In this document: positions 1-64,000 of the stretch, one piece after another
Layout of the letters: the number at the start of each line of letters is the position of its first letter
Numbering within the stretch: position 1 is the stretch's first letter
Assembly (NCBI RefSeq): GCF_900090285.1
Contig: NZ_LT607754.1
Span: 4,242,001 to 4,306,000, forward strand
Reading direction: 5' to 3'
Source: Micromonospora inositola
GTDB taxonomy: Bacteria; Actinomycetota; Actinomycetes; Mycobacteriales; Micromonosporaceae
Length of the DNA stretch: 64,000 bases
Notes under the pieces: generated by a model
The model's input: only the letters and a program-made list of their open reading frames with translations
What the model was told of the DNA's origin: nothing
The model's database searches: none
Program-made: the position numbers and the translations under genes

Positions 1-1
1 G

Positions 2-316
2 GGCGCTGCAGCCGTGGACCAGCAGGCCACGGCGACGGGTACGACGAGCGGCGCGCTGGCCGTGCAGTCAGCCGCGACCAACCCGGCCACCGCCGACGGC
101 GAACTCGCGCTCGGCTTCTACGCCGACTCCGGATTCGGCACGCTGCTCGTCCCTGACCCCGCATACAACGCCCGCACGAACCTGTCACCCAACGGCAACA
201 TGGACCTACTGGTCGAGGACCTGCCGGTGAGTGCCGGCGCTCGCCCGGCGGCGAGTGCCACCACCGGCGCGTCCACGGTGTGGTTGATGGCCACGGTGGT
301 GTTCAACCATGCGTAG
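2..316 (+). CDS. C-terminal part of an unidentified, probably secreted protein (5' partial)
   Basis: The reading frame is already open at the left edge of the window, so the true start lies upstream; an in-frame GTG at 14 is probably internal. The visible ~100 residues are rich in Ala, Thr and Gly with little charge, and end in a hydrophobic stretch (WLMATVVF) typical of a beta-sandwich edge strand in extracellular proteins. No family is recognised. Its TAG stop overlaps the start of the next gene by 8 bases, so the two are probably translationally coupled and may act together at the cell surface; that role is inference. Confidence 0.5.
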   Translation, partial: GAAAVDQQATATGTTSGALAVQSAATNPATADGELALGFYADSGFGTLLVPDPAYNARTNLSPNGNMDLLVEDLPVSAGARPAASATTGASTVWLMATVVFNHA

Positions 317-704
317 TCAGAGACAGGTGCGATACTTCGCCGTCACCGAAGCGTGCCTCGCCGTCGCGGCGGTCGTCGTCGGCCTGGCGCTCGGGCCGCC
401 TCAGGCCTCATCCGCCGAACCTGTCAAGGCCAGCGTCACCCGCTGCGATCTGAGCACCCAGGGCGCGGCGCAGGTCACCTACACGGTGACCAACGCCGAC
501 CGGGTCACCCACGGCTACCGAGTAGAGCTGTCCGTCGCGACCGACACCGCGCCGCTGGGGTGGGGAATCAGCCTGGTCAACCGAGTCGAGCCAGGAGTCA
601 CCGCGACCGCCCACGCAATGCTGCCGGTGACCGGCAGCCAGGCCGAGGCGCGGTGCACGGCCCGCGCCAGGACGAACGACGGGAGGTCCGGCCACCACGG
701 GTAG
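309..704 (+). CDS. Small secreted protein of unknown function
   Basis: This 131-residue protein has an N-terminal signal peptide: basic MRSQRQVR, a hydrophobic core at about residues 10-32, and a likely signal peptidase site near SSAEP. The mature part (about 95 residues) has two cysteines and a strand-rich pattern (VTYTVTNADRVTHGYRVELS) like an immunoglobulin-type fold, similar to small exported actinobacterial proteins that bind or decorate larger partners. The start ATG lies inside the last codons of the upstream gene. No enzymatic motif is visible. Family assignment is open. Confidence 0.55.
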   Translation: MRSQRQVRYFAVTEACLAVAAVVVGLALGPPQASSAEPVKASVTRCDLSTQGAAQVTYTVTNADRVTHGYRVELSVATDTAPLGWGISLVNRVEPGVTATAHAMLPVTGSQAEARCTARARTNDGRSGHHG

Positions 705-745
705 TACCGTGACGAGGCCTTTGTAGCAATGCCAACCAGTTGATT

Positions 746-1010
746 CACGCTGGCGGGTCCGCTCGTGGGTCAGGTCAACGACGGGACGGTCGGATCGCGG
801 GGGCTGCAACTGCAGGGCTCGATGTGACCGCCGCCCGTTGTAGTGGCGCGCGTATCCATCGAGCGTGCGGCGTAGATGTCCTTCTCCGAAGATGAGCATG
901 CAGTCGGTGACCTCGCTGCGTGCGGTGAGGACGAGCCTTTCCGCGTAGGCGGTTACTCGCGGGCTTTGCGGTGGGGTCTTCAGGACGGTGACGCCTGCTG
1001 GGGCGAACAC
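746..1010 (-). pseudogene. Transposase (rve-type integrase core) remnant
   Basis: About 88 residues match the C-terminal end of an integrase-core transposase: the signature is TPPQSPRVTAYAERLVLTARSE followed by YARHYNGRRSHRALQLQPP, where the Glu of AYAER is expected to be the last catalytic carboxylate. Everything N-terminal of this piece, including the first two catalytic Asp residues, is absent. The frame stays open beyond 746, but the sequence there no longer resembles a transposase and overlaps the opposite-strand secreted gene. It is a dead scrap of an insertion sequence. Confidence 0.6.
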
Positions 1011-1153
1011 GGCGTCGAAGGTGTCGGTGTCTCATCGCCGTCAGGTTCCTGTTCAGTCGGGTCATCATCCGGCCGGACGGCCGTCGCCGGCTTCCTCGCC
1101 CAAACCGGCATGACCCTCGAACCCGAACTGCCATAACGACGCGGACCTCGGCC

Positions 1154-1167
1154 TTCAACCTCTTGTA
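1154..1167 (+). repeat. 14-bp direct repeat, copy 1 (TTCAACCTCTTGTA)
   Basis: The same 14 bases occur at 2108-2121, so the pair brackets the VOC gene at 1226-1966. It could mark a duplicated edge left by insertion of the intervening segment, or be chance. Nothing else ties it to a known element. Confidence 0.4.
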
Positions 1168-1225
1168 CGTGCACCAACTCGTTAATGCCTTGTTGCCTTG
1201 CCGGGGCGGTGTCTACTGTCTGGTG

Positions 1226-1966
1226 ATGCGTTCGCGACTGCTGGCCGTGACCTTCGAGGCGCACGACCCGGCTCGTCCGGCGCAGTTCTGGGCCGCTCTG
1301 CTCGGCCGGGAGGTCATCGAGGATGCCGTCGGTGCGCTTTTGCCGGGCGATGACGCCCAGCTCGGTCTTCGGTTCGTTCCGGGCCGCGCGGGCCAACTCG
1401 GAGCGAACCGCATGCACCTGCACCTGACCAGCGCCGATCTCGACGAGCAGCAGCACACGGTGGCGATGGCGCTGAAGCTTGGTGGCCGCCACCTCAACGT
1501 TGGGCAGCGACCTGAGGACGAGCACGTCGTCCTGGCCGACCCCGCGGGCTACGCGTTCTGCGTGATCGAGCCCGGCAACGCCTACCTCGCCGGGTGCGGC
1601 TTCCTCGGTGAGCTCACCTGTGACGGCACCCGGGAAGTCGGCCTGTTCTGGAGCAAGGTGCTGGGCTGGCCGCTGGTGTGGGACCAGGACGAGGAGACCG
1701 CGATCCAGTCACCGCGCGGCGGCACCAAGGTCGCATGGGCAGGCCCGCCCGTGGCCCCGAAAAAGGAGCCGAACCAGCAGCGCTTCGAGCTCATCCCGGC
1801 CGCTGGCGACCAGCAAGCGGCGGTCGACGGGCTGATCTCCCTCGGGGCCACTCGGCTCGAGATCGGTAAGGACGGCGCAGTCATGCTGGCAGATCCAGAC
1901 GGCAACGAGTTCTGCGTCAGGGGAACTGACCACAGCCCTGCCGGATCGCCCATCGTGCCAGGGTGA
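1226..1966 (+). CDS. Two-domain VOC (glyoxalase-fold) protein
   Basis: This 246-residue protein contains two tandem vicinal-oxygen-chelate modules: the first at about residues 1-115 (start RLLAVTFEAHDPARPAQFWAALLG), the second at about 120-240 (GTREVGLFWSKVLGWP ... LADPDGNEFCV). Both end in the typical D-P-x-G-x-x-F-C-V strand. The family includes glyoxalases, bleomycin-type resistance binders and dioxygenases; substrate and metal cannot be told from sequence, and the glyoxalase_6-like pattern is usually of unknown substrate. ATG at 1226 is preferred over upstream starts because the domain begins at once after it. It stands alone between transposon debris and a gene-poor stretch. Confidence 0.8.
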   Translation: MRSRLLAVTFEAHDPARPAQFWAALLGREVIEDAVGALLPGDDAQLGLRFVPGRAGQLGANRMHLHLTSADLDEQQHTVAMALKLGGRHLNVGQRPEDEHVVLADPAGYAFCVIEPGNAYLAGCGFLGELTCDGTREVGLFWSKVLGWPLVWDQDEETAIQSPRGGTKVAWAGPPVAPKKEPNQQRFELIPAAGDQQAAVDGLISLGATRLEIGKDGAVMLADPDGNEFCVRGTDHSPAGSPIVPG

Positions 1967-2659
1967 CCTGTGGGTGACCTGCTGCCGGATGGTTTCCTCG
2001 CGTCCGGGCCGCCGCGTTTATCCCACCATCAGCCCCCGATACCTCCTCACTCGGTGCCACTGAACCCATCGACCCAGACCACGCAGACACGCGACAGACG
2101 TCAGCCTTTCAACCTCTTGTAGCAGCCGGGCGGGGTGGGCCTGCCGGGGGAGCGACGAAGATCGTCACTGCCGGGAAGATCGGGAATGCGACCCTGCAGC
2201 GCCCCTGGCTCAGATGTGGACTCGCGGTGGATCGAGAAGAAGTCGCCACTGGGAAGGCGCGTCCAATCGGCCTCCGCGTTTATCTGAGTTGGGAAGCCTC
2301 CGGGGGGGATCCTTGATCACGGCGTCGGCACCAGCCCTGCTTTACCTTTCGGCCACATAGGACCCGTCGACTCCGCTACCGAATGGCGGCAGCGTGTCTC
2401 ACTGAGGGCACCGAACGTGAGGGAGATGCGACCAGCCTGACCCGCCTGCAGCCTGGCAAGCCAGGCCGAGAGGGCGCCGCAGACGGTATGCCGGGCGCGA
2501 CTTCCCTGGGCGCCCATTCTCCGCCGGCTCAAAGATCGCGGGCAGCGCGGTGAAGGCTCGGCCACGAGCCGTGACTGCGCCAGCTGCGACACGCTGGTCG
2601 GGCCACACGGCCAGGGTGCGTATCCCGAGGCGCCCACGTCCACCGCTAGCCGTTCTCCT
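1967..2659. other. Gene-poor stretch with no supported gene
   Basis: Only short open frames with no recognisable family occur here. The stretch holds the second copy of the 14-bp direct repeat (2108-2121). A minus-strand frame around 2399-2608 has a mildly protein-like segment (FTALPAIFEPAENGRPGKSRP) but no start context or homology that I recognise, so it is not called. Confidence 0.4.
2108..2121 (+). repeat. 14-bp direct repeat, copy 2 (TTCAACCTCTTGTA)
   Basis: Identical to 1154-1167, 954 bases away, on the other side of the VOC gene. Confidence 0.4.
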
Positions 2660-2923
2660 TCACGTAGACCCGGCTCCGGGCAGCGACTCCGTCAGCCCCT
2701 GCATCTTCAAGATCAGAAACACACGGTCCGCGACGAAGCTGGACACCTCGTACTGCTCGCACAACTTGGCGCGGCTGGGCAGGCGTGAGCCAGGCGGAAA
2801 CTCCCCGGACTTGATCCGGTTCGCCATGTCTTCGGCTACACGCTGGTAGGCGTACTGCGGTGGCACAGGTGGAAGACATCCAAGTCGATGATCGGCGCGT
2901 ATGGGAATTTGGTCGGTGTCCAT
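2660..2923 (-). CDS. Small GntR-type DNA-binding protein, frayed C-terminus
   Basis: This 87-residue product is essentially one GntR winged helix: YQRVAEDMANRIKSGEFPPGSRLPSR (helix 1 and linker), LCEQYEVSSFVADRVFLILK (recognition helix) and LTESLPGAG (wing). It has no ligand-binding domain, like the short GntR proteins carried by actinomycete plasmids and islands. ATG at 2923 follows MDTDQIPIRA. In its own frame the protein stops at LPGAGST, but one base away the sequence continues VYVKENG and then stops at 2646, which restores the usual family ending G-x-G-x-Y-V. A one-base deletion near 2670 is therefore likely. Target unknown. Confidence 0.6.
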   Translation of the reverse strand: MDTDQIPIRADHRLGCLPPVPPQYAYQRVAEDMANRIKSGEFPPGSRLPSRAKLCEQYEVSSFVADRVFLILKMQGLTESLPGAGST

Positions 2924-3269
2924 CCTCGAACACAGACCGTAGCAACGGCACCAGCAATCTGCTGATGCGGCTATCTGGGCGTCAGCTGTAGTTCGCCATG
3001 AACGATGATCGTGAAGTCTTGGCCGACGTCGGCCCAGAGTTGTTTGTATTCGATGTACATGATCGAGGCCGAGCCCTTCATCTGCGCCGAGGAAATGATC
3101 GGCATTGGCACTTTTCGGCCGCTCGACCGTAACCCTGGTCGGCTGCCACCTGGGCGGGTCGACCGCCGAAACCGAGCGGGCCACGGCCGGGTTGGGCGGG
3201 TACGTCCGGGCGGTGTGAGATCCATCGCCCGTGGGAAGGTCCGGGTGAGCCTGAGACGTTGTCCAGCAC
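2924..3269. other. Intergenic stretch with one doubtful small minus-strand frame
   Basis: A minus-strand frame at 2971-3105 (about 44 residues, ending FTIIVHGELQLTPR) uses less GC-biased codons than its surroundings and could be the residue of a gene upstream of the GntR protein. No family is recognised and no convincing ribosome site precedes it, so it is only noted. Confidence 0.25.
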
Positions 3270-4382
3270 ATGCCGGAAACTGATGTGGTGGTTATCGGGG
3301 CCGGACAGGCGGGGCTGTCCAGCGCATACCACCTGCGCTCCTCCGGTCTTGACTTCGTCGTCCTGGACGCCAACCCGGCACCCGGCGGGGCCTGGCAGCA
3401 CCGGTGGCCGACGCTGCGCATGGCGACCGTGCACGGGATCTTCGACCTGCCCGGCATGCGCTTCACGCCTCCGTCGCCGGACGAGCCAGCCGCCGACGCG
3501 GTGCCGGCCTATTTCACCGCCTTTGAGAAGGACTTCGGCATCGACGTGCGGCGGCCAGTCGCCGTCACGGCCGTCCGGAACGCACGCGACGGACGACTCC
3601 TCGTCGAATCCGACAACGGCACCTGGACCACCCGGGCACTGATCAACGCCGCTGGGACGTGGACCAGGCCGTTCGTGCCGTACTACCCGGGACGGGAGAC
3701 GTTCCGCGGGCGGCAGCTGCACACCGCCCACTACCGGGGGCCGGCGGAATTCGCAGGAAAGCGGGTGGTTGTCGTCGGGGGCGGAACGTCGGCGGTGCAG
3801 CTCCTGGTCGAGATCGCCGACGTCGCGGCGACGACGACCTGGGTCACCCGCCGGCCGCCGGTGTTCCGGGACGGGCCCTTCACGCCGGACTACGGACGCG
3901 AGGTGGTCGCCAAGGTGGAGGCACGGGTACGGGCCGGCCTGCCCCCGGGAAGCATCGCCAGCGCGACCGAGCTGTCGTGGACACCGCAGCTGCGCGAAGC
4001 CCGGGAACGCGGTCTCCTCCTACGCCGGCCCATGTTCGACCGGATCATCTCCGACGGCGTCCGGTGGCGCGACGGCTCGGCACAGGACGTGGACGTCATC
4101 CTCTGGTGCACCGGCTTCCGGCCGGCGCTCGACCACCTGGCCCCGCTGCGGCTGCGGGGGCCCCGCGGCGGCATCGTCGTGGACGGAACTCGGGTGGTCG
4201 CCGACCCCCGCATCCACCTGGTCGGCTACGGGCCGTCCGCGAGCACAGTCGGCGCGAACCGCGCCGGGCGGGCAGCGGTCCGCGAGCTGCGCGCGCTTTT
4301 GGCGGCGCCGTCCCGGCTTGACGGGCGCGGCGACGGTGGCACTCGCGAAAGATCAGCCGATATCGGCGCTTTCGCCGCCTGA
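3270..4382 (+). CDS. ArsO-like FAD/NAD(P)-dependent monooxygenase
   Basis: This 370-residue flavoprotein belongs to the flavin monooxygenase / CzcO group. The FAD-binding glycine motif VVIGAGQAGLSSAYHL sits at residues 6-21 and the NAD(P) motif VVVVGGGTSAVQLL at about 166-179; the late segment WCTGFRPALDHLAPL is the conserved C-T-G-F/Y-R signature of the family. Proteins of this layout sit in arsenic clusters as ArsO, and an ArsR-type repressor follows at 4592-4963, but in convergent orientation, so co-regulation is not shown. Substrate is not readable from sequence. The last ~20 residues are non-conserved tail. Confidence 0.75.
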   Translation: MPETDVVVIGAGQAGLSSAYHLRSSGLDFVVLDANPAPGGAWQHRWPTLRMATVHGIFDLPGMRFTPPSPDEPAADAVPAYFTAFEKDFGIDVRRPVAVTAVRNARDGRLLVESDNGTWTTRALINAAGTWTRPFVPYYPGRETFRGRQLHTAHYRGPAEFAGKRVVVVGGGTSAVQLLVEIADVAATTTWVTRRPPVFRDGPFTPDYGREVVAKVEARVRAGLPPGSIASATELSWTPQLREARERGLLLRRPMFDRIISDGVRWRDGSAQDVDVILWCTGFRPALDHLAPLRLRGPRGGIVVDGTRVVADPRIHLVGYGPSASTVGANRAGRAAVRELRALLAAPSRLDGRGDGGTRERSADIGAFAA

Positions 4383-4591
4383 ACGCCGCACCCCCGCGCC
4401 ACATGACCACCGGGGGCCGGTTCCTCCTGCCTTGACACCGGTCCGGGCCGGCTGAGCCGCCGGCGATACGACTAGCCCGGGCACGTTGACGAGGCAGACA
4501 TTGTCGGCGTGGTCAAGCCGGCCGTGACCAGAGCGGACGTCATTGTCGGCAACCTGCAGGACCGGGCACCGGCGGCGGCCTTGAGTGCCGC

Positions 4592-4963
4592 TCAGCGGGC
4601 CTTCTTGGTCGCCCGCTTGCGGGGCGGCGTCAACGAGTCGGCGATCGCGGCGATGGCTGACGGCACCAGGCGGTAGTACGCCCAGACGCCTCGCTTCTCG
4701 CGCTCGAGCAGACCGGCCTCGGTGAGGATCCGAAGGTGATGACTGACGGTCGGCTGGGAGAGACCAAGCGGCGCGGTGAGGTCACTCACGGACGCCTCGC
4801 CCTCCGGAGCGGACTGGATCAGACTGAGCAGTCGTAGCCGGGCCGGGTCGGCGAATGCCTTCAGCACTCCCGCGAGCCGTTCGGCATCCGCACGCTTGAT
4901 CGGCTCGCCAGCAAGCGGCGAGATGGCAGGTGTAGCAGTTTTCGCAGTTCCCACGTCTTCCAT
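4592..4963 (-). CDS. ArsR/SmtB-family winged-helix repressor
   Basis: The 123-residue protein has the ArsR fold: LAGVLKAFADPARLRLLSLI, then the DNA-recognition helix LSQPTVSHHLRILTEAGLL and the wing EKRGVWAYYRL. ATG at 4963 is chosen over an upstream start that would add 30 residues outside the domain. The classical metal-binding ELCVCDL box of ArsR is here EASVSDL, with no cysteine, so the arsenic/antimony site of classical ArsR is missing and the effector may differ. It probably represses its own promoter in 4964-5060. It faces the ArsO-like gene tail to tail. Confidence 0.8.
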   Translation of the reverse strand: MEDVGTAKTATPAISPLAGEPIKRADAERLAGVLKAFADPARLRLLSLIQSAPEGEASVSDLTAPLGLSQPTVSHHLRILTEAGLLEREKRGVWAYYRLVPSAIAAIADSLTPPRKRATKKAR

Positions 4964-5062
4964 CGTTCCACCAACACCACCGATAGGCCCGTGGAACGGG
5001 GCCCGGGTCACGATCTGTTTGCGGGTAGGGAGCCGTGTTACCGGCCGTATCACAGCAGGGTG

Positions 5063-5095
5063 CGGCCCGCTCCATCTGTCGGATGGAGCGGGCCG
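5063..5095 (-). terminator. Rho-independent-like hairpin
   Basis: A perfect 14-bp stem (CGGCCCGCTCCATC with its complement) around a 5-base TGTCG loop, without a clear T run, as is common in actinomycetes. It lies about 110 bases past the stop of the minus-strand gene ending at 5208. Confidence 0.65.
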
Positions 5096-5207
5096 TCGGA
5101 TGTTCCAGCGGACTCCGGGGGCCGCCTAGTAGTTCGTCGGCCACCGCGTGTCGGATCGGCTCCACCTCATACGGGCCGCACGGGTGTGGTTGCTGTTCGC
5201 CCTCTGC

Positions 5208-5951
5208 TCAAGGGGTGGGGCTGCTCCCCCCGCCGGACCAGTCAGTGGCGGCGGGACCGCGGTCCTCGAACTCGTACGTGGTAGTCAGGCCTTCGGGCAG
5301 GTCGGGGACCAGGGCGTTGGTGCCGTCGACCACCTGGACGTAGCGGCGATCCTGGAGGATCGAGTAGCTCCCGTCGGCGATCTGCTCGATCTTGAAGAGC
5401 TGCGTCTGCGCGGTCGGATCGCACACCCGGCCGCGGACGCTGCCCGGCGCGGCGTCGTGCACGACGGTCATGCAGACCTGGCTCGTGCCACGCGGCGTGG
5501 CCAGCATGATCCGGAATTTGTCCCCCTCGGGGTGCAGGACCCACAGGGCCCGGTCGTCGATGCCCGGCTCGGTGGTGGCCCGCGCCCGGTCGTCGTCACG
5601 GCCGATCGCCAATGCGGCCCCGCCCATGCCGGGCACAACGATAAGGACCTGCCGCCGGCCGCCGAGGAACTCCTGCGGTCCCGCTGGCGCGGTCACGGAC
5701 GGGGCGACCGATGGCGGGACCTCGCCCGCCGGGCCGACAACACCCCGGTCCGGCGTCTCAACGTGGTCCCGCGCCGGCAGCAGGGTGGCGCCGGCGGTCA
5801 CGACCAGCACGGCCAGGCCCGCGCCGGTGACTGCCGCCCGGCGCCGCCGGCGCTGGTCGCTGCGGCGGCGCAACGTCTGCGCTGCGGGCAGCGTCGTAAC
5901 GTCCCGGACCCTGTCGGCGATGGCCGTGAGGTCGTCGTGCGGATCAGCCAT
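5208..5951 (-). CDS. Membrane-anchored partner of the ECF sigma factor (putative anti-sigma-like protein)
   Basis: This 247-residue protein has a charged cytoplasmic N-terminus (about 1-38, with an Arg-rich stretch QRRRRRAA), a single transmembrane helix at about 39-58 (VTGAGLAVLVVTAGATLL) and a Pro/Ala-rich linker followed by an extracytoplasmic domain of unknown fold with two cysteine residues. Its ATG overlaps the sigma gene stop by 8 bases (ATGGCTGA), so the pair is translationally coupled. This one-helix arrangement directly behind a SigE-type sigma factor is the usual position of its regulator. No zinc-binding HxxxCxxC motif is visible, so the anti-sigma role is inferred from context. 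Confidence 0.65.
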   Translation of the reverse strand: MADPHDDLTAIADRVRDVTTLPAAQTLRRRSDQRRRRRAAVTGAGLAVLVVTAGATLLPARDHVETPDRGVVGPAGEVPPSVAPSVTAPAGPQEFLGGRRQVLIVVPGMGGAALAIGRDDDRARATTEPGIDDRALWVLHPEGDKFRIMLATPRGTSQVCMTVVHDAAPGSVRGRVCDPTAQTQLFKIEQIADGSYSILQDRRYVQVVDGTNALVPDLPEGLTTTYEFEDRGPAATDWSGGGSSPTP

Positions 5952-6444
5952 GGGACGCCTCCTCGTGGTGCGTCTCGGTCAGCATTCCGGCCATCGCTCG
6001 TCGGCCGCGGGCAAGGTACGCCTTGACGGTCCCGATGGGCACCTGCATCTCGGCTGCCACCTCGGCAACGCTGAGATCGTTCAGGTGGTACAGCACGACG
6101 GCGCGGCGCTGGTTGGCGCTCAGCCGCTGCAGCGCCTGGAGCAGGGCGACGTGGTCCACGCTGAGTCCGGGCACGCTCTGGTCGACGGCGGCCCGGCGGT
6201 GTGCACGGATCCGGTTGAGCGTCTTGCGCCAGCTGCTCACCGCGATTCGGGAGGCGACCCGGCGGACCCACGCCTCCGGGCTGTCCGCCTCCCGCACAGT
6301 CCGCCAGCGCTGCCAGGCCCGCATGAAAGCCTCGGCGACGGCGTCCTCCGCCTCACTGCGGTTGCCGGTCAGCGCATAGACGTGACCCACGATCCGTCCC
6401 GCGCAGGCCGCGTAGAAGCCGTCGAACTCCTCGGCGTCACGCAT
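5944..6444 (-). CDS. RNA polymerase ECF sigma factor, SigE family
   Basis: The 166-residue protein has sigma region 2 at about residues 5-70 (EFDGFYAACAGRIVGHVYALTG, AEDAVAEAFMRAWQRW) and region 4 at about 105-155 (LSANQRRAVVLYHLNDLSVAEVAAEM then the helix-turn-helix IGTVKAYLARGR). Length and motifs match the actinobacterial SigE/ECF41-unrelated short ECF group. ATG at 6444 is preferred to a GTG 12 bases upstream because GGGGAAGG is then at normal distance. The gene is divergent from the secreted S8 protease at 6630, with about 185 bases between them, so the sigma factor may drive that promoter; this is inference. Confidence 0.85.
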   Translation of the reverse strand: MRDAEEFDGFYAACAGRIVGHVYALTGNRSEAEDAVAEAFMRAWQRWRTVREADSPEAWVRRVASRIAVSSWRKTLNRIRAHRRAAVDQSVPGLSVDHVALLQALQRLSANQRRAVVLYHLNDLSVAEVAAEMQVPIGTVKAYLARGRRAMAGMLTETHHEEASHG

Positions 6445-6629
6445 CCTGACCTGCACCTTCCCCAGAAACTCGTCTCGTGGTCACCGCCGAAATGAGACCC
6501 GGGAGGGACGCCCGGTCCATCTGCGCGGTGAAGGATTGTGGTACACGTCACAGCGTGAGTGATCAACCCGTCGAGCGGGCCAGGCGTCATCGTGCCGTCC
6601 CGGGAGAGGCCCGTGACGGAGAGGACGAT

Positions 6630-9600
6630 GTGCGACGACGGCAACGACGCGCCTTGACAGCCGGGGTGCTGGCGACCGTGCTGGCGGCGGCCGGCCTCAC
6701 GGCTTCACAGGCGGACGCGCAGGAGAAGCCGGGGGCCACGGTCTCCGGCAAGCCCGGTACCTTCACGTTGATCACCGGGGATCGGGTGTCGCTGGACGCG
6801 GACGGTCACCTGGAGATCCAGCGGGGGCCGGGGCGGCCCGGCATGCGGTTCGTGAGCAGCCGGGAGGGAGGTCACCAGTTCGTCGTCCCGGTCGACGCGA
6901 TGCCGCTGCTGCACGACGGGCGACTCGACCGGCGGCTGTTCGACCTCACCGCGCTCGGCGAGTTCGGCTACGACGACCGGGCGGCCGAGCTACCGCTGCT
7001 GGTCGCGTACCCGGAGAACATGGCGCCGCAGGCACGGTCCGCGGCCGTCGAGGGTGCCGCACGGGTGCGGGCCGACCTGCCCGCCGCCCACGCGCTGGCC
7101 GTGCGGGCGGGACTGGACGAGCGGGTCACGCTGTGGGCGTCACTCACCCGCGGCACGGCGTCCGAGCGCACGCTCACCGCCGGGATCACCCACGTCTGGC
7201 TGGACGGCAAGCGCCGGGTGTCCCTGGACCGCAGCGTGCCGCAGATCGGCGCGCCGGCGGCCTGGCAGGCCGGCTTCGACGGCACCGGCGTCACGGTCGG
7301 CGTGCTGGACACCGGGATCGACGCCAGCCACTCCGACTTCGCCGGGCACATCGCCGCGATCCGGGACTTCACCGGCGGCAACGACCCCGGCGACACGGTC
7401 GGCCACGGCACCCACGTGGCGTCGACCATCATGGGCAGCGGCGCCGCCTCGGGCGGCCGGTACCGGGGCGTGGCACCGGGCGCGAAGCTGGTCGTCGGCA
7501 AGGTCTGCGCCACCGAGGAGTGCCAGGACTCGGACATCATCGCCGGCATGCAGTGGGCCGCGTCGCAGGCCCGGGTGGTCAACGTGAGCCTGGGCGGCAC
7601 GGACGCGCCGGGTCTCGACCCGCTGGAGACCGCGGTCCAGGACCTGAGTCACCGGTACGGCACGCTCTTCGTGGTCGCCGCCGGCAACGAGGGCAAACCG
7701 AAGTCGGTCATGTCACCGGCCTCCGCGGACGACGCACTCGCCGTCGCCGCCGTCGCCGCCGACGACCAGCGGGCGTACTTCTCCGCCAGGGGCCCCCGCA
7801 TCGGCGACAACCACATCAAGCCCGAGATCAGCGCGCCGGGCGTCGACATCGCGGCGGCCGCCCCGGGCGGCGGCTACGTCGCCATGTCGGGCACGTCGAT
7901 GGCCACCCCGCACGTGGCGGGTTCGGCCGCGATCCTCGCTGGGCAGCATCCGGACTGGTCCGGCCCGCAACTCAAGGCCGCCCTGATGGGCTCGGCCAAG
8001 CCGGCCGGCGATGACAGCCTCTACGAGCAGGGCGCGGGCCGGGTGGACATCGGCCGAGCGGTCGCCCAGCCGATCGCCGCCGACGTCGCCGCGGTCGACT
8101 TCCCAGTCCAGCGCTGGCCCCACGCCGACGACACCCCGATCTCCCGCGTCATCGGCTACCGCAACACGGGCAGCGCGCCGGTCACCCTGTCCCTGACCGT
8201 CGCCCCGGCCCCGGCCGGCATGATCACCGTCAGCCCGACCACCCTGGTGGTGCCGGCCGGCGGCCGCGCCGAGGCGACGATCACCGTGGACACCCGGGTC
8301 GACGCCCCCGACGGCCTCTACCAGGGCGCGCTGACCGCGACCGGCGCTGGGGACCTGCGGGTGCGGACACCGTTCGCGCTCAACCGCGAGATCGAGAGCT
8401 ACGACGTCCGGCTCGACCACACCGGGCGCGACGGCAGACCGGCCACGGAGTACCAGACCGTGGCGGCGAACCTGGCGACCGGCGAGTTCACCGCCCTTGA
8501 CGGGCAACCGGGCGGCGGCACCCTGCGGCTACCCAAGGGCCGTTACGCGCTCTACAGCACCATCCACGAGGGCAACGTGTCGACCCTGCTCGTGCAGCCG
8601 GTCCTGGACGTACACGGCCCGGTCACCGAGGCGCTCGACGCCCGCACGGCCCAGCCGGTCTCGCTGACCGTGCCCCAGCGGGACGCCGCACCGCTGTCGA
8701 TCAACGTGAGCGCGAACTGGAACGACGGCTTCCGCTACCCGGGTGTCCAGCTCAGCGGGGTGTCGTTCGCGGACGTCTTCTTCGGCCGGATCGGGCCTGC
8801 CGTCGCGGCCCCCGAGTTCGCCGCGACGCTGGGCATCGGGCTCGCCCGACCGGGCCCCGACCGGACGTTCCGGAACAGCCCCTACACGTACGACCTCGCG
8901 TATGTGGGCCACGGCGACATGTTCACGGGGCTGACCAGGACGTTGTCGCCGAAGAACCTCGCCACCGTCAAGGCGACCTACCGGAGCCAGTCCACCACCG
9001 CCACCGCCGTCCGCCTCCACCGCGCGGCGTCCCCCGGCGGCCCCGGCCCGATCGGTTCGAGCACCTCGTTCGACCTGCCATTCCACGCCACCGAGTACTA
9101 CAACACCGACGGCGGCATCGTCTGGACGTCCACGTTCGTCGAGGGCGACAACCTCACCACGCAGGAGTCCACCTTCCACCCGGGCAGGACGTACACCCAG
9201 ACCTGGAACGCGGCGCCCTTCGGGCCCACGGTGGGCGGGGCCCCGACCTGGTCGCCGCTGGGGTACGCGGGCCGCGACGGCGACACCATCTCGGTCGCGT
9301 CGCCACCCCTGTTCGGCGACGCGACCGGCCGCCCCGCGAGCCGCGACGACCTGCAGGTCCACTTCCGGCTGTCAAGCAACGGTAAGGAGATCGCCACCGC
9401 GGACGGACCATACGCGGACTTCTCGGTGCCCGCCGACAAGGCCGCCTACCGCCTGGAGGCGACCGTCACCCGCGGCGCCCCGGACACCCTGTCGACGTCG
9501 GTCTCAGTGGCCTGGACCTTCATCTCGGCGCACACGTCGACGCCGCAGCGACTGCCCCTGACCACGGCCCGGCCGATGCCCGCGCTCGACGACACCAACA

Positions 9601-9860
9601 CGGCCCAGGCGGGCAGGACGATGACCATCCCCGTGGCGCTGGACCGGCAGGCGGGCTCAGCCGCCGCGCCGGGCCGCACGCTCGGCGTGGCCGCATCCTT
9701 CGACGACGGCAGGACGTGGATCGCGTTGCCGATCGTCCGCGGCGTCGCCCGCATCGCCCATCCGCGACGGCCCGGCTTCGTGTCGCTGCGCCTGACGGCC
9801 ACCGACACCGCCGGCAACACGGTGACACAGACGATCCAGCGGGCCTACCGGATCGCCTGA
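6630..9860 (+). CDS. Secreted S8 (subtilisin-family) serine protease, large multidomain
   Basis: A 1076-residue exported protease. GTG at 6630 is chosen because GGAGAGG lies 5 bases before it and a signal peptide follows (RRRQRRALTAGVLATVLAAAGLTASQADA). A propeptide with the usual FTLITGDRVSLD motif precedes the catalytic domain. The triad is Asp227 (VLDTGID), His259 (GHGTHVAS) and Ser423 (GTSMATPHVAG), with NVSLGGTD and AAGNEG also conserved. About 600 residues of strand-rich, fibronectin- or immunoglobulin-like modules follow, which usually bind substrate or wall. It probably digests extracellular protein. The gene is intact and followed by a terminator. The divergent sigma operon upstream is its likely regulator. 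Confidence 0.9.
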   Translation: MRRRQRRALTAGVLATVLAAAGLTASQADAQEKPGATVSGKPGTFTLITGDRVSLDADGHLEIQRGPGRPGMRFVSSREGGHQFVVPVDAMPLLHDGRLDRRLFDLTALGEFGYDDRAAELPLLVAYPENMAPQARSAAVEGAARVRADLPAAHALAVRAGLDERVTLWASLTRGTASERTLTAGITHVWLDGKRRVSLDRSVPQIGAPAAWQAGFDGTGVTVGVLDTGIDASHSDFAGHIAAIRDFTGGNDPGDTVGHGTHVASTIMGSGAASGGRYRGVAPGAKLVVGKVCATEECQDSDIIAGMQWAASQARVVNVSLGGTDAPGLDPLETAVQDLSHRYGTLFVVAAGNEGKPKSVMSPASADDALAVAAVAADDQRAYFSARGPRIGDNHIKPEISAPGVDIAAAAPGGGYVAMSGTSMATPHVAGSAAILAGQHPDWSGPQLKAALMGSAKPAGDDSLYEQGAGRVDIGRAVAQPIAADVAAVDFPVQRWPHADDTPISRVIGYRNTGSAPVTLSLTVAPAPAGMITVSPTTLVVPAGGRAEATITVDTRVDAPDGLYQGALTATGAGDLRVRTPFALNREIESYDVRLDHTGRDGRPATEYQTVAANLATGEFTALDGQPGGGTLRLPKGRYALYSTIHEGNVSTLLVQPVLDVHGPVTEALDARTAQPVSLTVPQRDAAPLSINVSANWNDGFRYPGVQLSGVSFADVFFGRIGPAVAAPEFAATLGIGLARPGPDRTFRNSPYTYDLAYVGHGDMFTGLTRTLSPKNLATVKATYRSQSTTATAVRLHRAASPGGPGPIGSSTSFDLPFHATEYYNTDGGIVWTSTFVEGDNLTTQESTFHPGRTYTQTWNAAPFGPTVGGAPTWSPLGYAGRDGDTISVASPPLFGDATGRPASRDDLQVHFRLSSNGKEIATADGPYADFSVPADKAAYRLEATVTRGAPDTLSTSVSVAWTFISAHTSTPQRLPLTTARPMPALDDTNTAQAGRTMTIPVALDRQAGSAAAPGRTLGVAASFDDGRTWIALPIVRGVARIAHPRRPGFVSLRLTATDTAGNTVTQTIQRAYRIA

Positions 9861-9872
9861 ACCACGCCCGAA

Positions 9873-9905
9873 TCCGGGGCGGCTGCCTGCTGGCGCCGCC
9901 CCGGA
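9873..9905 (+). terminator. Hairpin terminator of the S8 protease gene
   Basis: TCCGGGGCGGC and its exact complement form an 11-bp stem with an 11-base loop, starting 12 bases after the protease stop codon. Confidence 0.7.
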
Positions 9906-10037
9906 CTGCGGCTTCAACAGCTCGAACGCGCCTTCGTCCTCGCCGCGTTCGCCGCCCTTGCCGACCCGTCAGCCGCGGCTGCTTCGACCGCAAGAGGGCC
10001 GAGGGCAAACGCGACAACGCCCCGTTGAGACGGGACG

Positions 10038-10511
10038 TCACAGCCAGCCACGCGCCGTGGCGGTCATTCCCAGCTGGAAGCGGGTGGTGGCACCCAGGTC
10101 TTCCATCAGCGCGTGGATCCGGCGCTGCGTGGTCCTGATCGACCAGCCCAGTGACCGGGCGATACCTTGGTCGGTTAGGCCCGAGGCGAGCAGCGTCAAG
10201 AGGTCCCTGGTTTCCTCGTCCGGTCCGCTCGCGCCGTCGACCGGCCCGTCGATGGACAGCGGTATGCCCCGGTCCCACTCCGCCTCGAAGAGCGTGATGA
10301 ACGCGTCGAGTAGCGACGATGGGTGGACCACGTAGGCGACGCCGACATCCTGCTCGCTGGAGCTGATGGGGATGATGGCCAGCCGGTCGCCCACGACGCG
10401 GATCAAGGGCACGTACTCTCCGCTGTCCCTGCGCAACACGGTCGGGTCGACCCCCAAGGCGGGCAGCGCCGCACCGAACAGCTCGGCACCGGCCGCCGCG
10501 CCGTGGACCAC
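10038..10511 (-). pseudogene. C-terminal half of a LuxR-type (TrmB-like) regulator, 5' truncated
   Basis: The ~157 residues end with a LuxR helix-turn-helix: LLTLLASGLTDQGIARSLGWSIRTTQRRIHALMEDLG. The segment before it (GDRLAIIPISSSEQDVGVAYVVHPSSLLDAFITLFEAEWDRG) is the effector region of the large regulators that carry an N-terminal TrmB-like winged helix. That N-terminal ~170 residues is missing: homology stops near 10505-10511, exactly where the opposite-strand kelch gene begins. The fragment keeps an open frame from a GTG but lacks its proper start, so it is taken as a broken gene. Confidence 0.65.
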
Positions 10512-11839
10512 GATCGCCGACTACCCGAGCCCGATCCAGGACAACGGCGTCGTCTCGCTCGGCGGCAAGATCTACTCGGCGTTCGGGGTCACCGGCTCCG
10601 ATTACTCCCACGCGATGTACGCCTATGACCCGACCGCGGGCAGCTGGTCCCGGCTGGCGAGCCCCGCGGACGATCGCCAGCGGCCGACCATGGCGGTGTT
10701 GAACGGGAAGATCTACGCAACAGGCGGCTGGGGGCGGCTCGGCCGTTGACGGCGCCCCCGACGGCAAGTCCGAGGTGTATGACCCGGCAACGAATGTGTG
10801 GACGACCGCGGCGACGAACCCGAAACCGCTCGCGGGCTCCGGTGTCGCGGTGCTCGACGGCAGGATGTACGTCGTCGGCGGCTGCCTCCAGATGGTGTGT
10901 GGCGCCAAGGACGTCATGGTGTACGACCCGGCCAGTGACTCGTGGGACCGCGCCCCCGACTACCCGAGCCGGTGAGCTGGGAGGCGTGTGGTGCGATCTC
11001 CGACGCCCTCTACTGCGCGGGCGGCGAGTCCAGCTCCGGCGGCGCGACGCGCCACACGTACGTCTACGACCCGCATGCCGACTCGTGGTCGCCGGCGGCC
11101 GACATGCCCATCGACCTGTGGGGGTCCGGGTACACCACGGCTGAGGGCCGGTTGCTGGTCTCCGGTGGTGTCACGGAGCACAACTCGGTGGTCACCAACC
11201 AGGGCTTCGGCCTCGACCCGGCCAGCGACACCTGGACGCCCATCTCGAACTCGAACAACACGCTCTACCGCAGTGGTAGCGCCTGCGGGTTCTACAAGAT
11301 CGGTGGTAACACGGGTGGCGAGGACGCCCAGAACCTGGGCAGCTCCGAGGTGTTGCCGGGCAGGGTCGACTGCGGCGAGACGAACCACGTGAGCTGGCTC
11401 GCGGTGAACCCGACGACGCTCACGCTCGCACCGGGTGCCAGCACCACGGTCACCGTGACCGTCGACGCGAATGTTCCGGACATCACGCAGCCGGGGACGT
11501 ACACGGCGGCTGTTGTGATCGGCACGGATACGCCGTACACGACGCCGACCGTCCCGGTGTCGATGACGGTCAACCCGCCGAAGACCTGGGGCAAGATCAC
11601 CGGTACGGTCACCGGGCCGTCAGGTGCGTTGCCTGGCGCAACGGTCCAAATCAACACGTCGTTGGGGCACTACACGCTCAGAACCGATGCGAGCGGCCAT
11701 TACCAGCTGTGGCTCGACGTCCGAAACAACCCCGTTGCAGGTGATCTGCGCGATCGACGGCTATCAGCCACAGACGACGGCTGTAAAGATCAGAAGGGGA
11801 GAGGCGACGACGCTGGACTTCGCATTGCAGAAGGTCTAG
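10505..11839 (+). pseudogene. Kelch-repeat protease tail with three frameshifts, 5' truncated
   Basis: The sequence encodes kelch beta-propeller blades (VYDPATNVWTTAATNPKPL, GRMYVVGGC, YVYDPHADSWSPAADMP) followed by an Ig-like strand domain and a carboxypeptidase-regulatory-like domain (KITGTVTGPSGALPGATV). In actinomycetes this combination forms the C-terminal half of large secreted S8 proteases. The open frame is broken three times, near 10730, 10965 and 11732, each repaired by a one-base shift. The 5' part, including any protease domain, is gone, removed by the deletion that also cut the LuxR-type gene. A short hybrid frame (10366-10749) crosses the join but is not a real gene. Confidence 0.75.
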
Positions 11840-11851
11840 TTCCGGCCGACC

Positions 11852-11888
11852 GAGAGGGCCCGGGTGGTGTCACCGCCCGGGCCCTCTC
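11852..11888 (+). terminator. Strong hairpin terminator
   Basis: GAGAGGGCCCGGG and its complement extend inward through TGGT/ACCG pairs, giving about 17-18 base pairs around a 3-base loop. It lies 13 bases past the stop of the kelch pseudogene, so the terminator survived the decay of the gene. Confidence 0.8.
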
Positions 11889-12149
11889 TCGCGCCGCACA
11901 TCGCGGGCCGCCGTTCAGACCCGTATCCACGGGTAGGCAAGGCAACGGTGCGTGGCCTGATGAACGGATGCCGCAGGAATTTCTGATGAATCGGCTGGAC
12001 TGCCGGGGAAATGGCTGTCGACAGCAGCCCAGCCAGCCAGCCCCGCCGAAGCTCGGGCACCTGCTGTCGGCGGAGCCGAGGTTGCCGAGTCCTGACCCGA
12101 CCTTGTCAGGACAGTCACCGGCGGCTCCTCTGGGCGGGCGGGACGACGC

Positions 12150-12190
12150 CGCGGCCAGGTCGAGAACGCAGAGGTCTCGACCTGGCCGCG
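12150..12190 (-). terminator. Hairpin terminator of the GH30 gene
   Basis: CGCGGCCAGGTCGAGA and its exact complement form a 16-bp stem with a 9-base loop, 19 bases past the GH30 stop codon. The stretch 11889-12149 holds no gene that I can support. Confidence 0.75.
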
Positions 12191-12208
12191 TGAACGCGTG
12201 GCGGCTGA

Positions 12209-14440
12209 CTACGGTGTGAGCCGGAAGTAGTCGAGGTTGAACCCGCCCGTTTCGCAGTACACCGTGACCAGCTGATCGCCCGCCGTCAGGGCGACCGGCA
12301 CGTGCACCGACTGGTAGCTACCCCAGCCGCCCGTGTCCGGCACGGATACGGTCGCGAGCACCTGCCCGCTCGCGTTGCGGAACGACAGCGCGTTCGCCGC
12401 GGCGGCACCCGTGCCGTTGGCGACGCGCAGCTCAAGGTCGTACGTTCCGGCCTGCGCGACCGCGATGCGGTACTTGAGCCAGTTTCCGGCGGCCGTCCAG
12501 CCGATGTTCTTGCCGCCGCTGGCGGCCGGGTTGCTCTCGACGAAGCAGCAGCCTCCCTCGTCCCAGCCGTGTTGCTCCAGGTACGACTCGGCCTCGACCT
12601 TTGCGCCGATGGGCGCGCCGTGCGGCCGCACGGTCAGGTGGACCCTCACCTTGTCGCTTGCCTGGCCGTCGGTGACCACGAAGGTCAAATCCTGCTCGCC
12701 GGCCACGGTGGGGTGGATCGTCACGAGCCCGGTGGTGCCGTCGATGCTGACCCCGTCCGGCAGGTCGGTGGCGTAGAAGCCGAGCGGGTCGCCGTCGACG
12801 TCGGCCGCTGTCAGCTGCACCTGCACCGTGCTGTACTGGTCGGCGACCACATCGGCGACGTTGTCCAGCACCGGGGCGTGATTGCCCTTCGTCGGCGGCA
12901 GCTTGCCCTTCCACCGGAACGTGGCGAACGAGTGCGCCGGCACCGTCTCGAGGAAGGACTGACCGGCGAGCACGATGCGTACCTTGCTGTCAGCGTCGTT
13001 GCTGTTGCGGAGTACGGCGACGAAGTTGTTGGCCTTGTCCCGGTAGACCACGTTGCTGATGCCGTTCGCCTCGCCACTCGACTGCACACGTACATCGTCG
13101 GGGCCGAGGTATCGCGCGAACTGCCCCAACTGGTAGAGCTCGTCCCGGACGGTGAAGTCACGGGTGGTGGTGTTGACGGTGACCAGACGGTTGGGCCATT
13201 TCGTGGTCCGGCCGACTTCCGCCCAGTCGATGTTGTTGTCGCGCGCAGGTGTCCAGTGCAGTGTCCCGCCGTCCTGGTCGGTGGCCTGGGCCCACATGAC
13301 GTACGAGCTGGCGTCCAGCCGGAAGTAGCTCAGGAGGGTGTCCGGGGAGACGCTGCCCGTCTCGGTCATCTCGATGGGCTTGCCGTACTGCTCGTACGCG
13401 TCGCGCATGACGGTCGGGTCGCCCCAGTACGGGTGAAAGGCGATGGCGTCGGCTGCCGCGCGGACTTGCGCCCCGGTGATTGAGCCGTCCGGTGCGTCCT
13501 CGAAGATGCGGTAGTAGTTCTTCGTCTCGGTGCTGTTCGGGTCGCGCCAGTCCCAGAAGTTGAAGTCGTGCACGTAGAGCTGGGTGTCGAGGTTGGCTGC
13601 GGCGAACTCGCGCTTGATCGCAATGGCCAGCTTCTGCTGCTGCTCGACGCTGATGTCCATGGCCGGGTAGACGACGTCCATGCCGGGCTCGTTCAGCAGC
13701 GTCAGCCCACCGATCTTGATGCCGTGCTCCGCGTACGCCTGGACGAACTTGACATAGTAGCGGGCGAAGACGTCAATGCAGTCATCGCGCAGCTTGCCGA
13801 CCTGGTAGTAGCTGGTCGTGCTGCCCGGCCGAAGCGCGACCTCGCCGATGAAGCGGTTGTTCGTCTTCATCCAGGCCGGAGCGCTCCAGGCGGACGCAAA
13901 GAACGTGGCGTGCGGGTTGTAGCGCTGGATCAGCTTGATCGTGTCGATGATGTGCAGGTCGATGTCGCGCTGGATCGAAAAGTGCTTCAGGTCGAAGTCA
14001 TCGCTGACGCCGGTAGGCAGGTCGTCCTCCGACCAGAACGGCAGGTGCTCGATGACGTCAGGGCTGCCGATCGTCAGGCGGAACCGGTCGAGGCCCGCCC
14101 CGGTCTTCGGGTCGACGAGCAGCCGGACGGCCTGCTCCCGCTTCGCCGGGTCGAGCTTCCAGAGGTTGGAGACGCTCGTCTCGTCCAGGGAGAAGCCGAC
14201 GCCGCTGTAGCGTTGACGCGTCTGGCTGGGGTCGATGACGACAGTTGTGTCGGCGGATGCGCCCTTGTCGTTGCCCACGCGGATGGTGGGCAACGACTGC
14301 CACCGGTGTTCGGCGCCGGTCGAGTAGGTCCCGGTCACGACATTGCCACGGTCGGCCGTCGCCGGCGACGCCGGCGTGGCTGCGAGCACGGTGACCGTTG
14401 CCGATGCGACGGCGAGTGCCGCAGTAACGGATTGCCTCAC
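12209..14440 (-). CDS. Secreted glycoside hydrolase family 30 enzyme with CBM6/35-type module
   Basis: This 743-residue exported glycosidase starts at GTG 14440, 4 bases after GGAGG, giving the signal peptide RQSVTAALAVASATVTVLAA. The GH30 barrel (about residues 40-480) opens with YSGVGFSLDETS and has the acid/base Glu251 in LTLLNEP and the nucleophile Glu360 in EMTETG. A cadherin/Ig-like module follows (about 510-600, HAPVLDN start), then a C-terminal carbohydrate-binding module (about 605-743: KVEAESY, GGKNIGWTAAGNWLKY, FNLDYFRL). Family members cleave beta-1,6-glucan, glucosylceramide or xylan; the exact substrate is not decided here. A palindromic site lies upstream at 14542-14562. Confidence 0.85.
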   Translation of the reverse strand: MRQSVTAALAVASATVTVLAATPASPATADRGNVVTGTYSTGAEHRWQSLPTIRVGNDKGASADTTVVIDPSQTRQRYSGVGFSLDETSVSNLWKLDPAKREQAVRLLVDPKTGAGLDRFRLTIGSPDVIEHLPFWSEDDLPTGVSDDFDLKHFSIQRDIDLHIIDTIKLIQRYNPHATFFASAWSAPAWMKTNNRFIGEVALRPGSTTSYYQVGKLRDDCIDVFARYYVKFVQAYAEHGIKIGGLTLLNEPGMDVVYPAMDISVEQQQKLAIAIKREFAAANLDTQLYVHDFNFWDWRDPNSTETKNYYRIFEDAPDGSITGAQVRAAADAIAFHPYWGDPTVMRDAYEQYGKPIEMTETGSVSPDTLLSYFRLDASSYVMWAQATDQDGGTLHWTPARDNNIDWAEVGRTTKWPNRLVTVNTTTRDFTVRDELYQLGQFARYLGPDDVRVQSSGEANGISNVVYRDKANNFVAVLRNSNDADSKVRIVLAGQSFLETVPAHSFATFRWKGKLPPTKGNHAPVLDNVADVVADQYSTVQVQLTAADVDGDPLGFYATDLPDGVSIDGTTGLVTIHPTVAGEQDLTFVVTDGQASDKVRVHLTVRPHGAPIGAKVEAESYLEQHGWDEGGCCFVESNPAASGGKNIGWTAAGNWLKYRIAVAQAGTYDLELRVANGTGAAAANALSFRNASGQVLATVSVPDTGGWGSYQSVHVPVALTAGDQLVTVYCETGGFNLDYFRLTP

Positions 14441-14541
14441 GGCGCCTCCAGATTCAAACGGAAGGGTCCTCACGGCAGGCGCCGGCGTCGGTGCCGTCCG
14501 CGATTGCGAGTAGAGGGTGATACTGGCTCCGCTCGCGGAGC

Positions 14542-14562
14542 CTAACTTTTGATGGTTGTTAG
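14542..14562 (-). promoter_or_regulatory. Inverted repeat upstream of GH30 gene (CTAAC-N11-GTTAG)
   Basis: The half-site CCTAACT also occurs twice in front of the GH3 gene (25001-25032). The position, about 100 bases before the start codon, suits a sugar-responsive operator. Function is inferred. The rest of 14441-14809 shows no gene. Confidence 0.4.
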
Positions 14563-14809
14563 TTCAAGCCATGAATTGACGGCTAGCGATGTTGAGTCGC
14601 AGCAGCACGGCAGCCCATCATGCCGCATCGATCAGCAGCTACGCCCGGGCTCAGCGCCCAGCGACCCGGCCAGCGGCTCCACCACCCACGCACCGGTCCT
14701 CACCAGGGAGGATGGGGTTTCGGCAGGGGCAGGGCTCACGCCCCGCCGATCGCCAGTCAGGTCATCGCGGTATCTCACGACGGCCGGCGTGATGATCGCT
14801 CCCGGCCGG

Positions 14810-17800
14810 TCAACGCAGATGTGACTCGATGGCCTCGATGATGCGGGGACGGAGCTCGGCTGCACGGATGACGGCGTCAACGGAGCCGACCTCGACGGCG
14901 CGCTGGATGTTGTGCACGCGGTCGAACTCCGTGGCCACCTCACCGAGCTTCTCCGCGCGGACCGACGAGCGGAGCTCGTCGAGTTCCGCGGTCAACGCGG
15001 CGCGGTCGGCTCCGGACGCGGCCGCAGCGCGGGCCTCCAGGTCCCGCACGCGCGGGTCAGCCGCGGCGCGGGCGTCGACGTCGCCGGAGAACACCACCGC
15101 AGCGGCGGGAGCGCCGCCGAGCACGGAAGCGAACGAGCCTTCCAGCGCCAGCACGGTCATGTTGGGGTTCAACGCCTTCGAGAACACCACGAACGCGCCG
15201 CCGTGGTACCGCGAGATCACGCAGAACACGATGGGCCCGCGGAAGTTCACGATCGCGCGGCCGATCTCGGCGCCGTACTCCAGTTGCAGCTTTCGCATCG
15301 ACTCGGGCGAGCCGTCGAAACCCGACAGGTTCGCCAGCACCACCAGCGGTCGGTTGCCGCTGGCCGCGTTGATCGCGCGCGCGGCCTTCTTCGACGACCG
15401 CGGGAACAGCGTGCCCGCGGTGTAGGTGTCCGGGCCGTCGGTGGGCGGGAAGCCACGCCGCGGCACCGCCCGTGACTCGATGCCGAGCAGGCACACCGGC
15501 ATGCCGCCCAGGTGCGCGTCCTGCACCACCGCGGTCTCCGCGTCGGCCATGCCCGCCCAGCGTTCCAGCACCGGGTGGTCCTGGTCGGACAGCGCCCGCA
15601 TCACGGTCCGGATGTCGAACGGCTTCTTGCGGTCCGGGTTGGCCCCGGCGGAGAAGATCTCGCCGACGGTGGTGAAGTCGCTGCCGGCTGCGGCATGCGG
15701 GAAGTCGGAGATGTCGCGGTCGGTGGGGTCGGTGGTGGTCGTCCGCCGCGGCACGTCCTCGCCGGGTGCGACGTACGTGTGGTCGTAGTGTGACATCAGC
15801 ACGTCCCGCGCGGCGGGGAGGTTCGGCGCCCAGTACTGCGCCTGTCCGTTCGGGCCCATCACCCGGTCGTAGCCGCCGATGCCGAAGTTGTCCTCGGCGG
15901 ACACGCCACCGGAGAAGTCGAGCGACTGCTTGCCGGTGAGCACCATCGCCGAGTCCGGTGTCATCACCAGGACGCCCTTGGTGTGCATGAGCATCGTCGC
16001 CTCGGCGTTCCAGTACGGCTGCGCGCCGACGTTGATGCCCGCGACCACAATGTTGATCTCACCGCCGTCCTGGGTGAACTCGACGATCCGCTTGAGCGCC
16101 GCCGCCACCCAGTCCATGTTCTCCGTGCCCGACTTCATGGAGATCCGGGCGCCGGCGGACAGGGCGTACCACTCCAGCGGCGCCCGCATCCGCTCGGCCA
16201 GGTCCAGTGCGGCGATCACCCGGCGGCACTCCGGCTCGGACAGGGCGCCCAGCGACTTCGTCGGGTCGCCGAGCAGTACGACCCGGGTGATGCCCTGCGG
16301 GTGCCGCGGGGTCGGCGTCGTGACCAAGCCCGCGACGATCGCCGCGGTGTTGCGCCCCTTCGGTCGGTCGACCGGCACCAGCGCGTGGTCGTCGTCCAGG
16401 TCGTGCTCGGCGAAGTCGCCGAGCAGGCCGGTCAGCTCGTACGGGTACACCGTGTTGCGGCTGCTCGCGCGCAGCACCTTCAGCCGGTAGTCGTCGAGCG
16501 GCTCGACCGGCTCGACCGGCGGCTCGCCGACGGTCAGCTCGGCGCCGCCCGTGGCCTCGAAGGAGATTCGAACGGCGATCTTGGTCAGTTCGCCGGTCCC
16601 GCGGTCGCGCTGCCGCGCGATGAACAGGATCTCCTCCAGCCCGGCACCGGCGGTCGTCGGGCGCACGCGCCCGGCGATCATCTCCATCTCCTCCCGGGTG
16701 AGGTCGCTCGGCGGCCACACGTAGATCACGATGCGGTTGGTGTTGAAGCGGGTCTTCGACGGTCGCCGGGACTGCGCGCGGCGGATCGAGTCGAGGCAGG
16801 CGGCGACGGTGTCCTCGGTCGTCGGCAGCGCGACCAGCCGGCCGTCGTGGTCGCGCAGCTCGGTCAGGTCGCGCACCTGCGCGAACGCGACGAGACGCTC
16901 GTCGGACGGGTTCTCCCGCGCCACGCACTGGAAGAGGTAGACCTCTTCGTCCGACGACGGCAGCCGGGTCAGGTCGAACTTGTGCAGCCGCTCCAGCTGC
17001 ATCCGCTGCGCGATGTACGGGTGCAGGCCGCGGATCAGCCGCTCCTCGGCCATCCCGGCGCCGGACGGGCGGAACGTGAAGTGGTGGTGCATCACCGCTC
17101 CGCCGCGACCCGCGACGGTGGTGGTGACTCTGCGGACCTGGTGCGGCAGCGGGTGCGCGTTGACGACCTCGAGCAGCGCGGTGGCCATCGCGGCGAAGTC
17201 CTCCGGCTGGCTCTCCCAGGCGAGGTAGATGTCGGCGTCGACGGCGTCCTCGCCGCTGGCCAGCTCGGCGAGCCCGCGCAGCGCGCCGCCCAGCGCGTCG
17301 AAGCTCACCGCGGCGGAGACCACGCTCGAGTCCGTGCGCTCGGCGACCACGAACGTGCAGCCCGCGACCTCGCGGATGCCGACGCTGGTGAGCCCCTTGT
17401 TGCCGTAGTACCGCCGGGTCAGCACTTCCAGCATGACCGCGTTGTCGAGGTGGTCGCGGACGAGCCGCTGGCCGAGCAGCCGAACCAACGGCTCGGTGCT
17501 GCGTACCATCTCGGCGATGCGCTCGGCGCGGTCCGGCGCGTCCGGGTGCGCGTCCAGGTGGCGCTGGTGCTTGCGGACCTTGGCGTAGACGCGGGCGCGG
17601 TTGCGGCGCAGCAGCGGCTGGGCGAACCAGGCGAACACCACGCCGCGGGCGAGGTCGGCGACCACGGGGAAACGGACCTGCGTCGCGGCCACCAGCCGCT
17701 CCAGCGCGAGGCCCGCCGGCTCGCGCAGCGTCTCGTCCGGCGGCGACTCCCGCAGCCACGCGCGCAGCAGCGTCGCGACGACCGTGGCGTCGGCGGACGC

Positions 17801-20275
17801 GCGTTGCTGGGCGAGGAAGATCCGGAACACGGCGGCTTCGAGCTCGGGGGAGCGCTCCAGGTCGGTGACACCGTAGTGCCCGAGCGCCTTGGCGAGCCTG
17901 CCCTGGAACGAACTCGGCAGTCCGGCCCGCTCGACGTCGAGGCTCTGCAGATAGGTGTGGAAGTACTCGCGGGCGCTGTGCACGTGGGCGTCGTCGCCGC
18001 CGTCCTCGCCCGTGGGCCGGTTGCGGCTCAGCTCGGCGAGGTCGGCGAACACGTTGACGAGGTCGAGTTCCTCGGCCAGCGGCCGGTGGCCGTCCTCGGT
18101 TGCGGCCCGACGCGCGGCGAGGTAGTCGTCGAGCACCCGACGGTCGTCGTGCGGGTCGACGTCGAAGCCGAGCAGCAGGCCGCGCAGGTCCTCCTGGCCG
18201 CGCGTGGCGCGCTTCCGCGCCGGGATCTCCCCGGGCGCGGCGGGCAGGTCCAGCTCGACGGACGCGGCGGCCGGGCCGTCCGCGTCCTCGTCAGCCTCCT
18301 CGGCCAGCGGCTCCAGCCGCAGCAACGGTGCGCCGGCCTCCACCTGGCTGCCCACGGAGACGGCGCATTCCTTCAGCCGCGCCTTGAACGGCGCCCGCAG
18401 CACCGTCTCCATCTTCATGGCCTCCAGCACCAGCACCGGCGCGCCCGCCTCGACCTCGGCGCCGACCTCCAGCGGCGTGGCGACGACCAGCGCGGGCATG
18501 GGTGAGCGGACGACACCGCCCTCGTCGCGGCTGACCCGGTGCGTCACGCCGTCCACCTCGACCAGGTGGATCGGCCCGTGCGTCCCGGTGAGCAGGCGGT
18601 ACCGGGCACCGTTGACGACGATCTGCCCGGTGTGCCGGTCGAAGCGGTCGAGCTCGACGTCGGCGGTGCGGACGGCCCCGCCCGTTTCGATGCCGACGCG
18701 GAACCGGTGCGCGCCGACCCGCGCCACGCGCATGCGATAGCCTGCGCCACGCAGCTTGAGGTCCAGCGGCCGGCCACTCCTGTGCTGCACCTGCGGGCGC
18801 CCGCCGAACGCCGTCGACAGCAGCCGCCGCCGCTCGATGCGTTCCTCCTCCTCGTACGCCTCGATGGCGGCGGCCGCCAGCGCGACGGCGGAGTGCCGCT
18901 GCGCGACGAGTCTGCCAGCGCCGCGGACGCGGTCGATCCAGCCGGTGTCCGCGCTGGCGTCGATCACCTCAGGCTGGTCGAGCAGGTCGAGCACGAAGCT
19001 CTTGTTCGTCGCGCCACCCTCGATGATCACCGTGGTGTTCGCCATCGCCCGGCGCAGCCTGCCGAGCGCCTCGTCGCGGTCGCGACCGTAGGCGATGATC
19101 TTCGCGATCATCGAGTCGAAGTCGGCGGGGATGGTGTCACCCTCGCTGACGCCGGTGTCCACCCGGATGCCCGGTCCGGCGGGCAGGTCCAGCCGCGCGA
19201 TACGGCCCGGGGAGGGCGCGAAATCGCGGTCCGGGTCCTCGGCGTTCAGCCGGGCCTCGATGGCGTGCCCGCGCTCCACCGGCGGCTCGCCTTCGAGCCG
19301 CCCGCCCGCGGCGACGTGCAGCTGCGCCTTGACCAGGTCGAACCCGGTCGTGGACTCGGTGATCGGGTGCTCGACCTGCAGGCGGGTGTTGACCTCGAGG
19401 AACGCGAACAGCCGGTCGCCAGGGTGGTAGAGGAACTCGACGGTCGCCGCACCCCGGTAATCGACCGCGACGGCCAGCCGTTCGGCCGACGCCTTGAGCT
19501 CGGCGGCCTGCGCCGGGCTGAGCACCGGCGACGCCGACTCCTCGATGACCTTCTGGTTGCGCCGCTGCACCGAACAGTCGCGGACACCGAGCGCCCACGC
19601 GGTGCCCTGGCCGTCGGCGATCACCTGGACCTCGACGTGCCGTGCACCGGTGACCAGGCGCTCCAGGAACACGACGCCGCTGCCGAACGCCCGCGCTGCC
19701 TCCTGGCTGGTGCGATCGTACGCGTCGGCGAGCTCGGCCGCGTTCGTGATCACGCGGATACCGCGCCCGCCGCCGCCCGCGGTCGCCTTCAGCATCAGCG
19801 GGTAGCCGATCTCGGTCGCCGCCGCCAGGGCGGCGTCCAGGGTCTCGACCGCGCCACGGCTCCACGGCGCGACCGGCACGCCGACCTCCTCGGCGATCAG
19901 CTTCGCGCCGATCTTGTCACCGAGCTTGCGCATGGCCTTCGCGCTCGGCCCGACGAAGACGACCCCGACCTTCTCGCACAGCTCCGCAAACGCCGGGTCC
20001 TCTGCGACGAAGCCCCAGCCGACCCACGCGGCGTCGGCCCCGGTCTCCACCAACGCACGCTCGAGCGCCTTCAGGTCCAGGTACGGGCGCCCGGACGCGG
20101 GACCGAGATCGTAGGCGATGTCCGCCTCACGCACGAACGTGGCGGTGCGGTCGACGTCGGTGTACAGGGCGACGGTCTCAATCCGGGTCCCGGTCTCCGC
20201 GGCCAGCTCTCGGACCGCGTGGATGAGCCGCATCGCGGCCTCACCACGGTTGACGATGGCGACACGGCTGAACAC
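14810..20275 (-). CDS. Giant single-chain acyl-CoA carboxylase (biotin carboxylase + carrier + carboxyltransferase)
   Basis: This 1821-residue polypeptide joins all parts of an acyl-CoA carboxylase. Residues 1-450 are the ATP-grasp biotin carboxylase (VAIVNRGEAAMRLI; KATAGGGGRGIR at 163-174; EVNTRLQVEHPITE). The biotin carrier domain follows, with the biotinylated Lys621 in LEAMKMET. A long helical central region (about 690-1150) resembles the linker of eukaryotic acetyl-CoA carboxylase. The carboxyltransferase beta part (SGGVSAEDNFGIGGYDRVMG, near 1470) and alpha part (GPDTYTAGTLFPRSSKKAARAI, near 1620) complete it. It makes malonyl-CoA, methylmalonyl-CoA or a longer acyl product; the acyl specificity is not readable. 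It is monocistronic here, with no neighbouring fatty-acid or polyketide genes. No internal break was seen. Confidence 0.9.
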   Translation of the reverse strand: MFSRVAIVNRGEAAMRLIHAVRELAAETGTRIETVALYTDVDRTATFVREADIAYDLGPASGRPYLDLKALERALVETGADAAWVGWGFVAEDPAFAELCEKVGVVFVGPSAKAMRKLGDKIGAKLIAEEVGVPVAPWSRGAVETLDAALAAATEIGYPLMLKATAGGGGRGIRVITNAAELADAYDRTSQEAARAFGSGVVFLERLVTGARHVEVQVIADGQGTAWALGVRDCSVQRRNQKVIEESASPVLSPAQAAELKASAERLAVAVDYRGAATVEFLYHPGDRLFAFLEVNTRLQVEHPITESTTGFDLVKAQLHVAAGGRLEGEPPVERGHAIEARLNAEDPDRDFAPSPGRIARLDLPAGPGIRVDTGVSEGDTIPADFDSMIAKIIAYGRDRDEALGRLRRAMANTTVIIEGGATNKSFVLDLLDQPEVIDASADTGWIDRVRGAGRLVAQRHSAVALAAAAIEAYEEEERIERRRLLSTAFGGRPQVQHRSGRPLDLKLRGAGYRMRVARVGAHRFRVGIETGGAVRTADVELDRFDRHTGQIVVNGARYRLLTGTHGPIHLVEVDGVTHRVSRDEGGVVRSPMPALVVATPLEVGAEVEAGAPVLVLEAMKMETVLRAPFKARLKECAVSVGSQVEAGAPLLRLEPLAEEADEDADGPAAASVELDLPAAPGEIPARKRATRGQEDLRGLLLGFDVDPHDDRRVLDDYLAARRAATEDGHRPLAEELDLVNVFADLAELSRNRPTGEDGGDDAHVHSAREYFHTYLQSLDVERAGLPSSFQGRLAKALGHYGVTDLERSPELEAAVFRIFLAQQRASADATVVATLLRAWLRESPPDETLREPAGLALERLVAATQVRFPVVADLARGVVFAWFAQPLLRRNRARVYAKVRKHQRHLDAHPDAPDRAERIAEMVRSTEPLVRLLGQRLVRDHLDNAVMLEVLTRRYYGNKGLTSVGIREVAGCTFVVAERTDSSVVSAAVSFDALGGALRGLAELASGEDAVDADIYLAWESQPEDFAAMATALLEVVNAHPLPHQVRRVTTTVAGRGGAVMHHHFTFRPSGAGMAEERLIRGLHPYIAQRMQLERLHKFDLTRLPSSDEEVYLFQCVARENPSDERLVAFAQVRDLTELRDHDGRLVALPTTEDTVAACLDSIRRAQSRRPSKTRFNTNRIVIYVWPPSDLTREEMEMIAGRVRPTTAGAGLEEILFIARQRDRGTGELTKIAVRISFEATGGAELTVGEPPVEPVEPLDDYRLKVLRASSRNTVYPYELTGLLGDFAEHDLDDDHALVPVDRPKGRNTAAIVAGLVTTPTPRHPQGITRVVLLGDPTKSLGALSEPECRRVIAALDLAERMRAPLEWYALSAGARISMKSGTENMDWVAAALKRIVEFTQDGGEINIVVAGINVGAQPYWNAEATMLMHTKGVLVMTPDSAMVLTGKQSLDFSGGVSAEDNFGIGGYDRVMGPNGQAQYWAPNLPAARDVLMSHYDHTYVAPGEDVPRRTTTTDPTDRDISDFPHAAAGSDFTTVGEIFSAGANPDRKKPFDIRTVMRALSDQDHPVLERWAGMADAETAVVQDAHLGGMPVCLLGIESRAVPRRGFPPTDGPDTYTAGTLFPRSSKKAARAINAASGNRPLVVLANLSGFDGSPESMRKLQLEYGAEIGRAIVNFRGPIVFCVISRYHGGAFVVFSKALNPNMTVLALEGSFASVLGGAPAAAVVFSGDVDARAAADPRVRDLEARAAAASGADRAALTAELDELRSSVRAEKLGEVATEFDRVHNIQRAVEVGSVDAVIRAAELRPRIIEAIESHLR

Positions 20276-20514
20276 CCGACCGACCCCTCCGGTAGACCCA
20301 CGATGTATGCGCCGCGAGACCCCGGCCTCCGGCAGTGATCACCTTTCCGCCTGCCGGCTGGCAGCGCCATGTCGTAACCACCGAACCCTTAGCGGCACCG
20401 TTTGTAGGAACCGAACAAAACTTTTTGGCCGCCCCCACCGGCATGCCCGCACCACTTTCCCGGAATGCGGGCGGGGCGCCGGCCACCGGCCGACGGCCCC
20501 CGGGAAAGCTCGGC

Positions 20515-20985
20515 TCAGCGCCGCCAGACCACCTGAGACGTGGTGGTCGGATCGAGGACGACGTCGCCGTTCCAGGTTAGGAATGACGGCTGGGGTAGGT
20601 AGTCCTGGCCCAGGAAGAAGCCACGCTGGATTCCGGTCACCTGCACTGTCGCGCCGCTGTCGGCACCGACCACGCCCCGGTGGATACTCACCTCGGCGAT
20701 GTCGTCGGTCGTGGTGCCGGCGGGCAGTTCGACGGTGGTGGCCGCCGGGATGTCGCGCTGGATCGACCAGGTCGGGTCGACGTGGTGCGACAGGTAGACG
20801 GTCTGGCCGTTGACGAGGCGTACGCCGAGCGAGACCCCGACCCAGTTCGCCCCCGAGTTGGCCGGCAGGGTGGTCTTGTCGACCACGGCGTACAGGTAGT
20901 TGCGCTGGTCGCTCACGTTCGGCGTGAGTGCCGCCGTGGGTGAGGCCGGCTCGATCTTGCCTTCGCGGAGCATCTCCTTGGCCAT
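20515..20985 (-). CDS. Unknown secreted protein, probable lipoprotein with a frameshifted leader
   Basis: The 156-residue frame (start MAKEMLREGKIEPASP) encodes a strand-rich domain of unknown family with ESP-type conserved look (VDPTWSIQRDIPAATTVELP, GFFLGQDYLPQP). Just upstream, in a frame shifted by one base, the DNA encodes a hydrophobic leader ending LLLTASVACDSPATDAAPP (Cys codon at 21021-21023), a plausible lipoprotein signal. The natural product was probably leader plus this domain, with a frameshift near 20990. As written, the product would be cytoplasmic and lack its export signal. I do not recognise the family. Confidence 0.45.
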   Translation of the reverse strand: MAKEMLREGKIEPASPTAALTPNVSDQRNYLYAVVDKTTLPANSGANWVGVSLGVRLVNGQTVYLSHHVDPTWSIQRDIPAATTVELPAGTTTDDIAEVSIHRGVVGADSGATVQVTGIQRGFFLGQDYLPQPSFLTWNGDVVLDPTTTSQVVWRR

Positions 20986-21390
20986 GACACCGGCGGAGCT
21001 GCGTCGGTCGCCGGGCTGTCACAGGCCACCGACGCCGTCAGGAGTAGGACCACCACCGCTGCTCGGAGAGCTCTCGGCGCACCCGCAGTATCGACCGTCG
21101 GCGAACCGATCTGCCCCGGACAAGATCGCCGGCCCGACGATCTCCGTCACGATCGCGGTGCCGTCGGCGCGGCCATCCCCGGATGCCACCCTTTGATGCT
21201 CGGCACCCATTCGTGCCGCAGCCAGCGTCCGCATCTCAGCCGGAGAAGAGCCGCCCGCCCTCGACGGCCGGATCCCCCGGTCGAGACCGCGGCCCGATCC
21301 CCGCCCGGGACGGCGGCCCGAGGCAGCGTGAGATCGGCGTAACAGGTGATCAGCCAGCGCTACGGGCGGAGCCCGACGTACCGTGAGATC
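20986..21390. other. Intergenic stretch with the out-of-frame lipoprotein leader
   Basis: Apart from the leader-like segment on the minus strand at about 20990-21075, I see no gene. It must also hold the promoter of the SEC-C gene that begins near 21391. Confidence 0.35.
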
Positions 21391-22440
21391 GTGCCGACGA
21401 GAGATCTGATCACCAGCGCTGACCTCGACGAACTTCGCCGCTCGGCGCTCGGCACAGCCAATCCGCTCGGCGTCGCAACCGACCTGGCAGACGCGGTGGA
21501 GCAGGGCCGGCTGGCGGAGCCGGAGGACGCCGGGGACGCGCTGACCCTGGCCGCGGAGATCGCCGAGATCCGAGGGCGGCTGGACGCCGCCCTCCGGTAC
21601 GCGGACCGGGCCTTGGAGGCGTACCCGTCGGTAGAGGATGCCCGGGCCGGCTTCGCCCGGGCGCTGCGGGCCCGGATCCTGTTCCGGGCCGGCGGCCGGG
21701 AGGACGAGGCGATGGCGGAACTCACCGCGCTGCGCCAGCTCCTGATCGAGCAGCCCGAGGCCCCGGTGTACGTCAGCGCGGCACTGGACGCCGGCGATCT
21801 CTCGGTGATCGCCGAGGAGTGGCTGAGCGAAGCGGTCGACACCGTGCTCGGCAGGCGCGCCACGGCGGCCGGAGCACCCACTGAGGCCGTACCCGCCGCC
21901 GAGGCGACGGTGGAGGTCGGCCCTCCGGAGGCGCCCGGCGTCCTGTTCTTCCTGCTCCAACAGCGGCACCGGGTACGCCGGGACTTGAACCTGCCGCATG
22001 ATCGGCAGGACGATCTGGCGGACCGGCTGGAGGCTCAGCTCGTCCGCCGGGCGGAGCAGCGGCAGGGCACGGAGCCCGACCTGCTCTTCTGGCCCCGGGT
22101 CGAGTTCGACCGCCTGCTCGCCGAGCACGCCGAGCTGACCGAGGCGTACGGGCCGGACTGGGACGCGCACCGGGGCCGCCTGGAACGACACCTCGTCCAG
22201 CAGGCCAACACCGGTCGGACCGGGCTGAGCGTGGTCGGCGCATCGGTGGATGGGCTGAACGGCTACGCCAGCCGGCACAACGGGGATCCGACGGATCCGG
22301 AGATCCGCACCCGCTACGGGCGAGATCTGGCGACCCGGACCGGCGCGCAGATTTCCTGGCCGCCGGAGCGCAACGACGCCTGCTGGTGCGGCTCGGACCT
22401 CAAGTACAAGAAGTGCTGCCTGCCGCGCTCCCGTAGCTGA
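21391..22440 (+). CDS. SEC-C motif protein
   Basis: This 349-residue protein ends in a SEC-C zinc motif, CWCGSDLKYKKCCLPR, the C-x-C...C-C pattern also found at the SecA C-terminus. The body is alpha-helical with a TPR-like segment (LRYADRALEAYPSVEDARAGFARAL). GTG at 21391 is preferred over a start 45 bases upstream, since VPTRDLITSADLDELRRSA begins the conserved part; neither has a strong ribosome site. SEC-C proteins of this size are of unproven function, perhaps adaptors that bring partners to SecB or to metal-dependent complexes. It is a single gene. Confidence 0.75.
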   Translation: MPTRDLITSADLDELRRSALGTANPLGVATDLADAVEQGRLAEPEDAGDALTLAAEIAEIRGRLDAALRYADRALEAYPSVEDARAGFARALRARILFRAGGREDEAMAELTALRQLLIEQPEAPVYVSAALDAGDLSVIAEEWLSEAVDTVLGRRATAAGAPTEAVPAAEATVEVGPPEAPGVLFFLLQQRHRVRRDLNLPHDRQDDLADRLEAQLVRRAEQRQGTEPDLLFWPRVEFDRLLAEHAELTEAYGPDWDAHRGRLERHLVQQANTGRTGLSVVGASVDGLNGYASRHNGDPTDPEIRTRYGRDLATRTGAQISWPPERNDACWCGSDLKYKKCCLPRSRS

Positions 22441-22674
22441 CCGCCTCGCCAATCGCTGCTGGCGGCAGTCGGGCCAGGCCGGCCACGGCGAGCGCTCGCA
22501 GCGAAATGGGGTGGCCGCAGGATCGGGATCACGAGCGCACGCGGTCGCCGCGCCGCAGGGACGATCCGGCGATGGGGGGCTCGCGATGATCAGGTTATGC
22601 GCGGCATACATCGTCAATGCGGTCGTCGTTGGTACCCATCTGCCGCTGTCGGCTCGGCCTGGCATCGTAGAGGC

Positions 22675-22962
22675 ATGTGCAGGAACATTCGCGTGCTCCA
22701 CAACTTTGAACCGCCTGCGACCGACGATGAGATCGAGGCCGCCGCCATCCAATACGTGCGCAAGGTCAGCGGCACGACACGGCCGTCCGCGGCCAACGAG
22801 GAGGCGTTCGGCGAGGCGATCCGCGCTGTCACGGCGGCCACCCGGACCCTACTGGACAGCCTCGTGACCAAGGCACCTCTCCGTGACCGCGAGGTGGAGG
22901 CCGCGAAGGCCAAGGCGCGCGCGGCCGAACGGTACGGGCTTCGACCGGCGGCCTCCGGCTGA
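22675..22962 (+). CDS. DUF2277 protein
   Basis: The 95-residue sequence has the diagnostic start MCRNIRVLHNFEPPATDDEIEA and the central QYVRKVSG, hallmarks of DUF2277. The family is widespread in actinobacteria and proteobacteria and has no known role. ATG at 22675 is fixed by the conserved MCRNIR. The helical C-terminus is rich in Ala, Lys and Arg (AKAKARAAERYG). Confidence 0.85.
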   Translation: MCRNIRVLHNFEPPATDDEIEAAAIQYVRKVSGTTRPSAANEEAFGEAIRAVTAATRTLLDSLVTKAPLRDREVEAAKAKARAAERYGLRPAASG

Positions 22963-23090
22963 CAGCTCCCGATCTCACTGGCCACGCTCTGCTCTGGTCA
23001 GGGCTTCCTGCTCGGTGACCTCTTCGGCAGCCCCGAAGGTGTCGAGGAGGACTGGGCGGCGGCCTGCACATATTCCTGGTCAACGACCGG

Positions 23091-24968
23091 TCAGCCGTCG
23101 TAGCGGAGCCCGTGTCCGAAGGGGTAGAGGGCACCCGACCCGTTCGCATGGGGGATTGTGACGGGCAGTTTTCCGACGGGGTTGACCTCCCCGAACAACA
23201 CGCGGGTCAGTGACTCCATCGAGGCGGCCGTGTAGCCGTAGGTGGCAAGGTAGGTCGGTGCCTCCGTGAAGTACGAGATGTCGTAGGGATTGCGCATGCC
23301 GGACACGACGACCGGCTTGCCCGTCGCGAGCAGCGCCTTGACCAGGGCCTGCTGAGCGGCGGCCGACGCGGTGGGCAACCCCGTGATGGGATTGACACTG
23401 GCGGCGTTCATCGTCGACACCACCACAAGGTCGCTGTGCGCGGCGTCGGCGACCACCTGGTTGATCCTGGTCTGGCTGGGTGTCGTGCCCGTCTCGAGGA
23501 CGGTCACGGTCTGCCCACGTCGGCCGATCGCGTTGCCGAGCGTGGTCGTCGTCGTCACGCCCCAGCCGGTCACGAGAACCCTCTGCGGGTCGCGAGTGAG
23601 CGGAAGCACGTCGCTGTCGTTCTTGACGAGCGTCGTGGTGTGGTCCGTGATGAGTTGCTCGTCGCGGAGGTGGTCGGACGCGCCCACGACCTTGGCCGCC
23701 AGCTCGACGTTCACGAACGGATCCTTGAACAGCCCCCTCGTCATCTTCAGGCGCAGGATCCGGTAGACCGACTCGTCAAGGCGCCGCATGGAGATCTCAC
23801 CGCTGCCGACGGCGTCGAGCACCGCGGTGTAGGCGACGTCCATCTGCGGCGCCAGCACGAGCTGGTCGGCGCCTGCCTTGAACGCCTCGACCGGCGCGAC
23901 GTTCGGCGGGTACGTGCTTGTCGCCCCTTGCATGTCGAGGGCGTCGGTGACGATCAGCCCGTCGTAGCCCATCTCCTCGCGCAGCAGCCCGGTGAGGATG
24001 GGCTGCGACATCGTCGCCGGTGCGCCGCTGGGATCGACCGACCGGAGTACGACGTGTGCGGTCATGATCGTGTCGACGCCTTGGGCGATCGCGGCCCGGA
24101 ACGGCGGCAGGTCGATCGCCTCGAGCTGCTCGCGGGTGTGGGTGACCTCCGGCAGGCCGAAGTGGCTGTCCGTGGCGGTGTCGCCGTGCCCCGGGAAGTG
24201 CTTGGCAACCGTGGCCACGCCGCCGTCGTGGTAGCCGTTCACCTGGGCAGCCACCATGTTGGAGACCAATTCGGGGTCCTCGCCGACCGACCGTACGCCG
24301 ATGACCGGGTTGGCGGGGTTAACGTTGACGTCGGCGACCGGTGCGTAGTTCTGGTTGATCCCGACGGCCGCCAACTCGGTGCCGATCACCTCGGCCGAGC
24401 GGTGTGCGTCCGTCACCGATCGTCCCGCGCCGAGGGCCATGTTGCCGGGCATCGCCGTGGCCGGTGCGACGAGGCGGAAGACGACGGCGCCGCCCTCCTG
24501 GTCGGTGGAGATGAGCAGCGGGATCGGTTGCCGTTGGCTGAGGGCGGCCGTCTGCAGCCCGTTGGACAGGGTGGCGATCTGACGCGGGTCCTGCACGTTG
24601 TCGGGCCCGCGCCTGGAGTCGAAGTAGATGACCCCGCCCGGCTTGTACTTGTCGATGACCTGGGCCGGGGTGTCCACACCGTACAGCGCCCGGTTTCGAG
24701 CCGCCATCGTCGGAGACACTGTGCTGGCATCCTGGCCGTACACCTCGACGACGAACAGCTGCCCAACCTTCTCCTGCACCGTCATGTGCTGAAGCCTGCT
24801 GATGATCTTGCCACGGAGCGTCGCGTCGTCCGAGTAGCCGGGCCCACTACCATTCGCCGCACTGGCGGGGACCGCCCCTTCGGCCACCGCCGGCACTGCC
24901 GGAGACGACAGAAGCGCCCCAACCGAGATGACGGTGATGCAGACTCGCCGGCCGAACCGATGGCGCAT
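23091..24968 (-). CDS. Secreted GH3 beta-N-acetylhexosaminidase
   Basis: A 625-residue exported family 3 glycosidase. A signal peptide (RRVCITVISVGALLSSPAVPAVAEG) precedes the barrel. The NagZ-type catalytic loop KHFPGHGDTATDSH lies at residues 256-269 and the nucleophile Asp342 in VTDALDM. A C-terminal GH3 alpha/beta sandwich follows (about 430-625). The loop His/Asp pair identifies the N-acetylglucosaminidase branch, acting on chitin or peptidoglycan fragments outside the cell. GGAGG lies 7 bases before the ATG. Two tandem 16-bp repeats upstream (25001-25032) suggest an operator. Confidence 0.88.
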   Translation of the reverse strand: MRHRFGRRVCITVISVGALLSSPAVPAVAEGAVPASAANGSGPGYSDDATLRGKIISRLQHMTVQEKVGQLFVVEVYGQDASTVSPTMAARNRALYGVDTPAQVIDKYKPGGVIYFDSRRGPDNVQDPRQIATLSNGLQTAALSQRQPIPLLISTDQEGGAVVFRLVAPATAMPGNMALGAGRSVTDAHRSAEVIGTELAAVGINQNYAPVADVNVNPANPVIGVRSVGEDPELVSNMVAAQVNGYHDGGVATVAKHFPGHGDTATDSHFGLPEVTHTREQLEAIDLPPFRAAIAQGVDTIMTAHVVLRSVDPSGAPATMSQPILTGLLREEMGYDGLIVTDALDMQGATSTYPPNVAPVEAFKAGADQLVLAPQMDVAYTAVLDAVGSGEISMRRLDESVYRILRLKMTRGLFKDPFVNVELAAKVVGASDHLRDEQLITDHTTTLVKNDSDVLPLTRDPQRVLVTGWGVTTTTTLGNAIGRRGQTVTVLETGTTPSQTRINQVVADAAHSDLVVVSTMNAASVNPITGLPTASAAAQQALVKALLATGKPVVVSGMRNPYDISYFTEAPTYLATYGYTAASMESLTRVLFGEVNPVGKLPVTIPHANGSGALYPFGHGLRYDG

Positions 24969-25000
24969 GCCAACCTCCGGAGGGGAAGACCAGTGACCAA

Positions 25001-25032
25001 CCTAACTGTAAGCGGACCTAACTGTAAGCGGA
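25001..25032 (-). promoter_or_regulatory. Two tandem 16-bp repeats upstream of GH3 gene
   Basis: CCTAACTGTAAGCGGA occurs twice without spacing, 33-64 bases before the GH3 start. This is where a promoter and operator would be. Adjacent bases 24988-24999 read GACCAGTGACCA, reminiscent of half of a DasR site (ACTGGTCT), but the palindrome is incomplete. The rest of 24969-25350 holds no gene. Confidence 0.5.
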
Positions 25033-25350
25033 AGATTTGCTGTCGTCGTTGCATTCGCAGCCCCGGCCGTGGCCGGCTGGCCATTCTGGCTCAGGTTGCG
25101 CGCCCGGTAGACCTCGATCCTGTGGTTGGGATCGGCGTTCTTGGTGCTGTAACCAGGTCGCGTGAGCTGCTACGCGAGCGCACCGCCGAAGCTGTCCGCG
25201 CCGACCCCACGGTACGAGTTCGCTGGCTGTCGGATTACAGCGTGCGGCGGTGTCCGCGCCGTGGCCGCTACCCGAATTTCCGTGGAGTGTGGGCCGTCCT
25301 CGCGCTACCCCGTTGGCGAGGACGGCCGGTCGCGCGGTTACCCTGCGGCG

Positions 25351-25905
25351 ATGACGGTCGGCGAGGACGGGGAGCGGCTGGCGGTGTCGCTGGCTGACCG
25401 GCTCGACGCGCTCACCTTCACCGACCTGACCACAGACCAGGTCACCGCCCGGCTGATCGACGTGGTGGTCGACTGGGCGGGGGAGCGGGGCTGGCGGGTC
25501 TACCGGCGGGCGTCCAGCGTGCTTCCGCTGCCGCCGCCGATGTCCGCGCAGCAGTCGGTGCTCGACGTGGCCTGTGCCCGCCCGGACGGGCCGCCGGTCG
25601 TCGTCGAGGTCGACCACGGCACGCGCCGCCGTACTTTTGAGAAGTTGCTGGCCGAGGCCGACGCGGGGCGGATTCCGCTCTGGGTGCGTTGGGGTGCCGG
25701 CCGGTTGACTGCGCCGCCTCCGCCGATCCGGATGGTGACCTGCGAGGTGACCAGGCGGCCGGACCCGACTGGCCGAGGTCGGTTGCACAGCCGCTCGCCG
25801 CTAGCCGACAAGCTGCCACCGGCGCACTCCGCCGTGCGGGTCGGGGAGGTGGCCGCCGTCGAGCTGCCGCTGCCGCCGCCGAAGTTACCCGGCGCCCGGG
25901 CCTGA
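25351..25905 (+). CDS. Conserved actinobacterial protein of unknown function (possible nuclease-like fold)
   Basis: A 184-residue soluble protein. The central pattern VLDVACARPDGPPVVVEVDHG ... FEKLLAEADAGRIPLWVRWG has an acidic residue followed by E-V-D and a lysine, in the order seen in restriction-endonuclease-like folds (D ... ExK); that similarity is only suggestive. ATG at 25351 starts the conserved part and an upstream extension is not protein-like. No operon partners. Confidence 0.5.
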   Translation: MTVGEDGERLAVSLADRLDALTFTDLTTDQVTARLIDVVVDWAGERGWRVYRRASSVLPLPPPMSAQQSVLDVACARPDGPPVVVEVDHGTRRRTFEKLLAEADAGRIPLWVRWGAGRLTAPPPPIRMVTCEVTRRPDPTGRGRLHSRSPLADKLPPAHSAVRVGEVAAVELPLPPPKLPGARA

Positions 25906-26059
25906 GAAGGGGCACGGTCCAGTCGTAGGCGGCACGGCACTGTCCCTGCGATCATGACCGGCGGCCCTGCAGTGGCTTGACCATCAGCCAACGCCCGTCA
26001 TTTCGCGGCCACCGTTTACCAGTCGGTATGTTTCGGACTGCGGTTGTTCCCCGGGTTCG

Positions 26060-26104
26060 ACGGCTGACGGCGGCCGATGACTCTCATCGGCCGCCGTCAG
26101 CCGT
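26060..26104 (-). terminator. Very strong hairpin terminator
   Basis: A perfect 21-bp stem with a 3-base CTC loop, 5 bases past the stop of the M14 peptidase gene. No T run follows. Confidence 0.8.
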
Positions 26105-26109
26105 TGTTC

Positions 26110-29100
26110 TCACCGCAGCAGATACCCCATGGCCCTGCCCATTACCGAGTTCCGGGTGGCCACATCGGTGATCCCCTCGAAGCCGAAGCCGAAGTAGAGC
26201 GTGGCATCGGTGGCGACCACGGCGCCTTCGGGGAAGCCCGCCGCCGTCGTTCGGACGAAGTTGTTAGTGTTCGACGCGCTGCCCGCCGGCGGTCCGGTTG
26301 CCGCCCAGCCGCCGAGCCCGTCCTCGAACGATGTGCTGCCCTCGCCCGTGGACACCTCGACGTCGTCGACGAACACGCCCAGGCCCTGCGTGGTCCAGTC
26401 GCTCACGTACGCGATCGAGACCTCGACCTGACTGCCTGCGAACTGCCCTAGGTCGACCCGCCACTGCTGCCAGCCACCGGAGACACCGGAGGCGGCGTGC
26501 CATGCGCCGGTCGTACCGGTCGGGCTGCACGTGCCGTCGGTGTTGAGCGTCTGGTAGTGGTCGAGGTGCGGGTGCAGGTCGCGCCAGCCGGCCGGGCACG
26601 ACTGCCCGGTCTCCTGGTTGGTATGGCCGTTGAGGTCGGGCAACGTCGTCCAGTCGTTCTGTCCGGCCGTGTGGGCCTCGACCAGCACGTGGTCCCACTC
26701 CGCCTCCGTGTTGTACGACGTCCAGAAGGACAACGTGGCACCCCCGGCCGGAACGGTGAGCGTCCGGGTAAGCCGCTTGTACGAGACGTCGGCGATCTGC
26801 GAGTAGGCGTAGTTGTCACCGGTGTGCGGGTCGAAGGGCCCACCGGGCCGGTCGTACCTGGCCGCCGGCCAACTGCGGAACTGCGGGAAGTCGGCGACCG
26901 GAAGCAGCCCGCTCGTGGTCAGGAACGAGGCGCTGTGATCCTGGTTGGTGGCGCTGCCGGGGCCGTTGAAGCCCCAGTCGAGGCCGTTGAACGGGGTGTC
27001 GATGCCGGCCACGTCGTACAGCCCGCCGGCCGGGTTCGCACCGGCGTCCTCGTTGATGGCCCCGGCGCCGAACCAGTATTCGATCACGTCGTTGAGGCCG
27101 TCGCCCGAGCCGCCGAGCGCGCGGCACCGTCGCAGGATGGCCGGGTCGGAGCACATCTTGTTCTCGAACGGGTCGTAACGCTGGGTGCCGTGGCCCGGCG
27201 CGTACTGGTGACCGGCGTACTTGCCGGTGTAGAGCACGCGGCCGTCTTCGTTGAGATAGTCACGCACCTGCAGCAATTCCTCCATCGCCAGCCGGGAGGC
27301 ATTGCCCGCACCCCAGCCTGGCTCGCGCGTGATGATGTCGTTGCCCGTGTACCAGATGACCGCGTCGTAGTGGCTGAGTACGCCTAGCGCGTCCGGCGCG
27401 GTACGCCCTCGAGCGTCGACGTCGTACACGTCGTACCCGATCCCGTTCGCCGCCAGGGCGTCGGTGTAGTACGACAGGAAGTGCGGGCCGGGGGTCTGGG
27501 CGGGCGAGGCGCCCGTGTAGTCCTCGGCCGCCATGACCAGCACGCGGTTTGTGCTCTCGGCGAGCGCCCGGTAGGTGAACGAGTCGCTGGCGGCCCCGCC
27601 ACCCTCGAACCACACCTTCACCGTGTCGCCCGGGTTGGTGCCGGTCACCTGTCCGCGCATGACCCGGTAGTAGTTCGAGTTCCCGACTCCGTAGCGCTGT
27701 CCACCGGTCCACTCCGACGTAGGGGCGCTGTGCACCGTACCGCGGTTGATCTGGAACTTGACGGTCACGGCGCCGAGGCTGCGCTTGGCGAGCACCCGTA
27801 CCTCCTGCGGGTCGCCGTAGGAGACGTCGAAGGTGAAGTCGAACATCGCCAGGGCGCCGTTCTCCGGGTCGACCTCGGTCTGGTCGAGGTAGAACGGCTT
27901 GACCGTCATGCCGACCGGCGACACCGGGTCCGCCGGGCGGGTGGCCGAGCCGGCCAGCGCGAGATCGAACGGGAGGGTCTTCTCGAACTCGGCCTGGATC
28001 AGTGCCTCGTCATCCGGGAAGACGAAGCCACAGCCGGGGCACCCCTCGTTCAGTTCCGGAGTGAAGGCGACCGTGCCGTTGGCCGTGTCGGCGTAGTCGG
28101 TCGTCTCGCCGTTGGTCACCTACAGCTCATCCGAGCTGATGCCGGGGTCGAAGCCCGGGATCGCCGGGCGGGCGTCGGTGCCGGCGAGCGCGGTGTAGAT
28201 CGGGTTGTCGGCCTCGGGCGTGCCGATCTGCCAGCCCTGCGGGTAGAGGATGTACGGCCCGAAGGAGTGGAAGTTGGACTGGAACTTGGGCTTGATCCGG
28301 TCGAGCAGGCCCTGCATCGCCTGGGTCTCGGGCTCGGAGGCGGGGCTCGGCCCGCGGTAGGTCTCCCCGGCGGAGATGGACGAGGAGCCCTCCTCGTCGT
28401 ACTTGAAGCGCGAGTTGAAGTTGCGGTTCGGGTCGACACCGTCGCCGACGGCGATTTGACCGTCGTTGTTGTTGTCGCGCAGGTTCTTGCGCCACAGCCG
28501 TTCGTTGTCGAACGTGTACTGGTATCCGTCCGGGTTGGCGGAGATGACGAACCACAGCTCGGTGCTCTTCAGCAGGTCCTTGATGTCCTTGTCGTTGGCC
28601 CGCCAGCGGTCGATGTACCACCTCAGCAGGCGACGGTTGACCTCGACGCTGATCCACTCGCGGGCGTGCTGGTTCGAGCTGTACAGCACGGCCGGGCGCG
28701 AGGCGTCGGGAACCTCCTTGGCCGCTTGCGTCACCTTAAGCGCGATGAGCTCGCGTCCCTGGTACGTGTGCCCGAGCACCTCAAGCTTGACCAGCTGCGG
28801 GTTCCGCTTCGCGAGGTCGTACAGCTCGTCGCGGATGCCGCCCGGCTCGTCCCAGGACCGCCACACGTTGTATCCGCTGGCCGCCTGCTCGGCGGCGAGC
28901 TGGCGCTGGGTCTTGCCGTCCTTGTTGCGCTTGGGCGCGACGCGTAGGCCTCGGTCGCCGAGCCGGGCACGCTCGGCGTCGCTCAGGACCACGTCCAACT
29001 CGACGTCTTCCCCGACGAGCCGGGTGGCCGCGACGTCGAGACCCTCCTGGACGAGCTGAGCGGCCTGCGCGGGCTCGGCCCGCACGGTGTACATGTCGAG

Positions 29101-29190
29101 CTCAGCCTGCGACGGCTGTGCCGCCGAGGGTGCGACGAGCCCGAAGATCATCAGGAGTAACGCTGACAGGAACACGGTGGAGCGCTTCAT
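26110..29190 (-). pseudogene. Large secreted M14 zinc carboxypeptidase interrupted by an in-frame TAG
   Basis: The intact gene would encode 1026 residues. ATG at 29190 follows GGAGG; a signal peptide is at residues 1-24. The M14 domain has zinc ligands His175 and Glu178 (NQHAREWIS), the third ligand His308 (FHSFG), and the catalytic Glu379 (FTPELNE). A single TAG at codon 357 (28120-28122) splits the frame: the reading phase and homology continue immediately on both sides, and no base is gained or lost. Counting back 22 residues from Glu379, the TAG falls where carboxypeptidase A has Tyr248. The C-terminal ~600 residues carry M6/immune-inhibitor-like and lectin-like strand domains. A product stopped at 357 would lack the catalytic Glu, so the gene is scored as broken unless the TAG is read through. 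Confidence 0.85.
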
Positions 29191-29701
29191 TGCGACCCTC
29201 CAACCCCCCCTGGTGGGCACAGCCGCTCGGGGAGTGGCCATAGACGCGGGTAGTCGTCTCGCCAGCATGCGAAAAGGCTGGACATCGATGAATCCTCCGT
29301 CCGGACGGACTCCGATGCGCCGGTAAGCTGCCGAGGGGCCGATTGGAGGTCTGGCTGAGGTGGCGGTTGCCGAACGTGGGCCGCCGTCGTGCCGGTGTCG
29401 GCCGCGGCCGGCACGAATCCCTGGCGGAGCAGCCAGCCGGCGATGTCCGATACAGCGTCGCTGGGGCCGAAGGTCAGTCGGGTCAGGTCGATCGTAAACT
29501 GGCCCGCGCTGGTCGCTCCTCGCCCAGGCCGCGGTCCGTGCGGTACCGCACCCGGTGGGCGGTGACCGTCGGGAAGGCCAGCCCCCATACCGTTTCGCGG
29601 CGCAGCAGTCCGCGCGTACCACGACGGCATCGACGGGGTGCCGGCCGTCGAGTACGTTACCGGCGAGTCGATCTGGCGATGGTGGACGGCGGGGAGGCCG
29701 C
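29191..29701. other. Intergenic stretch between divergent M14 and flavoprotein genes
   Basis: It must hold both promoters. A minus-strand segment near 29350-29510 is protein-like (QFTIDLTRLTFGPSDAVSDIAGWLLRQGF) but has no start or recognised family; it may be the residue of a lost gene. Confidence 0.35.
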
Positions 29702-31315
29702 ATGGCCGGGAAACACCGTTCGTGGTGGGGCTGGGGGCACGTCGAGGACGCAGTGACCGGCGCGGAGGCCACGTCGTTGGCCGACCGGGTGCGTGCCCTG
29801 CTGCCCGGCGTCGACCTGACCGAGCATGTCGCGCCGCCGGTGGCCGAACTCGGCCTGCGCCCGCCGCGGGTCGATCCGCCGACGTCACTCGCCCGGCTGT
29901 GCTCGACGGACCCGGCCGACCGGGCGGCGCACACCCACGGCAAGGCGTTCCGGGACGTCGTCCGCAACCTGCAGGGGGACGTCCACGACCCGCCGGACCT
30001 GGTGGTCCGGCCGGCGACCGAGCAGGACGTCGTCGACGTCCTGGACTGGTGCGCGGGCCGGGACATCGCGGTGATCCCCTACGGCGGCGGCTCGTCAGTG
30101 GTCGGCGGAGTCGAGCCGCGGCTGGACGACGCGTATCCCGCGGCGGTCAGTCTCGACCTCGGGCGCCTCGACCGGGTGCTGGAGGTGGACCCGACCAGCC
30201 GGGCGGCCCGCATCCAGGCCGGCGTGTTCGGCCCGGCGCTGGAGGACCAGCTCCGGCGGCACGACCTCACGTTGCGGCACTTCCCGCAGTCGTTCGAGTT
30301 CTCCACCCTGGGCGGCTGGTTGGCCACCCGCGCCGGCGGTCACTACGCCACCGTCCTAACCCACATCGACGACCTGGTGGAGTCGTTGCGGGTGGTCACC
30401 CCGGCGGGCACCAGCCAGTCGCGCCGGCTGCCCGGCTCCGGCGCCGGGCCGTCCCCGGATCGGCTGTTCCTCGGCTCGGAGGGCGTGCTCGGCGTCATCA
30501 CCGAGGCGTGGATGCGGCTGCAGGACCGGCCGCGCTGGCGGGCAGGCGCCTCGGTGCACTTCACCGACTACGACGGGGCGGTCGCCGCCACCCGGGCCAT
30601 CGCCCAGTCCGCGCTGCACCCGAGCAACTGCCGGCTGCTCGACCCGGCGGAGGCGCTCCTCAACGCCGGCGCCGCCACCACCGGCGGCGTGCTCGTCCTG
30701 GGATTCGAGTCCGCCGACCATCCGGTCACACCATGGCTGGACCGCGCCGTCGAGCTGTGCCGCGACCACGGGGGAACCCTGCCGGAGCCGCCCCGCGACG
30801 ACGACTCGTCCGGCCCACGGCAGCGGACCGCCGCAGCCGACGCCTGGCGGTCAGCGTTCCTGCGGATGCCGTACCAGCGCGACGCGCTCGCCGCCCGGTC
30901 GATGATCGTGGAGACGTTCGAGACCGCCTGCACCTGGGACCGATTCCCCGCCTTGCGCGCCGCCGTGCTCGACGTGGCCGGCGACGCGCTCCGCGCCGTC
31001 GCCGCGACCGGTGTGGTCACCTGCCGCTTCACCCATGTCTACCCGGACGGCCCCGCCCCCTACTTCGGCGTGTACGCCACCGGCCGCTGGGGCGCCACCC
31101 TCGCCCAGTGGGACCAGATCAAGCATGCCGTCTCCGACGCGCTGCTCGCCGCCGGCGGCACCATCACCCACCACCACGCCGTCGGCCGCGACCACCGACC
31201 GTGGTACGACCGGCAGCGTCCGGATCCGGTCGCGCGCGCATTGCGCGCCGCCAAGAGCGCGCTCGACCCGTCCTGGATCCTCAACCCCGGCGTCCTTGTC
31301 GATCCCGCCGGCTGA
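29702..31315 (+). CDS. FAD-binding oxidoreductase of the VAO / alkyl-DHAP synthase type
   Basis: A 537-residue flavoprotein. ATG at 29702 has GGGGAGG just before it. The VAO-type FAD domain includes DLVVRPATEQDVVDVLDWC, the pyrophosphate loop PYGGGSSVVGGVEP, the FEFSTLGGWLATRAGGHYAT motif and GSEGVLGVITEAWMRLQ, all diagnostic of alkyldihydroxyacetone-phosphate synthase relatives. The cap domain (about 290-510) ends with DPSWILNPGVL. Actinobacterial members are generally assigned to lipid or hydroxyacid oxidation; the substrate here is unknown. The reading frame runs in phase toward a truncated HxlR gene. Confidence 0.85.
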   Translation: MAGKHRSWWGWGHVEDAVTGAEATSLADRVRALLPGVDLTEHVAPPVAELGLRPPRVDPPTSLARLCSTDPADRAAHTHGKAFRDVVRNLQGDVHDPPDLVVRPATEQDVVDVLDWCAGRDIAVIPYGGGSSVVGGVEPRLDDAYPAAVSLDLGRLDRVLEVDPTSRAARIQAGVFGPALEDQLRRHDLTLRHFPQSFEFSTLGGWLATRAGGHYATVLTHIDDLVESLRVVTPAGTSQSRRLPGSGAGPSPDRLFLGSEGVLGVITEAWMRLQDRPRWRAGASVHFTDYDGAVAATRAIAQSALHPSNCRLLDPAEALLNAGAATTGGVLVLGFESADHPVTPWLDRAVELCRDHGGTLPEPPRDDDSSGPRQRTAAADAWRSAFLRMPYQRDALAARSMIVETFETACTWDRFPALRAAVLDVAGDALRAVAATGVVTCRFTHVYPDGPAPYFGVYATGRWGATLAQWDQIKHAVSDALLAAGGTITHHHAVGRDHRPWYDRQRPDPVARALRAAKSALDPSWILNPGVLVDPAG

Positions 31316-31339
31316 CCTTGGGGCCGGCCCCCGGACGAC

Positions 31340-31435
31340 CGGTGGATCACCTGCACCTGGTCGCCGTACGGGAACCGGTCCAGGGCCTGGTGGAGCCGGT
31401 GGTCCATCAGCCCGCAGTACGAAGACGCCGACTTC
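31340..31435 (-). pseudogene. Remnant of a DsbA/FrnE-like oxidoreductase N-terminus
   Basis: A 25-30 residue stretch (MDHRLHQALDRFPYGDQVQVIHRS) resembles the second segment of DsbA-family FrnE proteins, where a basic helix with R-x-x-x-A-L-x-x-F-P is followed by V-x-V-x-W-R-S-F. The CxxC and the rest of the gene are missing. It lies divergently against the truncated HxlR regulator, the usual arrangement of such pairs. The match is short, so confidence is modest. Confidence 0.3.
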
Positions 31436-31816
31436 ATCCGCGAGGTCCTGGACCTTGTCGGCGACAAGTGGAGCGTTTTGATCATCGGTACGCTCGCCGA
31501 TGGCCCCATCCGCTACTCGGACCTGGGCGACGCGATCCCCGGCATCTCTCAGCGCATGCTCACGCTGACCTTGAAGCACCTGCAGCGCACTGGGCTCGTC
31601 ACCCGGACCTCCTACCCCGAAGTCCCGCCCCGCGTCGAGTACGCCCTCACCGAACTCGGCACCTCGCTCCTGTCCACCGTCCTGGCCCTGGCGGCCTGGT
31701 CGTCCGACCACCATGCCGAAATTCGCCGCCATCAGACCGAGTACGACAACGTCACCGCAACCCAGGAGCGCGGACTGGCGACGCGTCATGGACGGTCTCA
31801 CCGCCGTCGACAGTGA
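31415..31816 (+). pseudogene. HxlR-family regulator lacking a normal start
   Basis: The frame encodes a full HxlR winged helix: DFIREVLDLVGDKWSVLIIGTLADGPIRYSDL, then ISQRMLTLTLKHLQRTGLV and the wing YPEVPPRVEYALTELGTSLL. It is in phase with, and follows, the flavoprotein stop at 31315, but between that stop and the DNA-binding domain there is no ATG or GTG; the first usable codon is a TTG at 31478, inside the domain. The N-terminus, with its usual cysteine, has been replaced. It probably regulated the divergent oxidoreductase whose trace lies at 31340-31435. Expression as a working repressor is doubtful. Confidence 0.55.
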
Positions 31817-32109
31817 GCTGCCTGCGCAGCGACTCCCGATGGGCCACAGGCTCGACGGCCCATTGGCTCGGATCGCCTTCCGCGCTCAGGGCCGAACAGA
31901 TGTGCATGGTGTGCGCCAGGTTGAGCCGGGGCGGACACTGGCGACGGCCGGCGCCGATCGTTGCGCACGGCGGCGAGGACGCGGCGGGGCCGGGCATGTT
32001 GTGGCTTGCTGGTCCCAGGGTTTGGTGATGCCATCCGGGACGCCGCGACTTCACGGCCGGAGTACCTCGTAAGCGCATGTGCGCCGGCCTGCTCCGACGG
32101 CGGCGACCG
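31817..32109. other. Intergenic stretch
   Basis: No gene is supported. Short shadow frames only. Confidence 0.3.
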
Positions 32110-32730
32110 TCAGGAGGTGACCGACGTCGCCGTACCTGTGGGGCTTGCCGGTGGCGACGCGGGGTCGGTGGACGCGGAGCCGCTGGGCGCAGGGCTGCTC
32201 GGCCCCGGCGTGCCGCCCGACGGAGTCGGACCAGGTGTGGACGGGGCCGGGGTGGGGCTGCCGGACGGGCTGGGAGTGGCGGTGGGCGGCGGCAACGAGG
32301 GGGCGCCGGTCGATCCGGGCGTCGGACGCACCGTCGGCTTCGCGGTCGGTGGCCTGGTGGCCGGGCTCGTGGCCGTCGGCTTCGGGGCGCCGGTCGCCGA
32401 GCGCGGAGTCGCCGTGTCGGCGGTCGGCTTGGGCAGCGACTCGGTCTGGGCCACCGGAACGGTCGGTGGGGCGACGTCGGCGGGAGACGGACCGGAGACG
32501 ACGTGCGCACTGGGCGTGGCCGGGAGATCCGGCGTGGGAGTGGCCGGTGCCGGCCGCAGGTCCGGCGCGCCGGCGGCCCGCGCCGACACGGCGTCGCCGG
32601 AGTCAGCCTCGGCGTCTCCGATCAGCGCGAAGCCGAGACCCGCTCCGCCGACCAGCAGGGCGGCGAGGGCTCCGGTCGCGACGGGCAGCGCGGCCGAACG
32701 GGGTGGGCGGGGACGCCGGTGGGCGGGCAA
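32110..32730 (-). CDS. Pro/Thr/Ser-rich membrane-anchored protein
   Basis: This 206-residue protein has an Arg-rich N-terminus, one transmembrane helix (about residues 14-36, ALPVATGALAALLVGGAGLGF) and a long, low-complexity extracellular tail rich in Pro, Ser, Thr and Ala, as in cell-wall-spanning stalks. TTG at 32730 is taken as the start because AGGAG lies 6 bases before it; no ATG is near. No catalytic domain is visible. Composition is highly biased, so the exact boundaries are approximate. Confidence 0.55.
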   Translation of the reverse strand: MPAHRRPRPPRSAALPVATGALAALLVGGAGLGFALIGDAEADSGDAVSARAAGAPDLRPAPATPTPDLPATPSAHVVSGPSPADVAPPTVPVAQTESLPKPTADTATPRSATGAPKPTATSPATRPPTAKPTVRPTPGSTGAPSLPPPTATPSPSGSPTPAPSTPGPTPSGGTPGPSSPAPSGSASTDPASPPASPTGTATSVTS

Positions 32731-32887
32731 CGAACGCTCCTGACCTACTGGGACGACTGAGCTGGCGCGACAACGCCGGCCCCGACCCTGCCGCCCGCCA
32801 TGCGCGACCGCCAATGGCCGGACGGCGGAGGTGACCGGGATCACCACCAATCAGGCATGCGGCGGCCGAAGCAGTCACCAGACCGAC

Positions 32888-33532
32888 ATGTCGGACGAGC
32901 GCGTCGATGCGGCGGAGATCAACGCCCGGGGGTGCGAGGTCGACCACGTCACGGTCTACCGATGGGTGCAGCGGTTCACCCCGCTGCTGGCCGGCGCCGC
33001 CCGCTTCTGCCGGCACCCACCAGGCGACAGGTGGCACGTTGATGAGACGTACGTCAAGGTGAAGGGGGTGTGGCGCTGCGTGTACCGGGCGGTCGACCAG
33101 TACGGGCAGGTCATCGACGTGCCCGCCGCGACGCGGGCGCGGCCCGGCGGTTCTTCCGGCGAGCGTTGTCGGCGTTGAGGGTGACGCCCACCGAGGTGGT
33201 CACCGACGCCGCCGCGGTCTATCGCGCCGTGCTCGACGAGCTGATCCCACAGGCGTGGCACCACGTCGAGCAGTACGCGAACAACCCGATCGAGGCTGAT
33301 CACAGCCAGTTCAGACAGCGGTTGAGACCGATGCGCGGGGCTACGAACGGACAAGGCAGCACAAGTGATCGTCGCCGGACACATGTTCATGCAGAACCTC
33401 CGACGCGGACACTACGAATTCGCCGTCGATGCCTCGCCGGCTTCGCGGGTGGCCGCGGCGTTCACCGAACTCGCCCCAAGCGATCTGACCGAGGACCCCG
33501 GGACGGGTTCAACACGTCCGCCGATCCGATAG
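32888..33532 (+). pseudogene. IS6-family transposase remnant with two frameshifts
   Basis: The conserved core is DHVTVYRWVQRFTPLL, then DRWHVDETYVKVKG (first Asp), then VVTDAAAVYRAVLDELIP (second Asp) and YANNPIEADHSQ (Glu), identifying IS6. The N-terminal helix-turn-helix is missing. Frames change near 33120, where a few codons are also lost, and near 33345; the last frame ends FMQNLRRGHYEFAVDASPASRVAAAFTELA and stops at 33532. The copy is dead. Two more IS6 traces occur at 54182-54713 and 56299-56363. Confidence 0.8.
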
Positions 33533-33638
33533 CGCCCATGCCGAGATCCGGGTGTCAAGTGTCCAATGAGGAAAGCGCGGCGACCCGCGTCGCTGCGCGG
33601 CGTTGATCGCAGATCACCGGCCCGCTGGCCATCATGGG

Positions 33639-34235
33639 TCACCGGCCCCCGGCTTGTTGGAACGCGCGCAGCCGTTCGCCGCGCAGGCCGACGCAGTCGT
33701 GTGCCCAGAAGACGTCGGAGTAGACGAACGCGCCGTGCATCCAGTCCTCGTACGCTGACAGCCGGGCCACTTGGAACGCGCCTGGCGCGTTCCGCAGCGT
33801 GGGCGGTCGGAAGCCCAGCCGCTCGGCGTCGTCGAAGCCCCGTGCACCGTAGTAGCCGGGCGCACCCTCCAAGAACACCAGCGGCACGTCCTGGGCGTCG
33901 GCGGCGGCCAGGGCGTGACCGATCAGCGCGGTACCGATCCCAGATCGCTGGAACTCCGGCAGGACGCCCAGCGGCGACAGCGAGTACACGGCCACCAAAC
34001 GCTCCGGCGCATCCAGCCGGCATCCGCTGAGCATCACATGCCCGACGACCCGATCGTCTTCGGCGTCGTTGACGGTGGCCACCAGCGACACCGGCGCCAA
34101 CGGCGCCGGGGCGGTCCGCAGCTCGTCAACCAGGCCCGGCACTCGGTCCGGATGGCCGAACGCGCGAGCGTGAACCTCCCGTACCGCCGCGTGATCGTGC
34201 TCCTGCTCCAGCCGGTACCGCACGTCATGTCCCAT
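33639..34235 (-). CDS. GNAT-family N-acetyltransferase
   Basis: A 198-residue GNAT protein. The acetyl-CoA loop is VYSLSPLGVLPEFQRSGIGTALIGHAL (motif A, Q/R-x-x-G-x-G/A), and the fold continues with LVFLEGAPGYYGARGFDDAERLGF (motif B). ATG at 34235 is chosen over a GTG 3 bases earlier. Members of this branch (YhbS-like) acetylate small amines or unknown metabolites. The acceptor cannot be told here. Single gene. Confidence 0.85.
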   Translation of the reverse strand: MGHDVRYRLEQEHDHAAVREVHARAFGHPDRVPGLVDELRTAPAPLAPVSLVATVNDAEDDRVVGHVMLSGCRLDAPERLVAVYSLSPLGVLPEFQRSGIGTALIGHALAAADAQDVPLVFLEGAPGYYGARGFDDAERLGFRPPTLRNAPGAFQVARLSAYEDWMHGAFVYSDVFWAHDCVGLRGERLRAFQQAGGR

Positions 34236-35145
34236 CACGGCCGCAAGGTTAGCCGCAAGGCCACGCTATTTCGAGGAGCTTCTGTCCGATCTCAAGGATC
34301 ATGGCGGGAGGCTGATCGTGCTCGCAGTCCACATCCGGATCTGCCGCTGACAAAGCGCGGCGCCCGCGAGTGCGCTCGTCACTGTCCGTACCCACCGTGG
34401 GGGTCGCTCGCTTCGTGTCGCGGGGCGAACGGCCCTGCGTTAGGCAGACTGTCCCGGCTGACCGTGTGGGTCCATTGCGGGGCCGGGATTGGGGGAGCAC
34501 GTTGGGAGCAGTTGGGTGCACTGAACGCCGTTGAACTGAGCTCAACGGCACCGAACGGCGCTCAACGGCATACGCCCCGACCTGGCGTGTTGCGTTTTCG
34601 CAGGCAAAGTGGGTGCAGCGTCCTGCTTCACACGGAGTGCTCGGCCGTATTGAGCAGCGGTCGACAGCATTCTATGTCGCCTGGCAGGGGAGTATCCGCA
34701 GGTCAAAGCGGTAAGGACCTTGCCGGTGATCATGGCTTGCAGGTGGGTGCAGATTGGGTGCAGGCCGGCGAAGTGGTCACCGCGCCCGAAGTGCTTAACG
34801 AAGCCGGGCCGCGCGGATTGCTGGGACGTGCGGTGATGTGGGCGAGCGGGCCGGCGTGACCTCCCAGCGAACACCGAAGAGGTCAGGCTTCGCTGCTCCA
34901 CGCCTGGCCGGTGCCGGCTGTCGTATGGAGTCTGACGTGCGCCGCGGCGACGACCCGGCGGGTGTACGTCGGGCCTTCGGCGAATGCGCAGCACGGGATC
35001 GTGGGCTTTGTCGGCGTACTGCCCGCCCGCCGGGCCGCGGGTACGTCGACGACATGCTGGCTGGGACGACTGCACTGCTGGCCACCATGGGGACACGGCG
35101 GATCGTGGACGACGGGAGTCGGGCGGTCCGGGCCATTGAAGATCG
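34236..35145. other. Long gene-free stretch with clustered short repeats
   Basis: No gene is supported in these ~900 bases. It contains four copies of TGGGTGCA on the plus strand (34514, 34611, 34744, 34755), an inverted repeat GCCGTTGA-N7-TCAACGGC at 34528-34550, and a direct repeat GCTCAACGGC at 34541 and 34561. It also contains one copy of the dispersed GGATCTGCCGC motif (34337). The cluster could be a recombinase attachment region, but no integrase gene is adjacent. Confidence 0.4.
34337..34347 (+). repeat. Dispersed intergenic motif GGATCTGCCGC (copy a)
   Basis: Preceded by CATCC and followed by TGACAAAGCGCGGC. See the other copies at 42835, 44386, 46693, 47111 and 50202. Confidence 0.55.
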
Positions 35146-35508
35146 GTGGACTGGCAGGAACTGACGGACCTGACGCACGGACAGCCGTTCGTGGTCGAGC
35201 GGGTCCGCCTCGCCGGCAGCGGCGTCGTGGTCGAGGGTCGGTTCGAGCCGCCGCAGCTGGCCCAGCTCAGCGTCGACGACCAGGTGTTCGTTGCCGCGTT
35301 CGTACGGTCGCACGGTTCGATCAAGGAGATGGAACGGATCTTCGGGGTGAGCTACCCGACGATCAAGTCCCGGCTGAACCGGATCGCCGAGCACCTCGAC
35401 TTCGTCGACACCGACCCGGCGCCCACCGGCGCCGACGTCGTCGACCGCCTGCGGCGGGGGGAGATCAGCGTCCAGGAGGCGCTGGCCGAGCTGGAGAGGT
35501 CCCGATGA
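35146..35508 (+). CDS. DUF2089-family protein (first gene of a three-gene operon)
   Basis: The 120-residue protein has a helical DNA-binding-like region: LAQLSVDDQVFVAAFVRSHGSIKEMERIFGVSYPTIKSRLNRI, which has the look of a helix-turn-helix, and a small C-terminal segment LRRGEISVQEALAELERS resembling the SHOCT helix pair. The cysteine-rich zinc ribbon of some DUF2089 members is absent. Its TGA overlaps the ATG of the next gene (ATGA), so the operon is translationally coupled. It is probably a small transcription regulator; no target is known. Confidence 0.75.
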   Translation: MDWQELTDLTHGQPFVVERVRLAGSGVVVEGRFEPPQLAQLSVDDQVFVAAFVRSHGSIKEMERIFGVSYPTIKSRLNRIAEHLDFVDTDPAPTGADVVDRLRRGEISVQEALAELERSR

Positions 35509-35765
35509 TCCCGCGGCTGGTGACGTACCGCCAACGCCGTCCCGACGGCCGCTGGCTGCGGCTGTACGTCCCTGTCCTGCCGGTACTGCTGGTGCTGTCA
35601 CCGCTGCTGCTACTCGTCGTGCTGGCCGGACTGGTCGCCTGCCTCGTCTTCCGGGTCAGCCTGGTGGGCGCGCTGCGCGGCACCGGGCAACTGCTGTGCG
35701 CGCTGCCCGGCACCCGGTTCGAGATTGAGGACGGCCGAACGGCCGTGCTGGTAAGCGTCAGATGA
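35505..35765 (+). CDS. Small membrane protein of the DUF2089 operon
   Basis: An 86-residue protein with one or two transmembrane helices (about residues 20-48, LYVPVLPVLLVLSPLLLLVVLAGLVACLVF in two adjoining halves) between charged ends. It sits between the DUF2089 regulator and a SHOCT-like protein, overlapping the former by 4 bases. No family function is known. The operon order is seen in other actinomycetes from memory of the family and was not checked here. Confidence 0.6.
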   Translation: MIPRLVTYRQRRPDGRWLRLYVPVLPVLLVLSPLLLLVVLAGLVACLVFRVSLVGALRGTGQLLCALPGTRFEIEDGRTAVLVSVR

Positions 35766-35782
35766 GGCAGAGGGGAGCAACA

Positions 35783-36214
35783 ATGAACGAGCAGCGCCGC
35801 CAGGTCCTGGAGATGCTGGCCGAGGACAAGATCACCGCGGACGAGGCCGAGCGGCTGATCGACGCCCTCGAACGAGAACAGCCCGAGTCGCCGCCGGGAG
35901 CCGCGCCCCGCCCGAAACCCCGACCCAAGTACCTGCGCGTGGTGGTGAACTCGGAGGACGACTCCGGCGGCGACGGGCCAAGCCGGGTCAACGTCCGGGT
36001 CCCGCTACAGCTGCTGCGCGCCGGGGTCCGGCTCACGAGCCTTATCCCTCCGCAGGCGCTCACCCAGGTGAACACGAAGCTGCACGAGTCGGGGGTACCG
36101 ATCGACCTCACCCAGCTCAAGCCGCAGCACATCGAGGAGCTCATCGAGCAGCTCGATGAGCTCACCGTCGACGTCGACCAGCCCGACGCCAAGGTGCAGG
36201 TGTTCTGCGAGTGA
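35783..36214 (+). CDS. SHOCT-like domain protein of the DUF2089 operon
   Basis: A 143-residue protein. The N-terminal helix pair RRQVLEMLAEDKITADEAERLIDALE is the SHOCT-like/DUF2089-C motif; a Pro-rich linker follows, then a strand-rich domain (YLRVVVNSED ... VNVRVPLQLLRAGVRLTSLIP) of the LiaF/YvlB type. ATG at 35783 is preferred to an ATG at 35762, as GGGGAG lies 7 bases before it. Such proteins usually work with membrane-stress sensors. The three genes together look like a small envelope-sensing operon, which is inference. Confidence 0.7.
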   Translation: MNEQRRQVLEMLAEDKITADEAERLIDALEREQPESPPGAAPRPKPRPKYLRVVVNSEDDSGGDGPSRVNVRVPLQLLRAGVRLTSLIPPQALTQVNTKLHESGVPIDLTQLKPQHIEELIEQLDELTVDVDQPDAKVQVFCE

Positions 36215-36783
36215 CACCGCCACAGCGCCGGACGCCCGCCCGGACCACTGGGTCGGGCGGCCGTCCGGCCGGCCGGCGGGCGCGGGCGGTCAACCCGTCA
36301 CGCGACGCAGCCGCAGTGTCCGATCAGGCCACCGCGCCCCTGCGCCCCGCCCGGTGACGAGACTCTGCAGCCGCCGCTTCTCGGCACAGGAACATCCTCA
36401 TCCGCGATGCGCGCGTTGAGCCCCGCTCCCGTAACGTCCGACTTTGCCGAGATGAGTATGTTGGCTGACGTCTACGGTGTGGGCCGCTTTGCGGGTTGTG
36501 GCGCTTATCCGGCTGACCGCCCGCGGCCAGACCTTTCATCCCGGAGCTGCCCGGTGCCGCTGCACGTCGAGCGTTTCGCCGATGAGTCGGCTCAGCGGGA
36601 AGGACAGCTCGGCTTCGAGGGCCGTTGCCGCGGCGGTGATGGCCGCTCATTCGGCTTCTGTTGTCGGTCAGCGCCTGGCCGAAATCCTCGCCGGTCACGT
36701 CGGCCAGTGTCCGGTCGGCCTGGCGCGAGGCGCGTAGCCGTGATCGCCCTCCGTGTCCGATGGCGTGCATCCCCCAGATCTTC
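36215..36783. other. Gene-poor stretch with a degenerate coding trace
   Basis: On the minus strand near 36545-36655 one frame reads AITAAATALEAELSFPLSRL, which is protein-like, but it is bounded by stops and has no start codon. It may be the residue of a lost gene. No other feature is supported. Confidence 0.3.
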
Positions 36784-39825
<3,042 letters not shown>

Positions 39826-39834
39826 GACGAGGCC

Positions 39835-40149
39835 ATGTATCTCGTTCACCTGTCGCACGCCGGCCCGCATTGGGATCTTGCGAGGCCGATGGAAGAACAG
39901 ACCGACTGGCTCGCCCACGCGTCGTACATGGACCTGCTGGCCGACGAAGGAATCATCGTATTGGGCGGTCCGCTCGACGACGTGCGTGTGGTGCTGGCTA
40001 TGGAGGCGGAGTCCGAGCAAGCCGTCCGGGCGGTACTCGGCCGGGATCCGTGGAGCGGCACCCACCTGCGGATCGACAGGATCGACCCGTGGACGATCCG
40101 CCTGGACGGCCGCCATTCCAGGGCTGGCCGGTCGAACACCCACTCGTAG
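39835..40149 (+). CDS. YciI-family protein
   Basis: A 104-residue YCII-fold protein starting MYLVHLSHAGPHWDLARPMEEQTDWLAHASYMDLLADEGIIVLGGPL, with the conserved H-x-x-Y/F and D pair (LAHASYMDLLADEG) of the active-site pocket. Such proteins may be small hydrolases or dehydrochlorinases, with roles mostly unproven. It follows the MFS gene by 9 bases and may be part of that operon. Confidence 0.8.
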   Translation: MYLVHLSHAGPHWDLARPMEEQTDWLAHASYMDLLADEGIIVLGGPLDDVRVVLAMEAESEQAVRAVLGRDPWSGTHLRIDRIDPWTIRLDGRHSRAGRSNTHS

Positions 40150-40303
40150 CCGTGAACCGCATGACCCCGTCAAGGTCGACCGGGTGGGCGAGGCCGAGCA
40201 AGGTAAGGCCCGCCCGCACACAGCCGCACGCGTGACCGCTCATGCCGATGAGCGTGCGTCACTATGCTGTCGTACCGGACCGCGATGTGGGGAGGCCTCT
40301 GAG

Positions 40304-40804
40304 GTGTCTGCGATCGCATCCCTGTACGTGCTCGATCGAGAGCGGGCGGTGGAACTGGCCGATCTGGCCGGCCGGACGTCGTGGTGGGCTCGCCTGACCC
40401 GTTCCAGCGCGGGCTTCGACCGGAACGCTGCATTCTTCGAGGTACTGGTTGAGCATGCACGCCCCGTGCGGCCTGGATACGAGTGGTCGGGAAACTGCAT
40501 GCTGGCGCTGCTGGCGTATCTGCAGCGCCGCGGCGTACGGCTGCGGCGCTCGGATCTCAAGGCCGAGTCGTCGGCCATCAACAGGGTCTATGGCGAGACA
40601 CTCCTTCTCACTTCCGTGCACAAGAAGTACCTGGACAAGCTCGCTCCCGAGGCGCATCGCGAAGACCAGATCCGGGCCTACTTCGAGAAGGAACGTCTCG
40701 GATTCGAGGAGGCCGGGATAGCGGCGATGGATGGCCTGGAACTGCTCCACGACGCGTTGTCCAGACTCCAACGGGACGAGGTTCTGCTTCTCAACGTTGG
40801 CTGA
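40304..40804 (+). CDS. Conserved hypothetical helical protein
   Basis: A 166-residue soluble protein of mostly alpha-helical pattern (YVLDRERAVELADLAGRTSWWARL, AFFEVLVEHARPVRPGYEWSGNCMLALLAYLQRRGV). The GTG start at 40304 has GGGGAGG 8 bases before it, a strong site. It has a cysteine and several Trp residues but no recognised motif. The first IS5-type element follows 66 bases after the stop, so the surrounding DNA may be unstable. I cannot assign a function. Confidence 0.5.
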   Translation: MSAIASLYVLDRERAVELADLAGRTSWWARLTRSSAGFDRNAAFFEVLVEHARPVRPGYEWSGNCMLALLAYLQRRGVRLRRSDLKAESSAINRVYGETLLLTSVHKKYLDKLAPEAHREDQIRAYFEKERLGFEEAGIAAMDGLELLHDALSRLQRDEVLLLNVG

Positions 40805-40870
40805 GGCTCGGCCGTGCTCGCGCAAGGAAACCATGGGCAACTCGCCTGACGTTGCAGCACTCCTCACTAA

Positions 40871-41900
40871 CGATCTCGTGCGCAATAGGACGGTCGTTGA
40901 CGGGAATCCACCGTAGGTGATGATCTTTTGGTGTCGATCCGGTGGGCTCGTCGTGTGTTCAGCCATCCCGCGTTCACGGGAATCTCCCGCCGGCATCTGC
41001 ACCTCCTGCGGGACGAGCTGCGGCTGGTGTGGCTGGCTGGGCGAGAGGGTCGGTTGCATGCCCGTCGCGGCGGCCACCGGCGGCGGGCTCCCGGTGCCGG
41101 TCGGCGGTTGACGCTTCGGTTCACGGACCGGCTGGTGATCACGTTGGCTCATCTGCGTTTGGGTGTGCCGCACGAAGCTCTGGCGGTGGCATTCAGGGTG
41201 GACCGTTCGACCGTGACCCGGGCGATCGGTCAGGTCCGGCCGTTACTGGCCGGTCGAGGATTCGCCCGCCCGAACGGAGTCCGCCTGCGGACTCTGGCCG
41301 ACGTGTTCGCCTACGCCGCTGCCGAAGGTGTGACGCTGCGGTTGGATGCCACAGAGATCCGCGTCCGCCGCCCTCGCGTCGGCCGGCCCGGCCGCAAGGC
41401 GTTCGTGTCCGGCAAGGTCAAGCAGAACACGATCAAGGCGACCGTCGTGGCCGATGAGTACGGGGCGACGCTGTGGTGCGGCGGACACCGGCCAGGCCGG
41501 ATGCACGACACCACCGCCGCCCGCGTCGAGGGCATTGATGCCCTGCTGGACGCCTACCCGCAGGTGACAGTGCTGGTCGACGCCGGCTACCAAGGTCTGG
41601 CCAAGACCCACCCCGGCCAGGTCGTAGCTCCGCCGCTGAAGCTACGCCCCGGCGCACCACCGGCACGTCAGACCGCGTGGGAAGCCGAACGCAGACAGCA
41701 GTCATCACAACGGATTCCCGTCGAGCACGCCATCGCCGAACTGAAGTGGTGGCGGCAACTCCAACGCTTCACCGGCCGCCGTGAACTGTTGCCCGAGACC
41801 ATCGACGCCGTCGCCGGGCTGGTGTCCGACCGGATGATCACCTGGTAGCTGAAGACGAATCACCGCAGCTCACGGCCCTACCCAATTGCGCACGACATCG
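40871..41900 (+). mobile_element. Complete IS5-type insertion sequence, element A
   Basis: The 1030-bp element has 19-bp terminal inverted repeats, CGATCTCGTGCGCAATAGG at the left and CGATGTCGTGCGCAATTGG read inward from the right (2 mismatches). It is flanked by the direct repeat TAA (40868-40870 and 41901-41903). One intact transposase lies inside. The right TAA also serves as the left flank of element B. Confidence 0.85.
40931..41848 (+). CDS. IS5-family transposase, element A
   Basis: A 305-residue DDE transposase with an N-terminal helix-turn-helix (LVITLAHLRLGVPHEALAVAFRVDRSTVTRAIGQVRPLL) and catalytic residues in RLDATEIRV (Asp), VLVDAGYQGL (Asp) and EHAIAELKWWRQLQRF (Glu). Start is GTG at 40931, or a TTG 3 bases upstream. 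Frame and motifs are uninterrupted, so the element could still move. Confidence 0.88.
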   Translation: MSIRWARRVFSHPAFTGISRRHLHLLRDELRLVWLAGREGRLHARRGGHRRRAPGAGRRLTLRFTDRLVITLAHLRLGVPHEALAVAFRVDRSTVTRAIGQVRPLLAGRGFARPNGVRLRTLADVFAYAAAEGVTLRLDATEIRVRRPRVGRPGRKAFVSGKVKQNTIKATVVADEYGATLWCGGHRPGRMHDTTAARVEGIDALLDAYPQVTVLVDAGYQGLAKTHPGQVVAPPLKLRPGAPPARQTAWEAERRQQSSQRIPVEHAIAELKWWRQLQRFTGRRELLPETIDAVAGLVSDRMITW

Positions 41901-41903
41901 TAA

Positions 41904-42774
41904 GGACGCGTCTCATTTGGTGAGGCGGCGGTAGCAGATCAGGGTGCTGGCGATCGTGGCAAAGGCTTCGAAGTGATCGCCCTTGCGGTCATAGCGGCGA
42001 ACGAGGCGCCGGTAGCGCATCAGCCAGGACATGCAGGCTTCAACGACCCAGCGGTGCCGGCCCAGACGCGTGGAGGACTCGATGCCCTTACGGGCGATGC
42101 GTACCTTGATCCCCCGTCGCCGGACCTCGCGGCGCAGCTCGCGGGCGTCGTACGCCTTGTCGGCGTGCAACTTGTCTGGCCGCCACCGGCGGCGCCCGTT
42201 GGGTGTGCGGATCGCCGGGACGCTGTCGAGCATGGGCAGCAGCAGTTGGCTGTCGTGGACGTTCGCGGCGGTGACCAGCACGGCCAGGGGCAGCCCCTTC
42301 CGGTCGCAGATGACGTGGAGTTTGCTGCCTGGTTTGCCGCGGTCGACCGGGTTTGGGCCAGTCAGATCGCCCCTTTTTCCGCCCGCACACTGATCGAGTC
42401 GACCACCGCCCTCGACCAGTCGATCCGCCGGTCGGCGCCGAGCCGGTCCAGGGTCGCCTCGTGCAGCCGGAGCCAGAACCCGGCCGCGGTCCACTCGGTG
42501 AACCTGCGGTGCGCGGTGGCCCTGGTGACACCGAACGACGCCTCAGGCAGCTTCCACCAGGAACAACCCGCCTGGGTCACGTACACGATCGCGGCCAGCA
42601 CCGCCCGGTCATCCACCCGCCGGCGACCACCACCCTGCCGACGAACCGGCGCGGGCGGGATCAACGGCGCCGCTATCTCCCAGAGATCATCCGGCGCCCA
42701 GGTGCGGATCATGGCCTCGTCCACGGGAGCAAATCATGCCCCCAGGCCAACGACCATCCAAATGAGACGCGCCC
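41904..42774 (-). mobile_element. Complete IS5-type (IS427-like) insertion sequence, element B
   Basis: The 871-bp element has 17-bp terminal inverted repeats, GGACGCGTCTCATTTGG and, read inward, GGGCGCGTCTCATTTGG (one mismatch). It is flanked by TAA on both sides (41901-41903 and 42775-42777). Its left TAA is the right TAA of element A, so the two were inserted next to each other. Confidence 0.85.
41913..42724 (-). CDS. IS5-family transposase, element B, two overlapping frames (programmed -1 frameshift)
   Basis: Frame A (42362-42724, 120 residues: DDLWEIAAPLIPP, TAHRRFTEWTAAGFWLRLH, AVVDSISVRAEKG) and frame B (41913-42494, DLTGPNPVDRGKPGSKLHVICDRKGLPLAV, HADKAYDARELRREV, VVEACMSWLMRYRRLVRRYD) overlap around an AAAAAGGGG run at 42368-42376 on the minus strand, where a -1 slip joins them into one ~270-residue DDE protein. 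The fused sequence keeps the Asp, Asp and Glu residues. This A-run arrangement is normal for the IS427 group, so it reads as working regulation rather than a mutation. Confidence 0.8.
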
Positions 42775-43296
42775 TAAGAAGCACGTGTACTGATTTGCCG
42801 CAGTCCGGGCGCTGACCTTCGTCGGTGAGCAACCGGATCTGCCGAATTGAGTGCGCGGCACATGGTTGGTGATCATGGCCGCAGTACTGTGCGCCCGTCA
42901 GCGACTATGAGTGGGTGACCGGACGATTGGAGAGGTTTGCTTCCTTGGGCTTGGCGCTCGCGGCGATCTCGACGTGGGGCGTGCTGGCGGCGCACGATGC
43001 GACCGATCCCGCGTCATGGTCACGAGATGCGCGCGTGGCAACGATCGTGCTGGCTACATCGGTGGCCAACACGTCGGTTCCACATGATGAGTCGCACTCC
43101 GCCGAGTATTCGGTGGGGTTGACGTGACGGAGCAGTGGTCCTTTTGCGTCGCAGCCCCGCCGGCTGTCAGCCGAACAGAGGAAGGTCAACGGCAACCACG
43201 TCCATGGCCGTCGGCGTTGTGGCAGCGTCACCCAAGAGAGGGCGTGACGGAAGTGGCACTCCAGTGCCGTGATCTGCGGTGAGAGGGGATCCCCAC
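42775..43296. other. Gap right of the IS pair, with one doubtful small frame
   Basis: A plus frame at 42915-43127 would give a 70-residue protein with one hydrophobic helix (GLALAAISTWGVLAA); it has a GTG start but no homology, so it is not called. The dispersed motif copy at 42835 lies here. The rest holds no gene. Confidence 0.3.
42835..42845 (+). repeat. Dispersed intergenic motif, imperfect copy (GGATCTGCCGA)
   Basis: One mismatch to the other copies; followed by ATTGAGTGCGCGGCAC, which keeps the GCGCGGC of the consensus. Confidence 0.4.
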
Positions 43297-44265
43297 ATGA
43301 GCGCATCGTCCACCGGCCTGTTCGCCGCGGAGGGCCCCGGCTCCGTCTCGCAGGCTCCGAACCTGCCGGACGGGTTCACGGACACGTTCACCAGCCGGTA
43401 CGTCGGCGCCGGGGCAGTGCGCCTGCACGCGGTCATCGGAGGCGACGGGCCGCCGCTGCTGCTGGTACACGGCTGGCCCCAGACCTGGTACGCATGGCGG
43501 CTGATGATGCCGGCGCTGGCCGAGAACTTCGAGGTGATCGCGGTCGATCAGCGTGGTGTGGGGCTGTCCGACAAGCCCCGGGACGGCTACGACACCGCAA
43601 CCGTCGCAAACGACCTTGTGGCGTTGATGGACGCGCTCGGCCACCAGCGGTTCGCCATGGTCGGCTGCGACACCGGACTGCTCATCGGCTACGCCCTGGC
43701 CGCTGATCACCCCGACCGGGTCGACCGCCTGGCCCTCGGGGAAGCCCCTCTTCCGGGCGTGTCTCCCACGCCGCCACTGTTCCTTCCCGCGCCGCTCAAC
43801 GAACGCCTGTGGCACATCCCGTTCAACGCACTTCCAGAGGTCAACGAGAAGCTCGTCAGCGGGCGGGAGGACATCTTCTTAGGCGCGAAGTTTTCGGCCG
43901 CGGCTGGAAAGAAGATGCTGTCCACCGACGCCGTCAAGTACTACGTCGACCTCCTCGCGGCCGACCCGGAGGCGCTGCGCGGCAGCTTCGAGCTCTACCG
44001 CGCTTTCCCGGTGAGCCAGGCGCAGAACGAGCAGCGCAAGACCCGGCGGCTGACGATGCCCGTCCTGGCGATCGGCGGAGCGGAAAGCTTCGGCGAACAG
44101 GTCGGCAAGTGGATGGACCTCGTCGCGGACGACGTGCAAACCGTGGTCCTGCCCGACTGCGCACACTGGGTCGCCGAGCAGGCTCCGGACGCGATGCTCG
44201 CCGCCCTGATCGGGTTCCTGGCCCCGTACCGGGACGGGTGGATCGCGGCCCGCAATCCGCGCTGA
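43297..44265 (+). CDS. Alpha/beta hydrolase, epoxide hydrolase-like
   Basis: A 322-residue alpha/beta-hydrolase. The oxyanion loop is HGWPQTWYAWR (with PPLLLVHGWP) and the nucleophile position is G-C-D-T-G in AMVGCDTGLL; the Asp is typical of epoxide hydrolases and haloalkane dehalogenases. The catalytic His sits in LPDCAHWVAEQAP near the C-terminus. ATG at 43297 follows GAGAGGGG. The substrate is not resolved; no companion genes are adjacent. Confidence 0.85.
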   Translation: MSASSTGLFAAEGPGSVSQAPNLPDGFTDTFTSRYVGAGAVRLHAVIGGDGPPLLLVHGWPQTWYAWRLMMPALAENFEVIAVDQRGVGLSDKPRDGYDTATVANDLVALMDALGHQRFAMVGCDTGLLIGYALAADHPDRVDRLALGEAPLPGVSPTPPLFLPAPLNERLWHIPFNALPEVNEKLVSGREDIFLGAKFSAAAGKKMLSTDAVKYYVDLLAADPEALRGSFELYRAFPVSQAQNEQRKTRRLTMPVLAIGGAESFGEQVGKWMDLVADDVQTVVLPDCAHWVAEQAPDAMLAALIGFLAPYRDGWIAARNPR

Positions 44266-44385
44266 GCCTGTCGGGTGCGGTCCGGGAAGCGCGTCGCTTG
44301 CTCGGCGGAGGTCGCCGGCCGATGCACAAGTTACCTCGCGGGGCGGGCGGGTCGGCTCTTATGGCTCTCCTGAGCACAAACGAAC

Positions 44386-44396
44386 GGATCTGCCGC
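44386..44396 (+). repeat. Dispersed intergenic motif GGATCTGCCGC (copy b)
   Basis: Lies in the 266-base gap 44266-44531, followed by CGACCGGGCGCGGC. Confidence 0.55.
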
Positions 44397-44531
44397 CGAC
44401 CGGGCGCGGCCTGCTGATCGGTCTGTCAGTGTCCGTGGCCGCTGATCGGGGCGCTGCCGAATCTTGCGTGGAGCATCCGGTGTCCTTGCAGCCCCGGCCA
44501 CGAATCGCCCGGGACGTCTAGGATGGTCTCG

Positions 44532-45119
44532 ATGACCATTCCCGGAACGCGACCCGACGACGTCCCAACCGACGGAGCCCGGGTCGCAGAAGCCCTGCGG
44601 CTGCTCTCCGGCGTGCCGGTCGGACTCGATGTCGCCGTCAAGCGGCTCAGCCGTGGCAGCGGTGTCTACGCCTGGTGGGCTGGTCCTTCGATCTTTCCCG
44701 ACCTCCCCGGGCCGCCGAATGAAAGCGTCCCGTCGCTACGGCTGCTGTATCTCGGACGGGCGACCAGCCTGCGGGGCCGGATCCTGCGCAACCATCTGAG
44801 GCGTTCGGGCAGCTCGACTCTGCGCCGTACATTGGCCGGGCTTCTTGTGCCCGAGGGATACCGAACGACCTGGACCGATCGTGTTGTCCTGGTCCCTGAG
44901 GATGAGGCGCGGCTGACCGCGTGGATGTACGCGCACCTGCGCTTGACCTGGGCGGAGGATGCGGAGCCGGCGACCATCGAGGCCGAACTTGTCCGGCGTG
45001 TGCACCCGCCGCTCAACGTACACGGCGTCGACCCCGAGCACATCCAGGCGGCCGTGGTCGCCGCCAAGAACTCATACAACGCCAGCAGCCGCCCGGTCGA
45101 GTCCTCGCGAACGCCGTAA
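44532..45119 (+). CDS. GIY-YIG nuclease-family protein
   Basis: A 195-residue protein built on the GIY-YIG fold: GVYAWWAGPSIFPDLPG (first motif), LRLLYLGRATSLRGRI (Y-L-G in place of Y-I-G, with the Arg), and the later Glu in EAELVRR and Asn in HPPLNVH. The spacing suits a metal-dependent nuclease. Two ATGs compete; 44532 is favoured because AGGATGG lies just upstream, 44523 is the alternative. The biological DNA target is unknown; such proteins occur in repair, restriction and homing contexts. Confidence 0.7.
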   Translation: MTIPGTRPDDVPTDGARVAEALRLLSGVPVGLDVAVKRLSRGSGVYAWWAGPSIFPDLPGPPNESVPSLRLLYLGRATSLRGRILRNHLRRSGSSTLRRTLAGLLVPEGYRTTWTDRVVLVPEDEARLTAWMYAHLRLTWAEDAEPATIEAELVRRVHPPLNVHGVDPEHIQAAVVAAKNSYNASSRPVESSRTP

Positions 45120-45243
45120 CCGTTTGCCCGGCACGCGTACGGGTACCGGTGCGCGCTCATGCCGCGAGTCGCGCGGTCATGCCGGTGACTGAGCGGCGGT
45201 GACACAAGTGGCTGGGAGTGAGCGACCCCGCGCTGGGCCGCGG

Positions 45244-46002
45244 TCAGGCGCGAGCCCGCACGCACCAGGCTGAAGCAGCGATCTCGAACGGTGGCGGTGG
45301 CAGGAGCCGCACACATCGGCTGCGCAGGCAATCGCGTTGCGCCTCGTCCAACCGCGCGACATAGGCACCGGCCGGTCCGACGCCGAGCGTAAACGGCTCC
45401 CACCAGTCGTCCAATGTGGCGAACCGGACAGTGACGGTCAGCGACATGGGCTCGATGTCCGTCAGTCGTGCTGCTTCGCAAAGCTCGGCCAGGTGACCTT
45501 CGCGAGCCCCAGCCAGCTCCGACTCGTCGCGCACATGTGGATCGATGTCGTGCACAGCCCGCCAGAACGTGGCATGCGGACCGCTGCCTCCAGCGTGATC
45601 CCACACGCAGGCGGCGACCAAGCCGCCGGGACGGGTGACCCGGGTCATCTCCGACAGCCCGGACACCGGATCGGCCATGAAGTGCACGACCAACTGGGCG
45701 AGGGCGAGGTCGAAGCTGTCGTCAGGAAAAGGAAGACGTTCAGCCACGGCCGAGCGCACGTCGACCCCGGGCAAGCGCACGCGGACGGCTGCAACGAACG
45801 AGGCGGATGGGTCGACCGCCGAGACGGCGTCTGCGCCCAGACGGTCCACCAGCTGTGCGGTCAGTCCTCCCGGTCCGCATCCGACGTCTAGCGCCCGCTG
45901 GCCCGCCTGTACCTGGGCCAGTTCCGCGAACCGCGCGGCCAACGGCTCGGAGAACCGACCCATGAACCGGTCATAGGCGTCTGCAGTGACGTTGAAGGTC
46001 AT
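45244..46002 (-). CDS. Class I SAM-dependent methyltransferase
   Basis: A 252-residue methyltransferase. Motif I is ALDVGCGPGGLTAQL, with the acidic residue of SAVDPSASFV after it, and SFDLALAQLVVHFMADP and VTRPGGLVAACVWD mark the following strands of the fold. ATG at 46002 (MTFNVTADAYDRFMGRFS) starts the conserved region. Such proteins methylate small molecules or quinones, and the acceptor is unknown here. Confidence 0.82.
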   Translation of the reverse strand: MTFNVTADAYDRFMGRFSEPLAARFAELAQVQAGQRALDVGCGPGGLTAQLVDRLGADAVSAVDPSASFVAAVRVRLPGVDVRSAVAERLPFPDDSFDLALAQLVVHFMADPVSGLSEMTRVTRPGGLVAACVWDHAGGSGPHATFWRAVHDIDPHVRDESELAGAREGHLAELCEAARLTDIEPMSLTVTVRFATLDDWWEPFTLGVGPAGAYVARLDEAQRDCLRSRCVRLLPPPPFEIAASAWCVRARA

Positions 46003-46295
46003 GACTGAGAAAGTATGCCCCACGGGCGCGGACCGAGGGCCGATCAAGCGCCGGCGTGGCTACAGCCCGCGGTAGGACATCCGCACATGCCGCCGATCGG
46101 GCGTCACGGTCCGTCAGGAGTGGTTTGGCATCGAAGACCCGACCGTGCCGAGATCCGTGCATTTGATCATGTCGCGGCACCGTGCCGTGATGCCGCGTTG
46201 TGTTCCTGGGATCAGGAACCATGGATGCCCCGAGGCGTCTGCGGAAGCGCCGGACCTCCCGGAGAGCAGATTGAGTAGCCGTAGGCTCTGCGGTC

Positions 46296-46640
46296 ATGCA
46301 CAGCACCCTGACCGAGCACGCCCGGTGTCTCTACGGCGACGAGTACCGGCCTGCGTCGCAGTGTGGTCCGGACCACCATGAGCACTACTTCGTCGAAGAG
46401 CTGACCTTCGCGGACGTGGATGCCATCCTCGCGATGCTGCGGGAACTCTGCCCGAACCTGGTCGACGGCCTTCTGCCGGTCTGGGTCCGCAATCTCGCTT
46501 ACCGGCTTGTGCTCCTGCAGCGGCCGAACGAGCCGGCGCTCATGCGCGAGGCGGCCGACAGCCTGTACATGCACGGTCCCGATTGGAACGACATTGCGGC
46601 AGAGCTGCGCCGCCAGGCCGACGCACTGGAAAGCCGCTGA
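46296..46640 (+). CDS. Conserved hypothetical protein
   Basis: A 114-residue helical protein (YFVEELTFADVDAILAMLRELCPNLVDGLLPVWVRNLAYRLVLL). It has no signal peptide and no recognised family. The frame is intact and codon use matches its neighbours. It runs convergent to the next small gene, at 46715-47065, but I cannot show that the two interact. Confidence 0.45.
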   Translation: MHSTLTEHARCLYGDEYRPASQCGPDHHEHYFVEELTFADVDAILAMLRELCPNLVDGLLPVWVRNLAYRLVLLQRPNEPALMREAADSLYMHGPDWNDIAAELRRQADALESR

Positions 46641-46692
46641 TTGTGACAGGTGATGTATGTCTGAGGGGGCGCCTGACCGAGGTCAGGTGCAC

Positions 46693-46703
46693 GGATCTGC
46701 CGC
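46693..46703 (+). repeat. Dispersed intergenic motif GGATCTGCCGC (copy c)
   Basis: In the 74-base gap between two convergent small genes, preceded by GTGCAC. Confidence 0.5.
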
Positions 46704-46714
46704 CGTGCGGAGTG

Positions 46715-47065
46715 TCAGGCTGGCGTTCCCGGCCACTGGGCAACGACTGCGGCGGCGGGAATCCTGTCGTCGACGAGCAGATCGATCAGGTCATTGAGGA
46801 GTGCTTCGAGATCGCTGCGGCCAGCAAGCTCGTAGTGTTTGTTGACCACCCTGTCGTCGGCCAAGCGGACCGTTGCCAGCTCTGCCTCGCCGGTGCCCCA
46901 GATCATGATCTCAGCAAGCCACGCCGAAGACTCGAGCTCGGTGCTCACGACGGGCTTGCCGTGATTCGGTTCGACCGAGCGCGTGTGCCAGCGCATCTCC
47001 AGCCGCGCCCAGGTCTCGGCTCGGGCCGAGACAGCAGCCGAGAGCGCCTCGAGAGGAAACGGCAC
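46715..47065 (-). CDS. Conserved hypothetical small protein
   Basis: A 116-residue protein, GTG start at 47065 (VPFPLEALSAAVSARAETWARLEM). It has an immunity-like alternation of strands and helices (AEIMIWGTGEAELATVRLADDRVV) and ends in an Ala/Pro tail. No family recognised. It faces the previous gene tail to tail. Confidence 0.4.
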   Translation of the reverse strand: MPFPLEALSAAVSARAETWARLEMRWHTRSVEPNHGKPVVSTELESSAWLAEIMIWGTGEAELATVRLADDRVVNKHYELAGRSDLEALLNDLIDLLVDDRIPAAAVVAQWPGTPA

Positions 47066-47110
47066 GCCCGCGACTATTGCACGCCTCTCACCGGTAGCCG
47101 GCCGACATCC

Positions 47111-47121
47111 GGATCTGCCGC
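47111..47121 (+). repeat. Dispersed intergenic motif GGATCTGCCGC (copy d)
   Basis: Preceded by CATCC and followed by GATCCGCGCGGCG, in the 274-base gap before the dehydrogenase gene. Confidence 0.55.
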
Positions 47122-47339
47122 GATCCGCGCGGCGAATCGCCAACCGGAGTTGCCGAATAGCGTGTGCGACTACTCGCTGATCAGATTCGCGAGACCGCGG
47201 GCCGCGAACTTCCGCACCCCCTCGTCAGGGTCGGGAAGCAGTCCGCAATGTTGGTTCGGCTGCCAGCCGCCTTCGAGCGGACCACCAGGGACGACGCGGC
47301 GCCGTACCCGACGGTGCCGCGCCACCGTCCCCGCGCGGA

Positions 47340-48185
47340 CTACGCCGTCCCGGCCGCGCGGCCGGCGACGATGTCTACCGCCTCGACCAGGCTCTCCGCG
47401 CCGGCCAGGCCCCGGTCGCGAAGCTCGTCGGGGTCGATCCCCCGTGCCCGCACCGCGTCGGCGAAGTGCGCGAGGTCCTTGCGCATCAGGCCCTGTAGGT
47501 GCCCGGCGATGTCCAGGGTGATCTCGGTGGCCAGCGCGCTCAGCACGAAGCTGGCGCCGCTGCTCACCGAGATCGCCCGGACCAGCGCCTTGATGTCCAG
47601 CTTCAGGGCGCTGGCGATGCGTAACATGTCGGCCGCGTTCTTCAGGTTGCTCATGGTCATCGCGTTGTTCAGCAGCTTCGTCAACTGCCCGGTGCCCACC
47701 GGCCCGAGGTGCACGACCGTGCGGGAGAACGTCTCGAAAACCGGCCGGCACCGCTGGAACGCCTCGGGGTCGCCGCCGACGAACGTGGTCAGCGTCCGCC
47801 CCCGAGCGCCGGGCCCGCCGCCGCTGACCGGGGCGTCCAGGTAGGCCACCCCGTGCGCGGCGAACCGCTCGCCGAGTGCGACGTTGGCGCCCGGGTCGCC
47901 GGTGCCGTGGTTGACCACCACGCTGCCCGGCCGCAACCCGTCCAGCAGCCGCCGGTGTTCGAGCAGATCGGCGATGTCGGCGTCGTCCCGCAAGCAGAGC
48001 AGCAGCACGTCCACGGCTGCGGCCAGTTCGGCCACGCTGTCGTGCCCGGTGTACGTGGTTCCGGTCAGCGCCTCCAGCGACGCCGGCCGGCGCGCCCACA
48101 CGTGCAGATCGTAGCCGCCGCCGGCGACGGCGCGCGCCATCGGGGCGCCCTGGTCGCCCAGGCCGATGAACCCCGCTGCGGTCAT
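47340..48185 (-). CDS. NAD(P)-dependent dehydrogenase, beta-hydroxyacid (3-hydroxyisobutyrate) type
   Basis: A 281-residue protein. The Rossmann motif is GFIGLGDQGAPMAR (residues 5-18), the substrate loop DAPVSGGGPGARGRTLTTFVGG, and the catalytic Lys sits in GQLTKLLNNAMTMSNL; these define the beta-hydroxyacid dehydrogenase family (including imine reductase-like members). It forms a tandem with the SDR gene upstream on the same strand (30 bases apart), possibly one operon. The MmyB-type regulator is divergent from the SDR, so it may control both. Confidence 0.85.
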   Translation of the reverse strand: MTAAGFIGLGDQGAPMARAVAGGGYDLHVWARRPASLEALTGTTYTGHDSVAELAAAVDVLLLCLRDDADIADLLEHRRLLDGLRPGSVVVNHGTGDPGANVALGERFAAHGVAYLDAPVSGGGPGARGRTLTTFVGGDPEAFQRCRPVFETFSRTVVHLGPVGTGQLTKLLNNAMTMSNLKNAADMLRIASALKLDIKALVRAISVSSGASFVLSALATEITLDIAGHLQGLMRKDLAHFADAVRARGIDPDELRDRGLAGAESLVEAVDIVAGRAAGTA

Positions 48186-48215
48186 TGTCGTCTCCTTTCG
48201 TGCGCGGTGTCCGGT

Positions 48216-49133
48216 TCAGCCGATCAGCTTCAGCGACTCGTCCCAGAGCCGCTCGGCGTTGCCCGGGTCCAGCGCGTACGCGGCCACGCCCCGGAAGTCC
48301 GCGGGCCGCGCGGTGACCACGGGCGCCTCGGCGCAGTCGTCGAAATACCGGCCGCCGACGCCGTCCAGCAGCGGCGACGCCGCCAGCAGCACCGAGGTCG
48401 CGGCCCCCTGCTGCGGGGTCTTGCGCCGCTCCGGCGGCGTCTTCAGCCCGCCGGTGTGCTTCTGCAGCCCGGTCGCGATCGCGCCCGGGTTCAGAGCGTT
48501 CGCCCGGATGCCCTCCCCCGACCAGCGCCGGTCCGCCTCCACGGCCAGCAGGACATCCGCGGTCTTCGACTGGGCGTACGAGGTCAGCGGGTCGTAGGGC
48601 CGGAAGGCGTAGTGCAGGTCGTCGAAGACCACCGGCGAGAACAGGTGCCCGGTGGAGGCCACCGAGACCACCCGGGCGCCGCGCGCAGCGGCCAGGGCCT
48701 CGTGCAGTCCGACGGTCAGCGCGAAGTGCCCGAGGTAGTTGGTGGCGAACTGCAACTCCCAACCTTGCCGGGTGCGCTCCAGCTCGGGCAGCGCCATGAT
48801 CCCGGCGTTGTTGACCAGGATGTGCAGCGACTGGTCCCAGCGGGCCACGAAACGGCGTACCGAATCCAGGTCGGCCACGTCCAGCTCGCGGACTGTGACC
48901 CCAGGGTTTCCGGTGCTGGCGGTGATGTCGGCCGCGGCCTGCTCCCCCGCGCCGACCCGGCGCACCGCCAGCACCACCTCGGCGCCGGCGCGGGCCAGCG
49001 CCCGCGCGGTCTCCACGCCGATGCCGGCTGCGCCGCCGGTGATGATCGCGCGTCGGCCGGCAAAGTCGACGTCCTTGATCACCTCGGTGGCGGTCGAGGA
49101 GAACCCGAACGGGGTGGTAATCAGCTCGGTCAT
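48216..49133 (-). CDS. Short-chain dehydrogenase/reductase (SDR)
   Basis: A 305-residue classical SDR. The cofactor loop is TGGAAGIG (residues 32-39), NNAG is conserved in ILVNNAGIMALP, and the catalytic Ser and Y-x-x-x-K lie in SVASTGHLFS and SYAQSKTA. ATG at 49133 (MTELITTPFGFSS) is preferred to a start 39 bases upstream. It converts an alcohol and carbonyl pair; the substrate is not known. It heads the likely two-gene operon that ends at 47340. Confidence 0.85.
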   Translation of the reverse strand: MTELITTPFGFSSTATEVIKDVDFAGRRAIITGGAAGIGVETARALARAGAEVVLAVRRVGAGEQAAADITASTGNPGVTVRELDVADLDSVRRFVARWDQSLHILVNNAGIMALPELERTRQGWELQFATNYLGHFALTVGLHEALAAARGARVVSVASTGHLFSPVVFDDLHYAFRPYDPLTSYAQSKTADVLLAVEADRRWSGEGIRANALNPGAIATGLQKHTGGLKTPPERRKTPQQGAATSVLLAASPLLDGVGGRYFDDCAEAPVVTARPADFRGVAAYALDPGNAERLWDESLKLIG

Positions 49134-49267
49134 GTCACTCCGATCTCTGTTGGTCGTTTTCGTCTCCACCACCGTGCCGCTTCCCGGCGGCGCTATCCGG
49201 AGTCCCGGTTTTCCTGGTAGTGGTAGGACCAGGCTGGGCGCGCCCGGTCGACCCCTACGATGGGCGG

Positions 49268-50083
49268 ATGGGCAAGGCCGGTCCGCTCGGCGACTACCTG
49301 CGCGCCCGGCGCGAAGTGGTCGGTCCGGACGACGTGGGGCTGCCCCCGCACGGGCGGCGCCGGGTGCCCGGGCTGCGCCGGGAGGAGGTGGCGCTGCTCG
49401 CCCGGATCAGCGCCGACTACTACCTGCGGCTGGAGCAGGGCCGGGACCGGCACCCTTCGGCCCAGGTGCTCGACGCGCTGGCCCGGGCGCTGCGGCTGGA
49501 CGGCGACGCCACCGCCCACCTGCACGGGCTGGCTCGCTCCGCGCCGCCCCGCCCGCCCCGGCAGCCCGAGCGGGTGCCGGTGGGCATCCGGCAGCTCGTC
49601 GACTCCTGGCCCGACACGCCCGCGTTCGTGCAGGGCCGCTACGCCGACGTGCTGTACGCCAACTCGGCGGCCACCGCCCTGTCCCCACTGTTCGCCGCGG
49701 GGGTGAACGTGCTGCGGGCGATTTTCCTCGACCCGGCGTCCCTGCGGGACTATCCGGTCACCGAGAACATCGAGGCGAATGCCGTGGCCAGCCTGCGAGC
49801 CCTGGTGGCGGTGGACGCGGACGACCCGCCGCTGACCGAGCTGGTCGCGGAGCTGTCGTCCGGTAGCGACCGGTTCCGCCGGTTGTGGGACCGCTACGAC
49901 GTCGGGGTCCGGTCGGGCGGCGGCGTCCGGACCCTGCGCCACCCCCGCGTCGGCGAGCTGCGACTCCGGTACGAGAAGCTGCAGATAAGCGGCACCAGCC
50001 AGACCCTGGTGATCTACCATGCCGATCCCGGCAGCCCCTCCGAACAGGCCCTGCGCAGGCTCACCCGCGGCCCGGTTTCCTAA
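49268..50083 (+). CDS. XRE/MmyB-type regulator
   Basis: A 271-residue regulator. The N-terminal helix-turn-helix is LGDYLRARREVVGPDDVGLP, with the family signature RRVPGLRREEVALLARISADYYLRLEQGRD at residues 31-60; the C-terminal ~190 residues are the MmyB-like PAS-fold ligand domain (RYADVLYANSAATALSPLF, LYP-like DPASLRDYPVTENIEANAVASLRA). ATG at 49268 starts the conserved part. Divergence from the SDR, in a 134-base gap, is the usual setting: these regulators control the neighbouring oxidoreductase. Confidence 0.88.
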   Translation: MGKAGPLGDYLRARREVVGPDDVGLPPHGRRRVPGLRREEVALLARISADYYLRLEQGRDRHPSAQVLDALARALRLDGDATAHLHGLARSAPPRPPRQPERVPVGIRQLVDSWPDTPAFVQGRYADVLYANSAATALSPLFAAGVNVLRAIFLDPASLRDYPVTENIEANAVASLRALVAVDADDPPLTELVAELSSGSDRFRRLWDRYDVGVRSGGGVRTLRHPRVGELRLRYEKLQISGTSQTLVIYHADPGSPSEQALRRLTRGPVS

Positions 50084-50201
50084 GCTCAACCGGGACTGCG
50101 GGACTTCGCGTCCGGGCGACTGGCCTTCCACCTCAGTGTCAGCCTGACCAGACGGCACACGAGCGACACACACGCACTCTGAATCGGCGCATTGGGCATC
50201 C

Positions 50202-50212
50202 GGATCTGCCGC
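50202..50212 (+). repeat. Dispersed intergenic motif GGATCTGCCGC (copy e)
   Basis: Preceded by CATCC and followed by CGACCGCGCGC; the closest copy to the consensus CATCCGGATCTGCCGC. Lies in the 217-base gap 50084-50300. Confidence 0.55.
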
Positions 50213-50300
50213 CGACCGCGCGCTATGCAGCGTCACGACAACCGGATCAAGCCGGCGCACGGTCGTGCCGAAGACAAGCGTCCCGCCTGGCGCCCGTCGT

Positions 50301-50900
50301 TCACGCCATCGCCAGCAGGGCGATGCCCATCCCCGCGCTCATCACACCGTGGCACACCGCCGACCAGTCCTGCGGGCACGCCAGCACGTCCGTCGTCGCC
50401 GTGGACAGACCACCAGTGCGCATCCCGCGGCCAACCCACCAGAATGCGGCGAGCACCAGGTAGCCCCCGAGCAGCGCACTGACCCATCCGGCACACCCGA
50501 CCGGCGCATGACCCATCCCGGCCATGTCCATGCCGCCGTGACCGCCGGCGGAGGCGTGCCCCGGCATCGAGGCACCCATCCACACCATGGTCCCCGTCGC
50601 GGTGGCGAAGAACACCGGGACCGCACGACGTCGCGAGGTCCACACCGCCCGCACCATGAACCACCCCGCCGACATCATGAAAACGACAATCCAGGCAGCT
50701 GCCGGGACCGCCGCGCCCCACGGCCAGATCATCGCGATCATCGACAGGCCCGTGACCAGGTGCAACATCTCGGAGAGTCGATGCTCCGCCACCGGAGAGA
50801 GCCACGCCGCGGGTGGGCGCAGGCACCGGAGCAGGTGAAAGACGGCCGCCCCTCCGAACGCCACCGTCAGCAACCATCGCAGAGGGTCAATGCCGATCAT
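50301..50900 (-). CDS. DUF5134 integral membrane protein
   Basis: A 199-residue protein with about six hydrophobic segments (WLLTVAFGGAAVFHLLRCL, AAAWIVVFMMSAGWFMV, GWVSALLGGYLVLAAFWW and others) and a His/Met-rich loop, AGGHGGMDMAGMGHAPVG, that may bind copper or another metal. The Met-His cluster is typical of DUF5134; a role in copper handling has been suggested for the group but is not shown here. Start ATG at 50900. Confidence 0.75.
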   Translation of the reverse strand: MIGIDPLRWLLTVAFGGAAVFHLLRCLRPPAAWLSPVAEHRLSEMLHLVTGLSMIAMIWPWGAAVPAAAWIVVFMMSAGWFMVRAVWTSRRRAVPVFFATATGTMVWMGASMPGHASAGGHGGMDMAGMGHAPVGCAGWVSALLGGYLVLAAFWWVGRGMRTGGLSTATTDVLACPQDWSAVCHGVMSAGMGIALLAMA

Positions 50901-51083
50901 CGTAGGAGACGTCGCCCGCGCATGAGCGACGTGTCGCTGTGCCCCGACGATAGGGGGCGGAGCATCCGCGCGCCCTTACCGATGGGCCGGGGCCAATAGC
51001 GATGGGGCGCACGTGCGGGGCCTTCAGCTCGGTAGAGCGGCGCACTCGGCGGGTGATTTCATCCGATCGGCAGGCGCCGAACC

Positions 51084-51842
51084 TCAGTGGCAGCACTGGT
51101 GCTCGCTGCCGGCGGGCCCGGTGGCGCCCAGGTCGTCGTCACGGCCGGCGGCGAGGCGCGACCACTGCGATGTGGGCCGCCCGTCGAGCCGGAACTGGTC
51201 GCCGTCGGTTCGGAAGCGCTGCGGCCAGCCTTCCGGCGAGACCTCCCAGTCCTCCTGGCGACCGTAGACGGTCATGTCGAGCAGGCCGTACGACGGCGCC
51301 ATCGCCTCGCATCCCCGCCCGGTGGTCCAGTAGGTCTCGAACACCCGGTCGCCCTGGCGCAGGTAGCACGCCTTCATCCCGAACGCGCGCCCGGCGACGA
51401 GGGAGTCGAGTGACTCCGCGGGCACCGAGTACCAGGGCGCCTGCCAGCCCATGAAGTCGCGGTAGCGCGACGTCTCCTCGAACGGCCCCTGGCAGAAGAC
51501 CGCGAACGTGACGTCGCGCGAGTGCAGGTAGGACAGCTCGAGCACCTGGCCGGTGAAGAACGTGCAGCCCTCGCACTGGTCGGCGGCCGGCCCGCCCGGG
51601 TGCCACATGTGGTACGACGCGAACAGCTGGGTCCTCCCCTCGAAGACGTTGAGCAGGGGCACCGGGCCGTCGGCACCGACCAGATGGGTGGTCGGGTCGA
51701 CCTCGACCATCGGCAGCCGCCGGCGGGCCGCGGCGATGGCGTCACCCTCACGGGTGTGTGCCTTCTCGCGGAGCCGGAGCTCGGCGAGCTGCTTCTGCCA
51801 GGTCTCGCGGTCGGTGAGCGGGGGTGTCGCTGGCGTGGACAT
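51084..51842 (-). CDS. DUF899 thioredoxin-like protein
   Basis: A 252-residue DUF899 protein. The C-x-x-C of DQCEGCTFF in the conserved region WHPGGPAADQCEGCTFF suggests thioredoxin-fold redox chemistry; the body (RFFASYHMWHPGG, SPEGWPQRFRTDGDQFRLDGRPTSQW) is characteristic. Cellular role unknown. It is divergent from the HxlR regulator at 51920, with only 77 bases between starts. Confidence 0.85.
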   Translation of the reverse strand: MSTPATPPLTDRETWQKQLAELRLREKAHTREGDAIAAARRRLPMVEVDPTTHLVGADGPVPLLNVFEGRTQLFASYHMWHPGGPAADQCEGCTFFTGQVLELSYLHSRDVTFAVFCQGPFEETSRYRDFMGWQAPWYSVPAESLDSLVAGRAFGMKACYLRQGDRVFETYWTTGRGCEAMAPSYGLLDMTVYGRQEDWEVSPEGWPQRFRTDGDQFRLDGRPTSQWSRLAAGRDDDLGATGPAGSEHQCCH

Positions 51843-51919
51843 GGGTGCCTCCTCGTGTCGGTGGCTATGAGGCTAATAGTGCCTGCTAGGATCGAGCAAG
51901 TACGAAAGGGAGGTGTTCC

Positions 51920-52648
51920 ATGCCGGTCCAGCGGGGCTATCGGCAGGCCTGCGGCGTCGCGCGCGGCCTCGACATCGTGGGTGAGCGGTGGTCGCTGCTC
52001 GTGGTGCGCGAGCTGCTGCTCGGGCCGAAACGGTTCACCGACCTCCAGCAGGCGCTCCCGACCGCCAGCCCGAACGCGCTGTCCGACCGGCTGCGCGAGC
52101 TGGCCGACGCGGGCGTCGTACGCCGTCGGCAGCTGCCTCCGCCAGGCAATGTGCGGGTCTACGAGCTGACCACGTGGGGTCGCGGCCTCGAGCCGATCGT
52201 GGTCGCGCTTGGCACCTGGGCGCTGGCCGCCCCGCCGACCGCGGAACACCTCTTCGTGAGCGTGGACAGCGCCATGCTGAGCATCCGCACCTTCTTCGTG
52301 CCGACGCCGGAGCGGCCCGAGGCGACGCTCCGGATCGAACTGCGCGACCACGGTCCTGCCGGCGTGTTCGGCGTGCGCCTCACATCGGCCGGCGCCGAGG
52401 TCGCCCACGAGCCGCCCGAGGAGCCGGGCGCCGTCCTGGTCACCGCGACGGATGCCCTCTTAGCCGCCTTCGGCGCCGACGACCTGGCCGGACTCGTAGC
52501 GGCCGGCGCCGTCATCATCGGCGATCCCGAGGTCGTACGCCGTCTCGTGGCGGGCGTGCGTGTCCCGGCCTCCACAGATCAGTACTCAACCGGCATCCCC
52601 GGCCAAGGGGGCCGGGTGGGTAGCCGCCAGAGGCTGCGCGAAAGTTGA
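51920..52648 (+). CDS. HxlR-type regulator with C-terminal sterol-carrier-like domain
   Basis: A 242-residue regulator. The winged helix is ARGLDIVGERWSLLVVRELLLGPKRFTDLQQALP with SPNALSDRLRELADAGVVRR and the wing GNVRVYELTTWGR (about residues 10-80); the C-terminal half (VSVDSAMLSIRTFFVPTPERPEATLRIELRD) resembles sterol-carrier or SCP-2-like ligand folds attached to HxlR proteins. GGGAGG precedes the ATG at 51920. Divergence from the DUF899 gene makes that its likely target. Confidence 0.85.
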   Translation: MPVQRGYRQACGVARGLDIVGERWSLLVVRELLLGPKRFTDLQQALPTASPNALSDRLRELADAGVVRRRQLPPPGNVRVYELTTWGRGLEPIVVALGTWALAAPPTAEHLFVSVDSAMLSIRTFFVPTPERPEATLRIELRDHGPAGVFGVRLTSAGAEVAHEPPEEPGAVLVTATDALLAAFGADDLAGLVAAGAVIIGDPEVVRRLVAGVRVPASTDQYSTGIPGQGGRVGSRQRLRES

Positions 52649-52771
52649 CCTAATGCCACGTCAGGTCGGGTCCGCTTGTTTTGGTCGACACTCCGGCCCG
52701 GCGTCGACCAAGGTCACGTGCACGCATCTGGCGCTGAGAGCGCTCATCGGCGCCGATGCCCCTATGTTCTG

Positions 52772-53870
52772 TCAAGCGGTTCGTGGGGTCGGATCTACGG
52801 GATCGAGCTGGCGGAGCAGGTGGTAGATCTCGCGGGCGATGTACCGCTTGAGACATCGCATGGCTTCGCGGCGGGTGAGGCCTTGACTGCTGCGTCGGTC
52901 GAGGTAGTCCTGGGTGCGTTGGTCACCCCGTGATCGGGTCAGGGCGATGCGGTAGAGGGCGGCGTTGGCACGGCGGTCGCCGCCGCGGTTGAGTCGGCGC
53001 CGGCGGGTCTTGCCCGAGGACGCCTCGATCGGGTTGACGCCGCATAGCGCGGCGAAGGATGCCTGGCTGTGCATCCGGTCGGGGTTGTCCCCTGCGGTGA
53101 TCAGCAGCGCGGAGGCGCTGTCGGGGCCGATCCCGTGACGGTGCAACAGCTGTGGCGCGTACGAGTTCAGCACGGCGGTGATCTGGCGCTGGAGTTCACG
53201 TTCCTCGGCGGTGAGTGTCTGGATACGCTGGGCCAGGCGGCGCAGGGTGTAGACGGTGGCGGTGGCCACGTCGGTCGGGGCGGTGTCGGGCAGGGTGGCG
53301 CAGTGGCGGATCAACGCTGTGTCGGACAGGCCGGTCAAGGTGTCGCGTAGCGTTGTGGCGGCGGTGACGATGACGGCCTTGAGCTGGTTGACCGCCTGGG
53401 TGCGGGATTTCACCGCGGAGGCTCTGGCCAGGCGGAACATGCGCAGCATCTCCACCGGCCCGTCGGGCGGTCTTTGCGGTGGCGGCGGCCCGGCCGGACA
53501 GCACCGCCAGGGCGGCGGCCATCGCGTCGACGGTGTCGGTCTTGCCGTGGCGGCGGCGCGCCGCGCGGTCGGGGCGGTTGACCTCGATCACGGTCAGACG
53601 CTGGTCACGCAGGTAGCGGGCCAGGCCCGCGCCGAAAGAGCCGGTTCCCTCGACACCGGCGCGGCGGAGGTCGCCGAAACCACGTGCCCAGGCCAGCAGG
53701 TCGCGGTAGCCGGCGGCGGTGGTCGGGAAGCTGGCAGAGGCGACCTGGACGCCGAGCGGGGTGGTCACTGCGGCGACGTGGGCGTCCTTGTGGGTGTCGA
53801 CGCCGAGGATGACCTCCTCGCCGGTCGGGTCGGGCTGACTGTCCGGGGCGGTGTTCGGCATGCTGGGCAT
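52772..53870 (-). pseudogene. IS110-family transposase with one frameshift
   Basis: The N-terminal RuvC-like part has the D-E-D-D pattern in GVDTHKDAHVAAVTTPLG, GVEGTGSFGAGLARYL, and GKTDTVDAMAAALAVLSG; the C-terminal transposase_20 part is intact (LLHRHGIGPDSASALLITAGDNPDR, FAALCGVNPIEASSGKTRRRRLNRGGDRRANAALYRI). Near 53460 one extra C in GACCGCCCGACGG shifts the frame; removing it gives KTADGPVEMLRMFRLARAS and joins the halves. About 390-400 residues would result. The copy is broken as sequenced. Confidence 0.8.
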
Positions 53871-54050
53871 GGACCGTTTGTCTCCTGGTGGCTTGGGACG
53901 GCGGATGGCCATCGCCGGGCCGGCAGGGCGGTCAGAACTGTGATGGTGCCCTTGTTGCAGCAAGGCCCCTATCGGGACACGCTCTACCGGTCCGGTGACA
54001 GCAGGCCCTCCCGCGAGCCACAGTCGACAGATCAGCGCAAAGGCATCGAC
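53871..54050 (-). ncRNA. Possible guide-RNA region of the IS110 element
   Basis: In studied IS110 elements a structured noncoding RNA that chooses target and donor is encoded in the left end, upstream of the transposase. This stretch is the equivalent position and contains a small hairpin (CCTTG ... CAAGG at 53950-53965). No loops complementary to flanks could be folded by eye, so this is only a candidate. Confidence 0.25.
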
Positions 54051-54181
54051 TGAGCCGGTTGCGTTACGGGTCAGACCGTGGCCCGCGGGAGCACGGCTCC
54101 TACGATCTCAGAACCGCACCCTCACACTCACAGTTGCGTTACTGGATCGCTGGACGCGTTGAACCTGTGTCGGGTCGGCGG

Positions 54182-54713
54182 TCAGATCGTGTGGGCGAGT
54201 TCGGTGAACGCAGCGGCGGCCCGCGTTGTCGGCCGGGCGTCGACGGCGAGTTCGTAGTGTCCGCGTCGTAGGTTCTGCATGAAGGCGTGTCCGGCGATGA
54301 TCACTTGTGCTGTCTTGTCGGTTCGTAGACCGCGCATCGATCGCAGCCGGTGTTTGAGCCGGCTGTGATCGGCCTCGATCGGGTTGTTGGCGTACTGCTC
54401 GACGTGGTGCCACGCCTGCGGGATCAGTTCGCCGAGCACGCCGGGGTAGACGGCGGCGGCGTCGGTGACGACCTCGCTGGGTGTCGCCTTCAACGTCGAC
54501 AGGGCCCGGTGGAAGAACCTGCGGGCCGCGTCGGCGTCGCGGCGGGTCGAGAGGAGCACGTCGATGACCTGTCAGCTCTTCAACGTCACGGTAGGACAGG
54601 TTGAACCGCAGATACGACCGCACCGCGACCACGATCACCTCGGCTGGGAACCGGAACCCGGCGAACGCCGACTTCGGTGGCAGCCAGGTGCGAGGACGTG
54701 TTGATGGCTTCAC
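54182..54713 (-). pseudogene. IS6-family transposase remnant with internal deletion
   Basis: The 5' part matches the IS6 N-terminus (SAFAGFRFPAEVIVVAVRSYLRFNLSYRDVEEL) and then jumps, in a new frame, to the catalytic core (RRDADAARRFFHRALSTLKATPSEVVTDAAAVYPGVL, YANNPIEADHSRLKHRLR, QNLRRGHYELAVDARPTTRAAAAFTELAHTI). About 60-80 codons with the first catalytic Asp are deleted. The 3' flank after the stop (GATCTGACCGCCGACCCG...) is shared with the other IS6 traces. Confidence 0.75.
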
Positions 54714-54926
54714 CGGTCAAGCCTGCCTCGATCTTGCCAACGCTCAACGCAACGGCGCCACTTTCGTCCATGCAATGGCGTCGTTGAGGGGATTGTTAGG
54801 CGGTCCCATCTGGACCAAGCTGAAGGACGAGTCGGTCCCGTGTGAGCGTCGGACCTCGGCAACGCGTACCCGGGACACCGTCTCTGCGCGTTCTCACTAG
54901 CGGTTCATTGCCGTGTAGAGGAGCCG

Positions 54927-56168
54927 ATGATGATCAGGCGACTATCCACATTCATCGCCGCCGCGCTCGCAACGACGGTGGCGGTCCCTTCCGCCGGCGC
55001 ATACGGCGATGACAACGGAAGGTCACAACCGACGCTGCTCGGTCGCGCCGTGCTACCGGTCGAGACGTACGCCCCCGGCCCGCCCTCCGGGACCCTCCTA
55101 CCTCCCGGAACCGTCAATGGGATCACATTCCCGCTGCGGTCGCAGCCGGTCGAGGGATTCTCGGCGATTGTCGCCGGCCGACACCCAGGGGAGTACCTCG
55201 CCATGCCGGACAACGGGTTCGGTGCCAAGGCGAACTCGAAGGACTTCCTGATCCGCGCCTACTACATCCAGCCGGACTTCAAGACCGCCAAGGATGGCAG
55301 CGGGGAAGTCGACGTCGATCTGGCCGAGTTCATCCAGTTCCGTGACCCCGACCGCCTGATCGGCTTCACTATTGTCAACGAGGGCACGACCGACCGGCCA
55401 CTGACCGGCGGCGACATCGATCCCGAGTCCCTCCAGAGCGGCGCTGACGGGGATTTATGGGTCGGCGACGAGTTCGGGCCGTGGCTCCTACACTTCGACG
55501 CCACCGGCAAACTGCTCGACCCGCCCTTCGCGGCGCCTGGCGGTCTGCAGTCGCCCAACAACCCTCACCTCAGGGGAGCGGCGGCAACTCAGCCGAACAG
55601 CCGCGGCTTCGAGGCCATGGCCATCAGCCCGGACGGCAGGTATCTGTACCCGGCTCTGGAGGGCGCCACGGTGGCCGAACTCGGCACCACGCGGCGTTAC
55701 GTCTTCGAGTTCAGCGTGCGCGAGGAGGCTTTCACAGGGCGGGTCTGGCTGTATCGGACCGAGCAGCCGGGCTACTTCGTGTCGGACCTGGCGGCCCTCG
55801 ACCGGCACCACCTTGCGGTGGTCGAGCGCGACGGTGGTCTTGGGCTGAACGCGCTGTTCCGCAAGGTGTACGTCGTCAACCTCGCCGACATCGATGCGGG
55901 CGGGTCCCTGGTGAAGACGGAGGCTGTCGACCTGGCGGCCGTGCCCGACCCGGACCTGGTTTCCCTGCCCCCCGTCCACAGCGGCGACGTCGGACTGGGC
56001 AACCCGTACCGCGTGACGTGCGAGTCGATCGAGGCTATCCATCAGATCGCAGGCAACCAGCTACTTCTCGGCTGTGACAACAACTTCCCCAACGCGGGGC
56101 GCAACCCCGGCCGCGCGGACGACAGCGAGTTTATCGTCGTGAAGGTGCCAGGCCTCCGCGGCGAGTAG
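54927..56168 (+). CDS. Secreted esterase-like phytase-family protein
   Basis: A 413-residue exported protein. Signal peptide at residues 1-26 (MMIRRLSTFIAAALATTVAVPSAGA). The body is the six-bladed-propeller-like domain of the esterase-like/phytase family: GFSAIVAGRHPGEYLAMPDNGFG, DGDLWVGDEFGPWLLHFDATG, GFEAMAISPDGRYLYPALEG, DVGLGNPYRVTCESIEAI. Acidic and glycine residues in DEFGP and NPY motifs are typical of calcium-dependent catalytic pockets. It probably releases phosphate from organic esters outside the cell. Stop is TAG. Confidence 0.8.
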   Translation: MMIRRLSTFIAAALATTVAVPSAGAYGDDNGRSQPTLLGRAVLPVETYAPGPPSGTLLPPGTVNGITFPLRSQPVEGFSAIVAGRHPGEYLAMPDNGFGAKANSKDFLIRAYYIQPDFKTAKDGSGEVDVDLAEFIQFRDPDRLIGFTIVNEGTTDRPLTGGDIDPESLQSGADGDLWVGDEFGPWLLHFDATGKLLDPPFAAPGGLQSPNNPHLRGAAATQPNSRGFEAMAISPDGRYLYPALEGATVAELGTTRRYVFEFSVREEAFTGRVWLYRTEQPGYFVSDLAALDRHHLAVVERDGGLGLNALFRKVYVVNLADIDAGGSLVKTEAVDLAAVPDPDLVSLPPVHSGDVGLGNPYRVTCESIEAIHQIAGNQLLLGCDNNFPNAGRNPGRADDSEFIVVKVPGLRGE

Positions 56169-56298
56169 CGAGAGCAGACAACTCGACTTCGGGCACGATG
56201 CCGGCCCCGGTTTCTGTGGCTCTCCACTCCGACCACAGTTCGGAGACCTGGCTGAAGGCGAGGACATCGTTCTGGTGCCGCGTATCTCGGTGATCCAC

Positions 56299-56363
56299 GG
56301 CGTGTACGCCCCGCCCGTTCTACGGGCCGCAGCGGCGTTTGCCGAACTCGCCCAAGCGATCTG
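56299..56363 (+). pseudogene. 3' end of an IS6 transposase
   Basis: Reads GVYAPPVLRAAAAFAELAQAI and stop, the last ~21 residues of an IS6 transposase. The bases after the stop (CTGACCGCCCACCCGGCACG) continue to match the flanks of the IS6 traces at 33532 and 54182. The rest of the element is gone. Confidence 0.65.
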
Positions 56364-56490
56364 ACCGCCCACCCGGCACGGGCTTAACGTGGCTTCCGAT
56401 CCCACAACGCAACGGCGCCGTGGGCAGTCCTCCGCTCGGGGCGGACATCGATGGTCGGAATCCTGCATTTGCCACACAGGGGGCAGAAGA

Positions 56491-56524
56491 GGCCCCTGGC
56501 CAGCGGTGACGCCGGTCAGGGGCC
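56491..56524 (-). terminator. Terminator of the ABC-phosphoesterase operon
   Basis: GGCCCCTG and its complement form an outer 8-bp stem with an inner paired segment, 22 bases beyond the last stop of the minus-strand operon. Confidence 0.6.
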
Positions 56525-56545
56525 CCATGAGGCGATCAGCCTACG

Positions 56546-59305
56546 TCAGCCGTCGGACTCCGACGACGGGATGTAGGCGCCCGGCACGTCCTCCGGCGCG
56601 AAGATCTTGTCCTCGCCGGGGTACGGCTTCGTCCACTCGTGCGTCTGGTACCACGTGAAGTGGTTCATCTGCGCGGGGTTCGCGAAGTCGGGCTTGGCGT
56701 CGGGCCCGGTCAGCCGCTGGTGCGACTTCCACTCGTCCCACTTCGCCGCCACCTGCTGCTTGTCCGCCGGCACCGTCGCCGACGGCGCGGCCGCGGCGAG
56801 GGGGTTCTGCGGCGCGGGGGTGTCCAGGCCGCAGGCAGGCGGGGTCTTCAGACCCGCGGTCAGCGAGGTCCGGTTGGGCAGCGCGGTGAACGGCGTGAAG
56901 TCCGCGTTCTGGGTGAACGCCCCACGCATCGGGCTGGCCGCGCTGTCCTTCTGGTTCATCGGGTGGATCCCGAGGATCTGCTCGATGGTCCGGATCATCG
57001 TGATCTGCGTGTAGTAGCGGCTGTCGACGACGTCGTGCCTGGCCCAGGGGCTGATGATCTGGATCGGGGCACGGTGGCCGTCGACGTGGTCGAGGCCGGC
57101 TTGGGAATCGTCCTCGACAACGAAGATCGCCGAGTCCTTCCAGTACGGGCTGTGCGAGATCGTGTCGACGATCTTGCCGACCGCGAGGTCGTTGTCCGCG
57201 ACCTGAGCGGCCGCGTTCGGCGGGCCACCGGTGTGGTCGCTGGAGAGCCAGAACATGTTCAGGTTCGCCGGCCCGTTCTTCTCGAAGTCACGGTTCCAGA
57301 TCTCGTGCCGGTAGATGTCCGGGACACCGGTGTCGAACTTCGGGAAGCCGGGCACGGACACGTTGTTGAGCGACGGGATCGGCGAGGACGAGACCATGGA
57401 GTAGGCGGTGTCCTGCCCGGTCGCCGCCATGTTCTTGGTGTCGCAGTACAGGTTCTGCCAGCTCGCGCCGGCCGGCTTGGTCAGGAACTGGTGGAACTCG
57501 CCGAAGTCCCGCACGGTCTTCCCCGCCGCCTGCGCACCGGTCCAGATGAAGCCGGTCCGCTGGTGGCCGAGAGCGTCGTCCTCGGTGTCGTAGCTGCGGA
57601 TGTACTCACCGGCCGAGGACTCGGTGTACTCCGGGTCGTCGGCCTGCATCAGCCAGTTGTGGCCCTCGGCGGAGTTCGTGCCGATGTCGTACGTGTTGTC
57701 GTACAGCCCGAACTGTCGAGCCATCGCGTGCTGGTTCGGCGTCACGTTCTCGCCGAACTGCGCCAACGACGGGTCGCCGTTGCCACGCGGGTCGTCACCG
57801 AAGACCTGGTCGTAGGTCCGGTTCTCCTTGACGATCAGGAAGACGTGCTTGATCGTCGAGGGGTCGCCGAGCTTCAGCGGGACCGGCACCGGCTTCGCGT
57901 CGCCCTTACCCTGGGTCAGCGTGACCGAGCCGCCGTGCCAGCCGTTCTGGCTGAACACCTTGCCGGTCTCGGACTTGATGACATCGTCGCTCGGCAGCGT
58001 GAACCGCGTAAGGCTCGACGTCGTGTCGTGGGTGCCGTGCCCGGCGGGGTTGTTGGGGCGGCGGGCGTCGATACCACGGGTGTTGGAGACCAGCACGTCG
58101 TTGCCGACGGTGGTGATCTCCGCGGGGAAGTAGTCCGTCGGGAGCAGGCCGACGTAGCTGACCGGCTCCAGCGGGGTCGTGTACCGGTAGACGGCGACCG
58201 CGTTGGCGCGGCCGAGCGTCACCAGCAGGTGACCGTCGTCGGTGAGCGTCACCGCGTCGGGCTCGTAGCCCACCGTCGCCTCCGGCCACGGCTGGGTGGC
58301 GATGGTCTGGACCACCTTGTCGCTCGCCGTGTCGATGACCGACACGTCGTTGGTGGCGGTGTTGGTGACGAACAGCGCCCCGTTCTTGGCGTACAGGGCG
58401 GTCGGGTGCAGACCGACGTCGATGCTCGAGGGGGCGGCGGTCGGGTTCGCCAGGTCGATGACGCTGACCGTGCCGCTGAGGGTGGCAGCGGTCACCTGGT
58501 CGGCCAGCACCTGCGTGTTGTACGAGTTGATCGTCGGCTCGCCGGGCTTCGCCGGACGCCCGCCCTCGTTGCTGACGTAGAGCTTGGTCCCGACCGTGAT
58601 CATGTCACGCGGGGCGTTGCCCACGGCCCAGCTCTGCTGGATGGCCCCGGTTGCCGCGTTGATGGCGACCACCCGGTTCTGGCCGTTGACGGCGGAGTAC
58701 ACGGTGGAGCCGTCGGGTGAGAACACGGCCTCGCCCGCCAGCGCGCGCTTGGGCCCGTCCTGCGGGATCCGGATGAACGTCGGGTTGGCGAGGGTGCCGT
58801 CCGGGCTCACGGTGAACTTGCGGTAGCCGTCGGCCTGGCCCAGCCACAGCTGCGAACCGTCGGGCGAGTACGTGGGGCCTTCCTGGCCCACGTCGTTGCC
58901 GCTGATGCGCAGATTCGCCGCCGCGTTGTTGCCGACGAGCTGTTGAATCTTCCAGTTCTTCAGGTCCACGATGGCGAGCGCCATTCCACCGTCGGTGATG
59001 GAGGCCGCGACGTGGGTGCCGTCCGGGCTGACTGCGGACGACATGATCTTGCCGTTGTTGATGACGAGGCGCTCGCCGATCGGGTTGATGTACTGGTCGC
59101 CGGACACGACCAGGCCCTGGTCGGTGGTCTGGCCGACCTGATCGGTGCCGAACTGGTGCGTCTGGGCGAAACCGATGCCGGGGCCCGCGACGACGACGAC
59201 AGCGGCGGTGCCTGCCGCTACAAGGGGCATCCGGTGGCCGATGCGTCGACCGAGAAGGCCGGAATGGTCCTTCCCGACACGCCGACGGCGGCGTGTTACC
59301 TGCAT
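56546..59305 (-). CDS. Secreted beta-propeller phosphoesterase (YncE-like repeats plus alkaline-phosphatase-like domain)
   Basis: A 919-residue exported protein. A signal/anchor segment lies at about residues 26-47 (VAAGTAAVVVVAGPGIGFAQ). Residues 70-440 are YncE-like propeller repeats (SPDGTHVAASI, YSPDGSQLWLGQ, LFVTNTATNDVSVIDTASDKVV). Residues 490-830 form a phosphoesterase domain: VFLIVKENRTYDQVFGD (metal site), PNQHAMARQFGLYDNTYD, and DDSQAGLDHVDGHRAP. It is the last gene of an operon with an ABC permease and ATPase (the permease stop lies 4 bases before its start). It may act on phosphodiesters or phospholipids in the envelope. Confidence 0.82.
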   Translation of the reverse strand: MQVTRRRRRVGKDHSGLLGRRIGHRMPLVAAGTAAVVVVAGPGIGFAQTHQFGTDQVGQTTDQGLVVSGDQYINPIGERLVINNGKIMSSAVSPDGTHVAASITDGGMALAIVDLKNWKIQQLVGNNAAANLRISGNDVGQEGPTYSPDGSQLWLGQADGYRKFTVSPDGTLANPTFIRIPQDGPKRALAGEAVFSPDGSTVYSAVNGQNRVVAINAATGAIQQSWAVGNAPRDMITVGTKLYVSNEGGRPAKPGEPTINSYNTQVLADQVTAATLSGTVSVIDLANPTAAPSSIDVGLHPTALYAKNGALFVTNTATNDVSVIDTASDKVVQTIATQPWPEATVGYEPDAVTLTDDGHLLVTLGRANAVAVYRYTTPLEPVSYVGLLPTDYFPAEITTVGNDVLVSNTRGIDARRPNNPAGHGTHDTTSSLTRFTLPSDDVIKSETGKVFSQNGWHGGSVTLTQGKGDAKPVPVPLKLGDPSTIKHVFLIVKENRTYDQVFGDDPRGNGDPSLAQFGENVTPNQHAMARQFGLYDNTYDIGTNSAEGHNWLMQADDPEYTESSAGEYIRSYDTEDDALGHQRTGFIWTGAQAAGKTVRDFGEFHQFLTKPAGASWQNLYCDTKNMAATGQDTAYSMVSSSPIPSLNNVSVPGFPKFDTGVPDIYRHEIWNRDFEKNGPANLNMFWLSSDHTGGPPNAAAQVADNDLAVGKIVDTISHSPYWKDSAIFVVEDDSQAGLDHVDGHRAPIQIISPWARHDVVDSRYYTQITMIRTIEQILGIHPMNQKDSAASPMRGAFTQNADFTPFTALPNRTSLTAGLKTPPACGLDTPAPQNPLAAAAPSATVPADKQQVAAKWDEWKSHQRLTGPDAKPDFANPAQMNHFTWYQTHEWTKPYPGEDKIFAPEDVPGAYIPSSESDG

Positions 59306-59309
59306 TGAG

Positions 59310-60665
59310 CTATCCCTTCGTGGTGGGGAGCAGTTCGACGTTGCCGTCGAACTGCCAGAGCGGGTTCGGTGCGTCCCCGGTCGGGGTCCGCACCAGGAAG
59401 TAGCCGTTCACTTCCTTCGGTCCGTCGCCATCGGCCACGAACCGCCCGTCTGCGGTGACGTCGAGCTGGTAGATGGCCGTCCCTGCGGCCTCGACGTCGG
59501 GGAGATGCCAGGAGATGACGCAACGCCAGTCGTTGCCCGGCCCCTGGGCGGCGAGCTTGCCGCCGCCCTTGTTGCACGCCGCCGTGGCCTTCAGCTGCGC
59601 TTCGGTGACGTCGGGGCGGTTGAGCTGCCTGGTCTGCATGCGGTAGAGGTGGGCGAATGCCGTGGCGACCGAGCGCTGCACCCTGTCCTGCTCGATCCCG
59701 GAGCCCGTGGCCGGGGTCGCCGCGGCGACGACCGCGACCGTCACGGCGACCAGCCCGACGAGCGGCAGGACTCCGGCAGTGACCGCGCGGCGCCCTGAGC
59801 CGTCGTAGGTCAGGTTGGTGAAGTCGCGCCGCAGGAAAAGCAGGTAAGCCAGCGCTGTCGCGGTCCCGGCCCACACCAGGCTGACCACGATGCCGATCAG
59901 GAGCGGGCCGAGCTGTGCCGGGCTGGTGAACAGACCGTTCCAGGAGATGAAGGCGTAGCCGGGCAGGGCGAGGCGTACGGCGACGGGGAGCGGCAGCATC
60001 TGGGCGAGCTGCATCGCGAGCGCGACGAGCGCGGGCAGCAGCAGTCCCATCGGGGACCGCCCCAGCGCGACGGACCCGAGTAGTCCGATCGCGGCGAGGG
60101 CCAGGGTCGGGGCGATTACGCAGACCCAGGCGAGCAGGACCTTCCCGGCGGCGTCCGCCGGCGTCAGCAGGTGGCCGTCGAGGCCGACCAGCGGCTGGTT
60201 GCCGACCGCCACGACCCCGCCGGCCGCGCTGGAACAGGCCAGCCCGGCCACGAGCAGCAGGATGACGGTGAGGCTGGACAATGCCTTCGCGGCGAAGATC
60301 CGGCGAGGCGACCGGACCGTCACGAGCAGGTGGCGCCAGGTGCCGAGCCGGTCCTCGGAGGCGAACACGTCGCCAGCGACCACCGAGGTCAGCAGCGGGA
60401 GGGCCCAGGTGCCCGCGAAACCGAGCATCACGAGCGGTCCGGCCCACCCCGTGGCGTGCATCCAGCGACCGAAGAGGGTGTCGACGGGCAGCGAGCTCTG
60501 CTGGCTCACGGCGGCGACGAAGAGCGCCGGCGCGATCCAGCAGGCGAGGACCAGCAAGCGGATCCGCCATTGCGAGACCAGCTTGACCAGCTCGAAGCGG
60601 TAGCCGCGCGCCACCGAGACGCGGCGGGTACCGGCAGCGTGGGTGTTGGCGATGGCCGCGGTCAT
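59310..60665 (-). CDS. ABC-2-type transporter permease
   Basis: A 451-residue membrane protein with about six to ten hydrophobic segments (LVLACWIAPALFVAAVS, PLVMLGFAGTWALPLLTSVVAG, ILLLVAGLACSSAAGGVVAV, GVLPLVGLVAVTVAVVAAAT) and a soluble C-terminal part of ~130 residues with two cysteines. Its start codon overlaps the stop of the ATPase gene (ATGA), and its stop lies 4 bases from the phosphoesterase start. It forms the membrane part of the exporter. Confidence 0.8.
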   Translation of the reverse strand: MTAAIANTHAAGTRRVSVARGYRFELVKLVSQWRIRLLVLACWIAPALFVAAVSQQSSLPVDTLFGRWMHATGWAGPLVMLGFAGTWALPLLTSVVAGDVFASEDRLGTWRHLLVTVRSPRRIFAAKALSSLTVILLLVAGLACSSAAGGVVAVGNQPLVGLDGHLLTPADAAGKVLLAWVCVIAPTLALAAIGLLGSVALGRSPMGLLLPALVALAMQLAQMLPLPVAVRLALPGYAFISWNGLFTSPAQLGPLLIGIVVSLVWAGTATALAYLLFLRRDFTNLTYDGSGRRAVTAGVLPLVGLVAVTVAVVAAATPATGSGIEQDRVQRSVATAFAHLYRMQTRQLNRPDVTEAQLKATAACNKGGGKLAAQGPGNDWRCVISWHLPDVEAAGTAIYQLDVTADGRFVADGDGPKEVNGYFLVRTPTGDAPNPLWQFDGNVELLPTTKG

Positions 60666-61603
60666 CGGATGGCCTCCTGCTGCTCGGTTAGGGCGAGGAA
60701 CGCAGCCTCGAGCGGCGACATCACGGGTGCGAGCTCGCGCACCGCGATGCCCGCGTGCACGAGCCGCACCACCAGTTCGTCGAGGGCGGGCACCAGCGCG
60801 CGCACGACGAGCACCTCGGTGTCGTGCCGTGCCCCGGCGTCGTCGTCGACGTGGATGCCGGCCGTGTCGGCAGCCAGCCGGCGGGTGGCCTGAGGGTCGG
60901 AGGTCCGTAGCCGGTAGTCGAGTTCACGGTCCTCGGCGGCCAGCTTGCTCAGTGAGCCGGAGAAGACGACCCGTCCGGTGGCGAGGATGGTGACCTCGGA
61001 GCACAGTGCCTCGAGGTCGTCCATGCGGTGGCTTGAGAGCACGACGCTGGTTCCGTCGGTCGCGAGCCGGGTGAGGACACTGTGTACGTGTCTTTTGCCG
61101 GCCGGGTCGAGGCCGTTGGAAGGTTCGTCGAGCACGAGCAGCCGGGGCTTGGTGAAGAGGGCGGCGGCGAGCCCGAGCCGCTGACGCATGCCGAGGGAGA
61201 AGCCGCTAGCCCGGTCGTCGGCGACGTCGGTGAGCCCGACCTGGTCGAGCACGTCGTCGATCCCCGTTGTCCGCGCGCCGTGGCCGCGGAGAGCGGCCAG
61301 GGCGGCGAGGTTCTGCCTGGCGGTGAGCGAGGGGTAGAGGCCGGGACCGTCAACGAAGCCGGCGACTCCGTCGGGAGCGGCGAGCGCCCGCGCGATCGGC
61401 GTACCCAATATCTCGAGGTGGCCGCTGTCGGCGACGGCCAGGCCCAGCAGGAGGCCGAGCAATGTCGTCTTGCCGGCGCCGTTTGGCCCGACCAACCCGT
61501 GGATCTGCCCTTGGGTCACATCCAGATCGATGCCGTCGAGTGCGACGACGTCGCCGAAAGACTTGGTGATCCCGCGAGCCCGGATTGCGAGGAGTGCGTC
61601 CAT
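60662..61603 (-). CDS. ABC transporter ATP-binding protein
   Basis: A 313-residue ATPase. Walker A GPNGAGKTT at residues 39-47, signature FSLGMRQRL at 135-143, Walker B LLVLDEP at 155-161, and the switch His in VLSSHRMDDLEALC. ATG at 61603 has AAGGGG before it; an upstream start would add a non-conserved tail. It heads the operon and powers the permease at 59310-60665; ABC-2 exporters with this ATPase type are common for drugs, lipids or peptides. Confidence 0.88.
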   Translation of the reverse strand: MDALLAIRARGITKSFGDVVALDGIDLDVTQGQIHGLVGPNGAGKTTLLGLLLGLAVADSGHLEILGTPIARALAAPDGVAGFVDGPGLYPSLTARQNLAALAALRGHGARTTGIDDVLDQVGLTDVADDRASGFSLGMRQRLGLAAALFTKPRLLVLDEPSNGLDPAGKRHVHSVLTRLATDGTSVVLSSHRMDDLEALCSEVTILATGRVVFSGSLSKLAAEDRELDYRLRTSDPQATRRLAADTAGIHVDDDAGARHDTEVLVVRALVPALDELVVRLVHAGIAVRELAPVMSPLEAAFLALTEQQEAIR

Positions 61604-61924
61604 GAGCCCCTTCTTTCGTAGCCCTAAGCAACCTAGGGACGGCAGACAACGCGGGCAGGGACAGCTGGCTGAACGTTCATGGAACGGGAGACGACCGGGC
61701 AGCCCCCGCGCCGATGCCCCGCCGATAGCCGTCGATATTTCGACCGGCACCATCTCGATGGCCGGATCGCAGAGCCCACCGGGCCATCAGACACTTGCGA
61801 CCGCGAACATCGCCGCCGGTTGGATCGTGATTACGACAAGGCGTCGGCAAGTCCGCGTGCACGGAGTAGCCAGCATCGAACCAGACTTGGACAACGCCTG
61901 GACGCACCGAGCCCGTACGAAGTA
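61604..61924. other. Stretch upstream of the ABC operon
   Basis: It must hold the operon promoter. The part near 61720-61924 may be more degraded transposon, but I cannot align it. Confidence 0.3.
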
Positions 61925-62234
61925 CCGCCCGTGCCCCGCACCCGCCCGGACCGGGTCCTGGCGGACAGGGCTTACACGTCCCGAGCCAACCGCCGCTACC
62001 TGCGCCGACGCGGAATCGCCGCGACATCCCAGCCAAGGCCGACCAGGACGCCAACCGGCGCAAACTCGGCTCCAAGGGCGGCCGACCCCCGGCCTTCGAC
62101 CCGCAGCGGTACAAGCAGCGTCATGCCGTGGGGTGCGGCATCAACCGACTCAAACGCAAGCGCGGCGGTTCGACAAGCTTGCCGTGCGCTACGAGGCCAC
62201 GGTTCACATCGCCGCGATCAACGAGTGGCTGTGA
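61925..62234 (+). pseudogene. IS5-family transposase C-terminal remnant with frameshifts
   Basis: Segments in three frames match one IS5-type C-terminus in order: [26 protein letters not shown], then [32 protein letters not shown], then [22 protein letters not shown] and stop at 62234. At least two frame changes separate them. The catalytic Asp of LADRAY is preserved, the N-terminal half is not. Dead element. Confidence 0.75.
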
Positions 62235-62404
62235 CCGACTTCGACACAGGCCCTGGCCGTACGACGGTCCCGGCGACAGTAGTCGCGACCCTCGCGCCCC
62301 CGCCGGGCCTCGCGAGCTCCAATCAGGACGGATGCTATTTCCGGCGGGCGCAGCGTCAGCTCGCGGTCGCCCGACACGCTCACCGGAGGGAGTCCTGGCA
62401 GGGC

Positions 62405-63169
62405 TCACAGCCAGGGTGGTGGGCCCTCGAAGGCGAGGGCGTGCACGTCGAACAGGACTGCCGCCTCCACGCCCAGCGCCGGCCCGCCCTGGCGGGCCGC
62501 CCAGGTAAGGAACGGCCCGGGTTCGGGGCCGGCCACGCCCAGGCCGTTGGTCTACTCAGCGTGAGCGGCTAGCGAGGCGATACCGCGCTGCAACGGCTCG
62601 CCGGTGACGTCCACGCCGTGCGTGGGGCGCTCGGCGCCGGCGAAGCAGACGTAGCGCACGCCGCCCCAGGGTGGTAGCCCCTCGTCCACCAGTTCTGGGA
62701 AGATCCACCGGTTGCCCGCGTCGCGGGCGGCGTCCAGCGTAGCCAGCCCCACCGCCCGGTGGTCGGCCTGGTTGGTCATGCCGCCCACCATGCGGACGGT
62801 GAAGGCGCCCGAGACGATGACGTCGGGCCGGTGCCGGCGGATCGCCCGCACGATGTCGCGGCGCAGGTCTGAACCGTACTCGACGACCCCGTCGCGGTGG
62901 TCGAGGAACTCCACGACGTCCACGCCGACCTCCCGGGCCCCGGCGCGCTGCTCCTCCTCGCGCAACGGCGCGGCCTGGTCCGGGTGCATGGCGTCGATTC
63001 CTGCCTCGCCCCGGGTGGCCAGCAGGTAGGTAACCTGTTTGCCCTGTGCGGTCCAGCGGGCGATCGCCGAGGCCGCGCCGTACTCGATGTCGTCAGGGTG
63101 TGCGGCCACCGCAAGGCAGCGCTCCCAGTCCTCCGGCAGTGCCGGTAGAAGCTCATCCACGGTCCACAC
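62405..63169 (-). pseudogene. PIG-L-family deacetylase interrupted by an in-frame TAG
   Basis: The metal-binding motif is AVAAHPDDIEYGAASAIARW (A-H-P-D-D) at about residues 19-38, with MTNQADHRAVG giving the later His ligand. A TAG at 62552-62554 (codon 206) ends the open frame after SLAAHAE, but the same frame continues [24 protein letters not shown] and reaches a natural stop at 62405, restoring the typical family length of about 254 residues. The codon probably replaced TAC or TAT (Tyr). The truncated protein keeps the metal site but loses ~49 residues, so activity is uncertain. It is divergent from the HSL-type esterase at 63246. Confidence 0.75.
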
Positions 63170-63245
63170 CGTAGCCGCCTCTCCGCCGATCCGTCACCGC
63201 CGTGTCGGCAACGTAGCCATCCGTCGAGCAGGTGATAATGAGGGG

Positions 63246-64000
63246 GTGGACCCCAGCCGGCTGCACCCGCAGGCGCGGGCGGCGATGCAAGTCCAGCAGC
63301 GTGTCCCGCTCACCCGGGCGACCCTGCCGGCGGCACGGCTCAGCATGGTCCGGGCGACTCCGGCCGAGGTGGGCAGCGCACCGGCGATCCGGTCCGTGGT
63401 GACTTTCGACGCCGGCGGCGTGCCCGCCCGCCTCTACCGCGACGCCGATCACGACGCAATGCCGGTCGTCCTCTATGCGCACGGCGGCGGCTGGGTGATG
63501 GGCAGCGTGGACACCCACGACGGGCTGTGCCGGCACCTGGCGGCCGCGTCGGGCTGGGCCGTGCTCTCCGTGGACTACCGGCTCGCCCCCGAGTATCCGT
63601 ACCCGGCTGCGGTGGACGACATGACGCGCGCGCTCACCTGGCTGCGCGGGCCCGGGGCGGCTCGGCACGGCCTCGACCCGGGCCGGATAGCGGTGGCCGG
63701 TGACTCCGTGGGAGGGCACCTTGCGGCGGTGACCGCTCGGCGCGCCCGGGATGCGGGGATCCGTCTTGCGGGACAGATCCTCATCTGCCCGGTCATCGAC
63801 CCCGCGGCCGACTATCCGGCCCTGGACGAGTACGGCCTGGACCGGGAGGAGATGCGGTTCTTCTGGGACGCGTTCGCCCCACCCGGCGTGGACCGTACAC
63901 AGCCGGATCTGGACCCACTGCGGGCCGACCTCACCGGCCTGCCCCCCGCCGTGGTCATCACCGCCGAACTCGACCTGTTGTCCGCCGAGGGTGAACGGTA
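63246..64000 (+). CDS. HSL-type (hormone-sensitive lipase family) esterase, 3' partial
   Basis: The GTG at 63246 opens a frame that runs out of the window. The family HGGG oxyanion motif is YAHGGGWVMGS, and the nucleophile motif is GDSVGGHLAAV (Ser in G-D-S-x-G-G). The acidic residue is probably in ITAELDLLSAEGE at the window edge; the catalytic His lies beyond it. Length so far is 251 of an expected ~310 residues. Divergent from the PIG-L gene across a 76-base gap. Likely a small-ester hydrolase. Confidence 0.8.
   Translation, partial: MDPSRLHPQARAAMQVQQRVPLTRATLPAARLSMVRATPAEVGSAPAIRSVVTFDAGGVPARLYRDADHDAMPVVLYAHGGGWVMGSVDTHDGLCRHLAAASGWAVLSVDYRLAPEYPYPAAVDDMTRALTWLRGPGAARHGLDPGRIAVAGDSVGGHLAAVTARRARDAGIRLAGQILICPVIDPAADYPALDEYGLDREEMRFFWDAFAPPGVDRTQPDLDPLRADLTGLPPAVVITAELDLLSAEGER

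Follow-up and report, generated by a model that had tools for sequence, protein, structure and literature searches.

Carboxypeptidase T (CPT) of Thermoactinomyces vulgaris (family M14; PDB 1obr) serves as the reference for the active site considered here. Its zinc ligands and catalytic residue, as given in one account of the enzyme (PMC6937156), are His69, Glu72, His204, and Glu277, and the same account identifies Tyr255 as the counterpart of Tyr248 in carboxypeptidase A (CPA). P0002, an intact orthologue of the gene described below from Micromonospora sp. NPDC005806, aligns with CPT over its residues 122-404 (E 6e-32), and every one of the zinc ligands finds its match there, as do Tyr255 and Glu277. 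In contrast, the copy in Micromonospora inositola stops at the Tyr255 position, without Glu277 and everything that follows, while its full frame is ~600 residues longer than CPT and includes an InhA-like MAM domain. Both Pfam domains are common to the M14/InhA-MAM carboxypeptidases of Micromonospora sp. NPDC005806, Lentzea, Saccharothrix, Actinophytocola, Agromyces, and Jiangella, which are similar in length (905-1052 residues) and, among the 120 homologues listed, 66-97% identical; these homologues are open, whereas the M. inositola copy carries an internal TAG. A further point of comparison is the survey of bacterial in-frame stops by Belinky et al. 2021 (PMC7918605). Its stops resemble the one in M. 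inositola in being single and in frame, in their low dN/dS, and in their apparently short persistence; however, its large set centered on stops common to at least two species, whereas the M. inositola stop was seen in one genome.

The locus lies within a 64,000-nucleotide stretch of M. inositola DNA (contig NZ_LT607754.1, positions 4,242,001 to 4,306,000), hereafter the window, to which coordinates refer unless another genome position is named. The reading favored here, at a probability of roughly 0.86, is that the locus represents an ordinary nonsense pseudogene and a fairly recent gene loss. In this scenario, one nonsense substitution would have cut the gene for a secreted CPT/CPA-type M14 zinc carboxypeptidase at the codon equivalent to Tyr248. 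Ribosomes would be expected to terminate once residue 356 has been added, leaving the catalytic Glu and the entire C-terminal part untranslated, and the 356-residue product should lack carboxypeptidase activity.

Gene architecture and the active-site codon

The interrupted gene, predicted to specify a secreted M14 carboxypeptidase whose C-terminal part includes an InhA-like MAM domain, occupies 26110..29190 on the minus strand, as delimited by translation, Pfam matches, and a colinear intact copy in another Micromonospora genome (G086). The frame opens with an ATG at 29190 and proceeds through 356 codons, a TAG, and 669 codons to a TGA at 26110-26112, such that the TAG at codon 357 (28120..28122, minus strand) is the sole internal stop among the 1026 codons that precede the TGA. 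The first part (356 codons; 28123..29190, minus strand) combines an N-terminus that, judged by eye, resembles a signal peptide with an M14 domain that includes the zinc ligands, and the M14 product is presumed to be secreted. The Peptidase_M14 domain (PF00246) spans residues 121-395 (28006..28830, minus strand), with the TAG inside it; the first part reaches profile position 210 of 286 and scores 184.7 bits alone, compared to 192.1 bits for the whole frame with an X at codon 357 (cut-off 21.6). The part after the stop (669 codons plus the TGA; 26110..28119, minus strand) begins with a GTG directly behind the TAG. Some 600 residues of the frame (~600) lie beyond the M14 domain and contain the InhA-like MAM domain (PF20773), whose best stretch covers residues 788-879 (26554..26829, minus strand). 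Just past the TGA, a repeat search located an inverted repeat (26060..26104) whose 21-base arms match perfectly and are separated by 3 bases; its terminator-like form suggests that the whole unit ends there.

The original prediction had placed the zinc ligands His175, Glu178, and His308 before the TAG and the catalytic Glu379 after it, with the TAG itself on the Tyr248 equivalent, and these assignments were borne out. The HxxE...H zinc ligands of the M14 family are all encoded before the TAG: by homology with CPT His69, Glu72, and His204, they are His175 (28666..28668), Glu178 (28657..28659), and His308 (28267..28269), while Glu379 (28054..28056), the catalytic Glu by homology with CPT Glu277, lies past the stop (all on the minus strand). 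All four are matched in the 1obr alignment, and each is invariant in 120 of 120 homologues listed. The spacing of 22 residues claimed between the TAG and Glu379 also agrees with that in CPT, since position 357 of P0002 pairs with Tyr255 and position 379 with Glu277, and both pairs are 22 residues apart. Alignment of the joined protein with M14 homologues gave Tyr at site 357 in 120 of 120 proteins, a count that represents the best 120 of 3919 proteins with E ≤ 0.001 and leaves more distant relatives outside it. At the DNA level (tblastn), Tyr was present at 47 of the 47 loci covering the site, out of 48 tried, the locus left out (L003) being a distant M14 paralogue whose alignment lacks position 357; some of these loci come from organisms already represented among the 120 proteins, and the two Tyr counts are not independent. 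With TAG as codon 357, the M14 copy of M. inositola is devoid of the Tyr248-type residue, and the catalytic Glu, 22 codons past the TAG, is outside the translated product and present in the conceptual full frame only.

The coincidence between the stop and the active-site Tyr needs no special cause; stops at other catalytic codons, too, would have drawn remark. The intact G086 copy offers 301 one-step routes to a stop, including 86 from TAC codons, 2 of which are at codon 357, which puts the chance of a stop at exactly this codon at ~0.7% (2/301) for a match noticed after the fact. Recoding is a tempting explanation when a stop coincides with so well-known an active-site residue, but a stop seen in one genome only does not call for it.

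Orthologues, paralogues, and distribution of the stop

The G086 copy is 97% identical to that of M. inositola (97.2% over 3081 bases), carries Tyr at 357, and aligns colinearly along its full length (3081 of 3081 bases) with neither gaps nor an internal stop, which confirms the earlier proposal that the two halves in one phase form one gene. An internal stop in an otherwise colinear gene that has an intact orthologue is one mark of a nonsense pseudogene, and this is the situation found in M. inositola. Among 160 genus genomes, 72 have a match at E ≤ 1e-200, and the stop is present in only 1 of the 73 matches that they contain, namely the M. inositola copy. The gene itself is restricted to 2 of the 160 genomes searched for the genus, M. 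inositola and G086, and these are also the only 2 of 354 family genomes in which it was detected at E ≤ 1e-280; genus matches other than G086 are of a paralogous type, ~48-52% identical. Since the gene is uninterrupted in the nearest relative that carries it, the interruption looks like an ordinary, fairly recent loss. The original prediction had likewise favored a probably recent nonsense mutation, in agreement with a stop limited to the M. inositola genome and an intact copy in the sole genus orthologue found. The locus is ordinary in kind, being a nonsense-broken exoenzyme gene, and offers a clean case of a recently broken gene of this sort whose sister copy is intact; its main value is cautionary.

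An open paralogue, 51% identical, is located in the same M. inositola genome at 6187620-6190661 and could cover the loss of the broken gene. Relatives at 56-73% identity were identified at 17 loci in Lentzea, Saccharothrix, Actinophytocola, Haloechinothrix, Agromyces, Jiangella, and Thermoleophilia. The patchy distribution of the gene, which is present in 2 of 354 family genomes yet also in Lentzea and relatives, suggests that it may have been acquired by horizontal transfer. As a side observation on the paralogous type, match coordinates suggest that the ~50%-identical M14 paralogue is distributed across two reading frames in each of two genus genomes (G105 and G149), and only C-terminal pieces of it are among the matches listed for a third (G074); breakage of this M14 enzyme type may therefore be recurrent in the genus.

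A truncation shared with other organisms was considered and rejected on the basis of the best 120 of 2623 relatives of the first part with E ≤ 0.001: nine of them terminate in the interval from position 340 to 375, but not one does so at 356. In 61 of the 120 listed, the C-terminus lies no more than 8 residues (≤8) from the alignment end, and many such short first-part relatives are probably contig fragments.

Age of the lesion and alternative readings

Comparison with G086 over 3081 bases yielded a dS of 0.071 and a dN of 0.0145. The dN/dS ratio was 0.298 before the stop (11 nonsynonymous and 12 synonymous changes) and 0.177 after it (22 and 41, respectively; Fisher p 0.32), both being pairwise values that include time before the stop arose. 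Dating of the lesion by the two ratios was discarded, given that they do not differ significantly. No second inactivating lesion was found in the 1026-codon frame. Low dN/dS on both sides of the stop is consistent with a young lesion, and would fit a base-call error or a still-used gene equally well.

A three-way comparison of M. inositola, G086, and P0002 (codon 357 omitted, site 247 unresolved) assigned 15 private amino-acid changes to the M. inositola lineage, 15 to G086, and 13 to P0002, indicating that the M. inositola lineage is not faster than the others. After the stop, 6 of 10 changes in this lineage were to residues present in at most 2 of 119 homologues, as compared to 3 of 20 in the G086 and P0002 lineages (p 0.030 by Fisher's test and 0.038 by a permutation test on log ratios), a skew that involves small numbers and a cut-off picked after looking. 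One of these six falls at Gly649, a site with Gly in 119 of 119 others. Before the stop, rare-residue changes amounted to 2 of 5 in this lineage versus 3 of 8 in the others, without any skew. The simplest reading of these comparisons is that the stop arose late on the M. inositola branch.

A base-call or assembly error, with the gene intact in the living strain, would explain a single substitution accompanied by no other lesion and by low downstream dN/dS, as well as a stop seen in no second genome, either among the genus genomes (one per species) or in the protein searches (best 120 each). However, the assembly consists of one contig and is 100% complete and 0.21% contaminated, and the weak rare-residue skew after the stop is unexpected in an intact gene, making such an error unlikely. 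An actual split of the gene is scarcely credible. Under this alternative, a truncated first protein would be followed by a restart at the GTG directly after the TAG, served by the Shine-Dalgarno-like GGATGAG located 6 bases ahead of the GTG, to produce a separate C-terminal protein. Identical flanking bases are nevertheless found in the intact G086 gene, and the GGATGAG/GTG context therefore did not arise with the stop; moreover, the second product would have neither a signal peptide nor zinc ligands.

Functional read-through, whereby enough ribosomes would decode through the TAG to yield a certain amount of full-length enzyme while the stop throttles expression, is compatible with the low downstream dN/dS versus G086 (0.177). 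Belinky et al. 2021 (PMC7918605) likewise argue that a bacterial gene with an in-frame stop is not necessarily a pseudogene, as dN/dS stays below 1 for many such stops. However, the pairwise ratio covers time before the stop arose, and the stop is not conserved, its site carrying Tyr in G086 and in every homologue examined and a stop being present in 1 of the 73 strong genus matches. The M. inositola genome also encodes release factor RF1, detected above its profile cut-off. A search for a suppressor tRNA found no CUA anticodon in 55 tRNA matches (Rfam, E ≤ 0.001; each inspected with ARAGORN, 49 loci), by a procedure that could miss a very divergent tRNA. RF1 and the tRNA set agree with a normal genetic code. 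Finally, the 83 nt from the stop onward have no unusual RNA fold (z -1.58, with 16 of 200 shuffled sequences folding equally well). Functional read-through is considered very unlikely on this evidence, and programmed UAG read-through was rejected as the main reading on the grounds that the stop is private, the tRNA survey revealed no CUA anticodon, RF1 is present, and the sequence after the stop forms no strong RNA structure. As a side observation from the tRNA survey, a tRNA array (Trp, Glu, Gly, Arg, Gln) is located at G000:C1:4593157-4594974 and includes a second tRNA-Trp.

The original prediction that a read-through product would be a full enzyme stands only as a conditional statement: it holds if read-through takes place, for which neither a CUA-anticodon tRNA nor a lack of RF1 was found. 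Near-cognate read-through would not always put Tyr at UAG. A variant in which the stop at the mobile substrate-binding tyrosine is tolerated, because leaky UAG decoding would yield small amounts of complete enzyme (frequently carrying Tyr at 357) and the amber codon would act as an expression throttle on a secreted protease, is regarded as extremely unlikely. The sequence bears no sign of dedicated read-through, as distinct from ordinary background read-through. Should full-length protein nevertheless be found, the locus would offer a naturally occurring case in which to test amber read-through in a high-GC actinobacterium.

Genomic neighborhood

When the whole window was compared with 19 kb of G086 around its copy, positions 26040-29352 matched at 96.9%. 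In G086 another colinear block follows after 57 bases, and its counterpart in the window is 62318-64000. Two blocks that are neighbors in G086 are thus separated by ~33 kb in M. inositola (29353-62317), a stretch that would represent either an insertion in M. inositola or a deletion in G086. The flanks of the gene gave partial matches only, elsewhere in G086, the longest being 89% over ~1.9 kb for 21000-26030 and 71% over ~1.5 kb for 29360-34360; the other G086 flank, compared with the M. inositola genome, had its best matches (72-73%) elsewhere as well. Within the ~33-kb stretch there is also an IS240-type DDE transposase whose sequence is divided between two frames (32831-33606). Because ~33 kb parts blocks that adjoin in G086, the flanks match elsewhere, and a split transposase is present, the M14 gene can be described as lying in rearranged surroundings, and a neighborhood of this kind would fit dispensability of the gene. 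DNA related to the IS240-type transposase occurs at several other places in the M. inositola genome and in G086.
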